From IMG/VR virus record IMGVR_UViG_3300049484_000260, positions 1-64,000 of that record: 64,000 nt of DNA; one strand, given 5' to 3'. The DNA is from a virus. Below the pieces are notes generated by a model. That model saw only the letters and a program-made list of their open reading frames with translations. It did no database searches and was not told the DNA's origin. Position 1 is the first letter of the stretch. Every line of letters begins with the position of its first letter. This document shows, in pieces, positions 1 through 64,000 of this stretch. A program made the translations under genes and the position numbers.

Positions 1-127
1 GGGCTGCCGTGGGTGCGGTTCAGGCATGATAGAGAAGAAGCCCCGCCCGGCGTGCCGGGCTGCCGTGGGTGCGGTTCAGGCATGATAGAGAAGAAGCCCC
101 GCCCGGCGTGCCGGGCTGCCGTGGGTG
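1..127. repeat. 56-bp tandem repeat, about 2.3 copies
   Basis: Two identical 56-bp copies lie at 1-56 and 57-112, and a 15-bp start of a third at 113-127. Further copies may lie left of the window. Each unit contains the inverted repeat GCCCGGC/GCCGGGC (7-bp arms, 2-nt centre). On the minus strand this is followed by a G-rich then CT-rich stretch (GGGGCTTCTTCTC), giving a terminator-like shape without a clean U-tract. The GC content is far above that of the surrounding phage DNA. The array lies downstream of the minus-strand lysis genes. It may be a stack of weak terminators or an expanded structural repeat; only the repeat itself is certain. Confidence 0.9.
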
Positions 128-148
128 TCGAGCTGTCCTCGGACGATA

Positions 149-183
149 TAAAAAAGCTGCGGAATTTCTTCCGCAGCTTCCCC
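149..183 (-). terminator. rho-independent terminator ending the lysis/structural operon
   Basis: The arms AAGCTGCGG (154-162) and CCGCAGCTT (171-179) form a perfect 9-bp stem around an 8-nt loop. Read on the minus strand the hairpin runs directly into TTTT from the A-run at 150-155. It sits about 190 nt beyond the endolysin stop codon, which is where the long minus-strand transcript would be expected to end. Confidence 0.85.
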
Positions 184-364
184 GAACCGACGGTGATCGG
201 ATGCTACCCCGACCGACTTAAAGATGGAATTGAACCACCCAGCTTCTGCCCTACCTGGTAAGCCGCCTTCCCTCTTTTAAGAGGAATAATGTGTGGATGC
301 GACCCCGCACCGACATCCTGCGGTTCGAGATATTGGTAGAATATATCACAGCACAGCCCGCTCG
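184..364. other. non-coding stretch after the endolysin
   Basis: No convincing ORF lies here on either strand. A small palindrome, CCTCTT/AAGAGG, is at 271-284. The minus strand has two related direct-repeat motifs (GGGGTCGCATCC near 294-306 and GGGGTAGCATCC near 200-212) and a T-arm-like GGTTCAATTCC at 226-236. No complete cloverleaf could be folded by eye, so no RNA gene is called. It is best described as the 3' untranslated region before the terminator. Confidence 0.5.
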
Positions 365-925
365 TCAAGCATTTCTCGCCTCAGTGTCAGTTGATGCTTT
401 CCGTAATTGCGGTGTCTTTGCGACGAATGAAAGCAACTTAGCTACTCTGAACATCCATCCATCCTGAAACCTCCTTTGCGATGGTTTATCCCTACAGAGG
501 TTAGTGTAGAATGAAATGCGGTAAGAAATTAGCAGCCAGAATATCGCATCTGTAGGGGCGAGCGATACCCTAACTACAGTCTGAGGGCCACAGTCGCCAT
601 CAATCGGGATACAGGATTCTGGGTTTAGTTCATTATATGCTTCTTGTAACCATTTAGCGGCACGACCACATCCGCAGTTTACAGCAGAGTCGAATGTTAT
701 GATATCGAGTGGTGATTGGAGAGAGTCACACCCCACTGCGTTCCAATAGTCCGCACGATATATAGTTTTTGCATCTCCCATTGATAATGATCGGATATCG
801 AGCTTAGGATATGCAGTCTGCGATATTCCGAACTTAGTGAGTCCTCCTGCATCTACACTATCATTAGACTCTCCCCCCTCTATCCCGATGACAAACTCAA
901 ACCCAAGATCAAAATTACTTATCAT
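365..925 (-). CDS. GH108-type endolysin (N-acetylmuramidase)
   Basis: This predicted lysozyme of 186 residues should cleave peptidoglycan glycan strands to release progeny. The N-terminus carries the family signature: IEGGESND at about residues 15-22, where the Glu of EGG is the expected catalytic acid, then DAGGLTKFGIS, the D-x-GG-x-T-x-x-GIS motif typical of GH108 (secretion-activator/muramidase) proteins. The C-terminal part (IDGDCGPQTV) resembles the small peptidoglycan-binding region that follows in this family. Length fits the usual 170-200 residues. No signal peptide is visible, so release probably depends on a holin. The ATG follows AAAGGT and overlaps the upstream gene by 11 nt. It is the last gene of the operon. 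Confidence 0.88.
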   Translation of the reverse strand: MISNFDLGFEFVIGIEGGESNDSVDAGGLTKFGISQTAYPKLDIRSLSMGDAKTIYRADYWNAVGCDSLQSPLDIITFDSAVNCGCGRAAKWLQEAYNELNPESCIPIDGDCGPQTVVRVSLAPTDAIFWLLISYRISFYTNLCRDKPSQRRFQDGWMFRVAKLLSFVAKTPQLRKASTDTEARNA

Positions 926-1373
926 GATCTACCTTTACGTACTTCATGGCATACTCAGGTACAGTGTGGTGCTGATCGTACTTTAGCTGCCAGAAGGTAT
1001 TGAGGGCAGGGATAGACACATTAACGGCCATGAAGTATCCCATAGCGTTAATTATCCTCAGAGCCATCATAAATTTTGATTTAGAGAGAGTTGATATAAT
1101 TATCAACAGGTTGAAGCACATTACTGCATTAGCAATATAAAACGCTTCATAGGTTGGTGGTGCTGAAGAGAACATCTCATCATGTATGGCGCACGCCATA
1201 GAAATCCTAAGACCGTACATAGTCTCTGGTACCAGTGCTTGCTTCAACCACCCACCACTACCGCAGCAATCATTAACATCTTCAATATAATTGTCTGGAG
1301 ATAAGATGAAGTTGAAAGGAACAAGCAATGGAACCCTCTTCTTAGTTCTACTTAAATAATGGATTATCTGCAT
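915..1373 (-). CDS. phospholipase A2-like phage protein
   Basis: The 152-residue protein combines a DCCGSGGW segment (about residues 35-42), which resembles the glycine-rich calcium loop of phospholipase A2, with CAIHDEMF (about 61-68), matching the C-x-x-H-D active-site helix. Known phage proteins with a CxIHDxxY motif share this arrangement, but their enzymatic activity is mostly untested. The second half is hydrophobic (residues about 80-125) and could associate with membrane. A strong AGGAGGGG lies just before the ATG. It sits between the holin candidate and the endolysin, so a role in membrane damage at lysis is a reasonable inference. Only the motifs support the enzymatic reading. Confidence 0.55.
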   Translation of the reverse strand: MQIIHYLSRTKKRVPLLVPFNFILSPDNYIEDVNDCCGSGGWLKQALVPETMYGLRISMACAIHDEMFSSAPPTYEAFYIANAVMCFNLLIIISTLSKSKFMMALRIINAMGYFMAVNVSIPALNTFWQLKYDQHHTVPEYAMKYVKVDHDK

Positions 1374-1680
1374 CGCCCCTCCTCTTCAGTAATGTTCTCG
1401 CTTCCACGAGATTGGCCAGAGTTTTATATGCAAACATCAGAAAAGGCGACACCGCAGAGATCAGCTCACCCACCCTTTTAATGTTACCGTCCTGAATAGC
1501 CGCGTACACGTCAGCTATCTCTTTAGCTGACGTGGCCTTTGCCATTATCGCGTCCATAGGAACAGACGAATTATGGAAGTATATCGACGCAAAATAGACA
1601 GAAGCTCCGATGGAAGTCACAACCGCCCCAAGAGACAGTGACCCTTCGAGAGTCTTTATTGCAGGCTTTATCTCAGACAT
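1348..1680 (-). CDS. small membrane protein, holin candidate
   Basis: The 110-residue protein has a hydrophobic segment at about residues 14-35 and a second at about 72-92, with a charged RRGDADN tail. This two-segment plan, together with its place directly before the PLA2-like protein and the endolysin, suggests a holin or lysis-accessory membrane protein. No specific family signature is recognised. The start forms a TAATG junction with the preceding lipoprotein gene, and the end overlaps the next gene by 26 nt, indicating translational coupling. An alternative is a spanin-type inner-membrane partner of the upstream lipoproteins. Confidence 0.45.
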   Translation of the reverse strand: MSEIKPAIKTLEGSLSLGAVVTSIGASVYFASIYFHNSSVPMDAIMAKATSAKEIADVYAAIQDGNIKRVGELISAVSPFLMFAYKTLANLVEARTLLKRRGDADNPLFK

Positions 1681-2222
1681 TATAGCACCGCCGCTGTGAT
1701 CTGCATGGCAATCCAGATCACCTTTAGAGTTTTATCTGCTATAGCTTTTGTATCTACAGTATCTCCTCCGTTACTGTATTCCTGCATGATAACTGATATC
1801 TCAGATGCTTCTTTATCAAGCTGAGTGAGTGATGCGCGGGTAGATTCCGGTAAGGTGTCCCACTTCGACACAACTTGTGAACGAGCCTTGGCGTAGGCCC
1901 CAGCTACGTTATTCCAGATGGCGAGTAATTCAACTTTATCTGCGTATTTACCGTCAGTCATCAGCATAATCTTATACCGAGACAAGGCTATTTTGGCGGT
2001 AATGTCGAACTCAGATAAGGCACCCCACTCTTGGTCTGTAAACTTTCCTTCAAGTTTAGCAGCCATCATTCGTTCACGTACAGTCTGTAGGTTATCATTG
2101 ATCCTGCCGATATCTACCTCCGAATACGCAGGTATCGTGTTCCGGGTTTCTGTATTTAAGCCACACCCTGTAATACTGAAAGCGAGGACTAAAGACATTA
2201 CCATTGATTTCGTGGTGTTCAT
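1680..2222 (-). CDS. lipoprotein of the lysis region
   Basis: The 180-residue protein begins with a classical lipoprotein signal: Lys5, a hydrophobic core, and the lipobox ITGC ending at Cys20. After cleavage it should be lipidated and carried to the outer or inner membrane. The rest is mostly predicted helix with charged, heptad-like stretches and a hydrophobic C-terminus (IWIAMQITAAVL). A good Shine-Dalgarno (AGGAGAT) precedes the ATG. Phage lipoproteins next to endolysins are often outer-membrane spanin subunits, but this one is longer than usual, so that role is only an inference. It could instead block superinfection. Confidence 0.6.
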   Translation of the reverse strand: MNTTKSMVMSLVLAFSITGCGLNTETRNTIPAYSEVDIGRINDNLQTVRERMMAAKLEGKFTDQEWGALSEFDITAKIALSRYKIMLMTDGKYADKVELLAIWNNVAGAYAKARSQVVSKWDTLPESTRASLTQLDKEASEISVIMQEYSNGGDTVDTKAIADKTLKVIWIAMQITAAVL

Positions 2223-2265
2223 GTGTATCTCCTATTGGTTTAGCGTCCGATTCATGCCTTTTTGG

Positions 2266-2943
2266 TTATTTAGGGGTTACTGGATCAACAGTCCCTGGAT
2301 CAACAGTCCCTGGATCAACAGTCCCTGGATCAACAGTCCCTGGATCAACAGTCCCTGGATCAACAGCCGCTGGTTCAGCGGGGATGACTGATTTGGTTCC
2401 GGGAGTAACATCCCCCACTTGGGAGCCGTTGACCATCATCGCTCCCGCCCCAGTCACATGCGTGCCGCCCGCAGCGATGGCAGCCTTTCCTACTGAAGAT
2501 ATTGCCTTCATGCCGTAGGCCGCCGCACCGAAACCGGCAATGGGGACGACAGCCCCTGCGATCTTAGCTACCTCGTCACCGACGGAGGCAGGAGCGACAA
2601 CAGTCTGCTGTGTCGGCTGTTTCTGCTGAAGCTGAGCCGCCATCTCCATCATGCCATAGCGATCAACCATCACACCATACAGGGTGGGGAGGAGTACGGC
2701 CGTTGTTGTATCTCCTTTTGGAATATTCTTCATGCTCTCCATCAGCAGGGCGGTCATATCTTTTTGGTGCTGGTTACGGCGTGCTTCGCGAGCCGCAGCC
2801 GCCTGCTCTATAGCGATCTGTGCAGTGATATTCGATTCCTGTACAGCTTTGGCATAATCCCCGTATGAGGAGACACACCCGGAGGTGGTGATTAGGGAAG
2901 TTATGGCCGCGAGTGGGAGTGCTACGGTAAATTGTATCTTCAT
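2266..2943 (-). CDS. lipoprotein with DPGTV pentapeptide repeats
   Basis: The 225-residue protein has an N-terminal lipoprotein signal with lipobox TSGC (Cys23), a charged helical region rich in Ala, Arg and Gln (about 35-110), and an Ala/Gly-rich segment that could be membrane-associated. The C-terminus is a run of DPGTV pentapeptides followed by DPVTPK. The repeat is likely an extended, flexible stalk. A second lipoprotein gene follows at once. Cell-envelope localisation is well supported by the signal, but function is unknown. Envelope roles such as lysis, superinfection exclusion or a spanin-like bridge are all possible. Confidence 0.6.
   Translation of the reverse strand: MKIQFTVALPLAAITSLITTSGCVSSYGDYAKAVQESNITAQIAIEQAAAAREARRNQHQKDMTALLMESMKNIPKGDTTTAVLLPTLYGVMVDRYGMMEMAAQLQQKQPTQQTVVAPASVGDEVAKIAGAVVPIAGFGAAAYGMKAISSVGKAAIAAGGTHVTGAGAMMVNGSQVGDVTPGTKSVIPAEPAAVDPGTVDPGTVDPGTVDPGTVDPGTVDPVTPK
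2281..2370. repeat. 15-bp tandem repeat coding DPGTV
   Basis: Five perfect 15-bp copies (TGGATCAACAGTCCC on the plus strand) cover 2281-2355, and a sixth variant copy covers 2356-2370. The unit is a multiple of three, so copy-number change keeps the lipoprotein frame open. Exact identity between copies suggests recent slippage expansion. Confidence 0.95.
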
Positions 2944-2965
2944 GGTATCTTACCTTGGTTAGAGT

Positions 2966-3394
2966 TCATCCTAAAAATAATGATACCTTATTTACCAGCC
3001 AAGGAGCAAGAAAAATATTTATAAAAGTGAGTAGGCCGATGACAATAGTGGCATAAATCCCTATCTTAATTTTCAGCTCCTTATAGTCCTCTATTATATC
3101 TAATAATTTAGATTCGTCACATTTCTGAACCCAGTTAGACAGTTTACTAATTTCATTTCGTAGTTGCTGGATATCCCCGCTAAGGTCGCTGATCCTGCTT
3201 TCAAATCGATTAAGGTCTTCTTCTACACCAGATACAGCCCTCGATAATGATTCTTTTACTGACTCAGAGAGAAGAGAGTTAATGCTTAGGTTAGAAGAAA
3301 CCTTCTTATCAAGTTCATTTATTTTAGTGATAAGATGATCACGTCTCTCTTGACATAATTCATGACTGAAAGCCGACTCAGAGATTGCCATCAT
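2966..3394 (-). CDS. coiled-coil protein with C-terminal membrane anchor
   Basis: The protein (142 residues from the first ATG) consists of a long charged helical region with heptad-like spacing (about residues 15-100) and one hydrophobic segment near the C-terminus (about 112-138). This gives a cytoplasmic coiled coil anchored at the membrane. The gene starts ATGATG; the second ATG at 3391 has the better distance to the AAGGAG and may be the true start. It overlaps the stop of the upstream receiver-like gene. No family is recognised. Position suggests a partner of the receiver-like protein or a lysis accessory. Confidence 0.6.
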   Translation of the reverse strand: MMAISESAFSHELCQERRDHLITKINELDKKVSSNLSINSLLSESVKESLSRAVSGVEEDLNRFESRISDLSGDIQQLRNEISKLSNWVQKCDESKLLDIIEDYKELKIKIGIYATIVIGLLTFINIFLAPWLVNKVSLFLG

Positions 3395-3795
3395 TTCTCC
3401 TTAGAGCAAATTGCATGAACCCATTTCCTCATCTTATGCAGAAACTTAGTCTTAAAGTCAGCAGAGCCGATATTAAAGAAATCATACGCGCCACTAAGTA
3501 CGGCCGAAAGATGACTAAGCTCACTCCCTCCATGACAGTATGCAAATAGTGGGACATTTAGCGACTGTATCTTTTTAAGAGATACCTTTATACTTTCGCA
3601 TTTTAGGTTAAGTGATGTTAAGATAATATCAACTGTCTGTAGGTTTGAGCAGGTTAGTGTAGCTATCGCCTCCTCCTCAGATGATGTACATATTATCCTA
3701 CTAACTTCGAGAGAATATAGGAGAGCACAAATATTATCTCTCCTGATAATATTATCATCAACAACAAGAACCAACAAATCACGAACCTCGCACAT
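3391..3795 (-). CDS. degenerate response-regulator receiver-like protein
   Basis: The 134-residue protein resembles a CheY-type receiver. It opens with LVLVVDDN, in which Asp13 and Asp14 form the usual acidic pocket, followed by alternating helices and strands of the right length. The phosphoacceptor position in VDIILTSLN is Ser61 or Thr60 rather than Asp. The conserved Thr after strand 4 and Lys after strand 5 are also not evident. It is therefore probably a non-phosphorylatable pseudo-receiver. There is no output domain. It starts in a TAATG junction with the upstream structural gene and is coupled to the coiled-coil membrane protein downstream. A receiver fold inside a late phage operon is unusual and its role is unknown. 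Confidence 0.5.
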   Translation of the reverse strand: MCEVRDLLVLVVDDNIIRRDNICALLYSLEVSRIICTSSEEEAIATLTCSNLQTVDIILTSLNLKCESIKVSLKKIQSLNVPLFAYCHGGSELSHLSAVLSGAYDFFNIGSADFKTKFLHKMRKWVHAICSKEK

Positions 3796-4487
3796 TAGTA
3801 AAATGGGGTCTCCTTACCCTCGCATAGAACCCAAGATGGAGACTCAAGAACAACACCACCTACTCCTAAGAATGCCGTATTCGCTTTCGGCCCAATCTCA
3901 ATCGTGTCATACGGGGCGCATATAGCTAAACCACCACCCCCAGAGAATATACTTGACAATCTAAAATCAACAAACAGCCTCCCGTGGAGGTCTGGGGGTA
4001 CTGGAGGGAGCCTACCCACTGGTTCGTTGGTTCTAAGTAATAAATCATTAACAGATTCATATTCAAATCGCAACACCTCGACAACCTCTGAACCGGTTAT
4101 CGCTCTCTTAACTGAAAATACCAGCGGGTTTTCAGACGATAGCATCACATTCTCAGGAAATCTTGCCGACAGCTTTTCGAGATAAAGGATACAACTTTGT
4201 GAAGGAGCGAGGATATAGGTAGAACCTCCTGACCCCCATGAGGAAGAATTCCCAAAATCATGTGATGCGTCTCTTACATTAGTAAATGCTACAGGAGCAT
4301 TTGCGTAAGGTAATGCTCTTGCTACTTCAGGGTGTGTGACTCTTTCACGGCACCTCATCTGTATTGACTCTGAGGCTTGAAGGTATAGCTCTACAAATTC
4401 CTCATATTGACTCGAAATGAAGAAAGGTAGGTTTGCAGACCGTCGATATGAAAAGAATACTTCAGGAGTTACGTCTATAGTGCTCAT
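3795..4487 (-). CDS. unknown protein, probable virion-associated
   Basis: A protein of 230 residues with no recognised family. The second half is rich in beta-prone, Gly/Ser/Pro-containing sequence (for example FSGGGGLAIC), typical of phage fibre or decoration proteins. It has no signal peptide or membrane segment. It follows the 4492-5370 gene closely and ends in a TAATG junction with the pseudo-receiver gene. The Shine-Dalgarno is weak, so translation may depend on coupling. Structural role is inferred only from the neighbouring tail genes. Confidence 0.55.
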   Translation of the reverse strand: MSTIDVTPEVFFSYRRSANLPFFISSQYEEFVELYLQASESIQMRCRERVTHPEVARALPYANAPVAFTNVRDASHDFGNSSSWGSGGSTYILAPSQSCILYLEKLSARFPENVMLSSENPLVFSVKRAITGSEVVEVLRFEYESVNDLLLRTNEPVGRLPPVPPDLHGRLFVDFRLSSIFSGGGGLAICAPYDTIEIGPKANTAFLGVGGVVLESPSWVLCEGKETPFY

Positions 4488-4491
4488 GTTT

Positions 4492-5370
4492 TTAATTGTT
4501 CGTATATCCTAATATACTGACTGTAAAACTATCAAGTCCTGTAAGATCATCAGAGACAACAGCCTCTATTCTATCCTGCGTCCCCCTACCAAGCCGTATG
4601 CCTTCAGGGATCAGCGATCCTACCGGAATGGTAATTATGGTCGCATCCTGATTAGGTGCCCAGTTAGTGATTTCCCATGACTTGATGTCGTTCCCGAATC
4701 CAAAGTAACCTCCTGACTGTACTATAATGCTCCCTATTGTCTTAGCTTTATGTATTATATATGATGACACTCCAGAGTCTTTCATTATAAGTGAAAATCC
4801 ATGCCCAAGAGGGGATAATTTACCAAATAGATTATGAGCTACATTAAGATCGGCGACAAGAATAGTTATTGATGTTATATGTATATCTCTATCAGGAAGA
4901 GCTGAACAATAAAATATAGACGGAGTAGATGACCCATTTACATTCATATTAGTCCCTATAGAACCATACTGAATCCCCCCGTTAATAGATAATGATAATG
5001 AAAGGTACCTACGACGATTGCTCGTTCCTACAGGTGGAAGTGAATTAACAACATTTACAGATAATGGTGTGTTTACTGATCCGAGGCCCTCATCTATAGA
5101 TAATGCTGTTACATTATCTGAGTACAGATAAATCTGTAATACGTCAGAACCACTCATCCCTGATGTGCTGCAATCAAGTACGAGAACCCCATTAGAAAAT
5201 GTCCCTGAGTATGCAGGGTCGTTGAATGAGTATAGCTGTTCTTTTTTAGTGATATTTGTTATTAGCAGAATTTTCTCTGCGCCGACAGGCCCTGATTGTG
5301 ACGGCCATGAATTGAACACCACCTTACCTTCGGCGGGAATGAATGTGTAGTCGCTAAATAGTATATTCAT
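4492..5370 (-). CDS. probable tail fibre/tip structural protein
   Basis: The frame is open further upstream, but the ATG at 5370 overlaps the stop of the preceding gene in TAATG, the junction used throughout this operon. This gives 292 residues beginning MNILFSDYTF. The protein is rich in Ser, Thr, Gly and Asn with alternating hydrophobic residues, suggesting a beta-structured virion component. No catalytic motif or membrane segment is seen. It lies between small fibre-associated genes and the lysis-side genes. Family not recognised. Confidence 0.6.
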   Translation of the reverse strand: MNILFSDYTFIPAEGKVVFNSWPSQSGPVGAEKILLITNITKKEQLYSFNDPAYSGTFSNGVLVLDCSTSGMSGSDVLQIYLYSDNVTALSIDEGLGSVNTPLSVNVVNSLPPVGTSNRRRYLSLSLSINGGIQYGSIGTNMNVNGSSTPSIFYCSALPDRDIHITSITILVADLNVAHNLFGKLSPLGHGFSLIMKDSGVSSYIIHKAKTIGSIIVQSGGYFGFGNDIKSWEITNWAPNQDATIITIPVGSLIPEGIRLGRGTQDRIEAVVSDDLTGLDSFTVSILGYTNN

Positions 5371-5612
5371 TAACCAAGTGCTATAATTAAGGCTATGTCT
5401 TTTGGCGCGAACTTTCCAGCTACAGCTATCCATCTGTGCGCGGGGTGGTGGGTGTTAAGTACGCTTCTCCCATTTGCAGCTCTGCCAGACTCCTTATATT
5501 TGTAGAGCGTGTCTGTCTCAGACACAAAGCATACTTCACCGTGTCGTCCACCAGACGCAGCTTCGGACACGGTTGCAAAATTCATACCACTTATCTGCCA
5601 TTGAGATAGCAT
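5370..5612 (-). CDS. small tail-associated protein
   Basis: An 80-residue protein that follows a GC-rich hairpin and is coupled to the next gene through TAATG. The segment SETDTLYKYKESG resembles the short fragments seen at the ends of phage tail-fibre proteins where a beta-hairpin repeat links to a receptor-binding tip. No specific family can be named. A likely GGGAG ribosome-binding site lies in the loop of the preceding hairpin. Confidence 0.5.
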   Translation of the reverse strand: MLSQWQISGMNFATVSEAASGGRHGEVCFVSETDTLYKYKESGRAANGRSVLNTHHPAHRWIAVAGKFAPKDIALIIALG

Positions 5613-5619
5613 GATTTTA

Positions 5620-5637
5620 GGGCCGGTCTCCCGGCCC
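5620..5637 (-). promoter_or_regulatory. GC-rich hairpin before the 5612 start codon
   Basis: GGGCCGG (5620-5626) and CCGGCCC (5631-5637) form a 7-bp stem with a 4-nt loop. On the minus strand the loop and its edge contain GGGAGA, the only Shine-Dalgarno-like sequence upstream of the ATG at 5612. There is no U-tract, so this could be a translational control hairpin or a processing signal rather than a terminator. Confidence 0.45.
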
Positions 5638-5642
5638 GTACA

Positions 5643-6539
5643 TCAGATGTTGGCGGGGACTGTGACGGTGAACACGTCGCCGACCTCCATAGGTACGGAG
5701 ATGTGGTATGTGCTGCCTGAATCCCAGAACACTCCACGATTTTTGACCAGCTCTTCCCCATTCAGAGAGATTACAATCCGATGATCGGACATAAATTCCC
5801 CATTTGTAGCTCCGATGCTGGAAATCGTGTCACCAGTAGCCGCCGGTGTTGCCGCACCCGCTGTTGCACCAGCACCGGTAGGCAGACTGATCACTTCATT
5901 CTTCAGGTACCGGGTAGTCACTTCATAGTCACAGCTCAGAGGGCGAGGCTGGCTCATCACCACATCCTGCTCCGGCGAAGAACCCTCAACCTTCAGTGCA
6001 GGCTCATGGCGGAGCGCGGTGAGTCTGGGAAATGCGATCTCGATAGTGTCTGTGATGGAGACGAGCTGTAAGCTACCATCAGCCGCCCGCACGACAAAAG
6101 CGACCTGCACATTCTCACTGCCCGCCGCACCGATGGCGGTGCCGTCGGCGGCTGCAATATCGGCCTGCACCAGGCCAAACACCTTGCGACCGGCGACGGT
6201 AATAGGGTCGTTGGTGGTAGCCTGTCGCAGCTCACATTTGTTCCCCACAGAGTCATATCCCGCAAGAAAGAAAGCTGAAGCCGATGCAGTGCCGACGGCA
6301 CCGGGTAGGGCAGCCGCCACAAATCCACCTGTGGTCTCCTGTGAGGCCGACCCGACGGCAAGGGTACCTGAGATGACCGCGCTGGAAATCAGTGCGAACT
6401 GCCCATTGACGGCGATCCCGCCCTCAATAAACGCGCCAGAGCTGATAGTGCGTTTGTTCATAAAATCGTAGTGAGTAGGATAGTTTCCAGTCCCTTTTGC
6501 ATCGCTACCCCGAAGGGCGATCTGGTGATCAGACAGCAT
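5643..6539 (-). CDS. virion structural protein, Ala/Gly-rich
   Basis: A 298-residue protein with high Ala, Gly, Thr and Val content and long beta-prone stretches, and no catalytic motif. The coding DNA is clearly more GC-rich than most neighbours, like the capsid and tail-tube genes, which often reflects high expression. The start has a good AGGAG. It lies in a row of baseplate/fibre genes. A fibre shaft, decoration or tip protein is plausible. Family not recognised. Confidence 0.6.
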   Translation of the reverse strand: MLSDHQIALRGSDAKGTGNYPTHYDFMNKRTISSGAFIEGGIAVNGQFALISSAVISGTLAVGSASQETTGGFVAAALPGAVGTASASAFFLAGYDSVGNKCELRQATTNDPITVAGRKVFGLVQADIAAADGTAIGAAGSENVQVAFVVRAADGSLQLVSITDTIEIAFPRLTALRHEPALKVEGSSPEQDVVMSQPRPLSCDYEVTTRYLKNEVISLPTGAGATAGAATPAATGDTISSIGATNGEFMSDHRIVISLNGEELVKNRGVFWDSGSTYHISVPMEVGDVFTVTVPANI

Positions 6540-6548
6540 AGAACACTC

Positions 6549-7025
6549 CTATGAAATAATTTCGAGGATATCCCCGTTTTCAGTTGCCAGTGTTAGAAGA
6601 AAAGAATACAGAGATGTCCACAGCACTTCAACACCTTTCACCTGCTTAGTGCCATTAAGGTATATCTGAACTGCTTCATCTGTATAAAATATATCAGGAG
6701 ATGGTCGTAAATTTCCGTAATCCCTGCTTCTGATATATGAAGTACCATGCGAATCAAGGAAAAACTCAGAACCAGCAGGAGAATGCTCAATGACACTAAG
6801 TACCGTAGTCATCGTTGGGCCGTTCCCTATCATGACTCCAGGCCAGGCCTTCACCTCAACTGAAACTCTCTTTCGCAGGTCAACGGCATGGACGATCCTC
6901 TCGTTCAGGAGGGTCTTTAATGGGGATGTATTTATGGTTATAGGGTTAGGCTTAGTCCCAACACAGCGACCTCCTATAACATTTATCGAACGTCGTCCCC
7001 CTATTTCAACTATTTCGTAGCTCAT
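6549..7025 (-). CDS. unknown tail-region protein (158 aa)
   Basis: A 158-residue protein beginning MSYEIVEIGGRRSINVIGG, beta-rich, without membrane segments or recognised motifs. It overlaps the upstream Ig-like gene by 4 nt (ATGA). The context, between the Ig-like protein and the Ala/Gly-rich structural gene, suggests a small baseplate or fibre-attachment protein. Nothing in the sequence identifies it further. Confidence 0.55.
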   Translation of the reverse strand: MSYEIVEIGGRRSINVIGGRCVGTKPNPITINTSPLKTLLNERIVHAVDLRKRVSVEVKAWPGVMIGNGPTMTTVLSVIEHSPAGSEFFLDSHGTSYIRSRDYGNLRPSPDIFYTDEAVQIYLNGTKQVKGVEVLWTSLYSFLLTLATENGDILEIIS

Positions 7026-7390
7026 GGTAATATTGAGTTAGATTGGGTGACATCGGCCTGCACCTCAACGGTGTCATCTTCCCCAGGGCGCGGCCACACA
7101 GTTATTACCTTCGCGTCCGAAGTTACGAACTGTACATCATAATAATACTTCCCTGGAATCAAAAGGCTCGTGAGTGCCGCAGGGACAGACATCTCCAGTA
7201 GTCCTTGCGGAGCTGACGGATTGTCATGGATACGCACAGAATGCTGCAATGCTCCAGGGTCAGGGTCACCAAGGTCTGACTTCATTGTGAATGTAAGGAC
7301 ACCATCGGCGTATGTTGGACGACCGTCATACGTAATGAAGAACCCTATCTCCAGCGTATCTCCTCTCCGCATTACACCATTCTCAAACAT
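7022..7390 (-). CDS. baseplate-type Ig-like protein
   Basis: A 122-residue protein with the layout of a recurrent phage tail/baseplate beta-sandwich. It has GDTLEIGFFITYDGRP near the N-terminus, then VLTFTMKSD, a GKYYYDVQFVTSD strand pair, and a final VEVQADVTQS strand. The GDT...F...D..G start and the G-x-Y-x-Y-D-V motif are seen in BppU-like N-terminal domains and related attachment modules. It probably anchors a fibre to the baseplate. It overlaps its downstream neighbour by 4 nt, and its ATG overlaps the end of the upstream gene by 1 nt. Confidence 0.55.
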   Translation of the reverse strand: MFENGVMRRGDTLEIGFFITYDGRPTYADGVLTFTMKSDLGDPDPGALQHSVRIHDNPSAPQGLLEMSVPAALTSLLIPGKYYYDVQFVTSDAKVITVWPRPGEDDTVEVQADVTQSNSILP

Positions 7391-7893
7391 CAGATCACTC
7401 CTAAAGAGATGGAGACCTCACCGCTGGTTGGGGGGTTATAAGTTACAAGCACGCCCACACACCCTAAACAGGGTACGGTGGTGAAGCTGCGATAAATGCC
7501 GTTTGAGTCACTCGAAGTCGGGGAATTTACCACTCCAGTGTATAGCGGTATCTGTACACCATCTTTAGATTTACCCCACACGATTATAGATACCGATGCT
7601 TGATCTGAGAAGCAAATCAGAATAGCAGCTTTCGACCTTCTAACAGAGAAGGTAATGTCAGTCTCTCCACCATCTCTTGTGAAAGGGAGTATCTGATCGA
7701 ATACGAGTTGATTTTCACATACTGTGGTAAGCTGTAATGTACTATCCTCATCTCCAGTAGTGCAGGCGAACGGGACAGGGAGACCAGACCGAGCATCTTT
7801 CACAAACACTTCTGGGACTTCGGTCACACCTGAAGGAGATGACTGATATGCTGTAGTGGGGTTCCATATTGCAGGTTCTCGATTAGTCAGCAT
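7390..7893 (-). CDS. unknown tail-region protein (167 aa)
   Basis: A 167-residue beta-rich protein with no membrane segment and no catalytic motif. The C-terminal portion (GCVGVLVTYNPPTSGEVSISLGVI) looks like alternating strands. Both ends overlap neighbouring genes, consistent with a coupled tail operon. Probably a small virion protein; family not recognised. Confidence 0.5.
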   Translation of the reverse strand: MLTNREPAIWNPTTAYQSSPSGVTEVPEVFVKDARSGLPVPFACTTGDEDSTLQLTTVCENQLVFDQILPFTRDGGETDITFSVRRSKAAILICFSDQASVSIIVWGKSKDGVQIPLYTGVVNSPTSSDSNGIYRSFTTVPCLGCVGVLVTYNPPTSGEVSISLGVI

Positions 7894-8512
7894 CGGACAC
7901 CTCCTGATACGTTCTTTTAGAGATTACACCAGAGGTGTAAAGTAGGGAGACCCCTTCTTTAATCTCCTTACTTTTCAAGGATACATTTTTCCGAGCGTTA
8001 GTCTCAGACACGAATTTAATAATCCTCTCATCAGAACTTGCGAATACGGTATTACGTTCCGTCTCAGAGAATAGCAACCAGAAATCTTCTGGACTTGCTG
8101 CCTTGGGGAAATACGCACGACCACGTTTTAGGTGGAAATTTCCCTTTAACGCGACTGATACGGCGGCTACAGAAGCTGACTCTTTATACCTCTCGAACTG
8201 GGGAGAGAACTCTGAGACATTTTGAGCTACATCCCCACTGTCTGTATGATGTAGAATCTCAATATCCTTCCCTTCCTTCCGAATTACAGCGATTACCCCT
8301 CCCTTTTTTTTCACGTCCTTGAAAAAGTTTGATTGATACCGATGGTTATACAGATTTACCCCGTTTACAACAGGCTCATCCATGTTCAGAGGAACAACCT
8401 CAACACCATCTATGGCTGATGATGTGATAGCCGCGACATCAACCTTAGATACCATATCTTCTATGGTCTTATGTGATGCTTTCATCCTTAATGCAATCTT
8501 TCCGATCATCAT
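7883..8512 (-). CDS. unknown protein (209 aa) next to kelch genes
   Basis: A mixed alpha/beta protein starting MMIGKIALRMKASHK with a GAGGAC ribosome-binding site. It is richer in Lys and Glu and less beta-like than its neighbours. The downstream gene overlaps its end by 11 nt, and its first ATG overlaps the end of the first kelch gene by one base. It may be a chaperone or attachment factor for the kelch proteins, but this is only a positional guess. Confidence 0.5.
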   Translation of the reverse strand: MMIGKIALRMKASHKTIEDMVSKVDVAAITSSAIDGVEVVPLNMDEPVVNGVNLYNHRYQSNFFKDVKKKGGVIAVIRKEGKDIEILHHTDSGDVAQNVSEFSPQFERYKESASVAAVSVALKGNFHLKRGRAYFPKAASPEDFWLLFSETERNTVFASSDERIIKFVSETNARKNVSLKSKEIKEGVSLLYTSGVISKRTYQEVSDAD

Positions 8513-9723
8513 TAGTCCTCAATTAGTAGATTTTCTGTTATTGGCTTTATCTCCACAACCCTCTGACTATCTGAGGTGATGACTGAGATAGTTCCTGTAT
8601 CTTCATTATATGTCACTCCAGGATATACATGGTCATACGACATTGGATGATGGCACAACTCTCCGAATGTTTTTGTGACTGGATCGAAGTAAACTATAAG
8701 AAGAGTTCTTAACCCGGTGGTGTCATCCATCAGAAGGAAGAGGAATTTCCCTAATGTTTTGTGGAATAGTGTAGTATATGCTAATTCTTCAATCCCTGCC
8801 GGGAAGTAGTCTGGTACTGAGGTGTCCCAAGTCTTCGCCACCGTGTCGTATACCAGCGTCTTTATAGGGTCTATACCACTAAAGATATATAATTTGTCTC
8901 CTATAGCCGCACCGAATGCCGCGCTTACGTGATAAGGAAGTGTCCCCTCAAGCACATAGGCTCCAGGGGTTCCTGGGTTAATATCTAACATAGGGTCATA
9001 TTTATATATGTCGAGATATGAAACATCACCCCCGCCAAATAAATATACAAAACCACCACATAGTACAGCAGCAGCATCACTGCGACTGGGGCCAGGGATA
9101 GAAGTTGGTGTGTTTCTCCAGTATGAATTCCGTACAATCCATACCCAAACACTGTTAGTTGATGTGTTGAATAAGTAATATATCCCGTTATCATAGCATC
9201 CGCACGGCTGTACTGACGGAGCAGGGTAGTTAGTGTAGTAACTGACGGCATTACAGGATGTAAGGTCGCACCGACCAATGTAGGTGTATGATAGGAATTT
9301 TTTTAGAGCATACGCCATATTGTCGCAGGTGAACGATAATGGGTAGTTAAGCTGCGGGAAATACCCACTACGGTATTTTTGGGCGTAATATAGCCCTGAC
9401 ATAACTCGTGAAAACCCTATAGGTGAGTCCTCAGATACCCTAACAGCCTTTATGGATTCACATTCAGTATTGTCAACAACAAATGAACATTCCCAGACAA
9501 AATCTCCCCCAGAGGTCATAACAATGGTATATGGAGGGTCTGCTATCGCTTCCTTCTTCCTGGCGATATACACTGATGATGGCCCCCCATCAGGGATTAC
9601 GAAGCACATGTCACCCCCTCTGACGGGAATCCCTGACATGTCTCCGAAGATATCTAAATGGCTCACTTCCTCTAAAGAATTAGCACCACTCAAACTTGTT
9701 TTATGTATTATAGAATTTTTCAT
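8512..9723 (-). CDS. kelch-type beta-propeller protein 1
   Basis: A 403-residue protein with repeating kelch-like units of about 45-50 residues. A Gly pair with flanking aromatic residues recurs (for example GGFVYLFGGGD, then GDKLYIFSG), followed by a Y/V-YD segment and a Trp (KTWDTSVPD). The Y-D...W pattern is typical of kelch and galactose-oxidase propellers. In phages such propellers usually form receptor-binding or fibre-tip domains. It is one of three consecutive genes of nearly equal length and layout, joined by 4-nt overlaps, so these are tandem duplicates. No signal peptide is present, consistent with incorporation into the virion. Confidence 0.7.
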   Translation of the reverse strand: MKNSIIHKTSLSGANSLEEVSHLDIFGDMSGIPVRGGDMCFVIPDGGPSSVYIARKKEAIADPPYTIVMTSGGDFVWECSFVVDNTECESIKAVRVSEDSPIGFSRVMSGLYYAQKYRSGYFPQLNYPLSFTCDNMAYALKKFLSYTYIGRCDLTSCNAVSYYTNYPAPSVQPCGCYDNGIYYLFNTSTNSVWVWIVRNSYWRNTPTSIPGPSRSDAAAVLCGGFVYLFGGGDVSYLDIYKYDPMLDINPGTPGAYVLEGTLPYHVSAAFGAAIGDKLYIFSGIDPIKTLVYDTVAKTWDTSVPDYFPAGIEELAYTTLFHKTLGKFLFLLMDDTTGLRTLLIVYFDPVTKTFGELCHHPMSYDHVYPGVTYNEDTGTISVITSDSQRVVEIKPITENLLIED

Positions 9724-10946
9724 ATCTTTTCTATGTAGTATGGGTTATCCTCTGAAATAAGACCATGAAAATAATCACTACCTTTATTAAGACCGAATGC
9801 CCAGATAGTCCCTACCCCCTTGTAATACAAGGGAACGCTCCCATATAGCATATCTCCAGGAACAGATAGTTTATGACGTGACCATACTCTTGCCTCTATA
9901 TCAAGGATGAAAACATCACTGTAAAATGATGGAACGATAAGTGAATTAGTTTTAGTGTCGAAATGACCACACCACCACCACCATATCTCACCAGGAAAGT
10001 TAGGGAATGTCTCCCATGAGTCGGAGCAGATATCATATTTATACACAGAATTGGAGTTTTCGCTAATGAAGTATATATGCAATGAATACAGGTCTGGTAT
10101 GCAAACTCCACCATCGACGAACCCAGGAGCATCGGCTATACGGGTAACTACACCAGTAATAACATCGACCTTAACCCCTATTGCTGTAGCTGCATCATTC
10201 CCCCACCATCCATAAAAGTAATTACCAACCTTAATGGCGAACCACGGGTACCCATCGTACCCAATAATGTCTTCCCATGAAGAATACCCACCAGTGAACT
10301 GAAACGGTACTGTAGATGCTTCTTTCGCTATAACATCAAACCTTTTAAGTGTAAGAGAATCACCGCAGAAATCTACTATATAGTTAGAACTACCTGCATC
10401 AAGGGTGCAATGACCTGGAGTGTACCACATTTTTTCTGTATTAGATATAGTCTCTTCAGTATATTCTCCTGTACTTAAATTCCAAATACACAATGTTCCA
10501 GGATATACGACATACATCATACCCCCTATTACACCAGTCCCGCTCCAACTGTAATTTGTAGTCCCTGGAGTGTCGTAAATCTGGAGGGACATAAGAGAGT
10601 AAGGAACACTACCACCAATGAACCCCGCAGGGGGCACCTTTGACCCGCCGAGGAAGAGGAACCTGTCACCAGAGATAGCGGACACCTTATTTCTCGAACG
10701 TCCGCAGCAGGCCCAGTAGAATGATCCAGGATTTTTTGCAGGTACGACCACCATGAAGCCACTATCCACCACCCCTACCCCCTCCTTGAGGACATAGAAG
10801 GCGATAGCTCCTAAAGCATCTGCGACCACAGCCCTGTCCCCCACGGATAAGGGACGACCAGTCCCGTCCCCTATGGAGTCAAGAGGGTCTATCATCTTTA
10901 GGGAATCAGGAAGGGTGAATAGTGTGCTGCATGAGAACAGATTCAT
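9720..10946 (-). CDS. kelch-type beta-propeller protein 2
   Basis: A 408-residue paralogue of the adjacent propeller genes. Repeats include GGMMYVVYPGTLCIWNLSTGEYTEE, VYKYDICSDSWETFPNFPGE and VFILDIEARVWSRH, the last two with the kelch Y-D/L-D...W pairing. The N-terminal 60 residues (DPLDSIGDGTGRPLSVGDRAVV) correspond to a similar opening in the other two (D-I-F-G-D-M-S-G in copy 1), suggesting a shared attachment segment before the propeller. It overlaps both neighbours by 4 nt. Confidence 0.7.
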   Translation of the reverse strand: MNLFSCSTLFTLPDSLKMIDPLDSIGDGTGRPLSVGDRAVVADALGAIAFYVLKEGVGVVDSGFMVVVPAKNPGSFYWACCGRSRNKVSAISGDRFLFLGGSKVPPAGFIGGSVPYSLMSLQIYDTPGTTNYSWSGTGVIGGMMYVVYPGTLCIWNLSTGEYTEETISNTEKMWYTPGHCTLDAGSSNYIVDFCGDSLTLKRFDVIAKEASTVPFQFTGGYSSWEDIIGYDGYPWFAIKVGNYFYGWWGNDAATAIGVKVDVITGVVTRIADAPGFVDGGVCIPDLYSLHIYFISENSNSVYKYDICSDSWETFPNFPGEIWWWWCGHFDTKTNSLIVPSFYSDVFILDIEARVWSRHKLSVPGDMLYGSVPLYYKGVGTIWAFGLNKGSDYFHGLISEDNPYYIEKI

Positions 10947-12142
10947 CTTATTTTCCTCATCCTAAAGGAAGGGGTGACCTTTATAAGCCTATAAGAGGGG
11001 TCATAGCGGTCGTGGACAAAGTACACACCATCACCTACGGCACACGCGGCACATAAATATATAGGCGAATATTTAGGTAAGAAGCCTACAGACGAGCGCG
11101 TAGCCCCTGTAGAAGGGTCGAGAAAATACCCATCTATGTCATTAAAAACACAACATTCACCAGTAACAGTGTCCCACACCGCCGAAGTGGGGGCACCACC
11201 CTCAGTACATACTGTCAGCCCTGAAAGGGTGTACAGCAGGGTGAATGTCTCAGCTACCGGATCAAAAGAGTACACTGTATTATTTGTAACGAGTACCAAG
11301 AATTTACCAGGTCGTGTTATATCTGGTATAACTGCGTTAGGGGACTGTGGGAATGTAAATATAATCCCGCTCCATGTGTTTGTACTAATGTTGTACCTGT
11401 ACACTGGGTATGGGGTTCCATACGGGTACGTGTAAATTGAGAAAAAAAATAGCTTTCCACTTTCCTGTGAAGCGTCTATAAATAATGCCGTAGATGCGTA
11501 ATTATATGGAATAGGTGATTTAGCAGCGTATGACATTACCCCTGTCACTATATCGAACACTGAATGACTTTTATCGTCCCCTATTAGATGAATCGTCCCA
11601 GTGTCTTTTGCTATACATCTCCCATTGTTGCACAGTTCAGTGTTCCCGTCAGGGAGCGTCCCTACCGGGTATAAGGTTGTCTCCCCCGTGCTAAGATTTA
11701 GTTTTGTTATGTTTGTAGTTACAATCCAGACATTGTCGTCAATTTTGTCACAGGAAAACCCTTGATATAGGCTGGGCCACAATTCTCGCACTGCCCCACA
11801 GCTACGGATAAATGGAGGGTTAATACTCACAACCTCCCACAGGGGGGTGGGTGACGCGATAAGACCATCTTGCTCCAACCCCGCAGGGACACCACCGCTG
11901 AAGTATCCATTGGAGACCATGTTCCATTGAATTCTACCATCATAGCTTCCTACTGAAGATGGGAGTGATGTAATAGGGTAATCAGTGATATGAGCAGAAA
12001 AGAAGCAGATGTCATCATTGTTCTCCCCTCCACTAAGAAGGCACAAGTCCCCTTCCATAATTACCCTTTTTGGGTGGAGCCTTTTAATGGATTTTAGCTC
12101 GTGGAAAGACGACACTGTGAATGTGGCTATTTGTGTGCTCAT
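10943..12142 (-). CDS. kelch-type beta-propeller protein 3
   Basis: A 399-residue paralogue, first of the three to be transcribed. Repeats include YRYNISTNTWSGI, VYSFDPVAETFTLL and VFDIVTGVMSYAAKSPIPYN, which carry the kelch-like Y-D/N...W/F pattern. It shares the opening attachment-like region (LKSIKRLHPKRVIMEGDLCLLSG) with the other two. Three different propellers in a row could give alternative or simultaneous host-binding tips; this is inference. It overlaps its downstream neighbour by 4 nt. Confidence 0.68.
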   Translation of the reverse strand: MSTQIATFTVSSFHELKSIKRLHPKRVIMEGDLCLLSGGENNDDICFFSAHITDYPITSLPSSVGSYDGRIQWNMVSNGYFSGGVPAGLEQDGLIASPTPLWEVVSINPPFIRSCGAVRELWPSLYQGFSCDKIDDNVWIVTTNITKLNLSTGETTLYPVGTLPDGNTELCNNGRCIAKDTGTIHLIGDDKSHSVFDIVTGVMSYAAKSPIPYNYASTALFIDASQESGKLFFFSIYTYPYGTPYPVYRYNISTNTWSGIIFTFPQSPNAVIPDITRPGKFLVLVTNNTVYSFDPVAETFTLLYTLSGLTVCTEGGAPTSAVWDTVTGECCVFNDIDGYFLDPSTGATRSSVGFLPKYSPIYLCAACAVGDGVYFVHDRYDPSYRLIKVTPSFRMRKIR

Positions 12143-12663
12143 AGGACTTTCATCACTGGTGAAGTGTCTTGATCTCTACTGAAGAGTGCGCGGAATGAAA
12201 ACGTTAGAGACTTCCACGTCTCTGAATTGAACGGGAACTTTGAAGTAACCTGTAAATCAACAGCAGGGAAGATAACAGGGGTGTTCCCTAACAGATAATC
12301 AGGATACCATATCAGTGATCGTGTCACCGCTTGTAGATCAGATATATTTATTACTGATGCTCCATCAATAGAATCATCACATAAAAGCCAAATTCTCTGA
12401 ATTAGGTGCCGTGTAATAGACTCGCACACAAATCCTCCAGTCCAGTTTACACTCCTTATTACTCCAGATGTTGATGGGACTCGTATCATCCTACCTACCG
12501 CGTCTTTTATGTAGATGTCTCGATGCTGTGTCACTATGTCAGCCCCAGCCTCAAAATCACGAACATATCCAAGATGAATCTCTTCAGTAGAATTTATACT
12601 GTTTTTAATCTTTAAAACCCCGCCACCTAAGCAGAGTGTGTTAGGAAGAGATGGGGCACTCAT
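12139..12663 (-). CDS. unknown tail-region protein (174 aa)
   Basis: A 174-residue beta-rich protein with no membrane segment or recognised motif. It is coupled through 4-nt overlaps to the kelch gene downstream and the 103-residue gene upstream. Likely a small virion or fibre-connector protein. Confidence 0.5.
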   Translation of the reverse strand: MSAPSLPNTLCLGGGVLKIKNSINSTEEIHLGYVRDFEAGADIVTQHRDIYIKDAVGRMIRVPSTSGVIRSVNWTGGFVCESITRHLIQRIWLLCDDSIDGASVINISDLQAVTRSLIWYPDYLLGNTPVIFPAVDLQVTSKFPFNSETWKSLTFSFRALFSRDQDTSPVMKVL

Positions 12664-12971
12664 GCAACCCTCCGAAACCTATATATCAGCTCAACACGCT
12701 GCACCTCAACAGAGACGATCACTTCTACCACAGAGCCTGAACTGCTTCCAATAGATGATACAGATCGCCTCTCAAATTTACGATTCACACCATCAGGAAT
12801 TATTACCCCAAACACTACCAGTGTGGCGATGTTATTCTGATCTAAGTCGGGCCAGTGCATCCCGGATATGCTTTCTACTATCTCGCGTCCGCACTTCGTT
12901 AGCACTACCCACGCTATCGAATGCAAGTCCTTGGATAGCACTGTGGTCGTTATTTGCGGTAGCTGGCTCAT
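12660..12971 (-). CDS. unknown small tail-region protein, overlaps upstream gene by 140 nt
   Basis: A 103-residue ORF beginning MSQLPQITTTVLSKDL with an ATG at 12971. The second half is beta-prone (VVEVIVSVEVQRVELIYRF). In-frame extension upstream is blocked by a TAA a few codons before the ATG. It overlaps the 12832-13194 ORF by 140 nt in another frame (offset +1), much longer than any other overlap here. The 4-nt coupling to the next gene supports it being translated. Either both genes are real or a frameshift joins them. Confidence 0.5.
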   Translation of the reverse strand: MSQLPQITTTVLSKDLHSIAWVVLTKCGREIVESISGMHWPDLDQNNIATLVVFGVIIPDGVNRKFERRSVSSIGSSSGSVVEVIVSVEVQRVELIYRFRRVA

Positions 12972-13194
12972 TCTCTGATTTACGAATTGCAGTTAGAATT
13001 GATTGTATTGTTCTCCGCGTCTCATCTTTGTCGCAGACGAGAGTCCCGTCAAGTACACTCTCAAATTCTGTCAGAACCTTTCTAATATCTGATATATAGT
13101 CGTTCTGGAGGAAAGGAATTATTTTCAGTATCTCAGCAGGGAGGGAGGAGAGTCTGAGCACTCCCTTATAGTGTGGGTTATTGTGTGTTTTCAT
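12832..13194 (-). CDS. unknown small protein (120 aa)
   Basis: A 120-residue ORF with a mostly helical, charged composition (EILKIIPFLQNDYISDIRKVLTEF region). It starts at 13194 with a 1-nt overlap (TAATG-like) with the end of the 959-residue tail gene. Its last third is overlapped by the 12660-12971 gene. Charged, low-complexity residues in the overlapped tail (NNDHS, RTRDSRKH) suggest that part is less constrained. Family not recognised. Confidence 0.5.
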   Translation of the reverse strand: MKTHNNPHYKGVLRLSSLPAEILKIIPFLQNDYISDIRKVLTEFESVLDGTLVCDKDETRRTIQSILTAIRKSENEPATANNDHSAIQGLAFDSVGSANEVRTRDSRKHIRDALARLRSE

Positions 13195-16073
13195 CAGTTT
13201 AGTAGGAGAACGTCCCCGGTTGTCTCTCGAAGGGAGAGAGGATATGTCAGGGATTTAGGGGTCGTCCCAGACATGTTTGTAAGATCAAACAGTTGCACCT
13301 GTAGCCGCCCTTTTCCATAGTCATTTGAGAACTTTGACAATTTTGTAAGTTTCATTACATCACCATAACCGAGACGTGGGTTCGCCTCAAATTTTATCCC
13401 ACACGTTCTACATGAAAATACGGCAACCGATCCATCTTCAGACACTGTTAGATTAGGAAATAATACATGCACGCCTCCAAAAGAAATTTGATATGGCTGA
13501 TAAAACTCTACATCGCTCTCGTACTGCACTATCTCTTGATAAGTAGCAATGTCAACTAAAAATTTCTGATTCTTTACCATTGCAAATAAATTGATCTTTG
13601 TATCTTTGTCAGGTTTAGCTGGGCCGAAGGTTATGTCTATTGTTCCTGTATAGTAGTCTATATGTGAGTCAGCTACTACTGTCTCATACCCATGAATTTG
13701 GTCATGATCTTCTTTAAATTTCCCAGCTCCATTATCTATAAGGATTAGTTTCTGGGTATTGATGCGGAATTCAATAACTACAGAAATAGGTTGTATCATT
13801 CCTTGTAGCTGAAATGTGTATTCTTGTGTAGTGTTTGATTCGTACTCCCTGTCTTCAGGTGTATATCCAGTGGGGTCTCCAGATGAGAAGTCTGGGGGGG
13901 CAGCTTGTAGTTTCCAGCGAGCAATCATAACACCGGAAGGATTTATAATTGCGGCCCAGTATTCTATTTTAAGCCACCAATACAGCTCATTTACATCTAT
14001 GGTCTTTCCATTACTACTGTAATCCCACTTTCTTAAAGTGGTGTTCAGCATCTTTGGCATCGTATATGTTATCGCAGTATATCCAGAGACAGTATAAAAC
14101 ACACTCCCTACCATCAATGATTGCCAAGGGTTGAGGTAAGCACTCTGTGAGTACCTTCTTGCTTCATCTACCTGACAATTTCCTATATACAGCCTGCAAT
14201 TCCCGTGAGTATCTCCGTGCATCTCTGGCTCAACCTCCTCTGGAAGTAGGGTTGGAGTGGTGCGAAAGTAATCACGGTTCCCTGGGTTCGGGGATGGAGG
14301 GGGGACTGCATCACCGTTACACCCCTCAAGCTCTACCCTGATATCTCTACGATAATCACCTAAGAATTCATTACGAATATCTCGCTGAATCCAGAATTTT
14401 GAGTATTCGTATGGGTTATTTGGACGAATAAATCCTCCCATACATAATATGTCTGGGTAGTATTCATGCGGGTTGCTTGTGTCTATACCCTCACTTGCGT
14501 CACCATTATAGTGCCAGTCATAAGAGAAATAATCCTTATCTTTATATCTCCATTCAAGACCAAGAAGAGAAAAATTACAATCGAAGCATGATCTAACTAT
14601 TCCTGATAAATCATTAGAAACTGAAGGTGCTGTGCATATCGCAGTTAGACCAGATTGAGAAGAAATGACCTCTAAAACCTGCTGATATATAGGATTACGC
14701 ATTACAGGAGGGTCGGTGTACAGTATTCTACTTTGTTGGTACTTCTCGGTAGTATCTGTCTCCTGAACAAGAACTATTGCGCATCCATACCATGTGTTGT
14801 TTGACTCCTGATAAGCGTAACCAAAGCCTATTTGATAGAAGTAAACAGATGTAAGTGCATCATAATGTGCTTTACTTTCCTTCAGCGCATTCCACAGTGC
14901 ATCAATCACACCCTGTTCTGTCGTCCCTGCTGGGAGGTTTGTAACTGAAGCTAAGGTCTCAGTAATCCGTAGGAAGGGTATTCCTTCATCATTGACTCTG
15001 TCAGTTGAAGACTTCCCAGTGCCGGGGTCATCATGAGCTACGAACTTGAATTGAGCCATCCTATGCGCATATTTGTCACACACGGAAGAGAGAGCGTCGT
15101 TTAGTTTAAGTTTATGTATTGTGAGTTCGCAATAACGATCATAGTTCACCTGATCAAGAAATCGCTGTACCGGCTGGCCACTAAGAACTATTGTCCCGCA
15201 GGAAATCTCCTTATCGAACCCCCATATCTTGCGTATCCCCCTTGCTCCTGCTGGGCCGTTATACGCAGGGTAGTCCCAGGTCAATGTGTCATACGATACC
15301 CAATCAACACCTTGTATTGACACATATAGCTCTTTTCTACTAAAGAATGCCGTATCATTATTTACACAACAACCACCAAGGTTAGCCCCAGCACCGTCAC
15401 ATTGGGAGAAATTATATCCATAATGGGAGAAATGGACAGAATCCATTGGTATTACGTGATCTACAGACTTCCCAAGCGTACTATCTATCATCGGCATAGA
15501 GCACCAGATATTGTATTCCCTGGGTACGCTATGCTTCCTCACTCCATCATCGTATGCCCACCTTGATGGGTTGCATGTAGAACGTAACCCCTGGACTGGA
15601 ATGTGCTCAATATTCCCTATGGCATGTACGAGACATAGGGAATTCGGGTTTGAGCCGAGATACCGTACAAGTGATGTTGATATATTTTCATAGTTTGGCT
15701 TAATGAGGTAGTATCCGTCAGAATCAACTATGATATATCCATCCTCCGCAGCACAGTCTGTTTCTTTAGGAGTTACGGGGCTTACAGGGAAGCGAGTTAC
15801 GGTGGCGGCCAGGGAAGTTCTTGGTGGGGGGTTATCAGTACCGAAATTTACACCGCTGGCCTGGGATGAGTTAGTTCCGCAAGTGATAGATGAGTTGTAG
15901 GGAACCCCTCGACCCTTGCTCTCCCCTGCGTCAAGTCCTTCCTCCATTATAACACTCACACGCGACCCTGGCGTGGCCGCATTGGTGATTTGTAAGGAAT
16001 TACCTTGACGGGTAAGAGCGAGTCCCATGCGAGAAGAGCTGGCAAGGACGATGTTCCGAGCGATGGTGCTCAC
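13194..16073 (-). CDS. large tail protein (959 aa)
   Basis: A 959-residue protein starting at a GTG whose GTGA overlaps the stop of the preceding small gene. It is rich in Tyr, Asn, Asp and Gly, with beta-like segments throughout and a number of Cys residues, including a C-terminal CRTCG (CxxC) motif. No enzymatic motif is recognised. Position after the large tail-tip genes and before the kelch propellers suggests a central tail-tip or receptor-binding component. Numerous Cys residues are unusual for a cytoplasmically assembled tail protein and may bind metal. Confidence 0.6.
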   Translation of the reverse strand: MSTIARNIVLASSSRMGLALTRQGNSLQITNAATPGSRVSVIMEEGLDAGESKGRGVPYNSSITCGTNSSQASGVNFGTDNPPPRTSLAATVTRFPVSPVTPKETDCAAEDGYIIVDSDGYYLIKPNYENISTSLVRYLGSNPNSLCLVHAIGNIEHIPVQGLRSTCNPSRWAYDDGVRKHSVPREYNIWCSMPMIDSTLGKSVDHVIPMDSVHFSHYGYNFSQCDGAGANLGGCCVNNDTAFFSRKELYVSIQGVDWVSYDTLTWDYPAYNGPAGARGIRKIWGFDKEISCGTIVLSGQPVQRFLDQVNYDRYCELTIHKLKLNDALSSVCDKYAHRMAQFKFVAHDDPGTGKSSTDRVNDEGIPFLRITETLASVTNLPAGTTEQGVIDALWNALKESKAHYDALTSVYFYQIGFGYAYQESNNTWYGCAIVLVQETDTTEKYQQSRILYTDPPVMRNPIYQQVLEVISSQSGLTAICTAPSVSNDLSGIVRSCFDCNFSLLGLEWRYKDKDYFSYDWHYNGDASEGIDTSNPHEYYPDILCMGGFIRPNNPYEYSKFWIQRDIRNEFLGDYRRDIRVELEGCNGDAVPPPSPNPGNRDYFRTTPTLLPEEVEPEMHGDTHGNCRLYIGNCQVDEARRYSQSAYLNPWQSLMVGSVFYTVSGYTAITYTMPKMLNTTLRKWDYSSNGKTIDVNELYWWLKIEYWAAIINPSGVMIARWKLQAAPPDFSSGDPTGYTPEDREYESNTTQEYTFQLQGMIQPISVVIEFRINTQKLILIDNGAGKFKEDHDQIHGYETVVADSHIDYYTGTIDITFGPAKPDKDTKINLFAMVKNQKFLVDIATYQEIVQYESDVEFYQPYQISFGGVHVLFPNLTVSEDGSVAVFSCRTCGIKFEANPRLGYGDVMKLTKLSKFSNDYGKGRLQVQLFDLTNMSGTTPKSLTYPLSLRETTGDVLLLN

Positions 16074-16246
16074 CGAGTCACCTTCTGAGAGCCTGAATTT
16101 ATCGTATATATAGCTGCACCCTTCTTTATCTTGGTAGGAGCTACTTTATCTGATGTCAGTAAGAGAGAAATTCTTCCACGTGATCCTCGTACCAAACCAG
16201 CTCCATGTTGCGGACTAATGCTCGTGATGGTAGATGTTCTTCGCAT
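16070..16246 (-). CDS. small protein (58 aa) in tail operon
   Basis: A longer reading frame is open, but the ATG at 16246 lies one base after the upstream stop codon (TAG, 16250-16248) and ends in a GTGA overlap with the next gene. That makes a 58-residue product (MRRTSTITSISPQ...). It is basic and Ser/Thr-rich, with a KIKKGAAIYTINSGS segment resembling short tail-assembly or LysM-like linkers. Too short for a family call. Confidence 0.45.
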   Translation of the reverse strand: MRRTSTITSISPQHGAGLVRGSRGRISLLLTSDKVAPTKIKKGAAIYTINSGSQKVTR

Positions 16247-16247
16247 A

Positions 16248-18236
16248 CTACACCAATTGACAGAGGGCGATTGCAATATTGGGGGGGTTATCGCTATCCC
16301 ACGACATGGAAATACCGGAAACACAGAACGGCCTAACGGCCATAGCTTCCTTTAACATTGAGAAGTTTTGTTCTTCTTTGGACATATTTACGGGATTAAC
16401 TACTGTAGGTACATTAGGCTCTTCTGAAAATACAAACGATATAAGCCCACCTAACGCCTCCCTTACATCTATATGATGTGATGAGAATGACGCATAGTAC
16501 GAGGCATCCGCCTCCAATATAAAGTTTCCCTTAATGAAATGCTCAAGCTCTTCAAGGTTGAGAAATTCAACTGTAGTATAGATAGTTCCAAATGAGTCAA
16601 CCCCTATATTTTCATGGATTAGCTTGTTACGTAATGCAGTAGTCCCCTCTGATGACGACAGAACAGATGTAGGTTTAGGGCCAGATACTTCGCCTGACAC
16701 TACCTGTGCTGTAACATCAGTAACTGATGTTTCAATAAGAGTTTCATTAGAAACCGTACCGTTATATTTAGATGATACAGAGTATTCTACTTCAGATGCT
16801 AATTGAGGGGATATTTTTGTTATAGTTTTAAATGAGTCAGTAACCTCTATCTGAGTACCCTTATAAACCTCCTTTCTTGATCTCTCTCCGGTCAATATCC
16901 CGTCAGTATTGTATGAGTAGGTGTTGACTGTTCGTGTAGTGACTGTATCTCCTTCTACTTCTGGAGCGGGTGTTGAATATAAATCATCGCCTATCCTATA
17001 ATACCCGCTGCTGGCTGATGTCTCTTTTGATATAGTCTCTTTCTTCAGTAGCTGTATTCCGTCGGTAGTAAGCAGAAAGTCTGGATGATTATCAGCACTA
17101 ATTCGAGAGGAGCCAAGATCACGCGAAACTTGCTGGCGTGTCCCTGGTATAGAGTCAGGGAAGAGTGAGTTGGTAGGGAGTGATGATAAATATCCAGACT
17201 CAAATGAGTCATAAGGAGGGCCGCATATATAAGTATATTCAGTCTTAGTGGTAACATTGGTGGACTTACCATGAATAAAATGTAGTGTCTCTGTATCATT
17301 AGAGCCGTTAGTTCCCCCCCAGTGCCATTCAATGTCACGAACCGTCCTCTGGCTTATAGTAACGTCTTCATATTGTGACAACATAAGACCGCCAAGAGAT
17401 AATGAGTCTCCACTAAGACTTGCCATTATTTCTGTAGCATCTCCGTCAGATTCGTCAATAGTTGATGATGTTTCGTAGTTATATGGTTCGTTTTTTATAG
17501 CGTATTCTTTAGAATGCTCAATGCTTCTGAATAAAGCAGTCTCTGATTCCTCTATGAATAATTTTTTATATGGTGTTATGAAAACCCTGCGAACTGATAG
17601 GTCGAATGGGTGTATCGCATCAATACTAACCTTTGATGGAGGGGAGTTAGTATTGGGAGCTGTGATAACTATTTCACCTGAAAATATATTAACATAATAA
17701 GAAAGAGACTGTCCCCATAAATTAGATGGGGTAAACTTTCCAAGAAGTTCTGCAAGTTGCTCCAGTATAGAACCATTGAGAACGAGAGCAGGTGACGCTT
17801 CTGTGACCACTGGCTTGTCTAACAGATAATCAGCATCTATTTTAACACGCCACCCGGTAGAGTTGAATAAGCCCAGAACAGCGTCCCTAAAAGAATTCCC
17901 TCGAATAAATCGTGTCTCCTCCACCTCATTCCCAGCATCATTGACAACTGACATGGAAGGAGCTATGACCGAAGGAAGAGCTGGTTTAGAGATATGGAGC
18001 ACAGAGTATGGCACTCCTTTCATGGAGATTGAGGTTTCGTTTTTTACTGTACTCTCCTCAACCCACAGAGGAATCTCTACATATTCGTACCTGTTGTCCC
18101 CGACCTTCGTTAGAGGGACTTCTACACTCAGTCTCCTCGTACCTTGAGACACTTGGGTGTAATCTATCACACCATCCCACATAGGGACAGCATTGGGGGT
18201 TATCTGGAGGTTAAATGTCGAATATTTGGCAATCAT
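16248..18236 (-). CDS. tail-tip/baseplate hub-like protein (662 aa)
   Basis: A 662-residue protein. The first 200 residues are beta-rich and resemble the hub region of siphophage tail-tip proteins (MWDGVIDYTQVSQGTRRLSVEVPLT...). The C-terminal half is Ser/Thr-rich and repetitive in character. No lysozyme or peptidase motif is visible. It lies directly after the 1,539-residue protein, overlapping by 4 nt, in the usual place of tail-hub genes. The assignment is by position and composition, not by a diagnostic motif. Confidence 0.5.
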   Translation of the reverse strand: MIAKYSTFNLQITPNAVPMWDGVIDYTQVSQGTRRLSVEVPLTKVGDNRYEYVEIPLWVEESTVKNETSISMKGVPYSVLHISKPALPSVIAPSMSVVNDAGNEVEETRFIRGNSFRDAVLGLFNSTGWRVKIDADYLLDKPVVTEASPALVLNGSILEQLAELLGKFTPSNLWGQSLSYYVNIFSGEIVITAPNTNSPPSKVSIDAIHPFDLSVRRVFITPYKKLFIEESETALFRSIEHSKEYAIKNEPYNYETSSTIDESDGDATEIMASLSGDSLSLGGLMLSQYEDVTISQRTVRDIEWHWGGTNGSNDTETLHFIHGKSTNVTTKTEYTYICGPPYDSFESGYLSSLPTNSLFPDSIPGTRQQVSRDLGSSRISADNHPDFLLTTDGIQLLKKETISKETSASSGYYRIGDDLYSTPAPEVEGDTVTTRTVNTYSYNTDGILTGERSRKEVYKGTQIEVTDSFKTITKISPQLASEVEYSVSSKYNGTVSNETLIETSVTDVTAQVVSGEVSGPKPTSVLSSSEGTTALRNKLIHENIGVDSFGTIYTTVEFLNLEELEHFIKGNFILEADASYYASFSSHHIDVREALGGLISFVFSEEPNVPTVVNPVNMSKEEQNFSMLKEAMAVRPFCVSGISMSWDSDNPPNIAIALCQLV

Positions 18237-21200
18237 AGTGGAAAGACGCTCGGCCCCCCGGACGTGACACCGATCCGTGTTCTCGGCTTCGCCGACCCTA
18301 CGGATTCGACAGCCACAGGATTACCGCTGACCCAATGGTATTCTACTTTTCTCACATACTGCCCATACCCTGGTTGAGGCGCGCTTGGGTATAAGGTATC
18401 TGGACTCCATGAAAACATCACATCTCTTCTATACTCTGTAAACCATGCAGTCTCTTCAAATGGCTGATAGGCGGTCTCGCTTTTGATGGGGGTAAGTGTG
18501 CGCTCGTCAAGCACGGTTATAGATGTTACACGACCATCCCCGTATCTGTTGAATTTCTCCCCTTTAATCCTGCGGGTAACATGTTCAAAAGATGATACGA
18601 ACGCCCCTGATGCAGTGTTCGTGTACGCGATAACAGACCATTTTCCACGCTGATAGTGATCTTTCACTATCGCGATGGCTGAAGGGATTTCTGTGAATCC
18701 AGTACCGTCGAGTCTGACCGCCATACCAAGGCAGGAACCCGCTCGTGATTTATGCACACCTGACCAATTAACCCACACGTGTGTATCAGTCACCTCTTGA
18801 ATTAAGATGTCACCAACTGAATGCCCAGCCCACGGTATTTCATATAGTAATCTACCAGATGACGAAGCCACGGATGCTGCCGTATATATCTTGATAGACT
18901 CATACATAAATCCATACTTGTCATCCTCGTACCCATGAGATATTGGAGTTCCTATACCTCTCTTTGCATGAAACTGCGCCCAGTTGTTTTTTATTTCGGC
19001 TTTCTTTTGCGTCAGAAAGTAAAAAACTCCTCCTCTCTCAGTCACATGCAGGAGAGTCTCATTTTCTGGAATAATTGATGGTATTGATATTCTTCTAAGA
19101 AATGTTAAGTCATAATCATATTCAAGGATGTCTCTGACTTCGTATGTATTACGCTTTTGCTCATACCTAACCATATTATCATGATTAGCTACATGATATA
19201 AGATATTATCCCCTCCAGATAAGCCGTCCCAACTATATGACTCATCAGAGAAGAAATTAGTCATGGTCATCATATACTGATAATGATTCTTAGGGGAATA
19301 GTCTGCGGTATTTAATGGCATAACCCCTGAATCGCTCGGCACCCAACCTCTTAACACCGGTAGAGGTAGTTCTTCATATTCGTTAGGATACCCTGTGTTT
19401 TGGATATAGTTAAGTCTATCTCCGAACTCACTTATATATGGATTGAGAGCGTCATAGATTCCCCCTGTTAAGTACCTATAAGAGGCTGGCTCAATGTGAG
19501 GGTGTAGAGATGTAGGCTCTACGGGAGGGTACTTCATTAGAAATGCAGTGTATCCATACGATGCGTCAGGTCTCCGCACCCACGGGGATGATGCGTTTTG
19601 AAAATATGCCTGAACGCTGGTATGGAAGTAGTCAGGTCTCCCTAATGCCCTGATGACATACAGTCTCTCTCTGGTCTGTGAATTACCAAAATACCTACAG
19701 GTGATTACCTTGTCATACTCTGCTGAGGTATTGACCTCAACGTACCCAGGGATTATTACAGATTTTATAGGAGGTGAATTAGGTTTTGAATACTTATGAA
19801 GAACACCGCCGATGGGGAAGTTCACACACGCCCCCTTATTTCTCTGAAGACTCGATCCTAAGCTCTCAACGAAATCTTCAGACAAAACATTTCCTATGTT
19901 ATTGGGGTGCCGAGTTCCAAACGTAGTCCCGACAAATCCAAGATCGGCTCCCTGTAATAGGATAGATGGGCTGCCATTGGGGCCGTCCTGTGTCCATTTA
20001 CCGCTCATCCAGCTACGGCCTTCTGGATGACGGAACAGACCAAAAAGTGCATCATTCACATTGTCCGCGATATACTGCACGGGATGAGGGATCATGTCAC
20101 TTTCATAGGGGCGGAATGTTGCATCGTGCTGACCGTCGCTTCGATTAAATCGTAGCGATGGTAGAATGTACGGCAATTTAGGAAGCCAGCATTGTTCTGG
20201 TGTGCAATATAGTTTATCACCAAAAAACTTCTTATAGTTGTCATCAGGTGTGATGTAAGTCCCGCCAGTTTTTAACGGGTATGACATTCCAGTGCCGTCG
20301 GGGTATCCTATCCCTAATTCCCAGAATCGCACACCATAAGGATATGTCCCAGACTGACCTGTGGGGTGTGACATGTAGTAGTCTGGACGTTCATTAAAAT
20401 CGAGAGACTCTATTAAGGATGTATTAGTTATTATGCTAATAGACACAGTATATCCGAGAGATGACGCTACAGGAGCACCCTTCACAAATGCAGATGAGTC
20501 TGCGACAGGACACCCTTTAACCAAATTAGATACAGTAGCTACCGGTAAACCTATAATAACCTCAGACCTCATAAAGTCTGTAACATTAAGATCACCTATG
20601 ACGAACCGGTACGAGTCCTCATGCTCTGCTTCAGGTGATCCCTTTACAATAAATTTACTCTCATTTAGTGAGACGCACAAAAATGACTGATATCCAGAAT
20701 CAATATAGAATTCACTCTCTTTATTAAGTGATGAGTCTAAAACAGATATCCTATGGTGTGGCTTTACAGGGGTCTTGTACGCAGGGAAAAGTCCTAACCG
20801 TACCCCTTCTGCATAATTATAAGAATCAAATGAGTATCTGGTGAATGGGAATTTTGAAGATGATTCAGATGGATGGTGATAGGGAGCATCGACCTGAATT
20901 GAGGTCATAAAATCAGAGAACCATACTATCCTATCTCCAACGAGATGAAAAAGACCGTTATATTCATTCTCTCCAGCTCTTAGATGACTTAGACCATTAA
21001 CGCGAGCCTTATAGTCGGAAGATATAGACATCTCCCTAATGTTTACAGTATCTAAATACGACCAAGGTTGGGTTACTGATCGATACTTATCATCATCTCC
21101 ACCATCATTTACCGAACTAAATGTAAACAACCCTGGGAATGGATTAGACGTTAATTGGATATAGCTAAATGGTCTTGAAAAGTAGTGTTCATTCCATGTT

Positions 21201-22852
21201 AATTTGTAATTAGGCGGTATCATCGGTTTAGATGATTTAAATGAAAGGTCTAAGTTCAGTACGAAGAATGTTGCATACTTGTGGAAGTAATCATACTTGA
21301 ATTCAGGGTACGTGCTTATAGTCTCGAATGAGCCATTATAACCTTCGAGCATATTCCGCATAATCCCTGCACTGTTTGTTTTATGATAGAAGTCAAGCAT
21401 AACAATACCGATATTATCATTAGCTTTAACTCCAGCTGCCCCAGAAGCGAATACACATACGGTGTCAGATACTGGGGTGAATGACTCAGTGCTCAACTCT
21501 ACAAACAGGGTTCGTGACGACCTCCTATCTATTGTGTTTTCTTCTTTAGTAGGGTTCTCGGATGGCCATGCTCCTCTATATTTAACGGTACCGAAATACA
21601 ATTTAGTTTCTGTAGCTACGAGGTGAGGAGCTGTCACCTGTCTGGTGTTAATGATACGCTCTGCGTTTCTTGGTATATGATCTATAGCGTCAAACGCAAT
21701 ATGCTGTATAGGCACATAGAACGTATCATCAAGTGTAAACCCTTCTATTTCAGATTTTAGTTTATGAAGCGGGTGACCATAATAATATGGAATAGTTTCA
21801 TGGAATGGGAGTTCATGTTCAGCATCACTAACGCGAATAGGCCATAAGTGCTTAGTAAGAATATTTACATCTGTTTCTATATTATAGAACTCAGGGAACA
21901 TGTTACGGTCGTCAGCTTGTAACGAGACATCTGCGCTCTTATACCCCACTTTCCTAAGCTCTATCCTTATCTCTTTAGCTACAGGCTCTCCTTTTATAAA
22001 ATCATCCGTTACAGCTTGCAACTTCCCGATAACATACGATGCAGGGGGGTACTGAATAGATACTGAAGGTAGGCCGATAACGAAAACATCATTTAATGTC
22101 TGGGCTACTGGATCGCCCTTCATATATGCTGAGGATACCGCCACTGGTTCCCCATGCAATGTCTCATAAAGTCGGCTGTACACAATAGACGAGTCCGATA
22201 TTAGCCTCTTTTGAAAAGAAAACTTATTACCGCCATTAAATGAAGCTGACTCCCATTTAAGTAAGAAGTAGTGCGTATTGGATGCGGTAATAGTTATCAC
22301 ATCATAGAACTCGCCCACACTTATAATCTTTCTGAACAGTATGTCACCTGTACTACTTAATACCCGCACAAGCCCTTGTACAGGATCAATTATAATAACC
22401 TTAGAGCAGTCTGGGGTGGTGGCATGTAAGGAGTTACCGGTTACAGGCCCGGAGTGAGATGCTCCGGTCATGCCTCTGGAATCCTTTACCTTGTCGAGCG
22501 GTAGTTTATCCTCACCATAGTTCATGTCCTTTTTAAACTGCCACTGGAATCCCTGATACATCTCAGCTTCATACAAATCCATTCCAGAGAAATGGGTGTG
22601 ACACAGAAAATTCAGCTTAGATGTTCCGCTAACCCACTTATCTTCTGTAGATTGAGCTACAGGAAGACCTTTAGTGATATACGATGTGTAGAACGTAGGT
22701 TCACCGACTACGTACTCACGTAAGGTATCTATGGCTTTAGGGTTCCCATGAACGATTTCAGTAAGGAAACCCTGCCACACCTCCAGAGAACCTCTTACGT
22801 ATTCACGTAGTGTAGCTTCGGCCTCTGCTGACTGAAATAATATCAGACCCAT
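18233..22852 (-). CDS. very large tail protein with KGxPVA repeats (1539 aa)
   Basis: A 1,539-residue protein in the tail-tip position downstream of the tape measure. A short motif of the form V-x-G-x-P-V-A recurs, mainly in clusters: ITKGLPVAQS, MKGDPVAQT, IKGEPVAKE, IIGLPVATV, VKGCPVADS, VKGAPVASS and VSGNPVAVE, with weaker variants at the N-terminus (VHGNPKAID, VVGEPTFY). Between clusters are long Tyr/Asp/Gly-rich beta-like regions. Such repeats are likely spacers or small beta elements in a fibre or tip. Function unknown. The protein is unusually long for a tip protein and could be the main adhesin. Confidence 0.65.
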   Translation of the reverse strand: MGLILFQSAEAEATLREYVRGSLEVWQGFLTEIVHGNPKAIDTLREYVVGEPTFYTSYITKGLPVAQSTEDKWVSGTSKLNFLCHTHFSGMDLYEAEMYQGFQWQFKKDMNYGEDKLPLDKVKDSRGMTGASHSGPVTGNSLHATTPDCSKVIIIDPVQGLVRVLSSTGDILFRKIISVGEFYDVITITASNTHYFLLKWESASFNGGNKFSFQKRLISDSSIVYSRLYETLHGEPVAVSSAYMKGDPVAQTLNDVFVIGLPSVSIQYPPASYVIGKLQAVTDDFIKGEPVAKEIRIELRKVGYKSADVSLQADDRNMFPEFYNIETDVNILTKHLWPIRVSDAEHELPFHETIPYYYGHPLHKLKSEIEGFTLDDTFYVPIQHIAFDAIDHIPRNAERIINTRQVTAPHLVATETKLYFGTVKYRGAWPSENPTKEENTIDRRSSRTLFVELSTESFTPVSDTVCVFASGAAGVKANDNIGIVMLDFYHKTNSAGIMRNMLEGYNGSFETISTYPEFKYDYFHKYATFFVLNLDLSFKSSKPMIPPNYKLTWNEHYFSRPFSYIQLTSNPFPGLFTFSSVNDGGDDDKYRSVTQPWSYLDTVNIREMSISSDYKARVNGLSHLRAGENEYNGLFHLVGDRIVWFSDFMTSIQVDAPYHHPSESSSKFPFTRYSFDSYNYAEGVRLGLFPAYKTPVKPHHRISVLDSSLNKESEFYIDSGYQSFLCVSLNESKFIVKGSPEAEHEDSYRFVIGDLNVTDFMRSEVIIGLPVATVSNLVKGCPVADSSAFVKGAPVASSLGYTVSISIITNTSLIESLDFNERPDYYMSHPTGQSGTYPYGVRFWELGIGYPDGTGMSYPLKTGGTYITPDDNYKKFFGDKLYCTPEQCWLPKLPYILPSLRFNRSDGQHDATFRPYESDMIPHPVQYIADNVNDALFGLFRHPEGRSWMSGKWTQDGPNGSPSILLQGADLGFVGTTFGTRHPNNIGNVLSEDFVESLGSSLQRNKGACVNFPIGGVLHKYSKPNSPPIKSVIIPGYVEVNTSAEYDKVITCRYFGNSQTRERLYVIRALGRPDYFHTSVQAYFQNASSPWVRRPDASYGYTAFLMKYPPVEPTSLHPHIEPASYRYLTGGIYDALNPYISEFGDRLNYIQNTGYPNEYEELPLPVLRGWVPSDSGVMPLNTADYSPKNHYQYMMTMTNFFSDESYSWDGLSGGDNILYHVANHDNMVRYEQKRNTYEVRDILEYDYDLTFLRRISIPSIIPENETLLHVTERGGVFYFLTQKKAEIKNNWAQFHAKRGIGTPISHGYEDDKYGFMYESIKIYTAASVASSSGRLLYEIPWAGHSVGDILIQEVTDTHVWVNWSGVHKSRAGSCLGMAVRLDGTGFTEIPSAIAIVKDHYQRGKWSVIAYTNTASGAFVSSFEHVTRRIKGEKFNRYGDGRVTSITVLDERTLTPIKSETAYQPFEETAWFTEYRRDVMFSWSPDTLYPSAPQPGYGQYVRKVEYHWVSGNPVAVESVGSAKPRTRIGVTSGGPSVFPL

Positions 22853-22853
22853 A

Positions 22854-23477
22854 TCACGGGTTCAGCAACCACAGTTCTGGAGGATCATAGATTCCTGCCG
22901 CTGGTCTGTGGAACGTAAGTGTAGATAAACTACCACCTGCGTCAGTGTACTTTATGATAATTCCGTTGATTCCTACAGCGAAAGGAACCCACACGGGCAC
23001 TGACTCAGTGCCTCCGTCGGACGCAGAGTTCATCTCCCATGTGAGGATGGGTGCGGCACCGCTGTAGTTGATGTCCGCAAGCAGGACGAAACCCAGAGAA
23101 TCGGTAAGGGGGAGGTCGAACGGAGCGGCGAGGTTGAGGTTGAAGCGTACTGCACCGCCAGCCAGCGGGGCGGTGCTGGACAGGTTGACGTAGCTGACAT
23201 CCCCTTTGAGTAGGTTCGCTGTGGCCCCGCCACTGGTTGCCACCGACGGCTTCCACCCGGAGGATGGGGCTGCGTCGGTAGTAGCTACCGCACTGAGCAT
23301 TGATTTCAGCCCATTCCCGGCGGTACCCGTAAGTAACCGTCCGCCTACTGAATTCAGGTCTGGATTGTCGAAGCACTTCAGACGGGGAGGAGCCGATAAT
23401 GCTTCTGAGAACGTTATTCTTAACACATTACGGGCAGTTGAGTTTGTCCCTGACCCATAAACCTTTCTCGCTTCCAT
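22854..23477 (-). CDS. tail structural protein (207 aa)
   Basis: A 207-residue beta-rich protein with high Ala, Gly, Ser and Thr content, encoded by noticeably GC-rich DNA compared with the flanking AT-rich genes. It lies between the 127-residue protein and the giant repeat protein. The base composition suggests high expression or separate origin. Similar short tail proteins occur after the distal tail protein in siphophages. Family not recognised. Confidence 0.5.
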   Translation of the reverse strand: MEARKVYGSGTNSTARNVLRITFSEALSAPPRLKCFDNPDLNSVGGRLLTGTAGNGLKSMLSAVATTDAAPSSGWKPSVATSGGATANLLKGDVSYVNLSSTAPLAGGAVRFNLNLAAPFDLPLTDSLGFVLLADINYSGAAPILTWEMNSASDGGTESVPVWVPFAVGINGIIIKYTDAGGSLSTLTFHRPAAGIYDPPELWLLNP

Positions 23478-23479
23478 AT

Positions 23480-23863
23480 CTACCCTATGTTGAGGTACGT
23501 TATCTGTCCTGTATATATATCATCACCAAACGACAAGTCTTTTGTGTGAGACACCGATAAGAGTATTCCTTTAAATACCTCAGTCCCGTTCAATGTCATA
23601 GATATTGAAGGAACTTGAGCTGTATTAAGCAATTCACTTAGTGCTGAAAACGTAGATGGTATAGCTGAAAACTTTAAAGAGTTTGTTCTAAACTTACTAA
23701 CTCTTCTCCCTTGAGTTATTATATATGGGTCTCCGTAAATAGGGGTCACTACTGATGCTGAAATCTCTCCAGTAGCTCTCTCAATTATATCACCATCTAT
23801 AAGCTCAATAGGGCCTCCTGGTGAAAGCATAATACCTGAAGATGGTACTACAGATAAACCCAT
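23480..23863 (-). CDS. small tail protein after tape measure (127 aa)
   Basis: A 127-residue beta-rich protein (MGLSVVPSSGIMLSPGG...) that follows the tape-measure gene by 3 nt. In siphophages this position is taken by the distal tail protein or a minor tail protein, but the ORF is shorter than typical distal tail proteins. A domain-swapped or minimal distal-tail role is a positional inference. Confidence 0.45.
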   Translation of the reverse strand: MGLSVVPSSGIMLSPGGPIELIDGDIIERATGEISASVVTPIYGDPYIITQGRRVSKFRTNSLKFSAIPSTFSALSELLNTAQVPSISMTLNGTEVFKGILLSVSHTKDLSFGDDIYTGQITYLNIG

Positions 23864-23866
23864 TTG

Positions 23867-26800
23867 TCATCCCCCGCTTACCGCTGCCAGTAGCTGTTCA
23901 GCTTTAGTCTTGACCACCTGATTAGCATTAAGACCGAGACCATCAAATCTTATGGTGGTATTGCTGACTGTACTCACATTATTAGACGTAGCTGTATGTG
24001 ACGTTACATTATTAGAATATAAAGCCTGCTTAGGTACCTGTAAAGCATTAAGTCGCGCAAGCCCGCTTTCTTCATAATGCCGCATAGCTGTGTTATTCAG
24101 TATGCCTTCCCCTTTAGCGAGGTATGCGGACACTACGTCAGAACTTGAGTATCCTGGCATATATCCAGATTTTTTCAAGGTGATAGGTGATATTATCTCT
24201 TTGAATATACTTCTGGCAAGCCCAGCTACACCACCACTAAAATGTGACTCAGTTTGGGTTTTCTCTTCAACAACCTTCACAGTAGCAATCTTACCATCAA
24301 GATCAGTGAGGGCTTTATACACAGCAACAAGGGAGTTCTCAGCCTCCTTGACACCATCTTGATGAACACTTATATTAGCTACACTTATTCCTTCTATCTT
24401 ACTGTTTAATGCTTCTATCTCTTGTTGAGCCTCGCGCAATGATACAGAAAGACTATCCTTCTGAGCCTTTATGCTATCTGCCGCCTTCTGATGCGCCTTC
24501 TCAGTCTGATTAAGAGCGTCTTCTATGATTGATGATGACTCTTCAACCTCCTTTATAGCTGAAGATACTGATGCGTCAGCCTGTTGCTGGGAAACACCTT
24601 CTTTCTGTTTTTTTGTATTGGTCTCTGATAATTTAATCGCTTCTTCTGTTAGACGTTTGGCTTTTTCATACTCACCGGCAGCCTTGGCGGCGGCGGCCTC
24701 TGCATTTTTCTCAGCTACCTTTGCAATATCATCCCGTGTCGCACCTTCTTTCTCTTTTAGGGTGTTAGATTCTGCAAGAGCCATCGCCCGTTCGGCAAGC
24801 TGCTTCCCTTTTGTGAATTCACCGGCTGCTATCGCCTGGCGAGCCGCCGCTTGCTTTTCATCAATCTGTTTTTTAATGTCCGCATATTTCATCTCCTCAC
24901 TCATACCTTGCTGACGAAGGCTGCGAACTTTATCTTCTACAGTCAACTTCAGAGCGGCTTTTTCTTCCTCAGCCTTACGAACGGCTTCAAGATGCTTCTT
25001 CTCCTCCCCGATCATGGACGTGATCATGGTTTGGTACGAGGTAGCAGCTTCCTTATAGTTGCTTTTCCTCTTTAGAAGCATATCATACTCTGACTTAGTT
25101 ACGGCATCAGAAATCTCCTTTGAGCCTTGTAGCATTTTGTCGGTATCATTGCGAACAGAATCAGCAGTCTTTGTACTTTCTTCCTTTGTCTTACTGAATA
25201 TCTCACGTCTGTTCTGAAGAATCTCAGTCTCAGACTTCTTTATGTCAGATATAGTCTTGTTCGGTATTTGTAATAGCTCTTCTTCCTGGCTTAATAGCTC
25301 CTCAGACGTACTTATATACTCTCTGATCACTTGTGCCTTTGCGTCGTATGCTTGTCTGTTGATAGCAGTTTCTTGCTGTATCTTAGACAACTCAGACGCG
25401 CCTGACACAGACACCGCAGCAAGCCGGGCCTCCGTGACGGTATTGATGGCCTCTATTTGGGTACTGGATGACTCTTTTACAAGGCCAGCCATTGTCTGAT
25501 ATTCTTTCCCTATCTTCCCAGCATACTCTGTAACCTTTTTGACATCCTTTTCGCGAGCCTTATCTATATCAGACAATGTATCTTTTAGAATTTTGTACTC
25601 TGCTTTATCTTGATCTGACATTTTAGAGGTGACATCAGCTTCAGTAGGCTCGATCCCTACGTCCTTTCTGACTTTGGCTGCGGCCTCTCTCTGCTTTATA
25701 GCTGCATCTTGTAACTTTATCAGAGACTTGAATTTATCAATGACTTCATCTCTAATCTTTGGTTCTATATTGACTTGATTTAGGGTGGAGGTAAGCTCCT
25801 CCACAGACCATCCTGCTTTGACAGCCTGACTAACCATGTCAGTCATCGCTGCTGAGGCCTCTCTTTTGGCTTTAGCAAGTTCGTATGTCTTCTTTATTTC
25901 ATTCTCATACGCTCCTTTAAGGAAAGGATCGACTTTAGATTCACCTGCTCCGTTACCACCGGTAAGAATCTCAATTCTTTTCCGCTGTTCTACAATAGCG
26001 TCAGACGATTTCTTCAGAGCGATAGCTTGCTGCTCAAGCTGTAATGCGAAATCTGTCTTATCTTGCTTCTCAAGTTGGTCTATATATAGCTTCAGCTTAT
26101 TGTAGTTGTCAACATAACCATCTCCAACTTTAGCTATAACCCTCCCATGATCATCAATAGACACGTTAGAGTCCTTCATAGCTTTAGCAAGTGACTCCTG
26201 TGCTCTGATATGTGCGGACGACCCCTCCTCAGCAGTGTCGAAAACTTTCTTTATATTTTTTAGCTCTTCTATCTGGCCTTGTATTTCTTTACGAGATTCT
26301 CCTATACTATTTGCAAGCTCTTGGTGTCTCTTTGCAGACTTCTCTGCATTATCTGAAAACAAAAGAACAGCACCAGCAGCTACGGTTATAACCGCTGCTA
26401 TAGCGGCAAGCACCGGGTTAGAGGCAATAAAACCAGTAAGAAAAGTCCCTATAGCTGTTAGAGAGGTTGTGGCAAGAGTGACAATCCCTGTAAACCCTGT
26501 AGAGATTACGGAAAAGAAGTTTGTGGCTGAGGTAGCAACAAAAGACAGGTTTAACTTAGCAAGTATTTGAACAAAAGTTAAGGTTTTAGACCACTCTATA
26601 ACCCCTATTGCCGCCCCTATAGCGTAGAGTGCTGTTGTCACCCCACCAAGCACGAGTATTAGCTTTGAATGCTCAACAACAAATGACCCTACACTTATCG
26701 CGGAGGAAGCCAATGATATACCGATACTGATAACACCACCAACAAAGTCTGCTATCTCTTTCTTTGATGAGAGCAATGAGTTCTGCACGAGCGTAAGAAA

Positions 26801-28441
26801 ATCCACTAACTTCTGGTCACTCGTTCTTTCTATAGCAATCTGAACCTCTTGGTACGCCGAAGAGACCCTACGCAGGGCACCACCAAGGCCACCCTCCATG
26901 ATACCCGTGATTCGCGAGGCCGCGTCCGCAGAATTGTTTATTTCCTCTCTATAGCTACGAATTGCCGAAATCCCCATCCCAAGAAGAGCTGACATTCCAG
27001 GGCCACCGCGCTTGCCGAACAGAGTCAGCATGTCTTCAGTAGTCGCGCCTTTCTTTGCCAGGTCTTCAAGGATGTCCGTCATAGGTCTAAGCCCGCCAGT
27101 AGCTGACTTAACTTCAATCCCCATCTCCCTCAACCTACCAGAAACTGCGGAAGTCTGTTTAGATAGGTCAGCAATAGCGTTACGCATTATCGTACCAGCC
27201 ATCGATCCTTTGTACCCGGCGTTGGCGAGCAGACCGAGCATCGTAGCCAGTTCTTCAAACTCGATCCCAGTAGATTTTGCTATAGGGCCAGCATATTTGA
27301 ACGATGTCCCCAGTTCAGATACTTCAACGTTAGACGATGCGGAAGTTTTCGCCAAGACATCGTTTACCCGTGAAAGGTCACTGACCTTCATTTGGTATCC
27401 GGCAAGGATACTTGTGGAAATATCTGCGGCTGAGGCTATGTCCATCATACCCGCCGAAGCCAGATTGAGGACATTCGGTAGTGCGGCTATGGACTCATCT
27501 ACGGTAAGACCTGCCATTGCCAGTATCTGTAAGGCACTGGCAGCATCGGCGGCTGTGAATTTAGTTTCAGCCCCTGCTTTCCGGGCCGCATCCTCCATTC
27601 GTGCGAGGTCGCCAGAGGTAGCCCCAGCAGCAGCCCCAGCAGCCCGCAGGTTATCGTCGAATTCTTTGGTCTGCTGGATGGCAGTGACGATGGCGTAGCC
27701 CGCCCCCATGCCTGCCAGCAGCGTTTGCAGCGAGGTGGCGGTAGTAAATAACCCTTGCATCGGGCGTAGGGGCTTGGCCAGTTCAGCGGTCAGCCGCTGT
27801 AACGAAGCCTGTGTCCCTCGGTATGCCGCACTAAGCTCTTCAGCAGTCGCCTTGCCAGAAGACCGGAGGGCTTCAAATTCCTGCTTTATCCTCTTTATCT
27901 CAGCAGTAACACTTTTAGTATTCGTTATGTTGTACTTTACTGGGCGCGACAGTTCGTGATTTAAGGCCTGAACAGAGCCACGCATTTTCTTAAATTCAGC
28001 ATCAAGGAAGTCACTACTAACTGAACCACCTAATTTACTGAATGAGGCATAGGTAGATTTAGCTTTCTCTATTTCAGATACTATATCAGCCTGCGATCTC
28101 GAAGCAGATGGGGTCTGAACCTTTGAAGCAGATGTTACTTTTCTTGAAAATTGCTGTATTTTTGTATCTGCTGACTGTACAGCATCTTCCACTTTTTTTA
28201 TAATAGAAATCCCATTCTGTGCTACAGTATTCATAGCTGAGACACTACTGGAAACACTACTGGAAACAGTATCCCCAGCAGCTCGCACCTTCTGCATCAT
28301 ATCGACTACAGAAGATGCGGCTGAATTTGCACTCGAATGAATAGATGAAAAACTGGAAGAAACGGAGTTTAGAACTTGTCCTGTCTTATCAGTAGCGGAA
28401 ATAGTTATCTCTACAATCCGTGATAGTATATTTCCAGCCAT
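23867..28441 (-). CDS. tail tape measure protein (TP901 core family)
   Basis: A 1,524-residue protein that sets tail length and acts in genome delivery. The N-terminal 230 residues are Ser/Ala-rich coiled coil. Residues about 240-520 match the TP901-type core (ATKFTAADAASALQILAMAGL-like segments, then MGLLANAGYKGSMAGT and LFGKRGGPG). This is followed by hydrophobic segments at about 590-720, likely membrane-insertion helices, and then a long charged coiled coil rich in Lys, Glu and Ala. Length implies a tail of very roughly 220-230 nm by the usual 0.15 nm per residue. It follows the frameshifted chaperone genes, as expected. Confidence 0.93.
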   Translation of the reverse strand: MAGNILSRIVEITISATDKTGQVLNSVSSSFSSIHSSANSAASSVVDMMQKVRAAGDTVSSSVSSSVSAMNTVAQNGISIIKKVEDAVQSADTKIQQFSRKVTSASKVQTPSASRSQADIVSEIEKAKSTYASFSKLGGSVSSDFLDAEFKKMRGSVQALNHELSRPVKYNITNTKSVTAEIKRIKQEFEALRSSGKATAEELSAAYRGTQASLQRLTAELAKPLRPMQGLFTTATSLQTLLAGMGAGYAIVTAIQQTKEFDDNLRAAGAAAGATSGDLARMEDAARKAGAETKFTAADAASALQILAMAGLTVDESIAALPNVLNLASAGMMDIASAADISTSILAGYQMKVSDLSRVNDVLAKTSASSNVEVSELGTSFKYAGPIAKSTGIEFEELATMLGLLANAGYKGSMAGTIMRNAIADLSKQTSAVSGRLREMGIEVKSATGGLRPMTDILEDLAKKGATTEDMLTLFGKRGGPGMSALLGMGISAIRSYREEINNSADAASRITGIMEGGLGGALRRVSSAYQEVQIAIERTSDQKLVDFLTLVQNSLLSSKKEIADFVGGVISIGISLASSAISVGSFVVEHSKLILVLGGVTTALYAIGAAIGVIEWSKTLTFVQILAKLNLSFVATSATNFFSVISTGFTGIVTLATTSLTAIGTFLTGFIASNPVLAAIAAVITVAAGAVLLFSDNAEKSAKRHQELANSIGESRKEIQGQIEELKNIKKVFDTAEEGSSAHIRAQESLAKAMKDSNVSIDDHGRVIAKVGDGYVDNYNKLKLYIDQLEKQDKTDFALQLEQQAIALKKSSDAIVEQRKRIEILTGGNGAGESKVDPFLKGAYENEIKKTYELAKAKREASAAMTDMVSQAVKAGWSVEELTSTLNQVNIEPKIRDEVIDKFKSLIKLQDAAIKQREAAAKVRKDVGIEPTEADVTSKMSDQDKAEYKILKDTLSDIDKAREKDVKKVTEYAGKIGKEYQTMAGLVKESSSTQIEAINTVTEARLAAVSVSGASELSKIQQETAINRQAYDAKAQVIREYISTSEELLSQEEELLQIPNKTISDIKKSETEILQNRREIFSKTKEESTKTADSVRNDTDKMLQGSKEISDAVTKSEYDMLLKRKSNYKEAATSYQTMITSMIGEEKKHLEAVRKAEEEKAALKLTVEDKVRSLRQQGMSEEMKYADIKKQIDEKQAAARQAIAAGEFTKGKQLAERAMALAESNTLKEKEGATRDDIAKVAEKNAEAAAAKAAGEYEKAKRLTEEAIKLSETNTKKQKEGVSQQQADASVSSAIKEVEESSSIIEDALNQTEKAHQKAADSIKAQKDSLSVSLREAQQEIEALNSKIEGISVANISVHQDGVKEAENSLVAVYKALTDLDGKIATVKVVEEKTQTESHFSGGVAGLARSIFKEIISPITLKKSGYMPGYSSSDVVSAYLAKGEGILNNTAMRHYEESGLARLNALQVPKQALYSNNVTSHTATSNNVSTVSNTTIRFDGLGLNANQVVKTKAEQLLAAVSGG

Positions 28442-28450
28442 AACGTCCCC

Positions 28451-28780
28451 TCAAAACATCGACATGAATTTTTTCCAGTTCTCTTCCACAACTACAGGAT
28501 TGGTACTGTTATCTGCATCTGACTCTGGAGAGGATTCCACACGACGCATTATGTCGTCAGTGTACTCTGAAATCCCTTCCTTCGTTAAATGAGTCCCTGC
28601 CCATACGGACATCGCCATGCTCGCCTGTGCAGAAAGCTCTCTCTTTTCTCTCTGCCTTTTCTCAGTAACAGCGACGCGCACAAACATGCCGAACAGGCCG
28701 GGGTGATAGGAAAGGATAGCTTCGTAGGAGTGGCCTTGACGAATTAGTAAACCAAGCAGGTCGCCTATGCGGCTTGCTTC
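28451..28780 (-). CDS. tail chaperone extension, read by -1 frameshift
   Basis: The frame is coding from the slippery region onward. Upstream of an ATG at 28687 it reads IGDLLGLLIRQGHSYEAILS, well-behaved protein with no ribosome-binding site for a separate start. This matches the gpT-type extension expected between tail tube and tape measure. It should be made only fused to the preceding chaperone, giving about 249 residues, and ends just before the tape-measure start. The family role is to hold the tape measure during tail assembly. Internal initiation at 28687 is a less likely alternative. Confidence 0.72.
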   Translation of the reverse strand, partial: EASRIGDLLGLLIRQGHSYEAILSYHPGLFGMFVRVAVTEKRQREKRELSAQASMAMSVWAGTHLTKEGISEYTDDIMRRVESSPESDADNSTNPVVVEENWKKFMSMF

Positions 28781-29199
28781 GGGGGCGGGAACAGCCCCTT
28801 CACTTTGGCTACAGCGGTCGTCAAGGCAGCCCAGTTTTTTGTGAAGCCCGTAGCAGAGTCGCAGTTCACGCTGATCACGGCTTCAATCAGCTCAAGATGG
28901 ACGTTTGGGGGAACCGCTTCCAGTGATTCCCGGTGAATCCGAGTGACCGCCTCGTACAAGGGTAAAAATTTACCCATCAGCAGCTTCGCCACCTTTGGAA
29001 TATGCGGTCTGAAATTTTCGAGAGTAACCCCAATCCCTTCTATCTCCCCCATGAACTCAATGAGCATATCGCTCACCTCGTATATCACTTTAAGTGATAG
29101 TGGTTTGATGGTGATCTGAGTAGTCCCGATTGTCACATCCTTCCCGCAGGTGATCTGCGCGATATCCTTGTCTGTGATTCTAAGATAGTCAGCTCCCAT
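28765..29199 (-). CDS. tail assembly chaperone (gpG-like)
   Basis: A 144-residue helical protein (MGADYLRITDKDIAQITCG...) lying between the tail-tube gene and the tape measure, the standard place of tail assembly chaperones. It ends FPPPKQAA-stop. The last prolines overlap a C-rich slippery run, where a -1 shift would carry ribosomes into the 28451-28780 frame. The start overlaps the tail-tube stop. Function is inferred from position and from the frameshift arrangement, which is conserved in long-tailed phages. Confidence 0.75.
   Translation of the reverse strand: MGADYLRITDKDIAQITCGKDVTIGTTQITIKPLSLKVIYEVSDMLIEFMGEIEGIGVTLENFRPHIPKVAKLLMGKFLPLYEAVTRIHRESLEAVPPNVHLELIEAVISVNCDSATGFTKNWAALTTAVAKVKGLFPPPKQAA
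28780..28786 (-). promoter_or_regulatory. candidate -1 frameshift site
   Basis: On the minus strand the sequence reads GCCCCCG, decoded in frame as CCC then CCG just before AAG CAA GCC GCA TAG. Slipping back one base re-pairs CCG with CCC fully and CCC with GCC at two of three positions. The -1 frame then stays open for over 100 codons. The alternative GAAGGGG a few codons upstream re-pairs less well. Confidence 0.55.
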
Positions 29200-30206
29200 T
29201 ATGTCAAGTCCTCGATGTTGAATTTCATATAAGGATGTTCAGGATGGTTAGCTGCGTCGTCAAGTACCTCAAACATCAGAGACAGAGTTGACCAATCGTC
29301 ACCAATATATGCTTTATCTCCGTCAGGGGATGCGGTGACGCGCCATGCAGTGAAGTCATAGTTACGACCAAGAGCATGATCTGATACAAACCGAAGTTGA
29401 TATTCAGTGGTCAGGTTAGTATATGGGGCAACTGACCAGAATTCTGCATCCTCGTAGTTGGTGCGAACCTTAACAGATGATTTATCCGTTATGGTAGAGG
29501 TGTCAGGGATATAGAATCGACCAATTCTGTCATCCTTGAACGTTGTTGACACGATGTAGTCAGTTCCAGCAGAGTACGTCACCGCTCCTGCTGAGTTGCG
29601 CACGTTAATAAGGCCTGGTTTGAATACGGCGGAGCCTGCGGCCAAGGCATCTCCTGAAACGCTGCCAGATAGGGCTGCGCCGGTAGAGAATGTGCCCGAC
29701 GTAAGCAAGATGACCAGGGTTCCTGAAGTGGCAGTCCCTACCACAGCAATAACAGTGCCTTCACCTGTCGGGCCTGTAACGATCTCTTCAGGCGCAAACA
29801 GAGAGGGAGAGGATGATGCTTGATATGGAAGATGGTACAGACCAATCCGCCGTTTGCCAACATCGGTACGTCGCCCCTTGAATGCTGAAAAGGTGGTGTC
29901 AATACTGCCTGCCTGCTGTGTTTCACGAACAAGGGTGCCGAGGGAAGCGAGAGCCTGATTATCAGGTGACATTTCATCCAGCTCCGCTTTGATCGTCGGG
30001 GTAGTCTTCAGGGGGAAGTGCACATCGCGACTGGCCGTCTTGCTTAGGTGGTTAGTATGATCGAGGTAGTCGATGGCGTTAGATGCTGTAAGAGCTTTAC
30101 AGTTTCCCAAATGCCTCTCTCCTGTCAGGAGGCCCGTAGTAGCATCATAGGAGCTGAGGTACAACGACCCTTTACCAAGGGTGTACTCCTTCTTATTAGG
30201 CATCAT
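29199..30206 (-). CDS. major tail tube protein
   Basis: A 335-residue protein starting MMPNKKEYTLGKGSLYLSS with an AGGAG ribosome-binding site. The opening G-x-L-Y and following beta-rich pattern, and the position between completion proteins and chaperones, fit a tail tube protein. A Gly/Thr/Ala-rich insertion at about residues 145-205 (GTVIAVVGTATSGTLV) resembles a surface decoration domain. Coding DNA is relatively GC-rich. The second Met is an equally good start. Confidence 0.7.
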   Translation of the reverse strand: MMPNKKEYTLGKGSLYLSSYDATTGLLTGERHLGNCKALTASNAIDYLDHTNHLSKTASRDVHFPLKTTPTIKAELDEMSPDNQALASLGTLVRETQQAGSIDTTFSAFKGRRTDVGKRRIGLYHLPYQASSSPSLFAPEEIVTGPTGEGTVIAVVGTATSGTLVILLTSGTFSTGAALSGSVSGDALAAGSAVFKPGLINVRNSAGAVTYSAGTDYIVSTTFKDDRIGRFYIPDTSTITDKSSVKVRTNYEDAEFWSVAPYTNLTTEYQLRFVSDHALGRNYDFTAWRVTASPDGDKAYIGDDWSTLSLMFEVLDDAANHPEHPYMKFNIEDLT

Positions 30207-30220
30207 AATGATTGTCTCCT

Positions 30221-30709
30221 TTAATACTCTTGAATTTGGTTCCTTTGGTTATATGCTGACTGTACAAATGTCATTGTATATAAAACCTCTATATATGCCG
30301 TGTTGCTCATTTTCCCTGCTATAAATTGTGGATTTGATGCAACGCGATTATAATGCAATACAAGAGGCTGCCGATAGCCACAATGATTGGTCGATATGTC
30401 AGTATCTATCTCTATAGCCGCATATATATTTTCCTTCGCAGCCTTTAACACCTTATGTACTGTAGATTCTGTTACGCCATTAACATAGTAAACGATAGGA
30501 ATGTCTTTCTCCACCGTGTATGGTTTTGAAACATCATCCCTTGAATAATTCTCACCGCAAGGAACCACGAATACACAAGGAAAGGTATCTACATCCTGAG
30601 AAGGCTCCTTCAGTACAGGAGGAACCTTCAGAGGGATAGACAATAGTCTGCGCATGATCTCATCATACAGCAGGCTTTCGGTGTCAAGATTTGGGTTAAG
30701 TTGCGTCAT
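30221..30709 (-). CDS. tail terminator/completion-like protein
   Basis: A 162-residue alpha/beta protein (MTQLNPNLDTESLLYDEIMRRL...) with a helix followed by strands and a Cys/Pro-containing core. It sits between the gp10-like protein and the tail tube, where siphophages place their tail terminator. It overlaps the upstream gene by 4 nt. The assignment is by position and size. Confidence 0.5.
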   Translation of the reverse strand: MTQLNPNLDTESLLYDEIMRRLLSIPLKVPPVLKEPSQDVDTFPCVFVVPCGENYSRDDVSKPYTVEKDIPIVYYVNGVTESTVHKVLKAAKENIYAAIEIDTDISTNHCGYRQPLVLHYNRVASNPQFIAGKMSNTAYIEVLYTMTFVQSAYNQRNQIQEY

Positions 30710-31263
30710 AGTGCTTCTACCAGCTTAGGAAGTGCTCCGTCTATCGCTTTTGAAATCCAATGTGTTGGCTTTATACGTACCATCTTCTTCAGAGCAAATA
30801 AGAAGATAGGGGGTTTATCCTTTCCACGAAGTTTGACTATAAACAGTCGTTTATCTTGTAACTTTATAACTGTTGTGTCTTGCCAACTCGTCGCAGGTTT
30901 TCGCAGCACTCCTGCTTTAGTCATAGCGGCTGGCATAGGGACAGTGAGATATTTTCCTGTTTTTGGTACAATGCTGCCACCATCTTCATGAATTACGGCG
31001 TATGGTGTGGAGTCAAGGATGATAGAAACTTTATACCCATTCCCAGCTCCTCCACCAGCGTACCCTATCTCAGTACGCCATCGTGACATTCGTGCAAGAT
31101 CACCTGTTCTACGTCGTAATGATTTGTTTGCAAGCTGCTGCTGTGTGTCCTGGTCGAGGTCAGAGTCAACCCAATCCTTTACAACGAGGAGAACCTCAGC
31201 GAGAGTTTTCTCTGAAATTACTGATAGGTCTCTTACCCCATTATTGATGGTAAATTTAATCAT
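30706..31263 (-). CDS. HK97 gp10-like head-tail protein
   Basis: A 185-residue basic protein. The central segment (RRTGDLARMSRWRTEIG... then YKVSIILDSTPYAVIHEDGG) resembles gp10-family tail-completion proteins, which have an R-TG-L motif followed by a Y-A-x-x-x-x-x-G element. It is flanked by the connector and terminator candidates and joined to them by 4-nt overlaps. Confidence rests on the motif together with gene order. Confidence 0.6.
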   Translation of the reverse strand: MIKFTINNGVRDLSVISEKTLAEVLLVVKDWVDSDLDQDTQQQLANKSLRRRTGDLARMSRWRTEIGYAGGGAGNGYKVSIILDSTPYAVIHEDGGSIVPKTGKYLTVPMPAAMTKAGVLRKPATSWQDTTVIKLQDKRLFIVKLRGKDKPPIFLFALKKMVRIKPTHWISKAIDGALPKLVEAL

Positions 31264-31847
31264 CGGGCAGACCCATAATACACCCTATATGCGAGCATAT
31301 CCTTCACACTCTGTAATAGCGAACCTTTGTCGGAAGACGATACGGCTGTCATATCAGACCCTGAATATGTACTTATCCCTGTAGAGTCTCTTCTTTTATA
31401 TACGGCAGTTGTCTGAGAAATTAGACCTTGTAATATATCGCTGTCCTCAGTTAGAGACGTAAAACCCCCAGTGTACACCACTCTATAGCTTTTATTATCG
31501 AGTGGTGATGACGCAAATCTTGAAAGTCTAATAAGTTTATTACTGATTACCGAGAAATACTCAGAAGTTATTTCGACATCTTCATCAATATCAGTTATCT
31601 CAACCCCACTAACTACATCTATAGGAGTGTTCCTTATTAAGATTTCGGTAGATACGTAATCATATCTCTCATCATATAGTGCTTTCGAGAGCTTTCTGTT
31701 AATATATGTCTCTACCATTGATAATGCTGTCTTAGCTGACTGCATTAAAACAGTATCACCTTGTAAGGGTCTGCTGTTCACTCCCTTAATGTCGAGGAGG
31801 GCGACTACGCCCTCCACGACGGGGACAAGAAACTTGTCCGTAAGCAT
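31260..31847 (-). CDS. head-tail adaptor protein
   Basis: A 195-residue protein with a helical N-terminal half (QSAKTALSMVETYINRKL) and a beta-containing second half, including the SYRVVYTGGF segment characteristic of phage gp6-like head-tail connectors (a Y-x-x-G-G/Y element after the strand). It directly precedes the gp10-like gene. A connector ring below the portal is the expected role. Confidence 0.6.
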   Translation of the reverse strand: MLTDKFLVPVVEGVVALLDIKGVNSRPLQGDTVLMQSAKTALSMVETYINRKLSKALYDERYDYVSTEILIRNTPIDVVSGVEITDIDEDVEITSEYFSVISNKLIRLSRFASSPLDNKSYRVVYTGGFTSLTEDSDILQGLISQTTAVYKRRDSTGISTYSGSDMTAVSSSDKGSLLQSVKDMLAYRVYYGSAR

Positions 31848-31849
31848 GG

Positions 31850-32134
31850 CTACGCAGCAGGCACCGTAGAGGGGGAGCCGCCGGTAGTCACACTACTCAC
31901 TGGGGGCTTGTTTCCCCCAGTCAGTTCTGTGACCGGCTTAGATTTCAGCATCCGAGGCAGCTTGATCACTTCGACAGTAGCAACCCCCTTGCGAGGCGGA
32001 GGTACTGCGGCAACTCTTTCCATAGCGTCACCAAAAATTGAGGCAGTTTCATCATCAGCCTCAACGTAGGAATTATTCGGAATGCGGTGCGTTTCCGCAG
32101 TAGCAATAGCGCGGTTCGTTTTGAAGATTGGCAT
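31850..32134 (-). CDS. small protein after major capsid protein
   Basis: A 94-residue protein (MPIFKTNRAIATAETHRIPN...), Thr/Pro/Val-rich with a low-complexity tail ending SVTTGGSPSTVPAA. It lies between the major capsid protein and the connector. Similar short ORFs here are head fibres, decoration proteins or assembly accessories. No family recognised. Confidence 0.5.
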   Translation of the reverse strand: MPIFKTNRAIATAETHRIPNNSYVEADDETASIFGDAMERVAAVPPPRKGVATVEVIKLPRMLKSKPVTELTGGNKPPVSSVTTGGSPSTVPAA

Positions 32135-32143
32135 GATTTCTCC

Positions 32144-33334
32144 TTACACAGCAGCAGTACGCAGCACTGCCAACTTCTGAGGTTCAGCGACGCTGATGCA
32201 GATGCGCTCCAGCGCACGAACATGGGTTGTGTCAGTTACAAAACCAGGGATCGGCGTGCTGAGAATGCTGAGGTTGCGGCGGTCGCCCAACCAAACGCCG
32301 GACATGTTACCGAACAGCATGGCCGGAGCATTGGCAGCGGAGTCGGTCATCTGCGGCATGATGTCCAGCAGCTCATACGGATACCCCCAGATGAGACCCG
32401 GAGAGGTTCCTCCCGGCGGTGCCCAGATGTAGTGACCGTCCGTGTCCTTCAGTGTACGGACTCGGTTAAACATCGTGCGGCTCATCTTAAAGCCAGCACC
32501 AGCGAGATACGGAGAATCAATCATGGTGGTGAGGTTTGCAATGTCATCAAACGTGATGTCAGTAAACGCCACCTTACCTGCCGCAGTGTAGTACGACACA
32601 ACATTCGGGTCATACAGAGCACCGTTGTACACGTCGCCACCGCCACCAGTAATAACCTTACCTTTAAACCCTACGCGGTCTTCCTCCTTGGCGATACCTT
32701 CAGCGATCATCGTGAGAATGATGTTTGCAATACCGATGGAGGAGTCCTCGACCAGCTCAGAGGTCATGGGTACAATGACACCGAGTTTTTTGGTCGTCAT
32801 TTTCATCATGTCGAAGCGAGGCTCGTCAGACATGATAGTCTGACCCTCATCGATCCAGTACGCGGCAGTGCCTTTCGTCTGCCGAGGGTATGCAATGTCT
32901 CGCGCAGGCATCGAGAAAACACGGGCCTGTCGGCGCAGAACACCAAAGGTCTCGATAGTCCGAATCAGCGTCGGGATGAATTCCTCCGGGACGAGAAACC
33001 CGCCCTCGTTATCCACCAGGGTGTTCAGGGCTTTAGTGTTCCCTTGGGCGGAGCCATTGAACACCGCCTTGCCGAACTCGACAAAGGACTTAGCCATTTC
33101 TTTATCGGTAAAGCCAAGGCTGCCCTGGTTAGCCATGTCCACAACCTGCGCTTCCTTCATGGCAAGCAGGGACTTCTGCATCTTCTCGACAGAAAGCGTC
33201 AAAGCTGCGATGGTCTTCTTGTCGGCCTCGTGCTCCGCCTGCATAGTCTTGATGGACTCCGTGGCGGTAGCAAGCATCTCAGCGATAGCTTGCGACTTCA
33301 ATACTGAAGGATCGGCTGCTGGAGTATCACTCAT
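32144..33334 (-). CDS. HK97-fold major capsid protein
   Basis: A 396-residue protein. The first 100 or so residues form a charged coiled coil (KKTIAALTLSVEKMQKSL), the usual delta/scaffold domain removed by the prohead protease. From about residue 110 the HK97 capsid signature appears: NEGGFLVPEEFIPTLI, then a WIDEGQT element and KKLGVIVPMTSELVEDS, the typical kl-x-x-x-v-x-x-S-x-E-L-l-x-D-S stretch. Coding DNA is among the most GC-rich in the window, in keeping with high expression. It overlaps the protease gene by 4 nt. Confidence 0.93.
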   Translation of the reverse strand: MSDTPAADPSVLKSQAIAEMLATATESIKTMQAEHEADKKTIAALTLSVEKMQKSLLAMKEAQVVDMANQGSLGFTDKEMAKSFVEFGKAVFNGSAQGNTKALNTLVDNEGGFLVPEEFIPTLIRTIETFGVLRRQARVFSMPARDIAYPRQTKGTAAYWIDEGQTIMSDEPRFDMMKMTTKKLGVIVPMTSELVEDSSIGIANIILTMIAEGIAKEEDRVGFKGKVITGGGGDVYNGALYDPNVVSYYTAAGKVAFTDITFDDIANLTTMIDSPYLAGAGFKMSRTMFNRVRTLKDTDGHYIWAPPGGTSPGLIWGYPYELLDIMPQMTDSAANAPAMLFGNMSGVWLGDRRNLSILSTPIPGFVTDTTHVRALERICISVAEPQKLAVLRTAAV

Positions 33335-34698
33335 TTTGTGCTCACCTGTGTCATAGCTTTAATCATCTTCGTTAGACCATCAGTAATTGCCTCAAATTCA
33401 TCATGGGCGTTACTGTCTGGCGTTGTTACTGGGGTTGCTGGAGTAGCTACTTTGTTAGACTCAGCCATCAGAGAAAGCTGAATAGCTACATCTGTGATGA
33501 TAGACTCAATCTTTTTGAGTCTTACATCCGTAGCTTTCGTAGCCTCCTTTACAGCCTCACCTACAATCTTTACTGTTTGCGCATTACCGGTAAGACCATC
33601 ATCTTCAGACGACTCCCCTAAAGAGGCACCCTTAGAGATAATGCTCAACTGCTCAGGTGTGTAGGACTTCAGTTCTGGAGCCGCAATGCCGCATTCTTTG
33701 TAATGCCCTGCAAGGTGGTCATGAATCCCTTTTGCAGAGTCACCATATTGCGATTGGTTAGTCAGAAGCTCTGTCATGCAAGAGAACAGTGCGGACTTAA
33801 CCAATTGCAGCGACTTGCCGTCAGAGGTATGATGGAGTAGCTTGTAACCACTCACAGAGCTTGCACTTCCTATATCAATATAGGAATACCCTTCCGATAG
33901 TTTAGAGAAATCGACTTTCTTTAGGTCAACCTCGCCATCAGGCATAGCGTACTTCGTGATTCCCAACTGTATATTCTCGGAGGAGTCAACGACAGACGAG
34001 CTTTTTGTGAATGGAACAACGAACGAAGTAGAGACATCCTGGTTAATACTCTTGATGAACGACTTTATCTTCTCTGTCGTCACGCTTTTGATGAATTCAG
34101 GTGCTGCATCGAGTCCAGGGGCGAATTGGCGAATAAGCCGAGCGTCCGGGTTACTCCCTACCGCACACAAGCTAATCTCTACCAATTCCCATGATGTGAT
34201 AATAAGGTCTGGTCGTCTCTTATATGCAGAAAGGTTGATAGTTACATCCTGCCCATTGATCGGTATCTTGATAATGTCAGGCATTGTGGATTCAACCCAG
34301 AACCCTTCAAGCGGCATGAACCCTACAGAGAATGCTCTCTGGAAGTTGTTCGCGTAGAGATACTGAAGCTCTTTTCCGTCAGCAGTCTCTGCAATGGTGA
34401 AATCGAACTCTACCCTGTCGGTCACCCGGATAGAATCTACCCGGCCCACAGAGTTACCCCTATAATTGTGTGTCGCGAGCATTACGGGGTTTAGCAGAAA
34501 CTCTTCTATCTTGCACCCCTGCGGGATCACCACCTCATTGTCTCTGTCGAGAGACATGGTGTTGGCTACGGCAGAAAACTTGAATGACGACTTGTCATCT
34601 GGTAGTTTAGTTACAATGTCAACCACATCACGTGATCTTTTCTCCCCTCCTTTAACCCCTACCAGAGATTTGCATACAACTGACGATGGTGCTGTCAT
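33331..34698 (-). CDS. prohead protease with C-terminal extension
   Basis: A 455-residue protein. Residues 38-190 match the HK97-type (U35/S78) serine protease. FSAVANTMSLDRDNEVV is followed by His77 in LATHNY, Ser124 in AFSVGF and Glu171 in WELVEISL, the expected H-S-E triad. It should cleave scaffold domains from the capsid protein during maturation. The remaining 265 residues, including GIHDHLAGHYKECGI and a C-terminal coiled coil, exceed the usual protease length and may serve as scaffold. It overlaps the portal fusion gene by 4 nt. Confidence 0.9.
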   Translation of the reverse strand: MTAPSSVVCKSLVGVKGGEKRSRDVVDIVTKLPDDKSSFKFSAVANTMSLDRDNEVVIPQGCKIEEFLLNPVMLATHNYRGNSVGRVDSIRVTDRVEFDFTIAETADGKELQYLYANNFQRAFSVGFMPLEGFWVESTMPDIIKIPINGQDVTINLSAYKRRPDLIITSWELVEISLCAVGSNPDARLIRQFAPGLDAAPEFIKSVTTEKIKSFIKSINQDVSTSFVVPFTKSSSVVDSSENIQLGITKYAMPDGEVDLKKVDFSKLSEGYSYIDIGSASSVSGYKLLHHTSDGKSLQLVKSALFSCMTELLTNQSQYGDSAKGIHDHLAGHYKECGIAAPELKSYTPEQLSIISKGASLGESSEDDGLTGNAQTVKIVGEAVKEATKATDVRLKKIESIITDVAIQLSLMAESNKVATPATPVTTPDSNAHDEFEAITDGLTKMIKAMTQVSTK

Positions 34699-37600
34699 GC
34701 TACCTCCTTAATATACTTGTTATAGAGGGCGATCCTTGACTCTACATCTGCCATACCCTTCACCTCTGTGATGTTCTCCCGAACATATTTAAATGCGTTC
34801 TTCATTACATCAGCACAACGCTCCAGATGGGACTGTTTTTCCTGACTAATTATACAGGACTTAGGCCCAGCACTCTTAAGAACCTGCCTGAAATAATAAT
34901 CCTCTCTTGCTGTTCTAACACATATATATGCCGTTCCGTTGATAGAGACCTCCTTTGTTACTCTCCACAGGCCGCGAATAAAGATAGCTTCTAACTGATC
35001 TTTATATGTGGATACGTTGAAGGCTCCTTTCCCTGTACGAGATACCGTCATGAGAACTGACTTTCTCCAGAACTCCTCCGCATCATCAAGGATGTAGGCC
35101 ACACGGTACCCAGATATAGATGCGTATCCTGCATGTGTGGCCCCCTGATATCCCTGATGTACCAGTTCTCCCTTCATCAATTCCCCAGCAGCTTCTTGTG
35201 ATATGTCTCTGACGGCGAGCAGGGATGCGTCAGCACCAAGGGCAGCCGCGACGCTCTGATGCTCCGCTGCGGCCACCCCAGGGGCAGTTCCCAGCCCCAC
35301 CCACGATGCTCTGTACGCGGCGGCCGCCAGCGGAGCGGCCTCCTGAATCTCAAGGGCGGCTGTAGTGGTCTCTCCAGTCAGAAGGCCCATCGTTGCTCCT
35401 ACCGGGCTGGCTGACATGCCAGACATAGTGCTGATGGGGGCAAGGTCAAGCTGGTGCAGGGCGAACCCCAGGTCGGAGGAGGCGGACAGCATTTCCCCGA
35501 CAGCCGGATTCATGATCAGCTCCGGCTGAGTAAGCGACCGCACCGCTCTGGTGTATTCGCTGACATCCTCCCCAATCATGGTCTGGTAGGCATCCTTCAG
35601 CGCATCAGAATTCAGGGGGACATGCTTGAAATCTACAGCATGGATGAACTGGGTAGGGGAAACCCCTGTTGCACGGACTATGGTGGACTGCCCAGCAGCC
35701 CAGTCCTCCACCTTCAGTAGGTCTCCGACACTCAAGGAGGTGAGGTTTACACCTTTTGGGAAGTTCTCCTTGTAGAACTCTGAAGAAGATATTCTTTCTA
35801 CTGTAGCTTCAGCTCCTGTCTTACATATTGCATCTTTAATAGCCTGCATATCAGGAGCAGCAGACCTGTCTTTCTTAAACACTGTAATAGCTGTCGTGCA
35901 TCTACAATTCGCGATCTCTTTGGTAGCACCATTAGGATCATGGGGGTACAATAGACCTGTGTGAGGGAACTTCTCACCTATAGTAACTTCTGTACCGTTG
36001 GTTAGTTCATGTGTGTCACGAACTAATACATCTTCAGAAGAAATCCACTTATGCCGTTCAGCTCCTCTTAGGTTGAACATCAAGTAGCGCGATGTATTGT
36101 ACCCAGCTCCAGATATTCCACGGGCAATAGATAAGCTCTTGTCCTTTGCATCGTCACCGAGTAGCTCATCTATCTTCGCCTGCATTTGGGAGGAGGTGGC
36201 ACCTGAGAAGAACATTGGAATAAGTTTTGAGTTGAAGTCACCTAAAACGTCATCACCTATAGACCTGCATCTTTTTGTGAAGACCTTTATAGAAGACTCT
36301 ATGACATCCTGTTCAGCATGAGATAGACTGCTTAGGTAGTTTTTTCTTACAGTAAAAGATGGTAGAGACTTGTCACTCTTACTGTATATTTCCTCTTCAG
36401 ACAGGAACACCGAGATACCAGCTTTGAACATCTCACGGACAATGGGTTCTGCCATCTTAGCAAACCTATCAACCCAATCAAACGTAAGCAATTCTGGGGA
36501 TAATCCATGTTTAATGTTACGAGTTGACGTGATACGCATCTGATCGTAGAAAACCTCCATCAAGGTCTTCCATTCTTGGTTGATTGACTTTAAAATCCCA
36601 GAATACCCAAGAGCGTACCCAGACTCCCACCTCGCTTTAGTCATGAGTACAGACTTTCCGTCTTCCTTTGGGGGGTTTCCGGTATCATCCAGCCCCGGTT
36701 CCTCGTCTGCCTGATCCGGTTTGCGGGTATCCTTCTTATCATCCTCGTACTCGACAGCAAGCTCAGGCTTGCCTAAAATGGCAGCAATCTGCTTCCGGCT
36801 GTACCCCATCTCTGAGTATATTTTAGCTGTCTCACCAACCGCCTTGAAGTCGATAAAGGCAAGCCGGGCCTCCTTCAAATCGGCCTCAGTAGTGAGACCA
36901 AACAGAGGCATGGCCAGCCGGATAGACACGTTCTCATGCAGGGCTGTAAGCCGTGGGAGGATGTTTTGTGTCCAGAACATCTGAACCTGCTGCTCTGAGT
37001 TGGCGTAGTTGGCGTACCTGAACTGCCCCACCATTGCTGGAGGTACACCGAATGCCGCGCATATTGCCTCCTTCACGCTATCCTTTGAATCGGTAAAGTC
37101 TGATTCGGTCTTTCCTCTGCGTGATTGTGCTTGTGCTGGCTTTAAACCGTAAGGTAGGATAATCACTCCATCCTTCTTTGCTCCTTTCGATATACCGTTT
37201 GCAATCTCTTGACGCTGTTCTGTATTTAATGCCTGATCTGTACTGAACATCATGTCAGCGTGGAACCCTTTCTGAAAGAATTCAGAGTTCCATTTATTCA
37301 TGTTGAAGTCTTGAAACGCTTCAGATAGTGCAACATGAGCAGGGGAAAGCTGCTTGCGCTCATCATAAGGGCTTACATCCCCAAAAACTATCACCTCGTT
37401 AGGTAAAAGAATATCGATAGAGCCACCTGATCTTGTTAGACGCAGCTTATACCCTTCTATCTCATCCTCATCATTAAATATAGGTTCAATGCTCCTGCGG
37501 GACTTCAGAGAAATTCCTACTGGAATTCCTTTCTCCTTTCGTATCACCCAGTATGCGACACCTGATACGAGCTGGAGTGTTATCGTCCTACGAATCAACT

Positions 37601-37835
37601 CCCGCCATGATGGTATGCTATAGTCTGCTGGTGTTGATAACAGGATGCGCAAGGGATGGTCTTTTTTAGTTATGATAGTCTCATCCTTTTTAATCACATA
37701 GGGGACGGATGCAGCACATCTTGCTATTGCTCCTACACAGGCATAGACGCATACATTTGCTTCATATATCGTTCTTCCGTTGAATCGTGATACTGGCTTT
37801 GAATCGTCACCAGTAAAAAATGAACTGAAACTCAT
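34695..37835 (-). CDS. portal-MuF fusion with ART-like C-terminus
   Basis: A 1,046-residue protein. Residues 1-365 are an HK97-type portal (TIYEANVCVYACVGAIARC, then VPPAMVGQFRYANYANSEQQ). Residues about 400-655 are a MuF head-morphogenesis domain ending in the diagnostic IANCRC (641-646) after ...TNGTEVTIGEKFPHTG. Residues 660-1046 are extra. Around 903-960 they run GYASIS, A-rich helix, VLMTV, NVSTYKDQLEAIF, then RGLWRVTKE, resembling the S-T-S and Q/E-x-E core of ADP-ribosyltransferases (Q947, E949). The first ART motif (Arg) is not clear. MuF proteins with ART tails are known; the catalytic state here is uncertain. Confidence 0.85.
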   Translation of the reverse strand: MSFSSFFTGDDSKPVSRFNGRTIYEANVCVYACVGAIARCAASVPYVIKKDETIITKKDHPLRILLSTPADYSIPSWRELIRRTITLQLVSGVAYWVIRKEKGIPVGISLKSRRSIEPIFNDEDEIEGYKLRLTRSGGSIDILLPNEVIVFGDVSPYDERKQLSPAHVALSEAFQDFNMNKWNSEFFQKGFHADMMFSTDQALNTEQRQEIANGISKGAKKDGVIILPYGLKPAQAQSRRGKTESDFTDSKDSVKEAICAAFGVPPAMVGQFRYANYANSEQQVQMFWTQNILPRLTALHENVSIRLAMPLFGLTTEADLKEARLAFIDFKAVGETAKIYSEMGYSRKQIAAILGKPELAVEYEDDKKDTRKPDQADEEPGLDDTGNPPKEDGKSVLMTKARWESGYALGYSGILKSINQEWKTLMEVFYDQMRITSTRNIKHGLSPELLTFDWVDRFAKMAEPIVREMFKAGISVFLSEEEIYSKSDKSLPSFTVRKNYLSSLSHAEQDVIESSIKVFTKRCRSIGDDVLGDFNSKLIPMFFSGATSSQMQAKIDELLGDDAKDKSLSIARGISGAGYNTSRYLMFNLRGAERHKWISSEDVLVRDTHELTNGTEVTIGEKFPHTGLLYPHDPNGATKEIANCRCTTAITVFKKDRSAAPDMQAIKDAICKTGAEATVERISSSEFYKENFPKGVNLTSLSVGDLLKVEDWAAGQSTIVRATGVSPTQFIHAVDFKHVPLNSDALKDAYQTMIGEDVSEYTRAVRSLTQPELIMNPAVGEMLSASSDLGFALHQLDLAPISTMSGMSASPVGATMGLLTGETTTAALEIQEAAPLAAAAYRASWVGLGTAPGVAAAEHQSVAAALGADASLLAVRDISQEAAGELMKGELVHQGYQGATHAGYASISGYRVAYILDDAEEFWRKSVLMTVSRTGKGAFNVSTYKDQLEAIFIRGLWRVTKEVSINGTAYICVRTAREDYYFRQVLKSAGPKSCIISQEKQSHLERCADVMKNAFKYVRENITEVKGMADVESRIALYNKYIKEVA

Positions 37836-39706
37836 TCTGGGTACTCCTGTTGTAATAGTTGGACTACCTTTTTGAATTCATGATACCTCCCGTGTGGGTA
37901 CATGAAGTCATCATAAAGGTCATCTTCATCTTTAACGTCAGACATGACGACTTGAACCGAGTGATACGGGAATTCGAGAACTGCACAATGAGTGGAAGCG
38001 GCTACAGCGTCAGCTATGTCCTTCGACCCGTGATCAGGATGATCTATCTTCCTTCTTTCTCGATCCCAATCTAACTTTGACACCTCATCAATAAAGATTC
38101 TGTTCTCACAGCTTATATGAACACCTTGCAACACCTGCTTTCTCAGTGTTACATACGCCACGTCATCCCTATCAACAGACAGTATTGCGGTGGGAATCCC
38201 CTCACTCTCAAAATACTGTAATGAAGCGGTTGACTGATATGTGTCCATTGTCACCTTTACTATATTATATCCAAGGGAACGTAGGTGGATGACAAACTCA
38301 GCGCACCTGATTACAGGAATCTGCCCTTCAATAGGCGGAGATATCGCAACCATCCATTCTGTACATGTAAGGAATTCATTTGCATTGAGACCAGAGCCAG
38401 CCACCAGTGTACACGCAATGCCAGTCCTATCAGATGATACTGATTGATCTATATGAATCCATCGTGGAGTGCTCCTGCTAAATACAGGGCTATCGTTAAA
38501 AAAGTCCTCAAGTCGAGTGTCGCTTTTAGTTGATAAAGTCACTACTGACCTACTGAACAGGTTAGGAACATAATAACGCACAGTGTCTATAATAGCCTCA
38601 GCAGTAAGGAACCCAGATATCGCATTAGCAGCGACACCAAGAACGTCACGAGATGCCTTGTTGATGTCCTGCTCAAACGCCTCAATAAAATCTATAGGAA
38701 CCTTCTCCAAACCAAGAATGCGTATGTACTTTCTCAGCACATCAACGTATGGCATAACGAAGTCCTCTTCAGGGATAGGCATCTCCTGATGTCTTAGGAT
38801 GTCGAATATGTCGTGTCTATTCTTAATGACGGTCGTAGGTACATCCTTGCTGCCAGGGAATACCGGAAACCATTCTTTTGAGTATTTTCTTGGGACAATG
38901 ACCTTGTACCCAACAGCTACAGATATGTAAGCTGACTTGGACTTCTTGGCTTCCACTATCCTCTGCTCAACAAAGCATGAGTTAAATGAGGCCGAGGATA
39001 CAAGCAAAGAGATACCCTGGTCAATCCCACCAAGAGAGAAACGAGCCTTTCTACGGTTAAATGTTGACGTGTATAGATCGCGTGCCTTACTGAACTCATT
39101 ACCACCGCTCCCCTTCACGGCATAGAAATCCCCTTCGTCGAGAAATACACCGAACAGGTCGAGACCGATCTGATGATCTGTACCAGACCCATAAATCACA
39201 TTCACGTTTTTAAACTGTAGTGACGATGTTACACGGGTATTTCTTCTGAAGTTCTCATGAAAATACTCAATACTGTCAACAATACTTCTCAACTTGCCGT
39301 ACCCTGTACGATCTGCCTGCTTCATATTGACGGAGAAGTAGATGAAGAATATCTCAGTGCTGGTAAATAGATTGAACAGAGCGGGGATTGGAGAGAAACA
39401 GGAGAGGACGTAGAGCTTGTAAATCAAGGCGTAGGACGCTGCGGTTGTCTTACCGGCTCCGATGGAGCCTGTAAGAATCCACTCAGCCAAGCCACTGTTG
39501 ATGAAATTGATGATTTCTGTGCGCCAGTACGGATACAGATGTCGTGCATCGTAGCCGGAGTAATACGGGGAGTGAATCCATTCTTCAATGGGGACAACAT
39601 CCCTTAACTGCTTGAGCGATGTCTTGCCTGATGCGATCTTGCTGAGTAGGTGTGAGACATTGCACCTTGGCTCCTCAGCCGGGGTAATCACGGTTTCATC
39701 AGTCAT
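37832..39706 (-). CDS. terL: terminase large subunit
   Basis: A 624-residue packaging motor. The ATPase has Walker A GSIGAGKT at residues 80-87 and Walker B LFGVFLDE with Asp190-Glu191. The nuclease domain starts at IHIDQSVSSDRTG (Asp420), continues through VTMDTYQS, and ends with SKDIADAVA, giving three RNase H-like acidic positions. Length is at the upper end of the family. It sits between the small-subunit candidate and the portal and overlaps both by 4 nt, the standard packaging order. Confidence 0.93.
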   Translation of the reverse strand: MTDETVITPAEEPRCNVSHLLSKIASGKTSLKQLRDVVPIEEWIHSPYYSGYDARHLYPYWRTEIINFINSGLAEWILTGSIGAGKTTAASYALIYKLYVLSCFSPIPALFNLFTSTEIFFIYFSVNMKQADRTGYGKLRSIVDSIEYFHENFRRNTRVTSSLQFKNVNVIYGSGTDHQIGLDLFGVFLDEGDFYAVKGSGGNEFSKARDLYTSTFNRRKARFSLGGIDQGISLLVSSASFNSCFVEQRIVEAKKSKSAYISVAVGYKVIVPRKYSKEWFPVFPGSKDVPTTVIKNRHDIFDILRHQEMPIPEEDFVMPYVDVLRKYIRILGLEKVPIDFIEAFEQDINKASRDVLGVAANAISGFLTAEAIIDTVRYYVPNLFSRSVVTLSTKSDTRLEDFFNDSPVFSRSTPRWIHIDQSVSSDRTGIACTLVAGSGLNANEFLTCTEWMVAISPPIEGQIPVIRCAEFVIHLRSLGYNIVKVTMDTYQSTASLQYFESEGIPTAILSVDRDDVAYVTLRKQVLQGVHISCENRIFIDEVSKLDWDRERRKIDHPDHGSKDIADAVAASTHCAVLEFPYHSVQVVMSDVKDEDDLYDDFMYPHGRYHEFKKVVQLLQQEYPE

Positions 39707-40380
39707 TCGGGAGCCGCCTCCAAGAAGAAGGCTGACAGGCCGTCGAGAAGCTCATCATCAGGATCAGCAAGCAGGGTGTCGGCAAACGGAGCTGTTGGTG
39801 GTTCCTTCACCGGCCCAGGATCATCCGGGAACACCAGCCTGGTTACGCCCTCAGAATCCTTAACGACGGACGGGCTTCCTTTGCGCCCTTTATGCACTAC
39901 CTGGCCCTCCGGGAGGTCGATGCTCCCTCGGCGTATGGCGAACGGGGGCGGGGGGCCTTCCAGGAGCTGGCGAGCCTGCTTGGTAATGGAGGCAGCATTC
40001 GACTGCGCGGCGGGGGCTGAGAGGAGTAGGTACGCTTGCTTCAGCATACCCAGCTCATCGGGCTTCATGGACTTCAACATAGCATACATCTCATCGGCTT
40101 CCCGGTTAGATACGGTAGGTTTTGGGGACACCTTCATCAGCAGCTCGACGGCCTTTTGTTCAGTAGCCCCCGCGTCTTGCGTCACCTTCAGGAGTTCTAT
40201 ATACAGCTTCGTGAACTTGAAATATGCGTCGCTTCCCACCTTAATTTCGCCGATAGGCTCTGAGAATAGTGCGGTCTCAAGCTGTGCAGCGTACTTCGAT
40301 AGAATCTCAATCCTCTGGTCAAGGAATCTAAGCTGTTTAGATATTGATGTTGCTGATAGGGTTACTGTTGATGGGGGCAT
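39703..40380 (-). CDS. terminase small subunit candidate
   Basis: A 225-residue protein. The N-terminal 110 residues are helical with coiled-coil character (SISKQLRFLDQRIEILSKYA), and the C-terminus is Pro/Asp/Glu-rich. It overlaps terL by 4 nt. A position directly before terL and the helical N-terminus fit a small terminase, but no helix-turn-helix signature is clear. The acidic tail could contact TerL. Confidence 0.5.
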   Translation of the reverse strand: MPPSTVTLSATSISKQLRFLDQRIEILSKYAAQLETALFSEPIGEIKVGSDAYFKFTKLYIELLKVTQDAGATEQKAVELLMKVSPKPTVSNREADEMYAMLKSMKPDELGMLKQAYLLLSAPAAQSNAASITKQARQLLEGPPPPFAIRRGSIDLPEGQVVHKGRKGSPSVVKDSEGVTRLVFPDDPGPVKEPPTAPFADTLLADPDDELLDGLSAFFLEAAPE

Positions 40381-40409
40381 GATACTGTGTTTGGTTGTAT
40401 TGTTGATAA

Positions 40410-40440
40410 GACACCCGCAACGGTTGCCCGCTTAGGTGTC
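40410..40440 (-). terminator. nested hairpin upstream of the packaging genes
   Basis: GACACC/GGTGTC arms (40410-40415 and 40435-40440) enclose a second inverted repeat GCAAC/GTTGC (40417-40427). On the minus strand the structure is followed by TTATC rather than a U-run. It lies in the 66-nt gap between the 204-residue gene and the terminase small-subunit candidate, so it may be an attenuator or an RNA-processing site separating the middle and late genes. Confidence 0.4.
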
Positions 40441-40446
40441 CATGCT

Positions 40447-41061
40447 TTAGTCCTCATCCTTCTTAGAGGCGTACACGTCACCACTCTTTATGTATGGTCT
40501 GATCTTGGTGCATGGGTCTGTGGGGTTAGTGTCAGGGGATATAGTCTTAAGCTCCCAACAATCTATTTTCTTAGCTCGGTGATAGGTGTGTACATCGGCA
40601 CCACCCTCATATATCACCTTTAGCACAGCAGAGAGGTCATAGCCAAATATAATAGCTAAATCGGAGTATAGTACTTTCTTTTCCTGAATCAGCTTGAGCA
40701 AGGGGAGTAGAGTAAAGAGCTTGCCGTTATCAGTTGCTACTATATCGTATTTACCAAGCACACTATTGACAAGTTCCTCATCACGCAATAGGCGAGTACA
40801 CACCCTTGCTACGACATCATCAGCGTTAGCTACACCCTGGTTCATTAGGCGATGACTTACAGTGACAAAATCAAAAGCGTACATCTCAGCGTTCTCGATA
40901 TCAGAGGAGTTCCTGAAATAATGTGATGCCTTATAGTGATAGTACATCTCTGAGAATGACCTGCCTTTATGTTGGGATGTTACCCGCCGTAGTGTCCAGC
41001 GATATACTGACACTGCGTAATGCCTGATAGCCGACAATACGTCGCAACTGAATCTATTCAT
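40447..41061 (-). CDS. unknown protein (204 aa)
   Basis: A 204-residue, basic, mostly helical protein rich in His, Tyr and Arg at the N-terminus (YHYKASHYFRNSSD). It has no recognised motif. A clear AGAGGAC precedes the ATG. It lies between the TPR protein and the packaging operon. DNA-binding is possible from its charge but nothing specific supports it. Confidence 0.5.
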   Translation of the reverse strand: MNRFSCDVLSAIRHYAVSVYRWTLRRVTSQHKGRSFSEMYYHYKASHYFRNSSDIENAEMYAFDFVTVSHRLMNQGVANADDVVARVCTRLLRDEELVNSVLGKYDIVATDNGKLFTLLPLLKLIQEKKVLYSDLAIIFGYDLSAVLKVIYEGGADVHTYHRAKKIDCWELKTISPDTNPTDPCTKIRPYIKSGDVYASKKDED

Positions 41062-41094
41062 AGTGTCCTCTTAGGGATGAGTTATACACCTTCA

Positions 41095-41841
41095 TCAGTG
41101 ATCTTCTTTACGGTTTTCATTTATCCTCCTGCCCACATCCTCAGCCTGCTCCTTGAACCCAAGTTGATGTAGTAAAGTACGTAATAGAACCCATCCATTA
41201 GCATTGTTAGGGTCAAGCTCTGTAGCCCTCCGATACAGTGCAACAGCCTCCCCTGGGTCTGTTACCCACATCAGCGCGGCCTGATGTCGAAGTGCTTCCG
41301 CCGCTTTCTGGAACGCCTTCTTGGCTTCTTCCTCTTTCCTGGCTGCGGCTTTAGAAAAGAAGGTCTGGGCCTTCACGAGATTCCCCTTTTGGAGGTCATG
41401 GAGCGCATCTGCTGCCAATTCCTCATAGGTGAAGCCCGGTGCTTCAGAGCGGCCCTGATTTTGAAGGCAGGAACAAGGCCCGTAGAGGTACTTCCGCATC
41501 TCAGTGATACTCGGAGATAGGTTCCGCATCTGTTTCCAAGCGAAGGACGCAAGGCATTCCAGTGTGTGAAAATCCCTGTAATCACTGAGATTGAAGTCCC
41601 CAAGTCCCTTTGATGACGGGTTTCCTACGGGGTTTATACTCGGTACCTCGGAAACCTCATTTTCTTTATGCGGAAGTCCTTTTGGGCGGAGGTGTAGAGG
41701 AACCTGCGACCTGTTTCCGAAGTTAGAAAGGATACTTATCAGTCCTCTCACGAAAGTGCGACACCCTAAGCTGGGATGCTGGGTGGTCTGGTTTTCTGTA
41801 TCCGGGGATACAACCCCGTGTTTTTGGCTATGCGTGGTCAT
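41095..41841 (-). CDS. TPR-repeat protein
   Basis: The ATG at 41841 follows AAGGGA at about 7 nt and overlaps the upstream sigma-like gene by 14 nt, so it is preferred over a longer non-ATG extension. The product is 248 residues. The C-terminal 100 residues hold a TPR-like unit: AVALYRRATELDPNNANGW followed by VLLRTLLHQLGFKEQAEDVGRR, the W/Y-A-L...A-P-x-N pattern of tetratricopeptide repeats. An Ala/Glu/Lys-rich helix (KEEEAKKAFQKAAEALR) precedes it. It probably mediates protein contacts, perhaps with the sigma-like factor. Confidence 0.55.
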   Translation of the reverse strand: MTTHSQKHGVVSPDTENQTTQHPSLGCRTFVRGLISILSNFGNRSQVPLHLRPKGLPHKENEVSEVPSINPVGNPSSKGLGDFNLSDYRDFHTLECLASFAWKQMRNLSPSITEMRKYLYGPCSCLQNQGRSEAPGFTYEELAADALHDLQKGNLVKAQTFFSKAAARKEEEAKKAFQKAAEALRHQAALMWVTDPGEAVALYRRATELDPNNANGWVLLRTLLHQLGFKEQAEDVGRRINENRKEDH

Positions 41842-43138
41842 GACGTATTCCCTTTGGTGATGGGGTAAATACAGGAATTGTAGCGAAAAAGGCACTACTT
41901 CTCGGTACTGGAGGGTGGTCAGATAAAGGAGCACGATCCAGGGCGACACTACCTCCACGGGTAGTTTCTTTGTAGGAGATTACTTTAGTAACTACCGGCT
42001 CTGCCCGGCAGAGGTCGAACATCGGCACTGGTGGGAGGTCAGAGGCTGCAAAAGGGTAATCCACCTCAGTCCAAGACCCATCAGGGTCGTCAGAAGGGCC
42101 AACGGCGGGTTCGGTAACGGGTTCAGCAGGTGTATCTGAGGGGAAATCTGGGGACGGGTAATCCACCTCAGTCCAAGACTCATCAGAACCCACCGAAATT
42201 GGCTCTCTCTTCGCTTCTTGGGTGGTAGGTGGTAGGTCAGGATGTTCTCCGCCAGAAAACGAATTTAACCCCCTTTCCGTGCGTTTCTGAGGGAACCCCT
42301 CCCCTATCTCTCCAAGGGCAGCCCGGTGCTCCAGATCAATCATGTATGCAATCAGGCGTGTAACCTCTTTAGTTCGTGACGAAAATCTCGTGACTAACTC
42401 CTGAATGCTTACTCCTTTTTTGTACAGGCGGTACATCTCGGCCTGCATCTGAATGGTCTTGATGTCGGCAAGGGTCGGAAGCTGAATCTTCTCCCCAGGG
42501 AAGAGGAAGAGCATAGCCAGCAATAAATCACCTTGCCCATTCTGCTCAAGGATGTGCGCCAGCTTAAATCTCGATCTGTCAGAGACAATCAATGACATAA
42601 ACTTAGTTGTGGTCGGGCCTACCTGTGTTAGATTTAGCATTTTCTTTGGTGTAATGAAATAGGAGAGGACTTTGCATCTGGTGGGTAACGTCATCTCTCC
42701 TAAATCATACTGAAGAGATTCTATAGATGCCTCTTTTAAAGGAAGCAGCTCTATGTCACTTTGCACGCAATGATCACTCTGTATCTCAGCTATGGAGCTA
42801 TCAAGAAGCTCTTCGTAAGAGACTGCATGATGCTCATAATGAGCTTTCAGAAAATTTGTCATTGCGTATCTAACGCCCGTGTACAGAAATGTTGATAGCT
42901 TATACGCAGGATTGTAATATCCCTGTTTCAGCATTGAGTAAATCTTAGCAAGCCCTTCTTGTGCTAAGTCCTCAAAAATATCACTGCCGACAAACCTTAG
43001 TGTATTACGGAAATGCTTAAAGAAAACCACACGACATAGAGCATGATACAGTGGGACGGATGTATCATCCCACTGAGCATCAAGAGCATCAATCTTAGTG
43101 AGGAGTGGTTCTCTACTTTCGGTCTTTATTGGTTTCAT
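41828..43138 (-). CDS. sigma-70-like transcription factor
   Basis: A 436-residue protein. Residues about 50-105 match region 2 of sigma-70 factors: DIFEDLAQEGLAKIYSMLK, then YNPAYKLSTFLYTGVRYAMTNFLKA, corresponding to D-L-x-Q-E-g-...-f-d-P-...-k-S-T-Y-...-I-r. A later segment, LYKKGVSIQELVTRFSSRTKEVTRLI, looks like a helix-turn-helix (region 4). The last 150 residues are Pro/Ser/Glu-rich and repeat EVDYP(S/F) motifs, unlike ordinary sigma factors. It would direct host RNA polymerase to phage promoters. The end overlaps the TPR gene. Confidence 0.68.
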   Translation of the reverse strand: MKPIKTESREPLLTKIDALDAQWDDTSVPLYHALCRVVFFKHFRNTLRFVGSDIFEDLAQEGLAKIYSMLKQGYYNPAYKLSTFLYTGVRYAMTNFLKAHYEHHAVSYEELLDSSIAEIQSDHCVQSDIELLPLKEASIESLQYDLGEMTLPTRCKVLSYFITPKKMLNLTQVGPTTTKFMSLIVSDRSRFKLAHILEQNGQGDLLLAMLFLFPGEKIQLPTLADIKTIQMQAEMYRLYKKGVSIQELVTRFSSRTKEVTRLIAYMIDLEHRAALGEIGEGFPQKRTERGLNSFSGGEHPDLPPTTQEAKREPISVGSDESWTEVDYPSPDFPSDTPAEPVTEPAVGPSDDPDGSWTEVDYPFAASDLPPVPMFDLCRAEPVVTKVISYKETTRGGSVALDRAPLSDHPPVPRSSAFFATIPVFTPSPKGIRHDHA

Positions 43139-45029
43139 CTGTAGGTGGTGCTGTGTTGTGATAAAGGAAACGAAAGAATGCCATCATAAGCCTCTCATCA
43201 GTGAAACTGTTCGTGCATATTGGAGAGAGTGAAATCCTCAACCACACCGGTATCGCTTTACGCAGGTGAGATATCTGAGGGGTTGCTCTAAGGAAGTGCT
43301 CAGATAGCTGTTCAAGGAATGAGAAGTAATCATCACGTAACGTAGCCAGCGGTACTTGTAAAGTCTGGTTAAGATAATCTGTAAACTTAGTGTAATCACC
43401 TTGTGAAGAGGCCACTAACATGCTAAAAAAGGTGGGAACCGTTGTTTTAAGTGTATGTACCGATTCTACCTCATCGAGTAGGATCATGTCAAGTAGATTA
43501 TCACAGGTTCTGACATGACCACGTGACTTACTGATTATAGACCGAATAACGTCACCGGAAAGCACCTTTCCTTTAATCTTTGTTATGTAATCAATTCGTT
43601 CCTTGATCTGCTGTGAGGACATTAGATTTAGATCGAGACGAAGACACCGTGACTGTAGAGGCTCGGACAGCGCATCTGCATCTGTTGTGCAGAAAATAAT
43701 GAAGGTGTCTTGTGGTGGCTCCTCGACTAAGGCCAGTAACGCTGACTGGGCTTCACGGGAGCAGCTCTGGGCTTCATCAAATATGACTGTCCTATATCCT
43801 CCAATATGCTTAGACCTCAAATCCTCACGTAGGCTCCTTACTGCCTCAATCCGACCAATAACACTTGAATCATATTCATAAGGATTAGAATGTGTAATAC
43901 ACTGAATACATTCCCCACAAGCGTCACCATTACGTTTAGAACAATTAACTGCTTTGGCAAATATCTTCGCCAATGTAGTATTATGATTGATGTACCCATC
44001 ACCGATAAAGGCATGAACCTTTGGAACGGTCAGGTCATAGAGAGGAATCGAGTCAACCAGCTCAACAGAAACCACCTGGTCTGCAAAAAGAGCACTCCTC
44101 CGGGTACGCCGTAAGACCACAGCGGACTTCTCATCAAGGAGGTATTCTGAAATCTTCTGAGCCTCCCCTTTACAGCTTCTCGCCAGCTTCTGGCTGTAGG
44201 GGCAGAGGACTGGATCAACAAGTTGGGAGAGGATTGAGTTCTTCATCAGAGGAATGAGGTTTACACGGTAGCTCTCAATGCCCCCAAGAGAATAGGGAGG
44301 AACCTTTTTGATTCGGCTGTAGCAGCCCATCAACGCAGCTACCGCTGCAATCGCCTGAGCGTACAGGAGGTGGGAGGTTTTTAGGGTGAGGCTTCTTTCC
44401 TCCTTGACCAAAAAGGCCACGTAGCCCATCTGCTTCTCATAGGAGCCAGAGATGAACTCATCATAGGTCATACATAGGGGGTAGGGGAGGTAACGGAATT
44501 CGTAAGAGGGGAAAGGAGGGAAGGGAGGTGGGGTATTCGTTACTACCCCTATGATGTGGTGGTGGACGGTAATCTTGGAGAGCTGTGTATAGGAGACCTT
44601 CCCTGTGTCTGTATTGAGGGTGAGGACTGGGTGATGGAGAGAGCCTATTACGCTCTTCCCTGCGGCTGTAGTGATTTTGATGGTCGGCTTTATGCCGGAG
44701 TAGTAGAGGTAGCTGACGGGGAGGGTGGTCTTACCGAAGTGGAGGGAGAGGGGGGTAGGTGGGACGTACTTCATTCCTTCTGCTTTAAGGGCAGGGAAGA
44801 GGGAGCGGATTTGGCGGATGCCGTTGGGGGTTTGAATGTGGGTATCGCCGGAGACGCACTTTCCGGTACCGAATGGCCCTGCGAGGAGGATGCTGTGGAA
44901 AGAGGTGGCCGGTGCTTTGGCGATGGCTTTGAGGGCCGCTTTTGGGGTTTCTTGGCCTATTACGTCTTTGAAGGTCTGTGGGCGGTGCGCGGTCGCGGTG
45001 TTCTGAGCTGTGCTGTAGGGTGATGCCAT
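43113..45029 (-). CDS. DnaX-like clamp loader ATPase interrupted by an intein
   Basis: A 638-residue precursor. The exteins join to a 345-residue DnaX/gamma-type clamp loader. HRPQTFKDVIGQE precedes the P-loop GPFGTGK (51-57), which is split from TTLAKIF by residues 58-350. The C-extein has a zinc module C-x7-C-x2-C-x2-C (CSKRNGDACGECIQC), the DEAQ Walker B (TVIFDEAQ) and LQSRCLRLDL (sensor/Arg-finger). Excision is needed to form an active P-loop. The ATG has the same leader as several Hint genes upstream (GGAG about 10 nt before). It overlaps the sigma gene by 26 nt. It loads the sliding clamp in replication. Confidence 0.92.
   Translation of the reverse strand: MASPYSTAQNTATAHRPQTFKDVIGQETPKAALKAIAKAPATSFHSILLAGPFGTGKCVSGDTHIQTPNGIRQIRSLFPALKAEGMKYVPPTPLSLHFGKTTLPVSYLYYSGIKPTIKITTAAGKSVIGSLHHPVLTLNTDTGKVSYTQLSKITVHHHIIGVVTNTPPPFPPFPSYEFRYLPYPLCMTYDEFISGSYEKQMGYVAFLVKEERSLTLKTSHLLYAQAIAAVAALMGCYSRIKKVPPYSLGGIESYRVNLIPLMKNSILSQLVDPVLCPYSQKLARSCKGEAQKISEYLLDEKSAVVLRRTRRSALFADQVVSVELVDSIPLYDLTVPKVHAFIGDGYINHNTTLAKIFAKAVNCSKRNGDACGECIQCITHSNPYEYDSSVIGRIEAVRSLREDLRSKHIGGYRTVIFDEAQSCSREAQSALLALVEEPPQDTFIIFCTTDADALSEPLQSRCLRLDLNLMSSQQIKERIDYITKIKGKVLSGDVIRSIISKSRGHVRTCDNLLDMILLDEVESVHTLKTTVPTFFSMLVASSQGDYTKFTDYLNQTLQVPLATLRDDYFSFLEQLSEHFLRATPQISHLRKAIPVWLRISLSPICTNSFTDERLMMAFFRFLYHNTAPPTDETNKDRK
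43980..44858 (-). other. intein in the clamp-loader P-loop (293 residues)
   Basis: Block A is CVSGDTHIQT (Cys1 at 44858-44856). Block B is GSLHHPVLT, with the conserved His. Blocks F/G run DQVVSVELVDSIPLYDL through HAFIGDGYINHN (Asn at 43982-43980), and Thr is the +1 residue. All residues needed for splicing are present. The middle (KQMGYVAFLVKEERSLTLK, then YAQAIAAVAALMGCYSRI) resembles one LAGLIDADG half of a homing endonuclease, but the acidic catalytic position is not evident. It therefore probably splices but may no longer home. It is the closest relative of the free-standing proteins upstream. Confidence 0.93.
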
Positions 45030-45087
45030 GATTTTTTATACTCCGGTTTTTGTGATGGTGGAAATGGCCGAAAAAAATGAACTTGGT
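45030..45087 (-). repeat. conserved Hint-gene leader, copy 1
   Basis: The 58-nt spacer between Hint-1 and the clamp-loader ATG is closely related to the spacers at 45925, 46902 and 47853. It includes TTCCACCATCA and CCGGAGTATAAAAAATC just before the ATG. The GGAG is the ribosome-binding site. Homology also extends into the coding 3' end upstream (GCAGCGAACTGA). Confidence 0.85.
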
Positions 45088-45924
45088 TCAGTTCGCTGCG
45101 GGCGCGGTGAGGACGAGGCCATTTGCAACGGCTGCATGGTTTCTGCATAAGCCCAAATCCCAAAGAGGAATTGGGTGATGCTCCTCTACACTGCATACCT
45201 GGTCAGAGAAGAGGACTGAGGGGCAAGGGAGGGAGCCAGAAAGAGGATGAGGATTAGTGATCCGCCCACAGCATCTCACCGCCTCAACAGGGTTGTAGAG
45301 GGAAGGGGAATTGTAGTAGCTCATGAGGGACTTGTTGAGCACAGATTCCTCAGAGAGGGGGAAGATGATGAGGAAAGTAGATTTCTCCTCTATGGATGCT
45401 TCCGCATAGCATCCCATCATGTTTACCACATTTATGAGCTGACGGGCATAGACTGGGTAACGAGTTTGCAGAGAGAGGTGGCCGTCTTTTGCGAAGATGA
45501 GCTTGGCTACGGCCTTGACCTGCTGTTCGTAGGTGAAGCAAACGGGGTTGGTGACAGTGGGGTAAAGGATGGTTTCGACTTTAGCTGCTGGGTCGTCCTC
45601 GGTGGAGATGAGAGGAGCGGGGTTGGTGGCTGCGCCTACCAGGTGAGCGTTCTTGGTAATCTCGGAAAGACGAGTTGGAGATATCTGCCCTGTCTTTTTG
45701 TCTATGGTGAGGACGGTCTGGTTCGGAGAGCCGGTCAGGTGCTTTCCAGAGCTGGTGGTGATTTCAATGGCCGGGTGGGTTCCGGTGTAGATGGCGTTGA
45801 CATTCCAAGCGTGGGCGTGCTTGGTCTGCTGAGAGAGGTGGCAGTCATCGAGGGTGCGGATGCCTTCGGGGGTGTAGGTCAGCGTGTTCCAAGCGAGGCC
45901 GGGAGGGGTGTGACTGGTCTTCAT
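45088..45924 (-). CDS. free-standing intein-like Hint protein 1
   Basis: A 278-residue protein that is an intein without exteins. Block A aligns as GLAWNTLTYTPEGIR, with Gly instead of Cys1. Block B is GSPNQTVLT, losing the His. An endonuclease-like stretch LIFAKDGHLSLQ retains an A-K-D-G at the LAGLIDADG position, then NVVNMMGCYA. Block F is SDQVCSVEEHHPIPLWDLGL. The end NGLVLTA replaces G-Y-I-N-H-N, followed by PAAN and stop. It belongs to the shorter subfamily with Hint-4 and Hint-6 (SYYNSPSLYNPVEAVR). It cannot splice by the normal route. It is next to the clamp-loader gene. Confidence 0.85.
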   Translation of the reverse strand: MKTSHTPPGLAWNTLTYTPEGIRTLDDCHLSQQTKHAHAWNVNAIYTGTHPAIEITTSSGKHLTGSPNQTVLTIDKKTGQISPTRLSEITKNAHLVGAATNPAPLISTEDDPAAKVETILYPTVTNPVCFTYEQQVKAVAKLIFAKDGHLSLQTRYPVYARQLINVVNMMGCYAEASIEEKSTFLIIFPLSEESVLNKSLMSYYNSPSLYNPVEAVRCCGRITNPHPLSGSLPCPSVLFSDQVCSVEEHHPIPLWDLGLCRNHAAVANGLVLTAPAAN

Positions 45925-45980
45925 GATTTTTATACTCCGGTTTTGATGATGGTGGAAATGGCCGAAAAAATGAAGTCGCT
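45925..45980 (-). repeat. conserved Hint-gene leader, copy 2
   Basis: A 56-nt spacer nearly identical to those at 45030 and 46902, containing the small inverted repeat GAAG-CGA-CTTC and the ribosome-binding CCGGAGTATAAAAATC before the Hint-1 ATG. Identity over the entire spacer suggests recent tandem duplication of gene plus leader. Confidence 0.88.
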
Positions 45981-46901
45981 TCAGTTCGCTGCGGGCGCGA
46001 CGAAGCCGCGCTGAATGTAACCGTTGCCGATAAAGGCTTGTGTCCTTGGGACGCTCATGCTGTAGAGAGGAATCGTGTCAGCCAGCTCAACAGAAACCAC
46101 CTGGTCTGCATAGAGGTGACTTCGCTTGAACTGTCGCAAGGACAGAGGTGGGTCGCAGGAGCGGAAGTACTCCGAAATCTTCTGAGCTGCCCCTCTACAG
46201 TTCCTGGCAAGGGGGAGGACATAGGAACAGAGGGATGGGCCAACGAGCTGGGAGAGGATTGAGTCCTTTACCAGAGGAACCAGACTTATGAGGAATCTCT
46301 CTCTTCCGCAATAGAGGGAGGGAGGAACCCTCTTAATACTGCTGTAACACCCCATCAACGCTGCTACCGCAGCAACCGCCTGAGCATAGAGGAGGGAGGG
46401 GAGTCTAAGAGAGAGGCTTCCTTCCATGACCAGAAAAGCTACATAGCCCATCTGCTTCGCATAGGAGCCTGAGAGAAATTCGTCATAGCTCATGTGTGCA
46501 GGGTAGGGGAGGTGGTTGAACTCGTAGGGGGAGGGAGGGGTTTCTGTGATAGGGGTATTCGCTACTACCCCTATCAGGTGGTGGTTCAGGGTGATCTGAG
46601 CGAGAGGGATGTACTCAATCCTTTTCGTTTCTGGATTGAGGGTGAGGACTGGGTGGTTGTAGGAGCCTATGAGGACTTTCCCGGAGCTGGTCTTGATCTG
46701 GGTGGTAGGCTTTACGCCGGAGTAGGAGAGGTAGGAGACAGGGTGGGTGGTTTTTCCAAAATGGAGAGCGGTCTGCTCTGGTGGGGTATATTTGATACCC
46801 TCTGCTTTGAGAGTAGGGAAGAGGGAGCGGATTTGACGGATGCCTTTGCTGGTCTGGATAAGCGTGGTGTCAGATACGGCAGGTGTGCGGGCAGGCTTCA
46901 T
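45981..46901 (-). CDS. free-standing intein-like Hint protein 2
   Basis: A 306-residue protein and the closest paralogue of the clamp-loader intein. Long identical blocks include GIRQIRSLFP, KQMGYVAFLV, AAVAALMGCYS and ADQVVSVEL. Block A is AVSDTTLIQT with Ala at the Cys1 position; block B GSYNHPVLT keeps its His; the C-terminus is GNGYIQRG, so His-Asn is replaced by Arg-Gly, then FVAPAAN-stop. The fold should be intact, but both splice-site nucleophiles are gone. The clamp-loader extein sequences are absent. Confidence 0.9.
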   Translation of the reverse strand: MKPARTPAVSDTTLIQTSKGIRQIRSLFPTLKAEGIKYTPPEQTALHFGKTTHPVSYLSYSGVKPTTQIKTSSGKVLIGSYNHPVLTLNPETKRIEYIPLAQITLNHHLIGVVANTPITETPPSPYEFNHLPYPAHMSYDEFLSGSYAKQMGYVAFLVMEGSLSLRLPSLLYAQAVAAVAALMGCYSSIKRVPPSLYCGRERFLISLVPLVKDSILSQLVGPSLCSYVLPLARNCRGAAQKISEYFRSCDPPLSLRQFKRSHLYADQVVSVELADTIPLYSMSVPRTQAFIGNGYIQRGFVAPAAN

Positions 46902-46958
46902 GATTTTTATACTCCGGTTTTGATGATGGTGGAAATGGCCGAAAAAAATGAAGTCGCT
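46902..46958 (-). repeat. conserved Hint-gene leader, copy 3
   Basis: A 57-nt spacer almost identical to copies 1 and 2, with the same GAAG-CGA-CTTC inverted repeat and the GGAG ribosome-binding site about 10 nt before the Hint-2 ATG. Confidence 0.88.
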
Positions 46959-47852
46959 TCAGTTCGCTGCTGGCGCGGTGGAACCGCGCTGAATGTAGCC
47001 ATCGCCGATGAAAGCATGAATGGGCGGAACGTGCGTGACATAGAGGGGGATTCGCACATCCGCATCGGCAGATGTTACCTGGTCTGAATAGAGAGTCCCC
47101 CCTCCTTCCTCAGCCAGCTTTATGGTCTCTGAGGCCTCATCGCTACGGGGGTACTCCATGCTGTACATGATGTCCCCTCTGCATCCATCTGCAATGCACT
47201 GGTCATAGGAGCAGTGGTCAGGATCAACAAGCTGAGAGAGGATTGAGGAATCAGATAGAGGGGTGAGGTTTACGAAGAACTTGGTGGGTGAACCCCCGGA
47301 TGTAGGGAGGTAGGTGATTTGGCTGTAGCACCCCATCAACGCTGCTACCGCAGCGAGAGCCTGGGCATAGAGGTGGGAGGGGAGTCTAAGGGAGAGGCAC
47401 TTTGCTTGCTGAACCCGGAAAGCTACGTAGTCCATCTGATCTGGGAGGGGGAGAGCAAGGAAATCCATGTAGGGGATAAAGGTGGGGATGTGGATGGGTT
47501 TAGAGGTGGGGTTATTGTTTGTCACTACTCCGATCAGGTGGTGGTACCGGGTGATTTTGGCAAGGGGGACGTACTCGACCTTCTGGGCTATGGTGTCAAG
47601 GACGAGGATTTGGTGTCTATAGCTACCGATTAGACACTTTCCTGCGGAGGTATTTATTTTGATGGTCGGCTTAATCCCAGTGTAGGTGAGGGTGGCCGGA
47701 TGAAGGCTCTTGCCGAAATGTAGGCTGTCTTTGTTGGACACAATCGTAAAGTCATCGTCTCTTCCGGTGGAGACCGGGAAAATGGCGCGGATTCCATCGG
47801 AGGTCTGGATATGAGTGCCGCCTGCGATGCCGGGTGTGGATGAGAGAATCAT
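46959..47852 (-). CDS. free-standing intein-like Hint protein 3
   Basis: The ATG at 47852 has the family leader and GGAG. A longer TTG-started frame overlaps Hint-4 and is not preferred. The product has 297 residues. Block A is GIAGGTHIQTSDGIR, with Gly for Cys1. Block B is GSYRHQILV (His kept). The middle AQALAAVAALMGCYSQI matches the intein endonuclease remnant. Block F is SDQVTSADADVRIPLYVTHV, and the end GDGYIQRG lacks His-Asn, followed by STAPAAN. It belongs to the same subfamily as the clamp-loader intein (shares LHFGKSLHP and SILSQLVDP). Confidence 0.88.
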   Translation of the reverse strand: MILSSTPGIAGGTHIQTSDGIRAIFPVSTGRDDDFTIVSNKDSLHFGKSLHPATLTYTGIKPTIKINTSAGKCLIGSYRHQILVLDTIAQKVEYVPLAKITRYHHLIGVVTNNNPTSKPIHIPTFIPYMDFLALPLPDQMDYVAFRVQQAKCLSLRLPSHLYAQALAAVAALMGCYSQITYLPTSGGSPTKFFVNLTPLSDSSILSQLVDPDHCSYDQCIADGCRGDIMYSMEYPRSDEASETIKLAEEGGGTLYSDQVTSADADVRIPLYVTHVPPIHAFIGDGYIQRGSTAPAAN

Positions 47853-47907
47853 GATTTCTATACTCCGGTTTTTCTGATGGTGGAAATGGATGAAAAATGA
47901 AGTCGCT
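47853..47907 (-). repeat. conserved Hint-gene leader, copy 4
   Basis: A 55-nt spacer related to copies 1-3 but with several substitutions and small indels, ending in CCGGAGTATAGAAATC before the Hint-3 ATG. Confidence 0.8.
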
Positions 47908-48726
47908 TCAGTTCGCTGCGCCAGTGACGATAAAGCCGTTGGCAAGAGCTGGCTGTGTGCTACATAAGCGCAAATCCCATAAGGGGAGCGAACCCTGATT
48001 TGCAATACTGACCACCTGCTCTGCATATAAAACTGAGGGGGTAGAAAGAAACTGATCAAGATCAGACTTCATCCCAGAAGGGAGGCTTGTAGAATTCGCC
48101 ATCAGTCCTCGACATCTCAAGGCTTCCTCCTGATTATAGAAGGAGGATGAGCCGTGATATATCATGAGGAACCTGTTGAGGGGGGCATCCTCAGAGAGGG
48201 GGGTAATTATGATGTTCGTCTCTGTACAAATGAACGCATGACACCCCATCATACTCACCATCGAGGCAAACTGGGGAGTGCGGTGAGGGGATGTGAGCTT
48301 CAGAGAGAGACGACCCCCTATTAACGTAAGGAGATTTGTGATTGCAGCGACCTGCTTCTCATAGGAGAGGAGGGTGATTCTTGAGTTTTCCGTAGGACTA
48401 AGCTCTGCCTCTTCACGTTCGGGTAGGACGGTGTAGGTGCTAACGGCTGCGCCGATCAAGTGGTGGTTCTTGGTGACTTGGGATATAGGGATTGGAAGTA
48501 TGTCCCTTGTCGTTTTGTGGATAGTCAGGATTCTGTGCTCGCGGGAGCCAGTCAGGGATTTCCCAGAGGCGGTGGTAATCTTGACGGCAGCCTGTACTGC
48601 GGCACGGCCGGGCATCGGGGTGGGATAGGGGGTGATGTTACGATCATTGATGCGACGAACACCACAGGCGGTCTGGATGAGGGTACCGCCAGCGAGGCCG
48701 GGAGAGGTCATATTGATGAGCTTCAT
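47908..48726 (-). CDS. free-standing intein-like Hint protein 4
   Basis: A 272-residue protein of the shorter subfamily with Hint-1. Block A is GLAGGTLIQTACGVR (Gly for Cys1). Block B is GSREHRILT (His kept). The endonuclease-like segment is AITNLLTLIGGRLSLK, then ASMVSMMGCHA. Block F is AEQVVSIANQGSLPLWDLRL. The end NGFIVTGAAN-stop replaces His-Asn with Thr-Gly. It is interrupted by no frameshift. Expected to fold as a splicing-dead Hint domain. Confidence 0.86.
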   Translation of the reverse strand: MKLINMTSPGLAGGTLIQTACGVRRINDRNITPYPTPMPGRAAVQAAVKITTASGKSLTGSREHRILTIHKTTRDILPIPISQVTKNHHLIGAAVSTYTVLPEREEAELSPTENSRITLLSYEKQVAAITNLLTLIGGRLSLKLTSPHRTPQFASMVSMMGCHAFICTETNIIITPLSEDAPLNRFLMIYHGSSSFYNQEEALRCRGLMANSTSLPSGMKSDLDQFLSTPSVLYAEQVVSIANQGSLPLWDLRLCSTQPALANGFIVTGAAN

Positions 48727-48779
48727 GGCTTTATAGTCCTGTATATGGTGGTATAAATGATCAAAAAGATGAAGTTGGT
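48727..48779 (-). repeat. diverged Hint-gene leader, copy 5
   Basis: A 53-nt spacer before the Hint-4 ATG that still aligns to the other leaders at its upstream end (GCGAACTGAACC) but is clearly diverged near the ATG (no clean GGAG). It marks the decay of the duplicated leader with distance from the clamp loader. Confidence 0.6.
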
Positions 48780-49742
48780 TCAGTTCGCTACCGAGCGGGG
48801 TGCACTGCGATAGATGTAACCATCTCCAACAAAAGAATGATACCGTGGAACGTACAAACTGTAAAGAGGAATCTTGTTGTAAATCTCTATAAATCCTTTT
48901 TGGTCTGTGTGTGTATGTTCAGAGTATTCAGTACACATACTACACACGCGATCCGCGAACAGTACCCCGTTAAACTCTCTAACTCTTTGTATAACCTCCT
49001 TTATCTCGTCACTAATGGCATACTCAGCGATGTAATTAGCTTCACCCTTATAGTCCCTTGCAGTCGTCCGGCTATACGTACAAAGATTACATCCTACAAG
49101 TTGCGAAAGGAGCGAGTTTTCCATCATAGGGATAAGGTTGACGTGGTAGCATGTTCTGGCTCCAATAGGCCATACTACTTCGTCAATAGAGCTGTAGCAG
49201 CCCATCATACTCGCAGTAGCTGCAAGAGACCGAGCATACAAAGGTGAGGTAGCTCGGATAGTGTGAGACTTCTCTTTCAAAACCAGAGAGGATACGCGAT
49301 CAGCTTGCTCGGCATAGTGTAAGGTGAGGAATTCCTCACAAGGGATATCCCTGCCTGGAGAGAATGGAGTGGGTGTGACCACATTTTGATTCGTTACCAT
49401 CCCAACCAGATAGTGCCCCAGTGTCACTTGAGCAAGGGGAGTATATTCCATTTTGTTTGAGATGGGATGAAGGGTCATGGCCCGATGGTCGAGGGAGCCT
49501 TCGATAGTCTTCCCTGCTACCGTAGTGATTCTGACAGTTGGTCTATGCCCTATGTACTGAAGGATTGCAGAGGGGGTGGGGGTTATCCCAAAACTTATAT
49601 GGTTCAATTTCTGCCGGATGTTGATACCGTGATCCTTTCTTTGTATCGGAAAGGTATTGTATATTGGGCGGATTCCTTGGTTGGTCTGAACAAGGGTGTC
49701 ACCAGCGACACCTACACTTGGTACCAGTCTAAGATGACGCAT
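48780..49742 (-). CDS. free-standing intein-like Hint protein 5
   Basis: A 320-residue protein of the same subfamily as the clamp-loader intein. Block A is GVAGDTLVQTNQGIR (Gly for Cys1; otherwise the best-preserved block A of the array). Block B is GSLDHRAMT (His kept). It has the ATASMMGCYSSI core and ENSLLSQLVG. Near the C-terminus a short insertion (EYSEHTHTDQKG) lies in block F before IPLYSLYV. The end is GDGYIYRS, then APRSVAN-stop. Splicing residues are lost at both ends. Confidence 0.87.
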   Translation of the reverse strand: MRHLRLVPSVGVAGDTLVQTNQGIRPIYNTFPIQRKDHGINIRQKLNHISFGITPTPSAILQYIGHRPTVRITTVAGKTIEGSLDHRAMTLHPISNKMEYTPLAQVTLGHYLVGMVTNQNVVTPTPFSPGRDIPCEEFLTLHYAEQADRVSSLVLKEKSHTIRATSPLYARSLAATASMMGCYSSIDEVVWPIGARTCYHVNLIPMMENSLLSQLVGCNLCTYSRTTARDYKGEANYIAEYAISDEIKEVIQRVREFNGVLFADRVCSMCTEYSEHTHTDQKGFIEIYNKIPLYSLYVPRYHSFVGDGYIYRSAPRSVAN

Positions 49743-49768
49743 AATCTTTGATCTCCTGTTTTATGTGT

Positions 49769-50746
49769 TCAAATATGTACACAAGAATTTGATTCTGGGT
49801 ACCTTGCTACGCCACCTACGATGTACCCGTCAGCCCAGTCATTATGACGAATAGTGGGGCATATCTCGTAAAGACGAATAGAGGTGTCTATTCTCTCGGC
49901 CCTTGTCACTTGATCAGAGTAAAGAAGAGAGGGGTCAGGGGCCATTAAATCTAAAAGACACTCCGTGTATCCATCCATAGATGATTGGGGCTTAGTCATC
50001 AGTCCGCGACAAGCTGAAGCGTATATTGGGTTGTAGTAAGATTGTGGAGAATTAAATGAGGAACAGAGCCTCATCAAAAGTTGGTTTAGAATAGATGACT
50101 CGGAGAGAGGGTTTATGTGTACAAAAGTGTACGACTGCTCTTCGTCATCCAGGTTTATATATCTTGATACTGAAGTATGACACCCCATTAAACTCGCTGA
50201 CGCAGCAAGGGATAGGGCGTAGTTATGGGAACTTTCCTTTATCGTAAGGAATCCTCCTGCGGATGAAAGGAGAGACCTAATGGCGATAATCTGTATCTGC
50301 TCCTCATACGTGAGAGAGAGGAAGCGTGATATATCGCAGTTATCTGGATGTACCGGACGTATCATTACATCGAGGTCTAAGTTGCACGCATTCATAGCTA
50401 TCCCTACCAGATGATGATGATATGTAGTAACCTCCTCTAAAGATATAAAGGATATAACCTCGGTTCTTGTGTCTATAGTGAGAACCGGATGCTCTGGAGA
50501 GCCGATTATAGTTTTCCCCGCATTTGTTTTGATCATCAATGCCTGTCCACAACCGCTACGGAATGTGTGCACACCTGTTCCGGGCATGTTGGGATACATT
50601 ATAAGTAATGGAGTCCCACTGTACGGGAAAAGACTATGTAGTTGTCTGATCGGGGTTGTCCTTTTTTTCACGGAAAAATTCCTGGCGGCCGGAACATCTG
50701 AATACAGATATCGCAGAAGGATCAATAGCTGAAAGGTTAAAGACAT
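49769..50746 (-). CDS. free-standing intein-like Hint protein 6, altered N-terminus
   Basis: A 325-residue protein with a hydrophobic start (LTFQLLILLRYLY), which might be a membrane segment or a product of decay. Block A is barely recognisable (FSVKKRTTPIRQLHSLFP). Block B is intact, GSPEHPVLT, with the His. The core is LAASASLMGCHTS. Block F is SDQVTRAERIDTSIRLYEI, and the end ADGYIVGG lacks His-Asn. The tail (YPESNSCVHI) differs from the AAN tails of Hints 1-5. The SYYNPIYASACRGLM segment puts it in the Hint-1/Hint-4 subfamily. An out-of-frame ORF beginning near 50793 covers the expected position of block A, so an old frameshift near the start is possible. Confidence 0.8.
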   Translation of the reverse strand: MSLTFQLLILLRYLYSDVPAARNFSVKKRTTPIRQLHSLFPYSGTPLLIMYPNMPGTGVHTFRSGCGQALMIKTNAGKTIIGSPEHPVLTIDTRTEVISFISLEEVTTYHHHLVGIAMNACNLDLDVMIRPVHPDNCDISRFLSLTYEEQIQIIAIRSLLSSAGGFLTIKESSHNYALSLAASASLMGCHTSVSRYINLDDEEQSYTFVHINPLSESSILNQLLMRLCSSFNSPQSYYNPIYASACRGLMTKPQSSMDGYTECLLDLMAPDPSLLYSDQVTRAERIDTSIRLYEICPTIRHNDWADGYIVGGVARYPESNSCVHI

Positions 50747-50834
50747 TGGTAAGAGCGGAAAGACCTACAAATGGGACGGTTCGGTTGTTATCCATGATAC
50801 TCACGATAAACTTTAGTTGATGGTGATAATGTTG

Positions 50835-51257
50835 TTATGAGAGTATAGACAAATCAGGAGGCTTACCTGACTGTAGTGAGGTAATACTTTGCAGTATAAT
50901 TGCTTGCCACACCACATCGCCAAGTGCGCGACGAATCGCGAGGCTTGCTTCATATAGCACCATAGCGGCATCTCTCCGTCCAATGTAATGCAGATCATAT
51001 CCTGCCGCATACAGGTAGTTTGCTCGCTCCAACATATTCTCTTCTGGCAATACGGAAGCAGCCTTCTGCCAAAAAGATGATGATATGTCGTAACGCATCT
51101 TCACTCTATTCAGTCGGGCTATATCAGCGTACCCAGTTGAAGCTGCGAGCTGGTGGTATGTGATTTCACTCAATGCGCGTTTAGTCTCATCTTCAGTATA
51201 TTCATTCTCATGGTGCACTGAAGGGCGATGAAATCTAATTCCGTGAGGCGGTTCCAT
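50835..51257 (-). CDS. TPR-like helical protein (140 aa)
   Basis: The ATG at 51257 is about 12 nt after GGAGGA; a GTG directly after it (51269) is the alternative start. The product is helical. Its second half, ANYLYAAGYDLHYIGRRDAA followed by VLYEASLAIRRALG, has the A-x-x-Y...G...A...L-Y-x-x-A-L pattern of a tetratricopeptide-like pair. Together with 51295-51858 it interrupts the Hint run. It may be an adaptor protein; no family can be named. Confidence 0.5.
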   Translation of the reverse strand: MEPPHGIRFHRPSVHHENEYTEDETKRALSEITYHQLAASTGYADIARLNRVKMRYDISSSFWQKAASVLPEENMLERANYLYAAGYDLHYIGRRDAAMVLYEASLAIRRALGDVVWQAIILQSITSLQSGKPPDLSILS

Positions 51258-51294
51258 AGCAATACACACTCCTCCATTAGCTATAATGGAAATA

Positions 51295-51858
51295 TTAAAT
51301 AGTGGCTATGTTCTTAGTTAATTCTCTCCAAGTTCCACCCAAGATATTGTCGATAGTAGCGAGACTGTAGTCACGGCTTAGGATGAACCGGGAAGCCGCC
51401 TCCCCCTTGAATATATACACCAGAAACAACCACAATATTCCCCCTAACGTGACGTTAAGACTAACGGCAGTACCGCTCGCATCAAACGCAATATAAAACA
51501 TTGATGTCTTACGTAGTAGTTCAGAAAGGATGTAACTCTCCCTCAACAGGGTTATCATTTTAGATGTCTCATCCTTCTCTTTGGCGATAAATGATCTCTC
51601 TGCCTCAAAAAGTCTGGTTCTTGCCTTCTGAAGGTTGGCTGCTATACGTATAAGAGATGGATCATTGCAGCTAAGACATTCCTTCCCTCTTGCATATTTA
51701 CGAATTGCAGAATTAAGAATCGATCTGTGCCGGGAGATGTCGGCCATATCCTGTCGATACTCCTGGCGAGCGAGTACTTCTTCTAATCTGCGCACTGATT
51801 TTGTGATCTCATTCATAGTATCTAATGAAATCATCCTCTTGGTGATGTATTCTATCAT
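51295..51858 (-). CDS. coiled-coil membrane protein (187 aa)
   Basis: The ATG at 51858 lies 10 nt after the Hint-7 stop and is preferred over a TTG at 51891 that overlaps Hint-7. The protein has a charged coiled coil (about residues 15-110, with a CLSC pair near the middle) and one strong hydrophobic segment (SLNVTLGGILWLFLVYIF). It should be an inner-membrane protein with a cytoplasmic helical domain. Family unknown. Confidence 0.5.
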   Translation of the reverse strand: MIEYITKRMISLDTMNEITKSVRRLEEVLARQEYRQDMADISRHRSILNSAIRKYARGKECLSCNDPSLIRIAANLQKARTRLFEAERSFIAKEKDETSKMITLLRESYILSELLRKTSMFYIAFDASGTAVSLNVTLGGILWLFLVYIFKGEAASRFILSRDYSLATIDNILGGTWRELTKNIATI

Positions 51859-51868
51859 AGTATATCCG

Positions 51869-52954
51869 CTATAGTTGTGAATTATATACAATCATTCCAT
51901 TAGCAGTAAATGCAGGGACATCTCCTACGTTAATCCCATACAAGGGTAGTTTTTCCAGCCACTCCACTTTAGTTACTTTGTCGGTGAACCCTGCAACCCC
52001 TCCACCCAAATTATTATCCTTCCCTGTAAACGCTCTTAAGGTTATTCTCTTTACGTCACGATCCTCGCTACAGAGGTTTAAGAGGTACTGCTCGTTCGTT
52101 ACATCTCTCGGAAAGTACATAGCACAATCATCAGCCCTGGCTGAGTTAAAGAAGGTCGGCTCCGATGAGCTACGCGGGAGGCTTGAAAGATAGTCGATAT
52201 CTCCTTGCTCTTTGTGTAATTCGAGGATAAGTTTGTTAAAGGACGACTCGTGGTATGTCGGGATTATAGTAACACGATATGATGATATCGTTCTTCTGAT
52301 TACTGAGAAACACCCGAACATACCGACTACAGTTGATATAGCTAAAGCATAACGGTAAGAGGGGGCGTTTACTACAGGGGGAGTAGGTTTACTTGATATC
52401 CTATAGCTGGGTATGCGATTAACAATCATTCCAGCTATTGTTAAAATCTGCTCTCTAAGGTTAAGTATGATGAATTTTTCATAGGTGACTCCTTTCTGAA
52501 TACTCCTTATATACGCAATATCGTCAGAGCGGAGATATGCGTTAAATAGAGTGCTATTGCTGATAGCCCCAATTATGAAATGCTTAGTAGATACATCCGA
52601 CATCGGAACGAATTGCATTATATTGTGCTTCTTACCAAAGCACATAACCAAAACGGGGAGGGATGGGGAGCCGTGTATAATCTTTCCTGAGATGGTAGTG
52701 ACTTTGTAAGTAAGGTCTAATCCTGTGTACATGAGACGACTAATTTCAGAGACCGTAGCCCCAATAGGTAATGAGATACGATCCCCTTCAGTAAGGGTGC
52801 GTCCTGTGTTTGGACTTAGTTCTGGAGATGCCATAAAATCAGGAGTACCTGCCCTCTTTCCGAAGAAAGTTTGGAGTTCTCTAACCCCATCCGTAGTCTG
52901 GATAAGGGTCTGCCCAGTTATTCCTGTGGCTGGTAGGAGATTCACAAATGCCAT
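51869..52954 (-). CDS. free-standing intein-like Hint protein 7, retains C-terminal Asn
   Basis: A 361-residue protein, diverged and AT-rich. Block A is GITGQTLIQTTDGVR with Gly for Cys1 and eleven or so residues before it. Block B is GSPSLPVLV, in which the His is lost. The core is ISTVVGMFGCFSVI, and a long insertion lies between it and block F (TDKVTKVEWLEKLPLYGINV). The end is ANGMIVYN followed by Ser-Gln-Leu-stop, so unlike its paralogues it keeps the terminal Asn and a Ser at +1. C-terminal Asn cyclisation is conceivable, though Tyr replaces the penultimate His. A candidate promoter lies upstream. Confidence 0.82.
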   Translation of the reverse strand: MAFVNLLPATGITGQTLIQTTDGVRELQTFFGKRAGTPDFMASPELSPNTGRTLTEGDRISLPIGATVSEISRLMYTGLDLTYKVTTISGKIIHGSPSLPVLVMCFGKKHNIMQFVPMSDVSTKHFIIGAISNSTLFNAYLRSDDIAYIRSIQKGVTYEKFIILNLREQILTIAGMIVNRIPSYRISSKPTPPVVNAPSYRYALAISTVVGMFGCFSVIRRTISSYRVTIIPTYHESSFNKLILELHKEQGDIDYLSSLPRSSSEPTFFNSARADDCAMYFPRDVTNEQYLLNLCSEDRDVKRITLRAFTGKDNNLGGGVAGFTDKVTKVEWLEKLPLYGINVGDVPAFTANGMIVYNSQL

Positions 52955-53015
52955 TTACTTACCTCGGTATATGTAGTATTTAGCTGTTACTTCGTAGGGA
53001 CTCTGTATTGCTACT

Positions 53016-53044
53016 AACATAGCATATATCTTAGTTAATTACAA
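53016..53044 (-). promoter_or_regulatory. candidate sigma-70 promoter upstream of Hint-7
   Basis: On the minus strand TTGTAA (53044-53039) and TATGTT (53021-53016) are separated by 17 nt. Each matches four of six consensus positions. They lie in the 137-nt gap before the Hint-7 gene, the longest gap in the array. The inverted repeat GTGTTTA/TAAACAC near 53068-53091 lies further upstream. Confidence 0.4.
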
Positions 53045-53091
53045 GTATATTCGTAACAGCTTAAGCGTGTTTATCGTGACGGGTAAACACC

Positions 53092-54027
53092 CTACACAGG
53101 CGAAGGAGGGAGGATATATCCTTCAGCCACAACAGCCTCTGTTCCCTCCGCTGTGAATGCGGTTAGGTCTTTGACTTCATCTCTTACCTCTATAACCCTA
53201 CTGAAACATAAGGTACAGCTCTCAAACGTAAACTTAGAGATGATGTTTGCCACATCTTCCCTCACCTTCCTACATCCTAACATGATGGATGAGGGTGTCT
53301 TGCGCAAAGGGAGAAGTTGATATGAATGCGCTGAATGTGAGAATACGTTAAAGGATTTGCATCTCGATCCACCCTGTCGTGTAGGGAGAAAGCTAACTAC
53401 AGTTTGTGACGGGTTCCAGAGAGGGGCGATACTAACCCTTAATTGCGCACCATCATCTATTACTTCTACGTCTATGCTCGTAAAACATCTGACAGCGCGG
53501 GTGACAGCAGAGACTGCTCTCGCGTATCTGTATGACGGTAGTTTAAGGTCGATTACATCAGAGGAAGTGTCTTCACAGTCTATAGAGGAGTCTATCATGT
53601 TCTTCACATGATCGATCTGATGTCTTAGGTCTGCCGCAGTTAATTCTTTATAGCTAATTGGTATAAAACATCCACCTGAAACCGAATGATCGGGAGGGAA
53701 TGATGAAAATGATGAAGAAACTTGGATCAAGCTATGCTGCCACCCTATACATGACATAGGGATTATTTCTATACTCCCTGTAATGTCGTTAGACACGACA
53801 ATGCGCTGCGACGGAGACCCTGTTATACCTCCACCAGATGAGGTCAATACGGTAATAGCTGGCTTGTTTCCAATGCGACGATATGCCCATATATCGTGTA
53901 TATTCATCCCACAGACAATATCTGGAGACGGACATGTGACTACATCACCTATTTCCCTAACTCCTTCAGAACTCTGTACGAGAGTAGATGGTGTTACTCC
54001 ATGAATTACGCACACAGCATTGTGCAT
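53092..54027 (-). CDS. free-standing intein-like Hint protein 8
   Basis: A 311-residue, strongly diverged member. Block A is GVTPSTLVQSSEGVR (Gly for Cys1). Block B is GSPSQRIVV, where the His is replaced by Gln. The core is YRYARAVSAVTRAVRCFTSI. Block F is SRVIEVRDEVKDLTAF, with the usual IPLY part missing, and the end AEGYILPPSPV lacks His-Asn. The pattern of conserved glycines and hydrophobics still supports a Hint fold. AT-rich, like Hints 7 and 9. Confidence 0.75.
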   Translation of the reverse strand: MHNAVCVIHGVTPSTLVQSSEGVREIGDVVTCPSPDIVCGMNIHDIWAYRRIGNKPAITVLTSSGGGITGSPSQRIVVSNDITGSIEIIPMSCIGWQHSLIQVSSSFSSFPPDHSVSGGCFIPISYKELTAADLRHQIDHVKNMIDSSIDCEDTSSDVIDLKLPSYRYARAVSAVTRAVRCFTSIDVEVIDDGAQLRVSIAPLWNPSQTVVSFLPTRQGGSRCKSFNVFSHSAHSYQLLPLRKTPSSIMLGCRKVREDVANIISKFTFESCTLCFSRVIEVRDEVKDLTAFTAEGTEAVVAEGYILPPSPV

Positions 54028-54084
54028 ATTACACCCCAGTAGTTGTCATTGTAAAGATAAACTTCTTAGCAACAGTAGTAAATC

Positions 54085-55116
54085 CTATGGATGCTGTAGA
54101 ATAAATCCATTCCCCATAAAGACCATAGGATGATCGAGCCTGAGACAATGTAGCATCTCCTTACATGATGAAACGGAGGATATAACTTCAGAGTACATTA
54201 TAGGGGTTACGTTATGTCTCAATGACCCTATATTAGACACATAATTACTCATAATAAGGTCTCTAATTGAAGGAGGAATATTCCAACAGTCCGGTTCTAT
54301 ATCTTGTAAAGCTCTATATGCCCCTGATATATTACTGTGACGATAGAACGTATTTACGGGGTGAATATCTCTCCCAACTACCGATGAATGCTTACGTTGA
54401 TTTTTTATTCTCCCGTTCAAATAATGCTGATATGTCGATGATAGGTACTGCTCCATCAACATAATATTAAAAACTGAGTCATTACCCATAGGAGACAGGT
54501 AAATTGTGAAAGGTGGTTTGTCAGAATTGTGTCGTCTATATTCCTTTATCGCTGAATAGCATCCAGCCATCCCAGCAACACAAGATACTGTATTCGCAAT
54601 ATCGAACGATGATACATTCAAGAACAAGTTACGATTATTACTGAAAGAGATAGAAGGGATACATACATGTAATATGCTCCCTAAGACTACAGCGATTTGC
54701 TGACGGTAGTTAAGATTAGCTATATTAGATAGATCATTTCTGTAGGAGGTGGAGGAGGTGATCGATCCTGGGTGGATATTGCACGTACCGCCAACAACAG
54801 CATAGGATGGGGTGAGCGATGATATCGACACGAATTCTACGCAATCTTTATCCTCGCGGTTATACGCAAGTACGCGAAGGTCTGGTGATCCTGTAATAAC
54901 CTTTCCAGACTTAGTTACCACTGTTATTGCGTCGCATATACCTCCAGAACGTACTGACTCGATGCGGGTATCCGAGCTAAGGAGTGATACGTACCTCCCA
55001 TCAGAGGTGGATGTGATTTCGTTGACGTTACTTATCGGGGTTATACCCCTAAAATAATTATCGACTGAGTGTAAGTTCACCAGAGTGCGACCACACACTG
55101 CGCTAACGAATGCCAT
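54085..55116 (-). CDS. free-standing intein-like Hint protein 9
   Basis: A 343-residue member and the first of the array to be transcribed. Block A is poorly kept (AVCGRTLVN, with a Cys three residues from the usual place), followed by RGITPI. Block B is GSPDLRVLAYN, His replaced by Leu. The core is IANTVSCVAGMAGCYSAIKE. Block F is SEVISSVSSCKEMLHCLRLDHPMVFMGNGFI, ending QHP-stop, without the terminal Asn. It opens MAFVSAV, like the MAFVNLL of Hint-7. Identification relies on the order of blocks shared with the better-conserved copies. Confidence 0.72.
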   Translation of the reverse strand: MAFVSAVCGRTLVNLHSVDNYFRGITPISNVNEITSTSDGRYVSLLSSDTRIESVRSGGICDAITVVTKSGKVITGSPDLRVLAYNREDKDCVEFVSISSLTPSYAVVGGTCNIHPGSITSSTSYRNDLSNIANLNYRQQIAVVLGSILHVCIPSISFSNNRNLFLNVSSFDIANTVSCVAGMAGCYSAIKEYRRHNSDKPPFTIYLSPMGNDSVFNIMLMEQYLSSTYQHYLNGRIKNQRKHSSVVGRDIHPVNTFYRHSNISGAYRALQDIEPDCWNIPPSIRDLIMSNYVSNIGSLRHNVTPIMYSEVISSVSSCKEMLHCLRLDHPMVFMGNGFILQHP

Positions 55117-55136
55117 GATATTATCAAGATTATATG

Positions 55137-55158
55137 CGGGCTGGAAGGAACCAGCCCG
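55137..55158 (-). terminator. stem-loop between 55169 gene and the Hint array
   Basis: CGGGCTGG (55137-55144) and CCAGCCCG (55151-55158) form an 8-bp GC-rich stem with a 6-nt loop. On the minus strand it is followed by CATATAATC rather than a U-run. It may be a weak or partial terminator separating the replication genes from the array, or an mRNA-stabilising hairpin. Confidence 0.5.
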
Positions 55159-55168
55159 TAATTGATTA

Positions 55169-56272
55169 TTACTCGCAGAGTTCCGCGATGTAGGACACCT
55201 CAGAGGGAGTTAATGGGTCTTTCCCTCCAAACATGATAACCAGACTGCGCAGTCTAAGGAGGGCGGTGGCGAGAACGAATATCTCTCGTTTATGTTCTCC
55301 TATTCTCTCCTTAGCTACTCGGATCATTCCTTTTATATCGGCATTCGGTACATACGACGCACCTATAGTGACGGAACTCCGTACCCGTGCATCAGTAAGT
55401 ATATCTGACAGAATAGATGACAGACTCCGTAATTTCTCAGAGAAATACTGAGATGAATTACATTCGTCTTTCCGCGAATTAGCTCCCTTTTTAAGGAAAG
55501 ATATCTCTAAGTGAAGCGCGTTGATTGCTTCTTTAGTGGAAGTGCGTTCTTTCTGGAGTAACTCTTGTAACTCCTCGACGCGAGCTACCGCTGCGCACGT
55601 ATTTCGCTTCAGAGTATCGTTTTCAGCACGAAGAGCGTCACATTCCTTCGACTCCTGGTTTATGTTCGGTCTTTCTGGGAGGGGGTGTTTGAGTATGTGG
55701 AGCACGTGTATCTCGGCCGTGAATATATGCTGAGAGGACTCTCCTGCCGCTGTACGTATGCTGTTATTGCCGTCGATAAATATCGGATCATGTAAACGCT
55801 CATCCCCTTGACGGATTGATAGGAGGGCCGCACGCGCCTCATCTCTGATAGCATGTAGCACATCGTTTAGCATGATGCGCTCTTCTTCGCTTTTACGCAA
55901 CTTAGAACGGCACTCATCCATCTCCTTTCGTAGGAGGGATGTTTCGTCTTTAGACTCTCCGTCGTTACGAGGCTCTGTATTGCGTGGTAAGCTCTCGGTT
56001 ATAAAACGCATAGCCTTAGTGATATTTCCTTCTATGTCACAGAGTGTGCTCTCGAACTCTCCGAGGTGGTCATTAGTCAAACTCTCTCGTAGAGAGTTTA
56101 CTCTGAACGCGCAGTTTGTTAGTGCCTTATAGGCGCACATGAGTTTTATCCTACCTTTGATGATCTTCTGGCGACGATCCTTGCAACAGGCCTTTAGACC
56201 CTCAACTATACGGCAGTCGTCTGGTGCGGCTGTATTGCGGCAGTCTTGTACAATCTTGTCATGATTAAGCAT
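55169..56272 (-). CDS. coiled-coil protein (367 aa)
   Basis: A 367-residue protein dominated by charged heptad-like helices (KDETSLLRKEMDECRSKLRK, LRAENDTLKR region). The N-terminus is Cys-rich (DCRNTAAPDDC, then KACCK), which might bind metal. No enzyme motif, signal peptide or membrane segment is seen. It lies between the ParB-like gene and Hint-9. It could be a structural or scaffolding protein of the replication module; function unknown. Confidence 0.6.
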   Translation of the reverse strand: MLNHDKIVQDCRNTAAPDDCRIVEGLKACCKDRRQKIIKGRIKLMCAYKALTNCAFRVNSLRESLTNDHLGEFESTLCDIEGNITKAMRFITESLPRNTEPRNDGESKDETSLLRKEMDECRSKLRKSEEERIMLNDVLHAIRDEARAALLSIRQGDERLHDPIFIDGNNSIRTAAGESSQHIFTAEIHVLHILKHPLPERPNINQESKECDALRAENDTLKRNTCAAVARVEELQELLQKERTSTKEAINALHLEISFLKKGANSRKDECNSSQYFSEKLRSLSSILSDILTDARVRSSVTIGASYVPNADIKGMIRVAKERIGEHKREIFVLATALLRLRSLVIMFGGKDPLTPSEVSYIAELCE

Positions 56273-56289
56273 AGCTCTCCCCTCATGGG

Positions 56290-56781
56290 TTACACTGCGA
56301 TTAGTTTAACTACATTTGACTTAACTGATATTTTACGTAACACCTCCACATCTCCAGAGAACGACGCGGGGAACCACGGTATTTTTAAAAACTGAAGGGC
56401 GCGAATTCTATGATTCCCGTCAGATACTCCCGATGTTCCTGGACGCATGGAGTATGTATCTATTGTTATAGGGTGAAACCCTTTACCTTCTACGTATTCA
56501 TTTACTAATGCTGCTACCCGGACTGCGTGTTTTAACGCAGTAGGGATTATGTTATTCTCGCTTAGTTTTCTGTCGTCTTGCCACTCAACGTGTATGTTAC
56601 ACATACTAACATACTGCATTGATGATATTATCTCAGCATCCGTTATGCCGTCATACGCGAACCCAGTATAGCCTACCCACGATCTAATCCTTCTAAATGA
56701 ACACAAAGTCACACAGGATGTGCGGGTGGGGCACTGCTCCATTGGGCAGCTACGTGTGCATAGCTTGACGAATACTGGCAT
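56290..56781 (-). CDS. ParB/sulfiredoxin-like domain protein with Cys cluster
   Basis: A 163-residue protein. The C-terminal part contains SDGNHRIRALQFLKIPWFP, the D-G-x-H-R-x-x-A...i-P signature of ParB/Srx nuclease-like domains, which bind nucleotides and often act on DNA. The N-terminal 30 residues hold five Cys (positions 8, 12, 17, 23, 27), possibly a zinc or iron-sulfur site, which is not usual for the family. The ribosome-binding AAGGTG lies at the end of the small ORF before it. Confidence 0.62.
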   Translation of the reverse strand: MPVFVKLCTRSCPMEQCPTRTSCVTLCSFRRIRSWVGYTGFAYDGITDAEIISSMQYVSMCNIHVEWQDDRKLSENNIIPTALKHAVRVAALVNEYVEGKGFHPITIDTYSMRPGTSGVSDGNHRIRALQFLKIPWFPASFSGDVEVLRKISVKSNVVKLIAV

Positions 56782-56785
56782 ATTA

Positions 56786-56890
56786 TCACCTTGTTATAAA
56801 GTATCGCATGATCTTGTTTATCAGCCTACACAACCACATCAGTAAATGCAACGTACCCATGAAGCGACGAAGGAAAGGTGTGTATCGCAT
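56786..56890 (-). CDS. small ORF (34 aa), translationally coupled
   Basis: A 34-codon ORF starts at ATG 56890, overlapping the stop of the preceding gene as TGATG, and ends TGA five bases before the next ATG. The peptide is basic and hydrophobic (MRYTPFLRRF...LLMWLCRLINKIM), perhaps a small membrane peptide. Tight coupling at both ends supports translation, but it could also be a leader that only carries the ribosome to the ParB-like gene. Confidence 0.45.
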   Translation of the reverse strand: MRYTPFLRRFMGTLHLLMWLCRLINKIMRYFITR

Positions 56891-57108
56891 CATATCAGTG
56901 ATGCGACGTGCAATACTTCTTTTTTTACATGAGAAAACTCCCTAACCACTGCCGATGCTTTAGAAAAAAGACCGTATAAGGTATAGCTCCCATCCTTGTG
57001 TTCGCACCAATCAAGGGTTGCACCATACACCTGTGAAATGTAATCCATTTCCTTTTTTGTTGGTGATATAGCTCGAACTCCACTACCGAACCTGTATATT
57101 GCTTTCAT
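56890..57108 (-). CDS. small protein (72 aa) behind a strong promoter
   Basis: A 72-residue protein (MKAIYRFGSGVRAISPTKKE...) with a good AAGGAG ribosome-binding site. It is the first gene after the TTGACA/TATAGT promoter at 57150-57178, so is probably expressed early. No domain recognised. Compact, moderately basic and without membrane segments; may be an early host-takeover protein. Confidence 0.6.
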   Translation of the reverse strand: MKAIYRFGSGVRAISPTKKEMDYISQVYGATLDWCEHKDGSYTLYGLFSKASAVVREFSHVKKEVLHVASLI

Positions 57109-57149
57109 TACTGCTCCTTATTTGGTTGGTTATTAACTTCGACTAAACT

Positions 57150-57178
57150 ACTATATCACATACGAAAAGAGATGTCAA
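57150..57178 (-). promoter_or_regulatory. strong sigma-70 promoter
   Basis: On the minus strand TTGACA (57178-57173), a 17-nt spacer, then TATAGT (57155-57150). The -35 is perfect and the -10 has five of six consensus bases. It lies about 40 nt upstream of the ATG at 57108 in an AT-rich gap, so the transcript would start with the 72-residue gene. Confidence 0.82.
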
Positions 57179-57196
57179 CTGAAATAATTGCCACCA

Positions 57197-57784
57197 TCAT
57201 TTAATATTTGCATACGTTCTTATCAAGGTCGGGATACGGCAGTCCCCGAATAGGTCTCCCAGGTCTTTAGCATGATATGGGGTTGGGAATATTATACAAG
57301 GTACCCCTAAACTCGTAAGACGTTTACGTGAGTATGAAGCTCCTATCATCCCAGGATTACGACCGTCTGGTCTAATATCGTTATCATGTATAATTATTAC
57401 TCTACGTATCAGACCTATTTTATATAGAATAGATACCCATCTGGTCTGATACATATTGAGACCGTTATTTAAGATGGCAGCCGCGCACTCTGCATATCGA
57501 TAGACAGTCATAAGGTCTGCGATCCCCTCAGTAAGAATTAAATTCCCTGTCATTGGGGTGGATATAAATGCCAAAGGCATAGCACCTAAATAGTGCTCAT
57601 GCTTCCCACTAATAGCCGACCTTATATAATACCCGCTGGGAATTCCTGCCCAGTCATATAGCATAGTATATAATGATGACTCAGTTACACCATCAAATAC
57701 ATTAGTCATTCCTTTAAACTTTGTAGGCTCTGAGGCTATTATCTTTTTCCAGTGAGGAGGTAGGGCTGTAGAATCTATTATCAT
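57197..57784 (-). CDS. TOPRIM-domain protein, primase-like
   Basis: A 195-residue protein. Residues 82-180 form a TOPRIM domain: LILTEGIADLMT (Glu86), IIHDNDI with Asp134/Asp136, GASYSRKRLTSLGVP, and HAKDLGDLF. This resembles the catalytic domain of DnaG-type and plasmid/phage primases and of topoisomerases. There is no zinc-binding domain or helicase part, and the protein is shorter than DnaG. It may be one subunit of a split primase, with the zinc-ribbon protein at 59320-60360 a possible partner. The start overlaps the upstream gene stop in ATGA. Confidence 0.72.
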   Translation of the reverse strand: MIIDSTALPPHWKKIIASEPTKFKGMTNVFDGVTESSLYTMLYDWAGIPSGYYIRSAISGKHEHYLGAMPLAFISTPMTGNLILTEGIADLMTVYRYAECAAAILNNGLNMYQTRWVSILYKIGLIRRVIIIHDNDIRPDGRNPGMIGASYSRKRLTSLGVPCIIFPTPYHAKDLGDLFGDCRIPTLIRTYANIK

Positions 57785-58872
57785 GATGTATAGAACTTTG
57801 GCTCAATTCCTAATTTAGTATAGAGACGCAATAATGGTTTTGTAAGGCGTTGTACTTTCTTCTTGCCTTGGTATCGATACCCCCACCACTTAGGAAGTGG
57901 CTCTCCTGCTGCTGTGATAGCTCGTGCAAGCTCGTTGTATGATGAGAGCATGACCACCTTTAATGGCTCTTTTTCTGGGTACAGGAAAAGGAGGGTCGGT
58001 CTCTCTAAGTAATCTGCTATCTGTCTTAGAAGTTTCGGTAGTTCGGAAACAGGAACTCCAGCGCGGGTACATTGCCTCTCAGGGATCATGAAATTAACCA
58101 TTCGGTGTATTACCCCACGTACCCTCCACCGATTAGGATCATGCTGGTTGCGCGAATGTGAGTGATCGACAACGGCGACAGATAAGTCCAGAGGGCGACC
58201 TGTAACCAAGCATCTCCCTCCCTGAATGGCAAGCTGAAACTCTCTAAATGATGAGAGTGTAGAGTGTTTCAGTTTTACTACCTCAGCACGGAGTAAAAAT
58301 GGAGTGAGAAGACACTCATACGGCCCATGACTGGGCGGCCATGATGGGAAGGAATCGTAGCTTGTTCTGAGTGATACCTCTGCGTACTCATAGGTTGTAC
58401 ATAGGGTGGGTTTCTGTATTTCGGGAGTTACACTGGTCAGGATCAGCCATGATAATTCCGTAGGAGATTTTCGGTACGCCTGACTCTTTTCCCTCAGAGG
58501 GAAGCCCTGACTCTCTGCAACCATCTTTTTAAGTAAGCTACCCAGTGGTATCTCCGGCGGCCCGGCTGCCGCCACCTTGGGGAACACACCGACCATCTCC
58601 GGCGGCCCGGCTGCCGCCACCTTGGGGAACACACCGGCCATCTCCGGCGGCCCGGCTGCCGCCACCTTGGGGAACACACCGACCATCTCCGGCGGCCCGG
58701 CTGCCGCCACCTTGGGGAACACACCGACCATCTCCGGCGGCCCGGCTGCCGCCACCTTGGGGAACACACCGCCCATCTCCGGCGGCCCGGCTGCCGCCAC
58801 CTTGGGGAACACACCAGCCTTGCTAAACTTGACCACAGGCAGGAGTAGCCCTTTACATTGTGTGTACTTCAT
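57781..58872 (-). CDS. endonuclease VII-like HNH protein with 15-residue repeats
   Basis: The ATG at 58872 follows GGGGAG at 7 nt, which is better than a TTG at 58899. The product has about 363 residues. Residues about 20-110 are six tandem copies of a 15-residue unit containing GVFPKVAAAGPPEM. The C-terminal half contains RCLVTGRPL, then AVVDHSHSRNQH (His at about 237 and 239) and VRGVIHRMVNF (Asn at about 260), the DH-x-H...RG...N pattern of T4 endonuclease VII and related HNH resolvases. It probably resolves branched DNA before packaging. The repeat is absent from ordinary family members. Confidence 0.7.
   Translation of the reverse strand: MKYTQCKGLLLPVVKFSKAGVFPKVAAAGPPEMGGVFPKVAAAGPPEMVGVFPKVAAAGPPEMVGVFPKVAAAGPPEMAGVFPKVAAAGPPEMVGVFPKVAAAGPPEIPLGSLLKKMVAESQGFPLREKSQAYRKSPTELSWLILTSVTPEIQKPTLCTTYEYAEVSLRTSYDSFPSWPPSHGPYECLLTPFLLRAEVVKLKHSTLSSFREFQLAIQGGRCLVTGRPLDLSVAVVDHSHSRNQHDPNRWRVRGVIHRMVNFMIPERQCTRAGVPVSELPKLLRQIADYLERPTLLFLYPEKEPLKVVMLSSYNELARAITAAGEPLPKWWGYRYQGKKKVQRLTKPLLRLYTKLGIEPKFYTS
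58551..58815. repeat. 45-bp tandem repeat, five full plus one partial copy
   Basis: The unit of 45 bp (15 codons) recurs at 58551-58590 (partial), 58591-58635, 58636-58680, 58681-58725, 58726-58770 and 58771-58815. Copies differ only at the codon for the residue before Gly-Val (Val, Ala or Gly). Being a multiple of three, it is open in several frames on both strands. High GC and near identity indicate recent expansion. It is inside the endonuclease VII-like gene. Confidence 0.97.
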
Positions 58873-59371
58873 GCCTATCTCCCCGCAAATACTCTTCAAT
58901 AGCAGCCAGTGATTTCATAGGCTTCCGCACCCTCACCCTTCTGGTGTGGTATGCCTCAGTGATATACGATGGTACATCCTCAAGGTACCCTGATTGGTTT
59001 TTATATTTCATGTTTTTGTAGGATGTCTCTACCCACACATTGTCCTGAAACTTATACCGTACCAGCTCCTCCTGACCAACCCCCCTGACAAATACCACCC
59101 CTGATGGAATAGCTTGCACTATCACCACCCTCCTCCGTACTTCACCAAAAGATGAAGGATGTACAGCAACACACTGAGGGAGGACTGAATCATCGCTCAC
59201 TCGTGCTAACTGTAGGTTGCAGGAGATAGTGTTTATTTCTTCTTTTAGAGCTAACGCATCATTTCTCAGTTGTAAGAATTTAAGACGCTTTTCTTTTAGC
59301 TCCGCCTCAAGACGCTCTGTCACTGGCCCCTTAATAAGGGGTGGGATGAATATCTTGGTATATTCTGCCAT
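58853..59371 (-). CDS. coiled-coil DNA-replication-region protein (172 aa)
   Basis: A 172-residue protein with an N-terminal coiled coil (about residues 18-60) followed by a compact beta-rich domain containing RRRVVIVQAIPSG and VRVRKPMKS. AGGGAG lies at the right spacing before the ATG. It overlaps the zinc-ribbon gene by 52 nt. Function unknown. Confidence 0.55.
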   Translation of the reverse strand: MAEYTKIFIPPLIKGPVTERLEAELKEKRLKFLQLRNDALALKEEINTISCNLQLARVSDDSVLPQCVAVHPSSFGEVRRRVVIVQAIPSGVVFVRGVGQEELVRYKFQDNVWVETSYKNMKYKNQSGYLEDVPSYITEAYHTRRVRVRKPMKSLAAIEEYLRGDRHEVHTM

Positions 59372-60360
59372 TCTCTCCCTCGCTCAATGAATGGGAACAT
59401 TATACGACTAACCCATCTATACAGACCTCTAAACACCACAGTAAAACATTCACGATATGTAGTTGTATCGGTTTTTACTGACCCACTAACTACAACACGT
59501 ATCATATCAAAGTCATGCGTAGGAATTGTAGTGGAAATTGCTGCTCCAGGGAATATAGAGGTAAGGTGTTTGTATGCTTCATTCCAGCGCAGCCTGTGTG
59601 TAAGATGTAAGGTTATCGTGTTGTGCACATCATCTGTCGATATGTGATGTACGGCAAACTCCTCTTCCCTCCCCCATACAGGGAATAGGTCATTTATAGC
59701 CTCTACAGGGAGAGGACTGATGATTCTATGCACAACATCCCCTGCTTCATTACGAGGAGCGCATCCTGTCATCTCATACCACTCGTCATCACTAAAGAAT
59801 CCAGAGGTCGTCTCATCATGCAACACCTTGCCGTTAATTTCATCTTTAGTTACTCTAAGGTCGTCGATATATGTGGTTGAGTTGATCCGCTTGAGTCTGT
59901 TGATCAGTTCTCTCTTCGTACCATAAAAATCTCGCATACGTCCATCACAAACTCCCCATGAGGCGAAGTATCTCTCCTTCCGATCTCTACATGATCGAGA
60001 GGATGCTGAAGATTTTCCTCTCAAGCTATAGCACGCTCTGCACAATCCGTGTGCATGGTTGTTGGGTAATAAGGGACTTCCACAGTCAAGACATTGCTTA
60101 AATCGCAAAGGTGTGCTATCAAGCACAGACACCCATTCGGAGGCGCGCTTACGCATACAGTACCCCCAGACTTGAAGCTCGACACCCTTAGTCCCGCCTT
60201 TACGGGCGATAACATAAATCTTCTCACCGCCATAGGAATGTACTGAAAAAGGTACTGCCTCGTTCGGGGTGAACCCAACGGCTATGTTGTGGATAAATTC
60301 AACAACTTCATCCTTTTTTGTGAAGGTGAGCACATGTACGGTTCCTATTTTTACAGTCAT
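59320..60360 (-). CDS. zinc-ribbon protein (346 aa)
   Basis: A 346-residue protein with a zinc-ribbon motif CLDCGSPLLPNNHAHGLCRACY (C-x2-C-x14-C-x2-C, about residues 93-113) followed by a basic stretch. The rest is alpha/beta without known motif. It is the first gene before the coiled-coil protein and after the sliding-clamp candidate. It could be a DNA-binding partner of the TOPRIM protein, but that is inference. The Cys ribbon is the only clear element. Confidence 0.6.
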   Translation of the reverse strand: MTVKIGTVHVLTFTKKDEVVEFIHNIAVGFTPNEAVPFSVHSYGGEKIYVIARKGGTKGVELQVWGYCMRKRASEWVSVLDSTPLRFKQCLDCGSPLLPNNHAHGLCRACYSLRGKSSASSRSCRDRKERYFASWGVCDGRMRDFYGTKRELINRLKRINSTTYIDDLRVTKDEINGKVLHDETTSGFFSDDEWYEMTGCAPRNEAGDVVHRIISPLPVEAINDLFPVWGREEEFAVHHISTDDVHNTITLHLTHRLRWNEAYKHLTSIFPGAAISTTIPTHDFDMIRVVVSGSVKTDTTTYRECFTVVFRGLYRWVSRIMFPFIERGREWQNIPRYSSHPLLRGQ

Positions 60361-60392
60361 GATGTAGAGTATAAGTTGATGATTGATAGAGA

Positions 60393-60417
60393 GTCACGCA
60401 GCAGCAGCATCCGTGAC
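60393..60417 (-). promoter_or_regulatory. hairpin in the 5' leader of the zinc-ribbon gene
   Basis: GTCACG (60393-60398) and CGTGAC (60412-60417) form a 6-bp stem around a loop of GCA repeats. It lies between the candidate promoter at 60425 and the ATG at 60360, so could affect translation or mRNA stability. No U-tract follows. Confidence 0.4.
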
Positions 60418-60424
60418 AGTTATA

Positions 60425-60453
60425 AATATACCGCGTCATGAGAAATGAAGCAA
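60425..60453 (-). promoter_or_regulatory. candidate sigma-70 promoter for 60360 operon
   Basis: On the minus strand TTGCTT (60453-60448), a 17-nt spacer, and TATATT (60430-60425; five of six consensus bases). It lies in the 117-nt gap after the sliding-clamp gene. The -35 is weak (three of six). Confidence 0.45.
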
Positions 60454-60477
60454 TATAAAAATGACCGTCATACGAAA

Positions 60478-61608
60478 TTAACTACAGCCAAATACGACCA
60501 GCGTGATCTTACCCCCAAGAAGGTACACCGAGGAACCCGCGTATGACACTCCTATCTCGGTGTCCTTACGTAAAAGGGGGATAGATTTAACCAGAGAATC
60601 TATAGGAATCTTGACCTCATACAGGGTCTTTCCTTCAGCTATACCCACCGCAAATGAGGAGGGGGATGATGCTTGATACCGAGGCATCGATAGTATAAGT
60701 CCATTGAGATAGAAGGATATCGCCACGATAGTCCCTTCACTCTCTGCGGATACGTGTAATATATTTAATATATTTAATATCCTCTGGGTATTAACCGTAA
60801 TAGGTGGCGGGGTTTCCGCCTTAAACAAATGCGAGATAGTAAATGGTATAGTGTCAGCCGCCTTACACAGCACAAGAGAATCTCCAGCATTATACGCAAT
60901 TATGTTACATTCCGTATCTACCAGTGACACATTCTCAATAACAGACATAAAACTATGTAATACATTTATACCCTTGGCAGTAAAGGTTGTCGATGGGAAC
61001 TCCCCTTTTATATATGCTGCCGCTGTTGTTGTAAATACTGTAGCTCCATGTTCTGACAAGTACAGAAGCCTGTGTTGGGGGGATGCGTTAGACCTAACTA
61101 AACTCAAAAGTCTTGAAGCATCTACCAAAGACTTTATATCTATAGACGTAACATTATGGAGGCTGACACCTTCGCGAAGTATAGCGGCTGATTCACTGTA
61201 TGGTGAATCATCTACACCTACCTGCCCATGCACATCAACAGACCCTCCGTAAACAGTAATAAATATCTCATCTCCTATAATAACTACCTCTAACTCCTCA
61301 CCACCCTCGATACACGGGATGATGGTAGATAAGATATGGAGTGGGATTAAGATATTATCTGGAGGGGTGACTGCTGTGCACCTTACAGGCATGTTGAAGT
61401 TTATCGTGATCCCGAACGACTGAAACAACCATAAACTCCCTCCGTCTGTAAATGTTATCATTACAGATGTTTCATACATATTTAGACCATGTACAGGAAC
61501 CTTTGTAGCTGTACTCACGAAATCTATCACCTTGTCAGATTTAAAGTAAAGTTTGACAGGATCGGGGAAACGCTGTACACCTTGGATATCTGGTTTTCTC
61601 TTGCTCAT
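60478..61608 (-). CDS. probable DNA sliding clamp (beta-clamp-like)
   Basis: A 376-residue protein of the length and character of bacterial DnaN: three similar-sized beta/alpha segments, VDASRLLSLV and a regular alternation of strands throughout. It lacks catalytic motifs, as expected for a ring clamp. Encoding next to SbcD/SbcC and in the same phage as a DnaX-like loader supports the call. The sequence is diverged enough that the identification rests partly on size and context. It would tether the replicative polymerase. Confidence 0.55.
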   Translation of the reverse strand: MSKRKPDIQGVQRFPDPVKLYFKSDKVIDFVSTATKVPVHGLNMYETSVMITFTDGGSLWLFQSFGITINFNMPVRCTAVTPPDNILIPLHILSTIIPCIEGGEELEVVIIGDEIFITVYGGSVDVHGQVGVDDSPYSESAAILREGVSLHNVTSIDIKSLVDASRLLSLVRSNASPQHRLLYLSEHGATVFTTTAAAYIKGEFPSTTFTAKGINVLHSFMSVIENVSLVDTECNIIAYNAGDSLVLCKAADTIPFTISHLFKAETPPPITVNTQRILNILNILHVSAESEGTIVAISFYLNGLILSMPRYQASSPSSFAVGIAEGKTLYEVKIPIDSLVKSIPLLRKDTEIGVSYAGSSVYLLGGKITLVVFGCS

Positions 61609-62498
61609 AAAATTACTCCATAGCGCGCTGCGTAATGATTAAGGGTTTCTCGCTCATCATCAGCAAGGTTCATAGCCGATACAATAGCGTGTAAGTCTAT
61701 AGTGCCAAACTCAGCGGCACTGGTCGCTGATTTCAGAAAATCAGTCAACGAAATTCTATCTACCTCCTGAGTATCATCGTTCTTTGTATAGAACACTTCG
61801 TCTGGGGACAAACAAGGGACTCGTATCATCAGAGGAGATATTTCCCCATCAACAACACTGAGACGAACAGCAAAAACATCCCTTTCTCTATTATATTGAT
61901 GTACAGTCCCCCGCGACAATGCACCAGGCCTAATTATCCGTGAATCACCACAAATAACTCCATCATAAGGGACATGATCATGACCTGACAATATCAAGTG
62001 TGGTTTCTGCCGTTCTATATCGGCATAACTCCAAATCTCCGATTTGTCATATAAGGTATCATCCCTACAGATGAATTTATGAGCTACTACAATATTCCCT
62101 GATACGTCTGCCAGCGAAATGTCGTCGTTGTAGTCATAACCAACCAGGTTTAATCCATGAAACACCATAGGATGTTTCGTGAGGTGTCTTATTCTTCCTG
62201 AGTTAATGAGAAGAGACAAGCTGGTGCTGTTAAACCCATAGCGACTCCTCCTATTCATGTCATGGTTTCCTACAATAGTCGCTACATTAGCAGGAAGTGC
62301 TTCCAGTAGAGAATTAACTGCGTTCTCAGGGACTGATGATGTATTGAAAACATCTCCACCAAAAATCATCCAATCATCAGGCTCCATTAAAGATGTCACA
62401 TACGATACCTTACCACAAACAGAAGACAGGAAATCATCTTTACGGGAAGATGGCGGCGTAGCCGATATATGTAAGTCAGTTATGAAGAATACATTCAT
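61605..62498 (-). CDS. SbcD/Mre11-like metallophosphoesterase
   Basis: A 297-residue calcineurin-like phosphoesterase with all metal-binding motifs in order: DLH (residues 8-10, FITDLHIS), GGD, GNHD, a His in VVAHKF, and GHDH in LILSGHDHVP. RPGALSRGT near the end is also typical of SbcD and T4 gp47. The pair with the following SbcC-like ORFs resembles T4 gp46/gp47 and would degrade DNA ends in recombination. The 4-nt overlaps at both ends suggest balanced translation. Confidence 0.88.
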   Translation of the reverse strand: MNVFFITDLHISATPPSSRKDDFLSSVCGKVSYVTSLMEPDDWMIFGGDVFNTSSVPENAVNSLLEALPANVATIVGNHDMNRRSRYGFNSTSLSLLINSGRIRHLTKHPMVFHGLNLVGYDYNDDISLADVSGNIVVAHKFICRDDTLYDKSEIWSYADIERQKPHLILSGHDHVPYDGVICGDSRIIRPGALSRGTVHQYNRERDVFAVRLSVVDGEISPLMIRVPCLSPDEVFYTKNDDTQEVDRISLTDFLKSATSAAEFGTIDLHAIVSAMNLADDERETLNHYAARYGVIL

Positions 62499-63142
62499 GA
62501 CTCCTCCTTTATTATACTACCACCTCGCATATAGTACGTCTTAGAAGCCAGAACCGAAAACCGAGGGTCTTGAGAAATCATAAGGAATTTAAACCCATAC
62601 TGCTGAATTAGACCTTCTATAAGGCTGAACATGCCCGGAAGGTATTCGGAAGAAATGGCACTAAGTGCCTCATCAAGAAATAATATCCGGTACGACTTCT
62701 GATTGAGAATAGCCAATACCTGAAACAGGAAACTAACCACTGCCTGAATTCCACCACCAGCCCCATCGCTTAGGTTAGACTGAATTACCTCTCCTCCCCC
62801 TTTGTCCTCAATGACATATATAGTCAAAGTCTTTCGTTTGGCTGACTCCCCGACACGAAGTGAAATAGAGAACTTCCTATCTGCATATACAGCCTGAACT
62901 CCTTTCGATATAAAGGTCTCCACGAAGGAGACAGTATGAGATGATACCGCCTCCTGTATCTCAGTAACTGCGTTCGTCACTCGCAATAGTATGCGAGTTG
63001 ATTCCCTTGCGGCTTCTGCATCTTTTAATGCAGAAGCCATGTCAGAAGACACCATGTTACGAATGCTCTCATATTTAGTTAGAGCAGAACATAGAAGATC
63101 GAGGGACGAACGCAGCCCTACTGACTCTATCTCATTCATCAT
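62495..63142 (-). CDS. Rad50/SbcC-like C-terminal ATPase half
   Basis: A 215-residue protein with the C-terminal half of an SMC/Rad50 ATPase. It has the signature LSDGAGGG, Walker B YRILFLDEALSAI, and a final KFLMISQDPRF (the D/H-loop). A coiled coil precedes them. In Rad50 these sit at the end of a single long protein; here it starts at its own ATG, overlapping the upstream ORF by 4 nt (ATGA). It presumably works with the SbcD-like protein. Confidence 0.82.
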   Translation of the reverse strand: MMNEIESVGLRSSLDLLCSALTKYESIRNMVSSDMASALKDAEAARESTRILLRVTNAVTEIQEAVSSHTVSFVETFISKGVQAVYADRKFSISLRVGESAKRKTLTIYVIEDKGGGEVIQSNLSDGAGGGIQAVVSFLFQVLAILNQKSYRILFLDEALSAISSEYLPGMFSLIEGLIQQYGFKFLMISQDPRFSVLASKTYYMRGGSIIKEES

Positions 63143-64000
63143 ATAGACGTGGCTTGGTTGAGAGCAAGGGTTGCAGCATTTACATACTGAACTAATGAAT
63201 CGTACTCTTGTCTAACCTTCGGAACCATAGACGAGACATACGCCTTAAGTGCGTCATTGTCGCTAAACCCATGTTTACGTACCTGTGCCTCTAAATCAGC
63301 AATTACGCTCTCCTCATGCCGCTTACGCTCCATTACCACGGCATATTGCTGTTGTAATGAGGCTACTGATTTTTGTAGTAACTCTATTTCAGCTACCGTA
63401 GGCAGTTCTGCTTGTGACATACTTCCTCCTCTTGATGCACCACATAGTGGGCATATAGTGTATTTACTCAGTTGACGAGTAACTGATGAAATCTCCCCTG
63501 CAATACATGACTCCTTACTCTCTAAATCTCGCAATGCGTGCATAGCGATGCGCATCTTATGTATAATACCTATAAAGAACCATAGTCTGCTTGTAGATGA
63601 TCGTAATAAATCAACTTCAGATGACACACGATTAAAACACACCCCCGATACTGTGGATAATGTAGCATCTAATCTCCTCCTCCTTCCTTCTATAAGGGAG
63701 GAGAGCGAGATAATGCTTATAGCATTTAATATCTCGCGTAGTATTGTCGATGTTTTAGTTATTTCAGCTAATGACGGGATAGATGTGAACCTCGTATATT
63801 CAGCATATTTACAAGACAGTTCATCATGTAATTTGCTGACCGCAGATATGGTTCTTACTTCTTCCGCAACTTGTGACACTGTGTCATATACAGAAGGTTT
63901 AATGCGCACGGCTGATAAACAATCAAGGTTTCTCCGGGAGGTTTGTATATCTCGCGCAATTCTTGCAGCCTCCATATACTTAACCATTTGACACAACGAA
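63139..64000 (-). CDS. Rad50/SbcC-like coiled coil with zinc hook, cut by window edge
   Basis: The frame is open to the window end, and no ATG with a good ribosome-binding site is visible before it (an in-frame TTG is at 63996), so this is probably partial. The visible 285 or so residues are coiled coil around CPLCGASRGG, a CxxC zinc-hook motif that dimerises Rad50-type proteins. The Walker A part would lie to the right of the window. The C-terminal ATPase is in the following separate ORF. Confidence 0.7.
   Translation of the reverse strand, partial: SLCQMVKYMEAARIARDIQTSRRNLDCLSAVRIKPSVYDTVSQVAEEVRTISAVSKLHDELSCKYAEYTRFTSIPSLAEITKTSTILREILNAISIISLSSLIEGRRRRLDATLSTVSGVCFNRVSSEVDLLRSSTSRLWFFIGIIHKMRIAMHALRDLESKESCIAGEISSVTRQLSKYTICPLCGASRGGSMSQAELPTVAEIELLQKSVASLQQQYAVVMERKRHEESVIADLEAQVRKHGFSDNDALKAYVSSMVPKVRQEYDSLVQYVNAATLALNQATSI

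Follow-up and report, generated by a model that had tools for sequence, protein, structure and literature searches.

A tandem array of nine free-standing, intein-like genes upstream of an intein-containing dnaX gene in a tailed phage, probably derived from that intein

The analysed stretch of DNA (the window) comprises 64,000 nucleotides and is part of a 66,805-base IMG/VR virus record. The record belongs to a tailed phage and includes genes for an HK97-type capsid, a portal protein, a distant TerL, RecA-like and SbcC/D-like proteins and a clamp loader. Its terminal ORF (segment L010:6600-6803, outside the window) is made of PAQQFAPTAQPFVP repeats and the record stops within it; the assembly was probably interrupted at this point, and part of the genome may be missing. 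Another repeat-containing ORF at 57781-58899 has a weak match to endonuclease VII and carries six tandem GVFPKVAAAGPPEM-like units close to its start.

The clamp loader gene dnaX (gamma/tau-like) lies on the minus strand at 43113-45029 and was matched by PF13177 (E 5.6e-17), Intein_splicing (E 4.4e-8) and TIGR02397 (E 4.8e-39). It is composed of an N-extein (44859-45029), an intact intein termed INT (43977-44858, 294 amino acids counting the +1 Thr) and a C-extein (43113-43976), all on the minus strand. The insertion point is in the P-loop, GPFGTGK^TT. Inspection of the sequence showed that INT keeps Cys1, the block-B His and the C-terminal ...GYINHN/T, and it consists of a Hint domain and one LAGLIDADG-like repeat, which is eroded. 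In Vibrio phage GR7B (MT366760.1) a helicase-like protein was noticed to have an unannotated intein at a comparable place, its P-loop.

Directly upstream of dnaX, nine separately translated ORFs that are homologous to its intein occupy 45088-55116 on the same minus strand. They were named from g1, which adjoins dnaX, to g9, the farthest, and bring the number of intein-like units to ten when the one within dnaX is included. The first four are g1 (45088-45924, 278 amino acids), g2 (45981-46901, 306 amino acids, 62% identical to the intein), g3 (46959-47852, 297 amino acids) and g4 (47908-48726, 272 amino acids). They are followed by g5 (48780-49742, 320 amino acids) and g6 (49769-50746, 325 amino acids as an ORF). 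The start of g6 is uncertain, and an internal GTG near 50669 has a Shine-Dalgarno-like site. Two ORFs that are not Hint proteins separate g6 from g7 on the same strand, one at 50835-51269 with a weak TPR match and one at 51295-51891 of no clear family. The array ends with g7 (51869-52954, 361 amino acids), g8 (53092-54027, 311 amino acids) and g9 (54085-55116, 343 amino acids), the last being among the most diverged members. Sites of the type GGAG or AGGA precede g1 to g5 at normal spacing. For g3, the program-listed ORF with a TTG start (46959-48059) was rejected as overlong, and the ATG with its GGAG Shine-Dalgarno site gives 46959-47852.

The relationship to the intein was tested with tblastn of DnaX against its own genome, in which the intein regions of all nine ORFs were matched with E values from 2e-114 (g2) to 6e-6 (g8). 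A profile of the family found exactly ten places in the 66,805-base record, each with E < 1e-87 and none with an internal stop; the rows of the profile are the same ten units, so the E values follow by construction, which does not apply to the number of places or to the lack of stops. The homology of the array is far above chance. Misassembly as the source of the array was ruled out, as the copies are 35-70% identical in DNA. An Rfam search gave no match, and models of defence systems had no match on the Hint proteins. An earlier note on this DNA had described nine intact intein-like ORFs here, paralogous to the intein of the neighbouring clamp loader, and the searches bear it out; its further description of them as free-standing, without exteins and separately translated agrees with the starts and Shine-Dalgarno sites that each appears to have of its own.

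The genes are joined by a conserved junction, about 75 bp long, that starts in the last codons of one gene and includes the Shine-Dalgarno site of the next. The minus-strand junction upstream of dnaX (45030-45087) contains the stop codon, a small hairpin and a GGAG Shine-Dalgarno site and shares 88-89% identity with those preceding g1 (45925-45980) and g2 (46902-46958), which are 96% identical to each other. The junction upstream of g3 (47853-47907) has 3 mismatches in 37, and the one upstream of g4 (48727-48779) is about 70% identical. In three junctions (45030-48779) a hairpin, TGAAG-CGA-CTTCA with a T-run, stands straight after the stop codon; upstream of dnaX it reads TGAAC-CAA-GTTCA with a T-run, the inner pair being altered on both sides. 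The hairpin is possibly a weak terminator or a processing site.

The intein, the N-extein and g1 to g4 together form a block of distinct composition (43977-48780), where the fraction of C at 4-fold sites is 0.46-0.50. In 50 other genes the mean is 0.186 (sd 0.057, maximum 0.317), and just beyond the block the C-extein has 0.16 and g5, the first gene outside, 0.23. The first impression of a smooth gradient was discarded, since the 4-fold sites show a step. It is sharp at both edges, one at about 48780-48816 in the g4/g5 junction and the other between 44193 and 43977, in the final part of the intein or just at its 3' terminus. Most simply, the whole block would have been acquired at once by recombination with a genome that differs in composition; as one edge coincides with the homing site or lies close to it, dnaX would then be a chimera. 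A local mutational bias could in principle produce such a composition, but is opposed by the sharp step and by the presence of the short N-extein within the block. Long ORFs are also present on the opposite (plus) strand over the block (45247-46014, 46494-47087 and 44556-45023), likely a by-product of the few A-ending codons.

The fold of the array proteins was investigated by structure prediction. The AlphaFold2 model of g2 (pLDDT 78, pTM 0.81) matched solved inteins, namely the TliVMA intein (E 2e-9), the MxeGyrA intein (8e-7) and many others. For g9 the model was weaker (pLDDT 62) and its best matches were still solved inteins, those with a homing endonuclease (TliVMA, E 1.5e-5). Among the matches listed from a viral structure library almost all were inteins within longer proteins; the one short target among those listed was a 'homing endonuclease' of Bodo saltans virus with 277 residues. 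The models and the family alignment thus point to a Hint fold with the block order of an intein. Between the Hint halves the models place one LAGLIDADG-like repeat consisting of a helix, a short strand, a helix, two strands and a helix. The core was assigned to LAGLIDADG by fold match and motif position, and its motif is degenerate, with a plausible acidic residue in INT, g1, g2 and g5 only. A Pfam search gave no LAGLIDADG match, and hhalign covered the Hint-N part only. With this degenerate motif and a reduced first strand pair, cleavage by the core is unlikely.

In contrast to the intein in dnaX, the array copies have lost the residues required for splicing. Cys1 is replaced by Gly or Ala in all nine genes, with an uncertain alignment for g6. 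The block-B His is kept in g2 to g6 only, with Gln or Leu in its place in g1, g7, g8 and g9. The terminal His-Asn is missing in eight of the nine, and g7 has Tyr-Asn-Ser where the dnaX intein has His-Asn-Thr. Judged by these residues, the array copies are presumably splicing-dead. The end of g7, ...IVYN/SQL, retains the Asn and the +1 Ser of block G despite the loss of Cys1 and of the block-B His, and its C-terminal cleavage might survive. Nine positions are invariant in the family (in intein numbering Thr64, Gly67, Gly72, Ser73, Gln143, Cys179, Pro203, Leu273 and Gly288), and these residues are structural.

The predicted charge differs between members. INT, g2, g4, g5, g7 and g9 are basic, and g1, g3, g6 and g8 are acidic (pI about 6); this mixture, six units against four, argues against one uniform DNA-binding role. 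The charge almost alternates along the array, which could hint at a pairing of neighbours or could be chance. CxxC motifs number at most two, in g5 only, and a zinc finger is absent.

These results support the main structural claim of the earlier note, as the Hint fold is predicted for both proteins that were modelled. Its block order A, B, core and F holds for the family in general, but block A is unrecognisable in g6 and the MGC motif of the core is not universal, being FGC in g7, VRC in g8 and AGC in g9, so that the Cys alone is invariant. The picture of intein-like copies with an endonuclease-like core was right in the fold, but it missed that the splicing residues are lost and that the core is eroded. 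It likewise overlooked the composition block common to g1 to g4, the N-extein and the intein, and the exchange through the junctions that is described below.

To what extent the frames are under selection was determined from the substitutions between copies. Over the whole body the dN/dS was 0.24-0.42 for the unsaturated pairs INT-g2, INT-g3, g2-g3 and g1-g4; synonymous sites are near saturation except in the closest pairs, and the conservation of second positions also holds in the diverged ones. When random substitution was simulated at 30% divergence, about seven stops arose on average and the frame stayed intact in 0.1% of the trials, and at 42% divergence it never did. The proposal that the intact frames argue for selection is therefore upheld, and the dN/dS between copies, well below 1, speaks against pseudogenes. 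Because of this purifying selection and the Shine-Dalgarno sites, the proteins g1 to g9 are very probably made and used. Both the selection and the recombination described below were read from one genome.

The history of the copies was followed in a tree of the ten units, where the intein is a single tip. Clade I contains INT, g2, g3 and g5 (support 99/98) and clade II contains g1, g4 and g6 (84/89); g7 groups with g8 (88/87) and g9 stands alone on a long branch. Outward from dnaX the clades follow each other as I, II, I, I, II, I, II and then g7 to g9, which looks as if a I-II pair had multiplied. The junctions do not follow the tree. Those of g1 and g2 are 96% identical while the encoded proteins share 30% identity and fall into separate clades, whereas g1 and g4 are in the same clade and have junctions of 71% identity. 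Junctions and bodies hence have separate histories. In addition, g2 is a mosaic with an intein-like body (nt 34-852) and array-type ends that both resemble g3, a pattern reached in 0 of 200 permutations. The synonymous divergence also pairs INT with g2 (0.86, compared with 1.2 to g3). The bodies thus appear to recombine like cassettes, with the intein or a recent ancestor of it among the partners.

Relatives of the array were searched for in several collections. Scans of viral contigs with Hint alignments, the capsid, the portal, the DnaX C-extein and the junction DNA yielded no relatives, and one scan of genome contigs found nothing; single-protein scans of this kind reach close relatives only. 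With TerL and two phage homologues as query, 80 distant loci were obtained that are at most 32% identical. The family profile was run against 49 TerL-locus records and one phage record and detected single ordinary inteins in four of them and no array; 20 of the searched TerL-locus records are without a DnaX match and are therefore not close kin. A tblastn search of g2, g5, g7 and the intein against 50,697 phage records showed ordinary inteins and no array; two Erwinia phages gave a weak match (E 0.05) whose kind is unclear. A plasmid collection queried with the intein contained no array. Taken together, no homologous array was found in the phage, plasmid, viral-contig and genome collections at the sensitivities used.

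We consider it probable that the array is a lineage-specific, domesticated multigene family which derives from the intein, recombines with its parent and encodes non-catalytic binding proteins. This grading covers the statement as a whole; what it says on structure and evolution is much more certain than what it says on function. The sequence shows that intein copies have been freed as separate genes with their own ribosome-binding sites, in tandem directly upstream of dnaX, and that they have lost the splicing residues and retained the Hint fold with the eroded LAGLIDADG-like repeat. The array would grow and be reshuffled by recombination through the junction, with bodies being swapped among the array genes and the intein. 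The N-extein, the intein and g1 to g4 would have entered as a single piece, bounded on one side within the final ~215 nt of the intein or by its 3' end. Block import and reshuffling are suggested by the junction identity, the mosaic ends and the sharp composition step. As the frames are kept by purifying selection the proteins should work, and as no active site is left they are most likely binding proteins. The target may be the DNA around the intein and dnaX, as for WhiA, or the intein or DnaX precursor, and the role may be one that favours fast diversification, e.g. a competition with related phages or homing elements.

A bolder reading is possible rather than probable. The intein may have turned into a new multigene system of expressed, splicing-dead proteins whose bodies are exchanged, through the junctions, among themselves and with those of the live intein in an essential replication gene. 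If this is true, the fast-diversifying family might serve phage competition or host-factor escape.

The best of the remaining explanations, which we regard as unlikely, is taken from the WHO elements of the yeasts Torulaspora and Lachancea. These are free-standing genes of intein type that lie in tandem next to FBA1; they are 24-55% identical, have no block G and with every integration replace one end of their host gene (PMC7282813). Each array gene would accordingly act, or have acted, as a homing endonuclease on dnaX without residing in it, and each homing event would replace the 5' end of dnaX and push older copies upstream. The anatomy of the array is that of the yeast clusters, with 20-62% identity, loss of block G and ends of the host gene that may differ in origin. 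Similarity is also highest between INT and the dnaX-proximal copies, which fits an order in which the newest stand nearest to the host gene. However, displaced fragments of the dnaX N-extein are absent from the array, and its members have no zinc finger and a single eroded repeat, in which only a few of them carry an acidic residue close to the catalytic position. The complete intein in dnaX would moreover already block the site.

The copies could also act in trans. Bound to the intein or to DnaX precursor that is still unspliced, perhaps by Hint-Hint contacts or a pairing of the LAGLIDADG repeats, they would time the active clamp loader. The position directly upstream of dnaX on the same strand and the conserved Hint scaffold are consistent with such regulators, as is the insertion in the P-loop, by which splicing gates the activity of DnaX. 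Nine copies that have diverged to about 20% identity are hard to fit to one shared partner, and we judge this explanation distinctly improbable.

A gene-conversion reservoir, that is a silent archive which renews the intein sequence, was among the roles that the earlier note proposed. The exchange with the intein is supported by the g2 body, which is a sister of the intein with swapped ends, and by the homogenised junctions. A pure reservoir is weakened by the purifying selection on the frames, because Shine-Dalgarno sites and nine intact frames at a dN/dS of 0.3-0.4 would be superfluous in a silent archive; this role is very doubtful. Ordinary decaying intein duplicates, for which the tandem duplication, the lost catalytic residues and the damaged start of g6 would speak, can practically be dismissed, as none of the nine frames has an internal stop where random substitution predicts about 7-11 each, and dN/dS is well below 1.

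The domesticated family that we favour has its nearest known counterparts in yeast. That such an arrangement was undescribed, as had been claimed, is too strong, since the WHO clusters and HO, a domesticated stand-alone relative of inteins, are stand-alone intein-like genes (PMC7282813). Like WHO elements, the array genes are stand-alone, without exteins, in tandem beside a housekeeping host gene, of low mutual identity and without block G. The WHO host gene is chimeric, and dnaX (one allele) may be so too, its N-extein having the alien composition of the intein and g1 to g4 and its C-extein not. Unlike the phage array, WHO elements have a zinc finger with 3-5 CxxC motifs and an active endonuclease, their clusters contain fragments of the host gene, and their host gene is without an intein, whereas neither N- nor C-extein fragments of dnaX were found within the array and dnaX carries the live parent intein. 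HO, which like WhiA is a precedent for the path proposed here, is likewise independently expressed and does not splice, but it is a single gene with an active endonuclease and a zinc finger, and cuts MAT. The array is therefore a variant of stand-alone intein-derived genes and not a WHO element.

Class 1 inteins with an eroded endonuclease, to which the dnaX copy itself belongs (TliVMA/PhoVMA and MxeGyrA were the fold matches), share the Hint fold, the block order and a remnant LAGLIDADG-type core with the array copies, which differ by the absence of exteins, Cys1 and the terminal His-Asn. Free-standing homing endonucleases of phages and their HEG islands are also clusters of genes derived from mobile elements beside essential phage genes, but they encode GIY-YIG or HNH nucleases and not intein-derived Hint proteins (PMC10448857). 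WhiA (DUF199), which is LAGLIDADG-derived and became a regulator after it had lost cleavage (a precedent cited in PMC7282813), has no Hint domain and is a precedent only for how the proteins might work. Searches of open-access literature for stand-alone or domesticated inteins, for intein duplication in phages and for arrays revealed no phage case.

Inteins are usually viewed as selfish inserts with a regulatory effect on the host protein at most. HO and WHO were the only well-documented stand-alone genes of intein origin, and WHO the only such clusters, found in the open-access literature. Compared with these, the phage array would be an independent case of intein domestication, and one without retained nuclease activity. 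It would offer a tractable system for the role of the Hint fold once splicing is lost, and the exchange with a live intein would make the co-evolution of intein and host gene directly testable.
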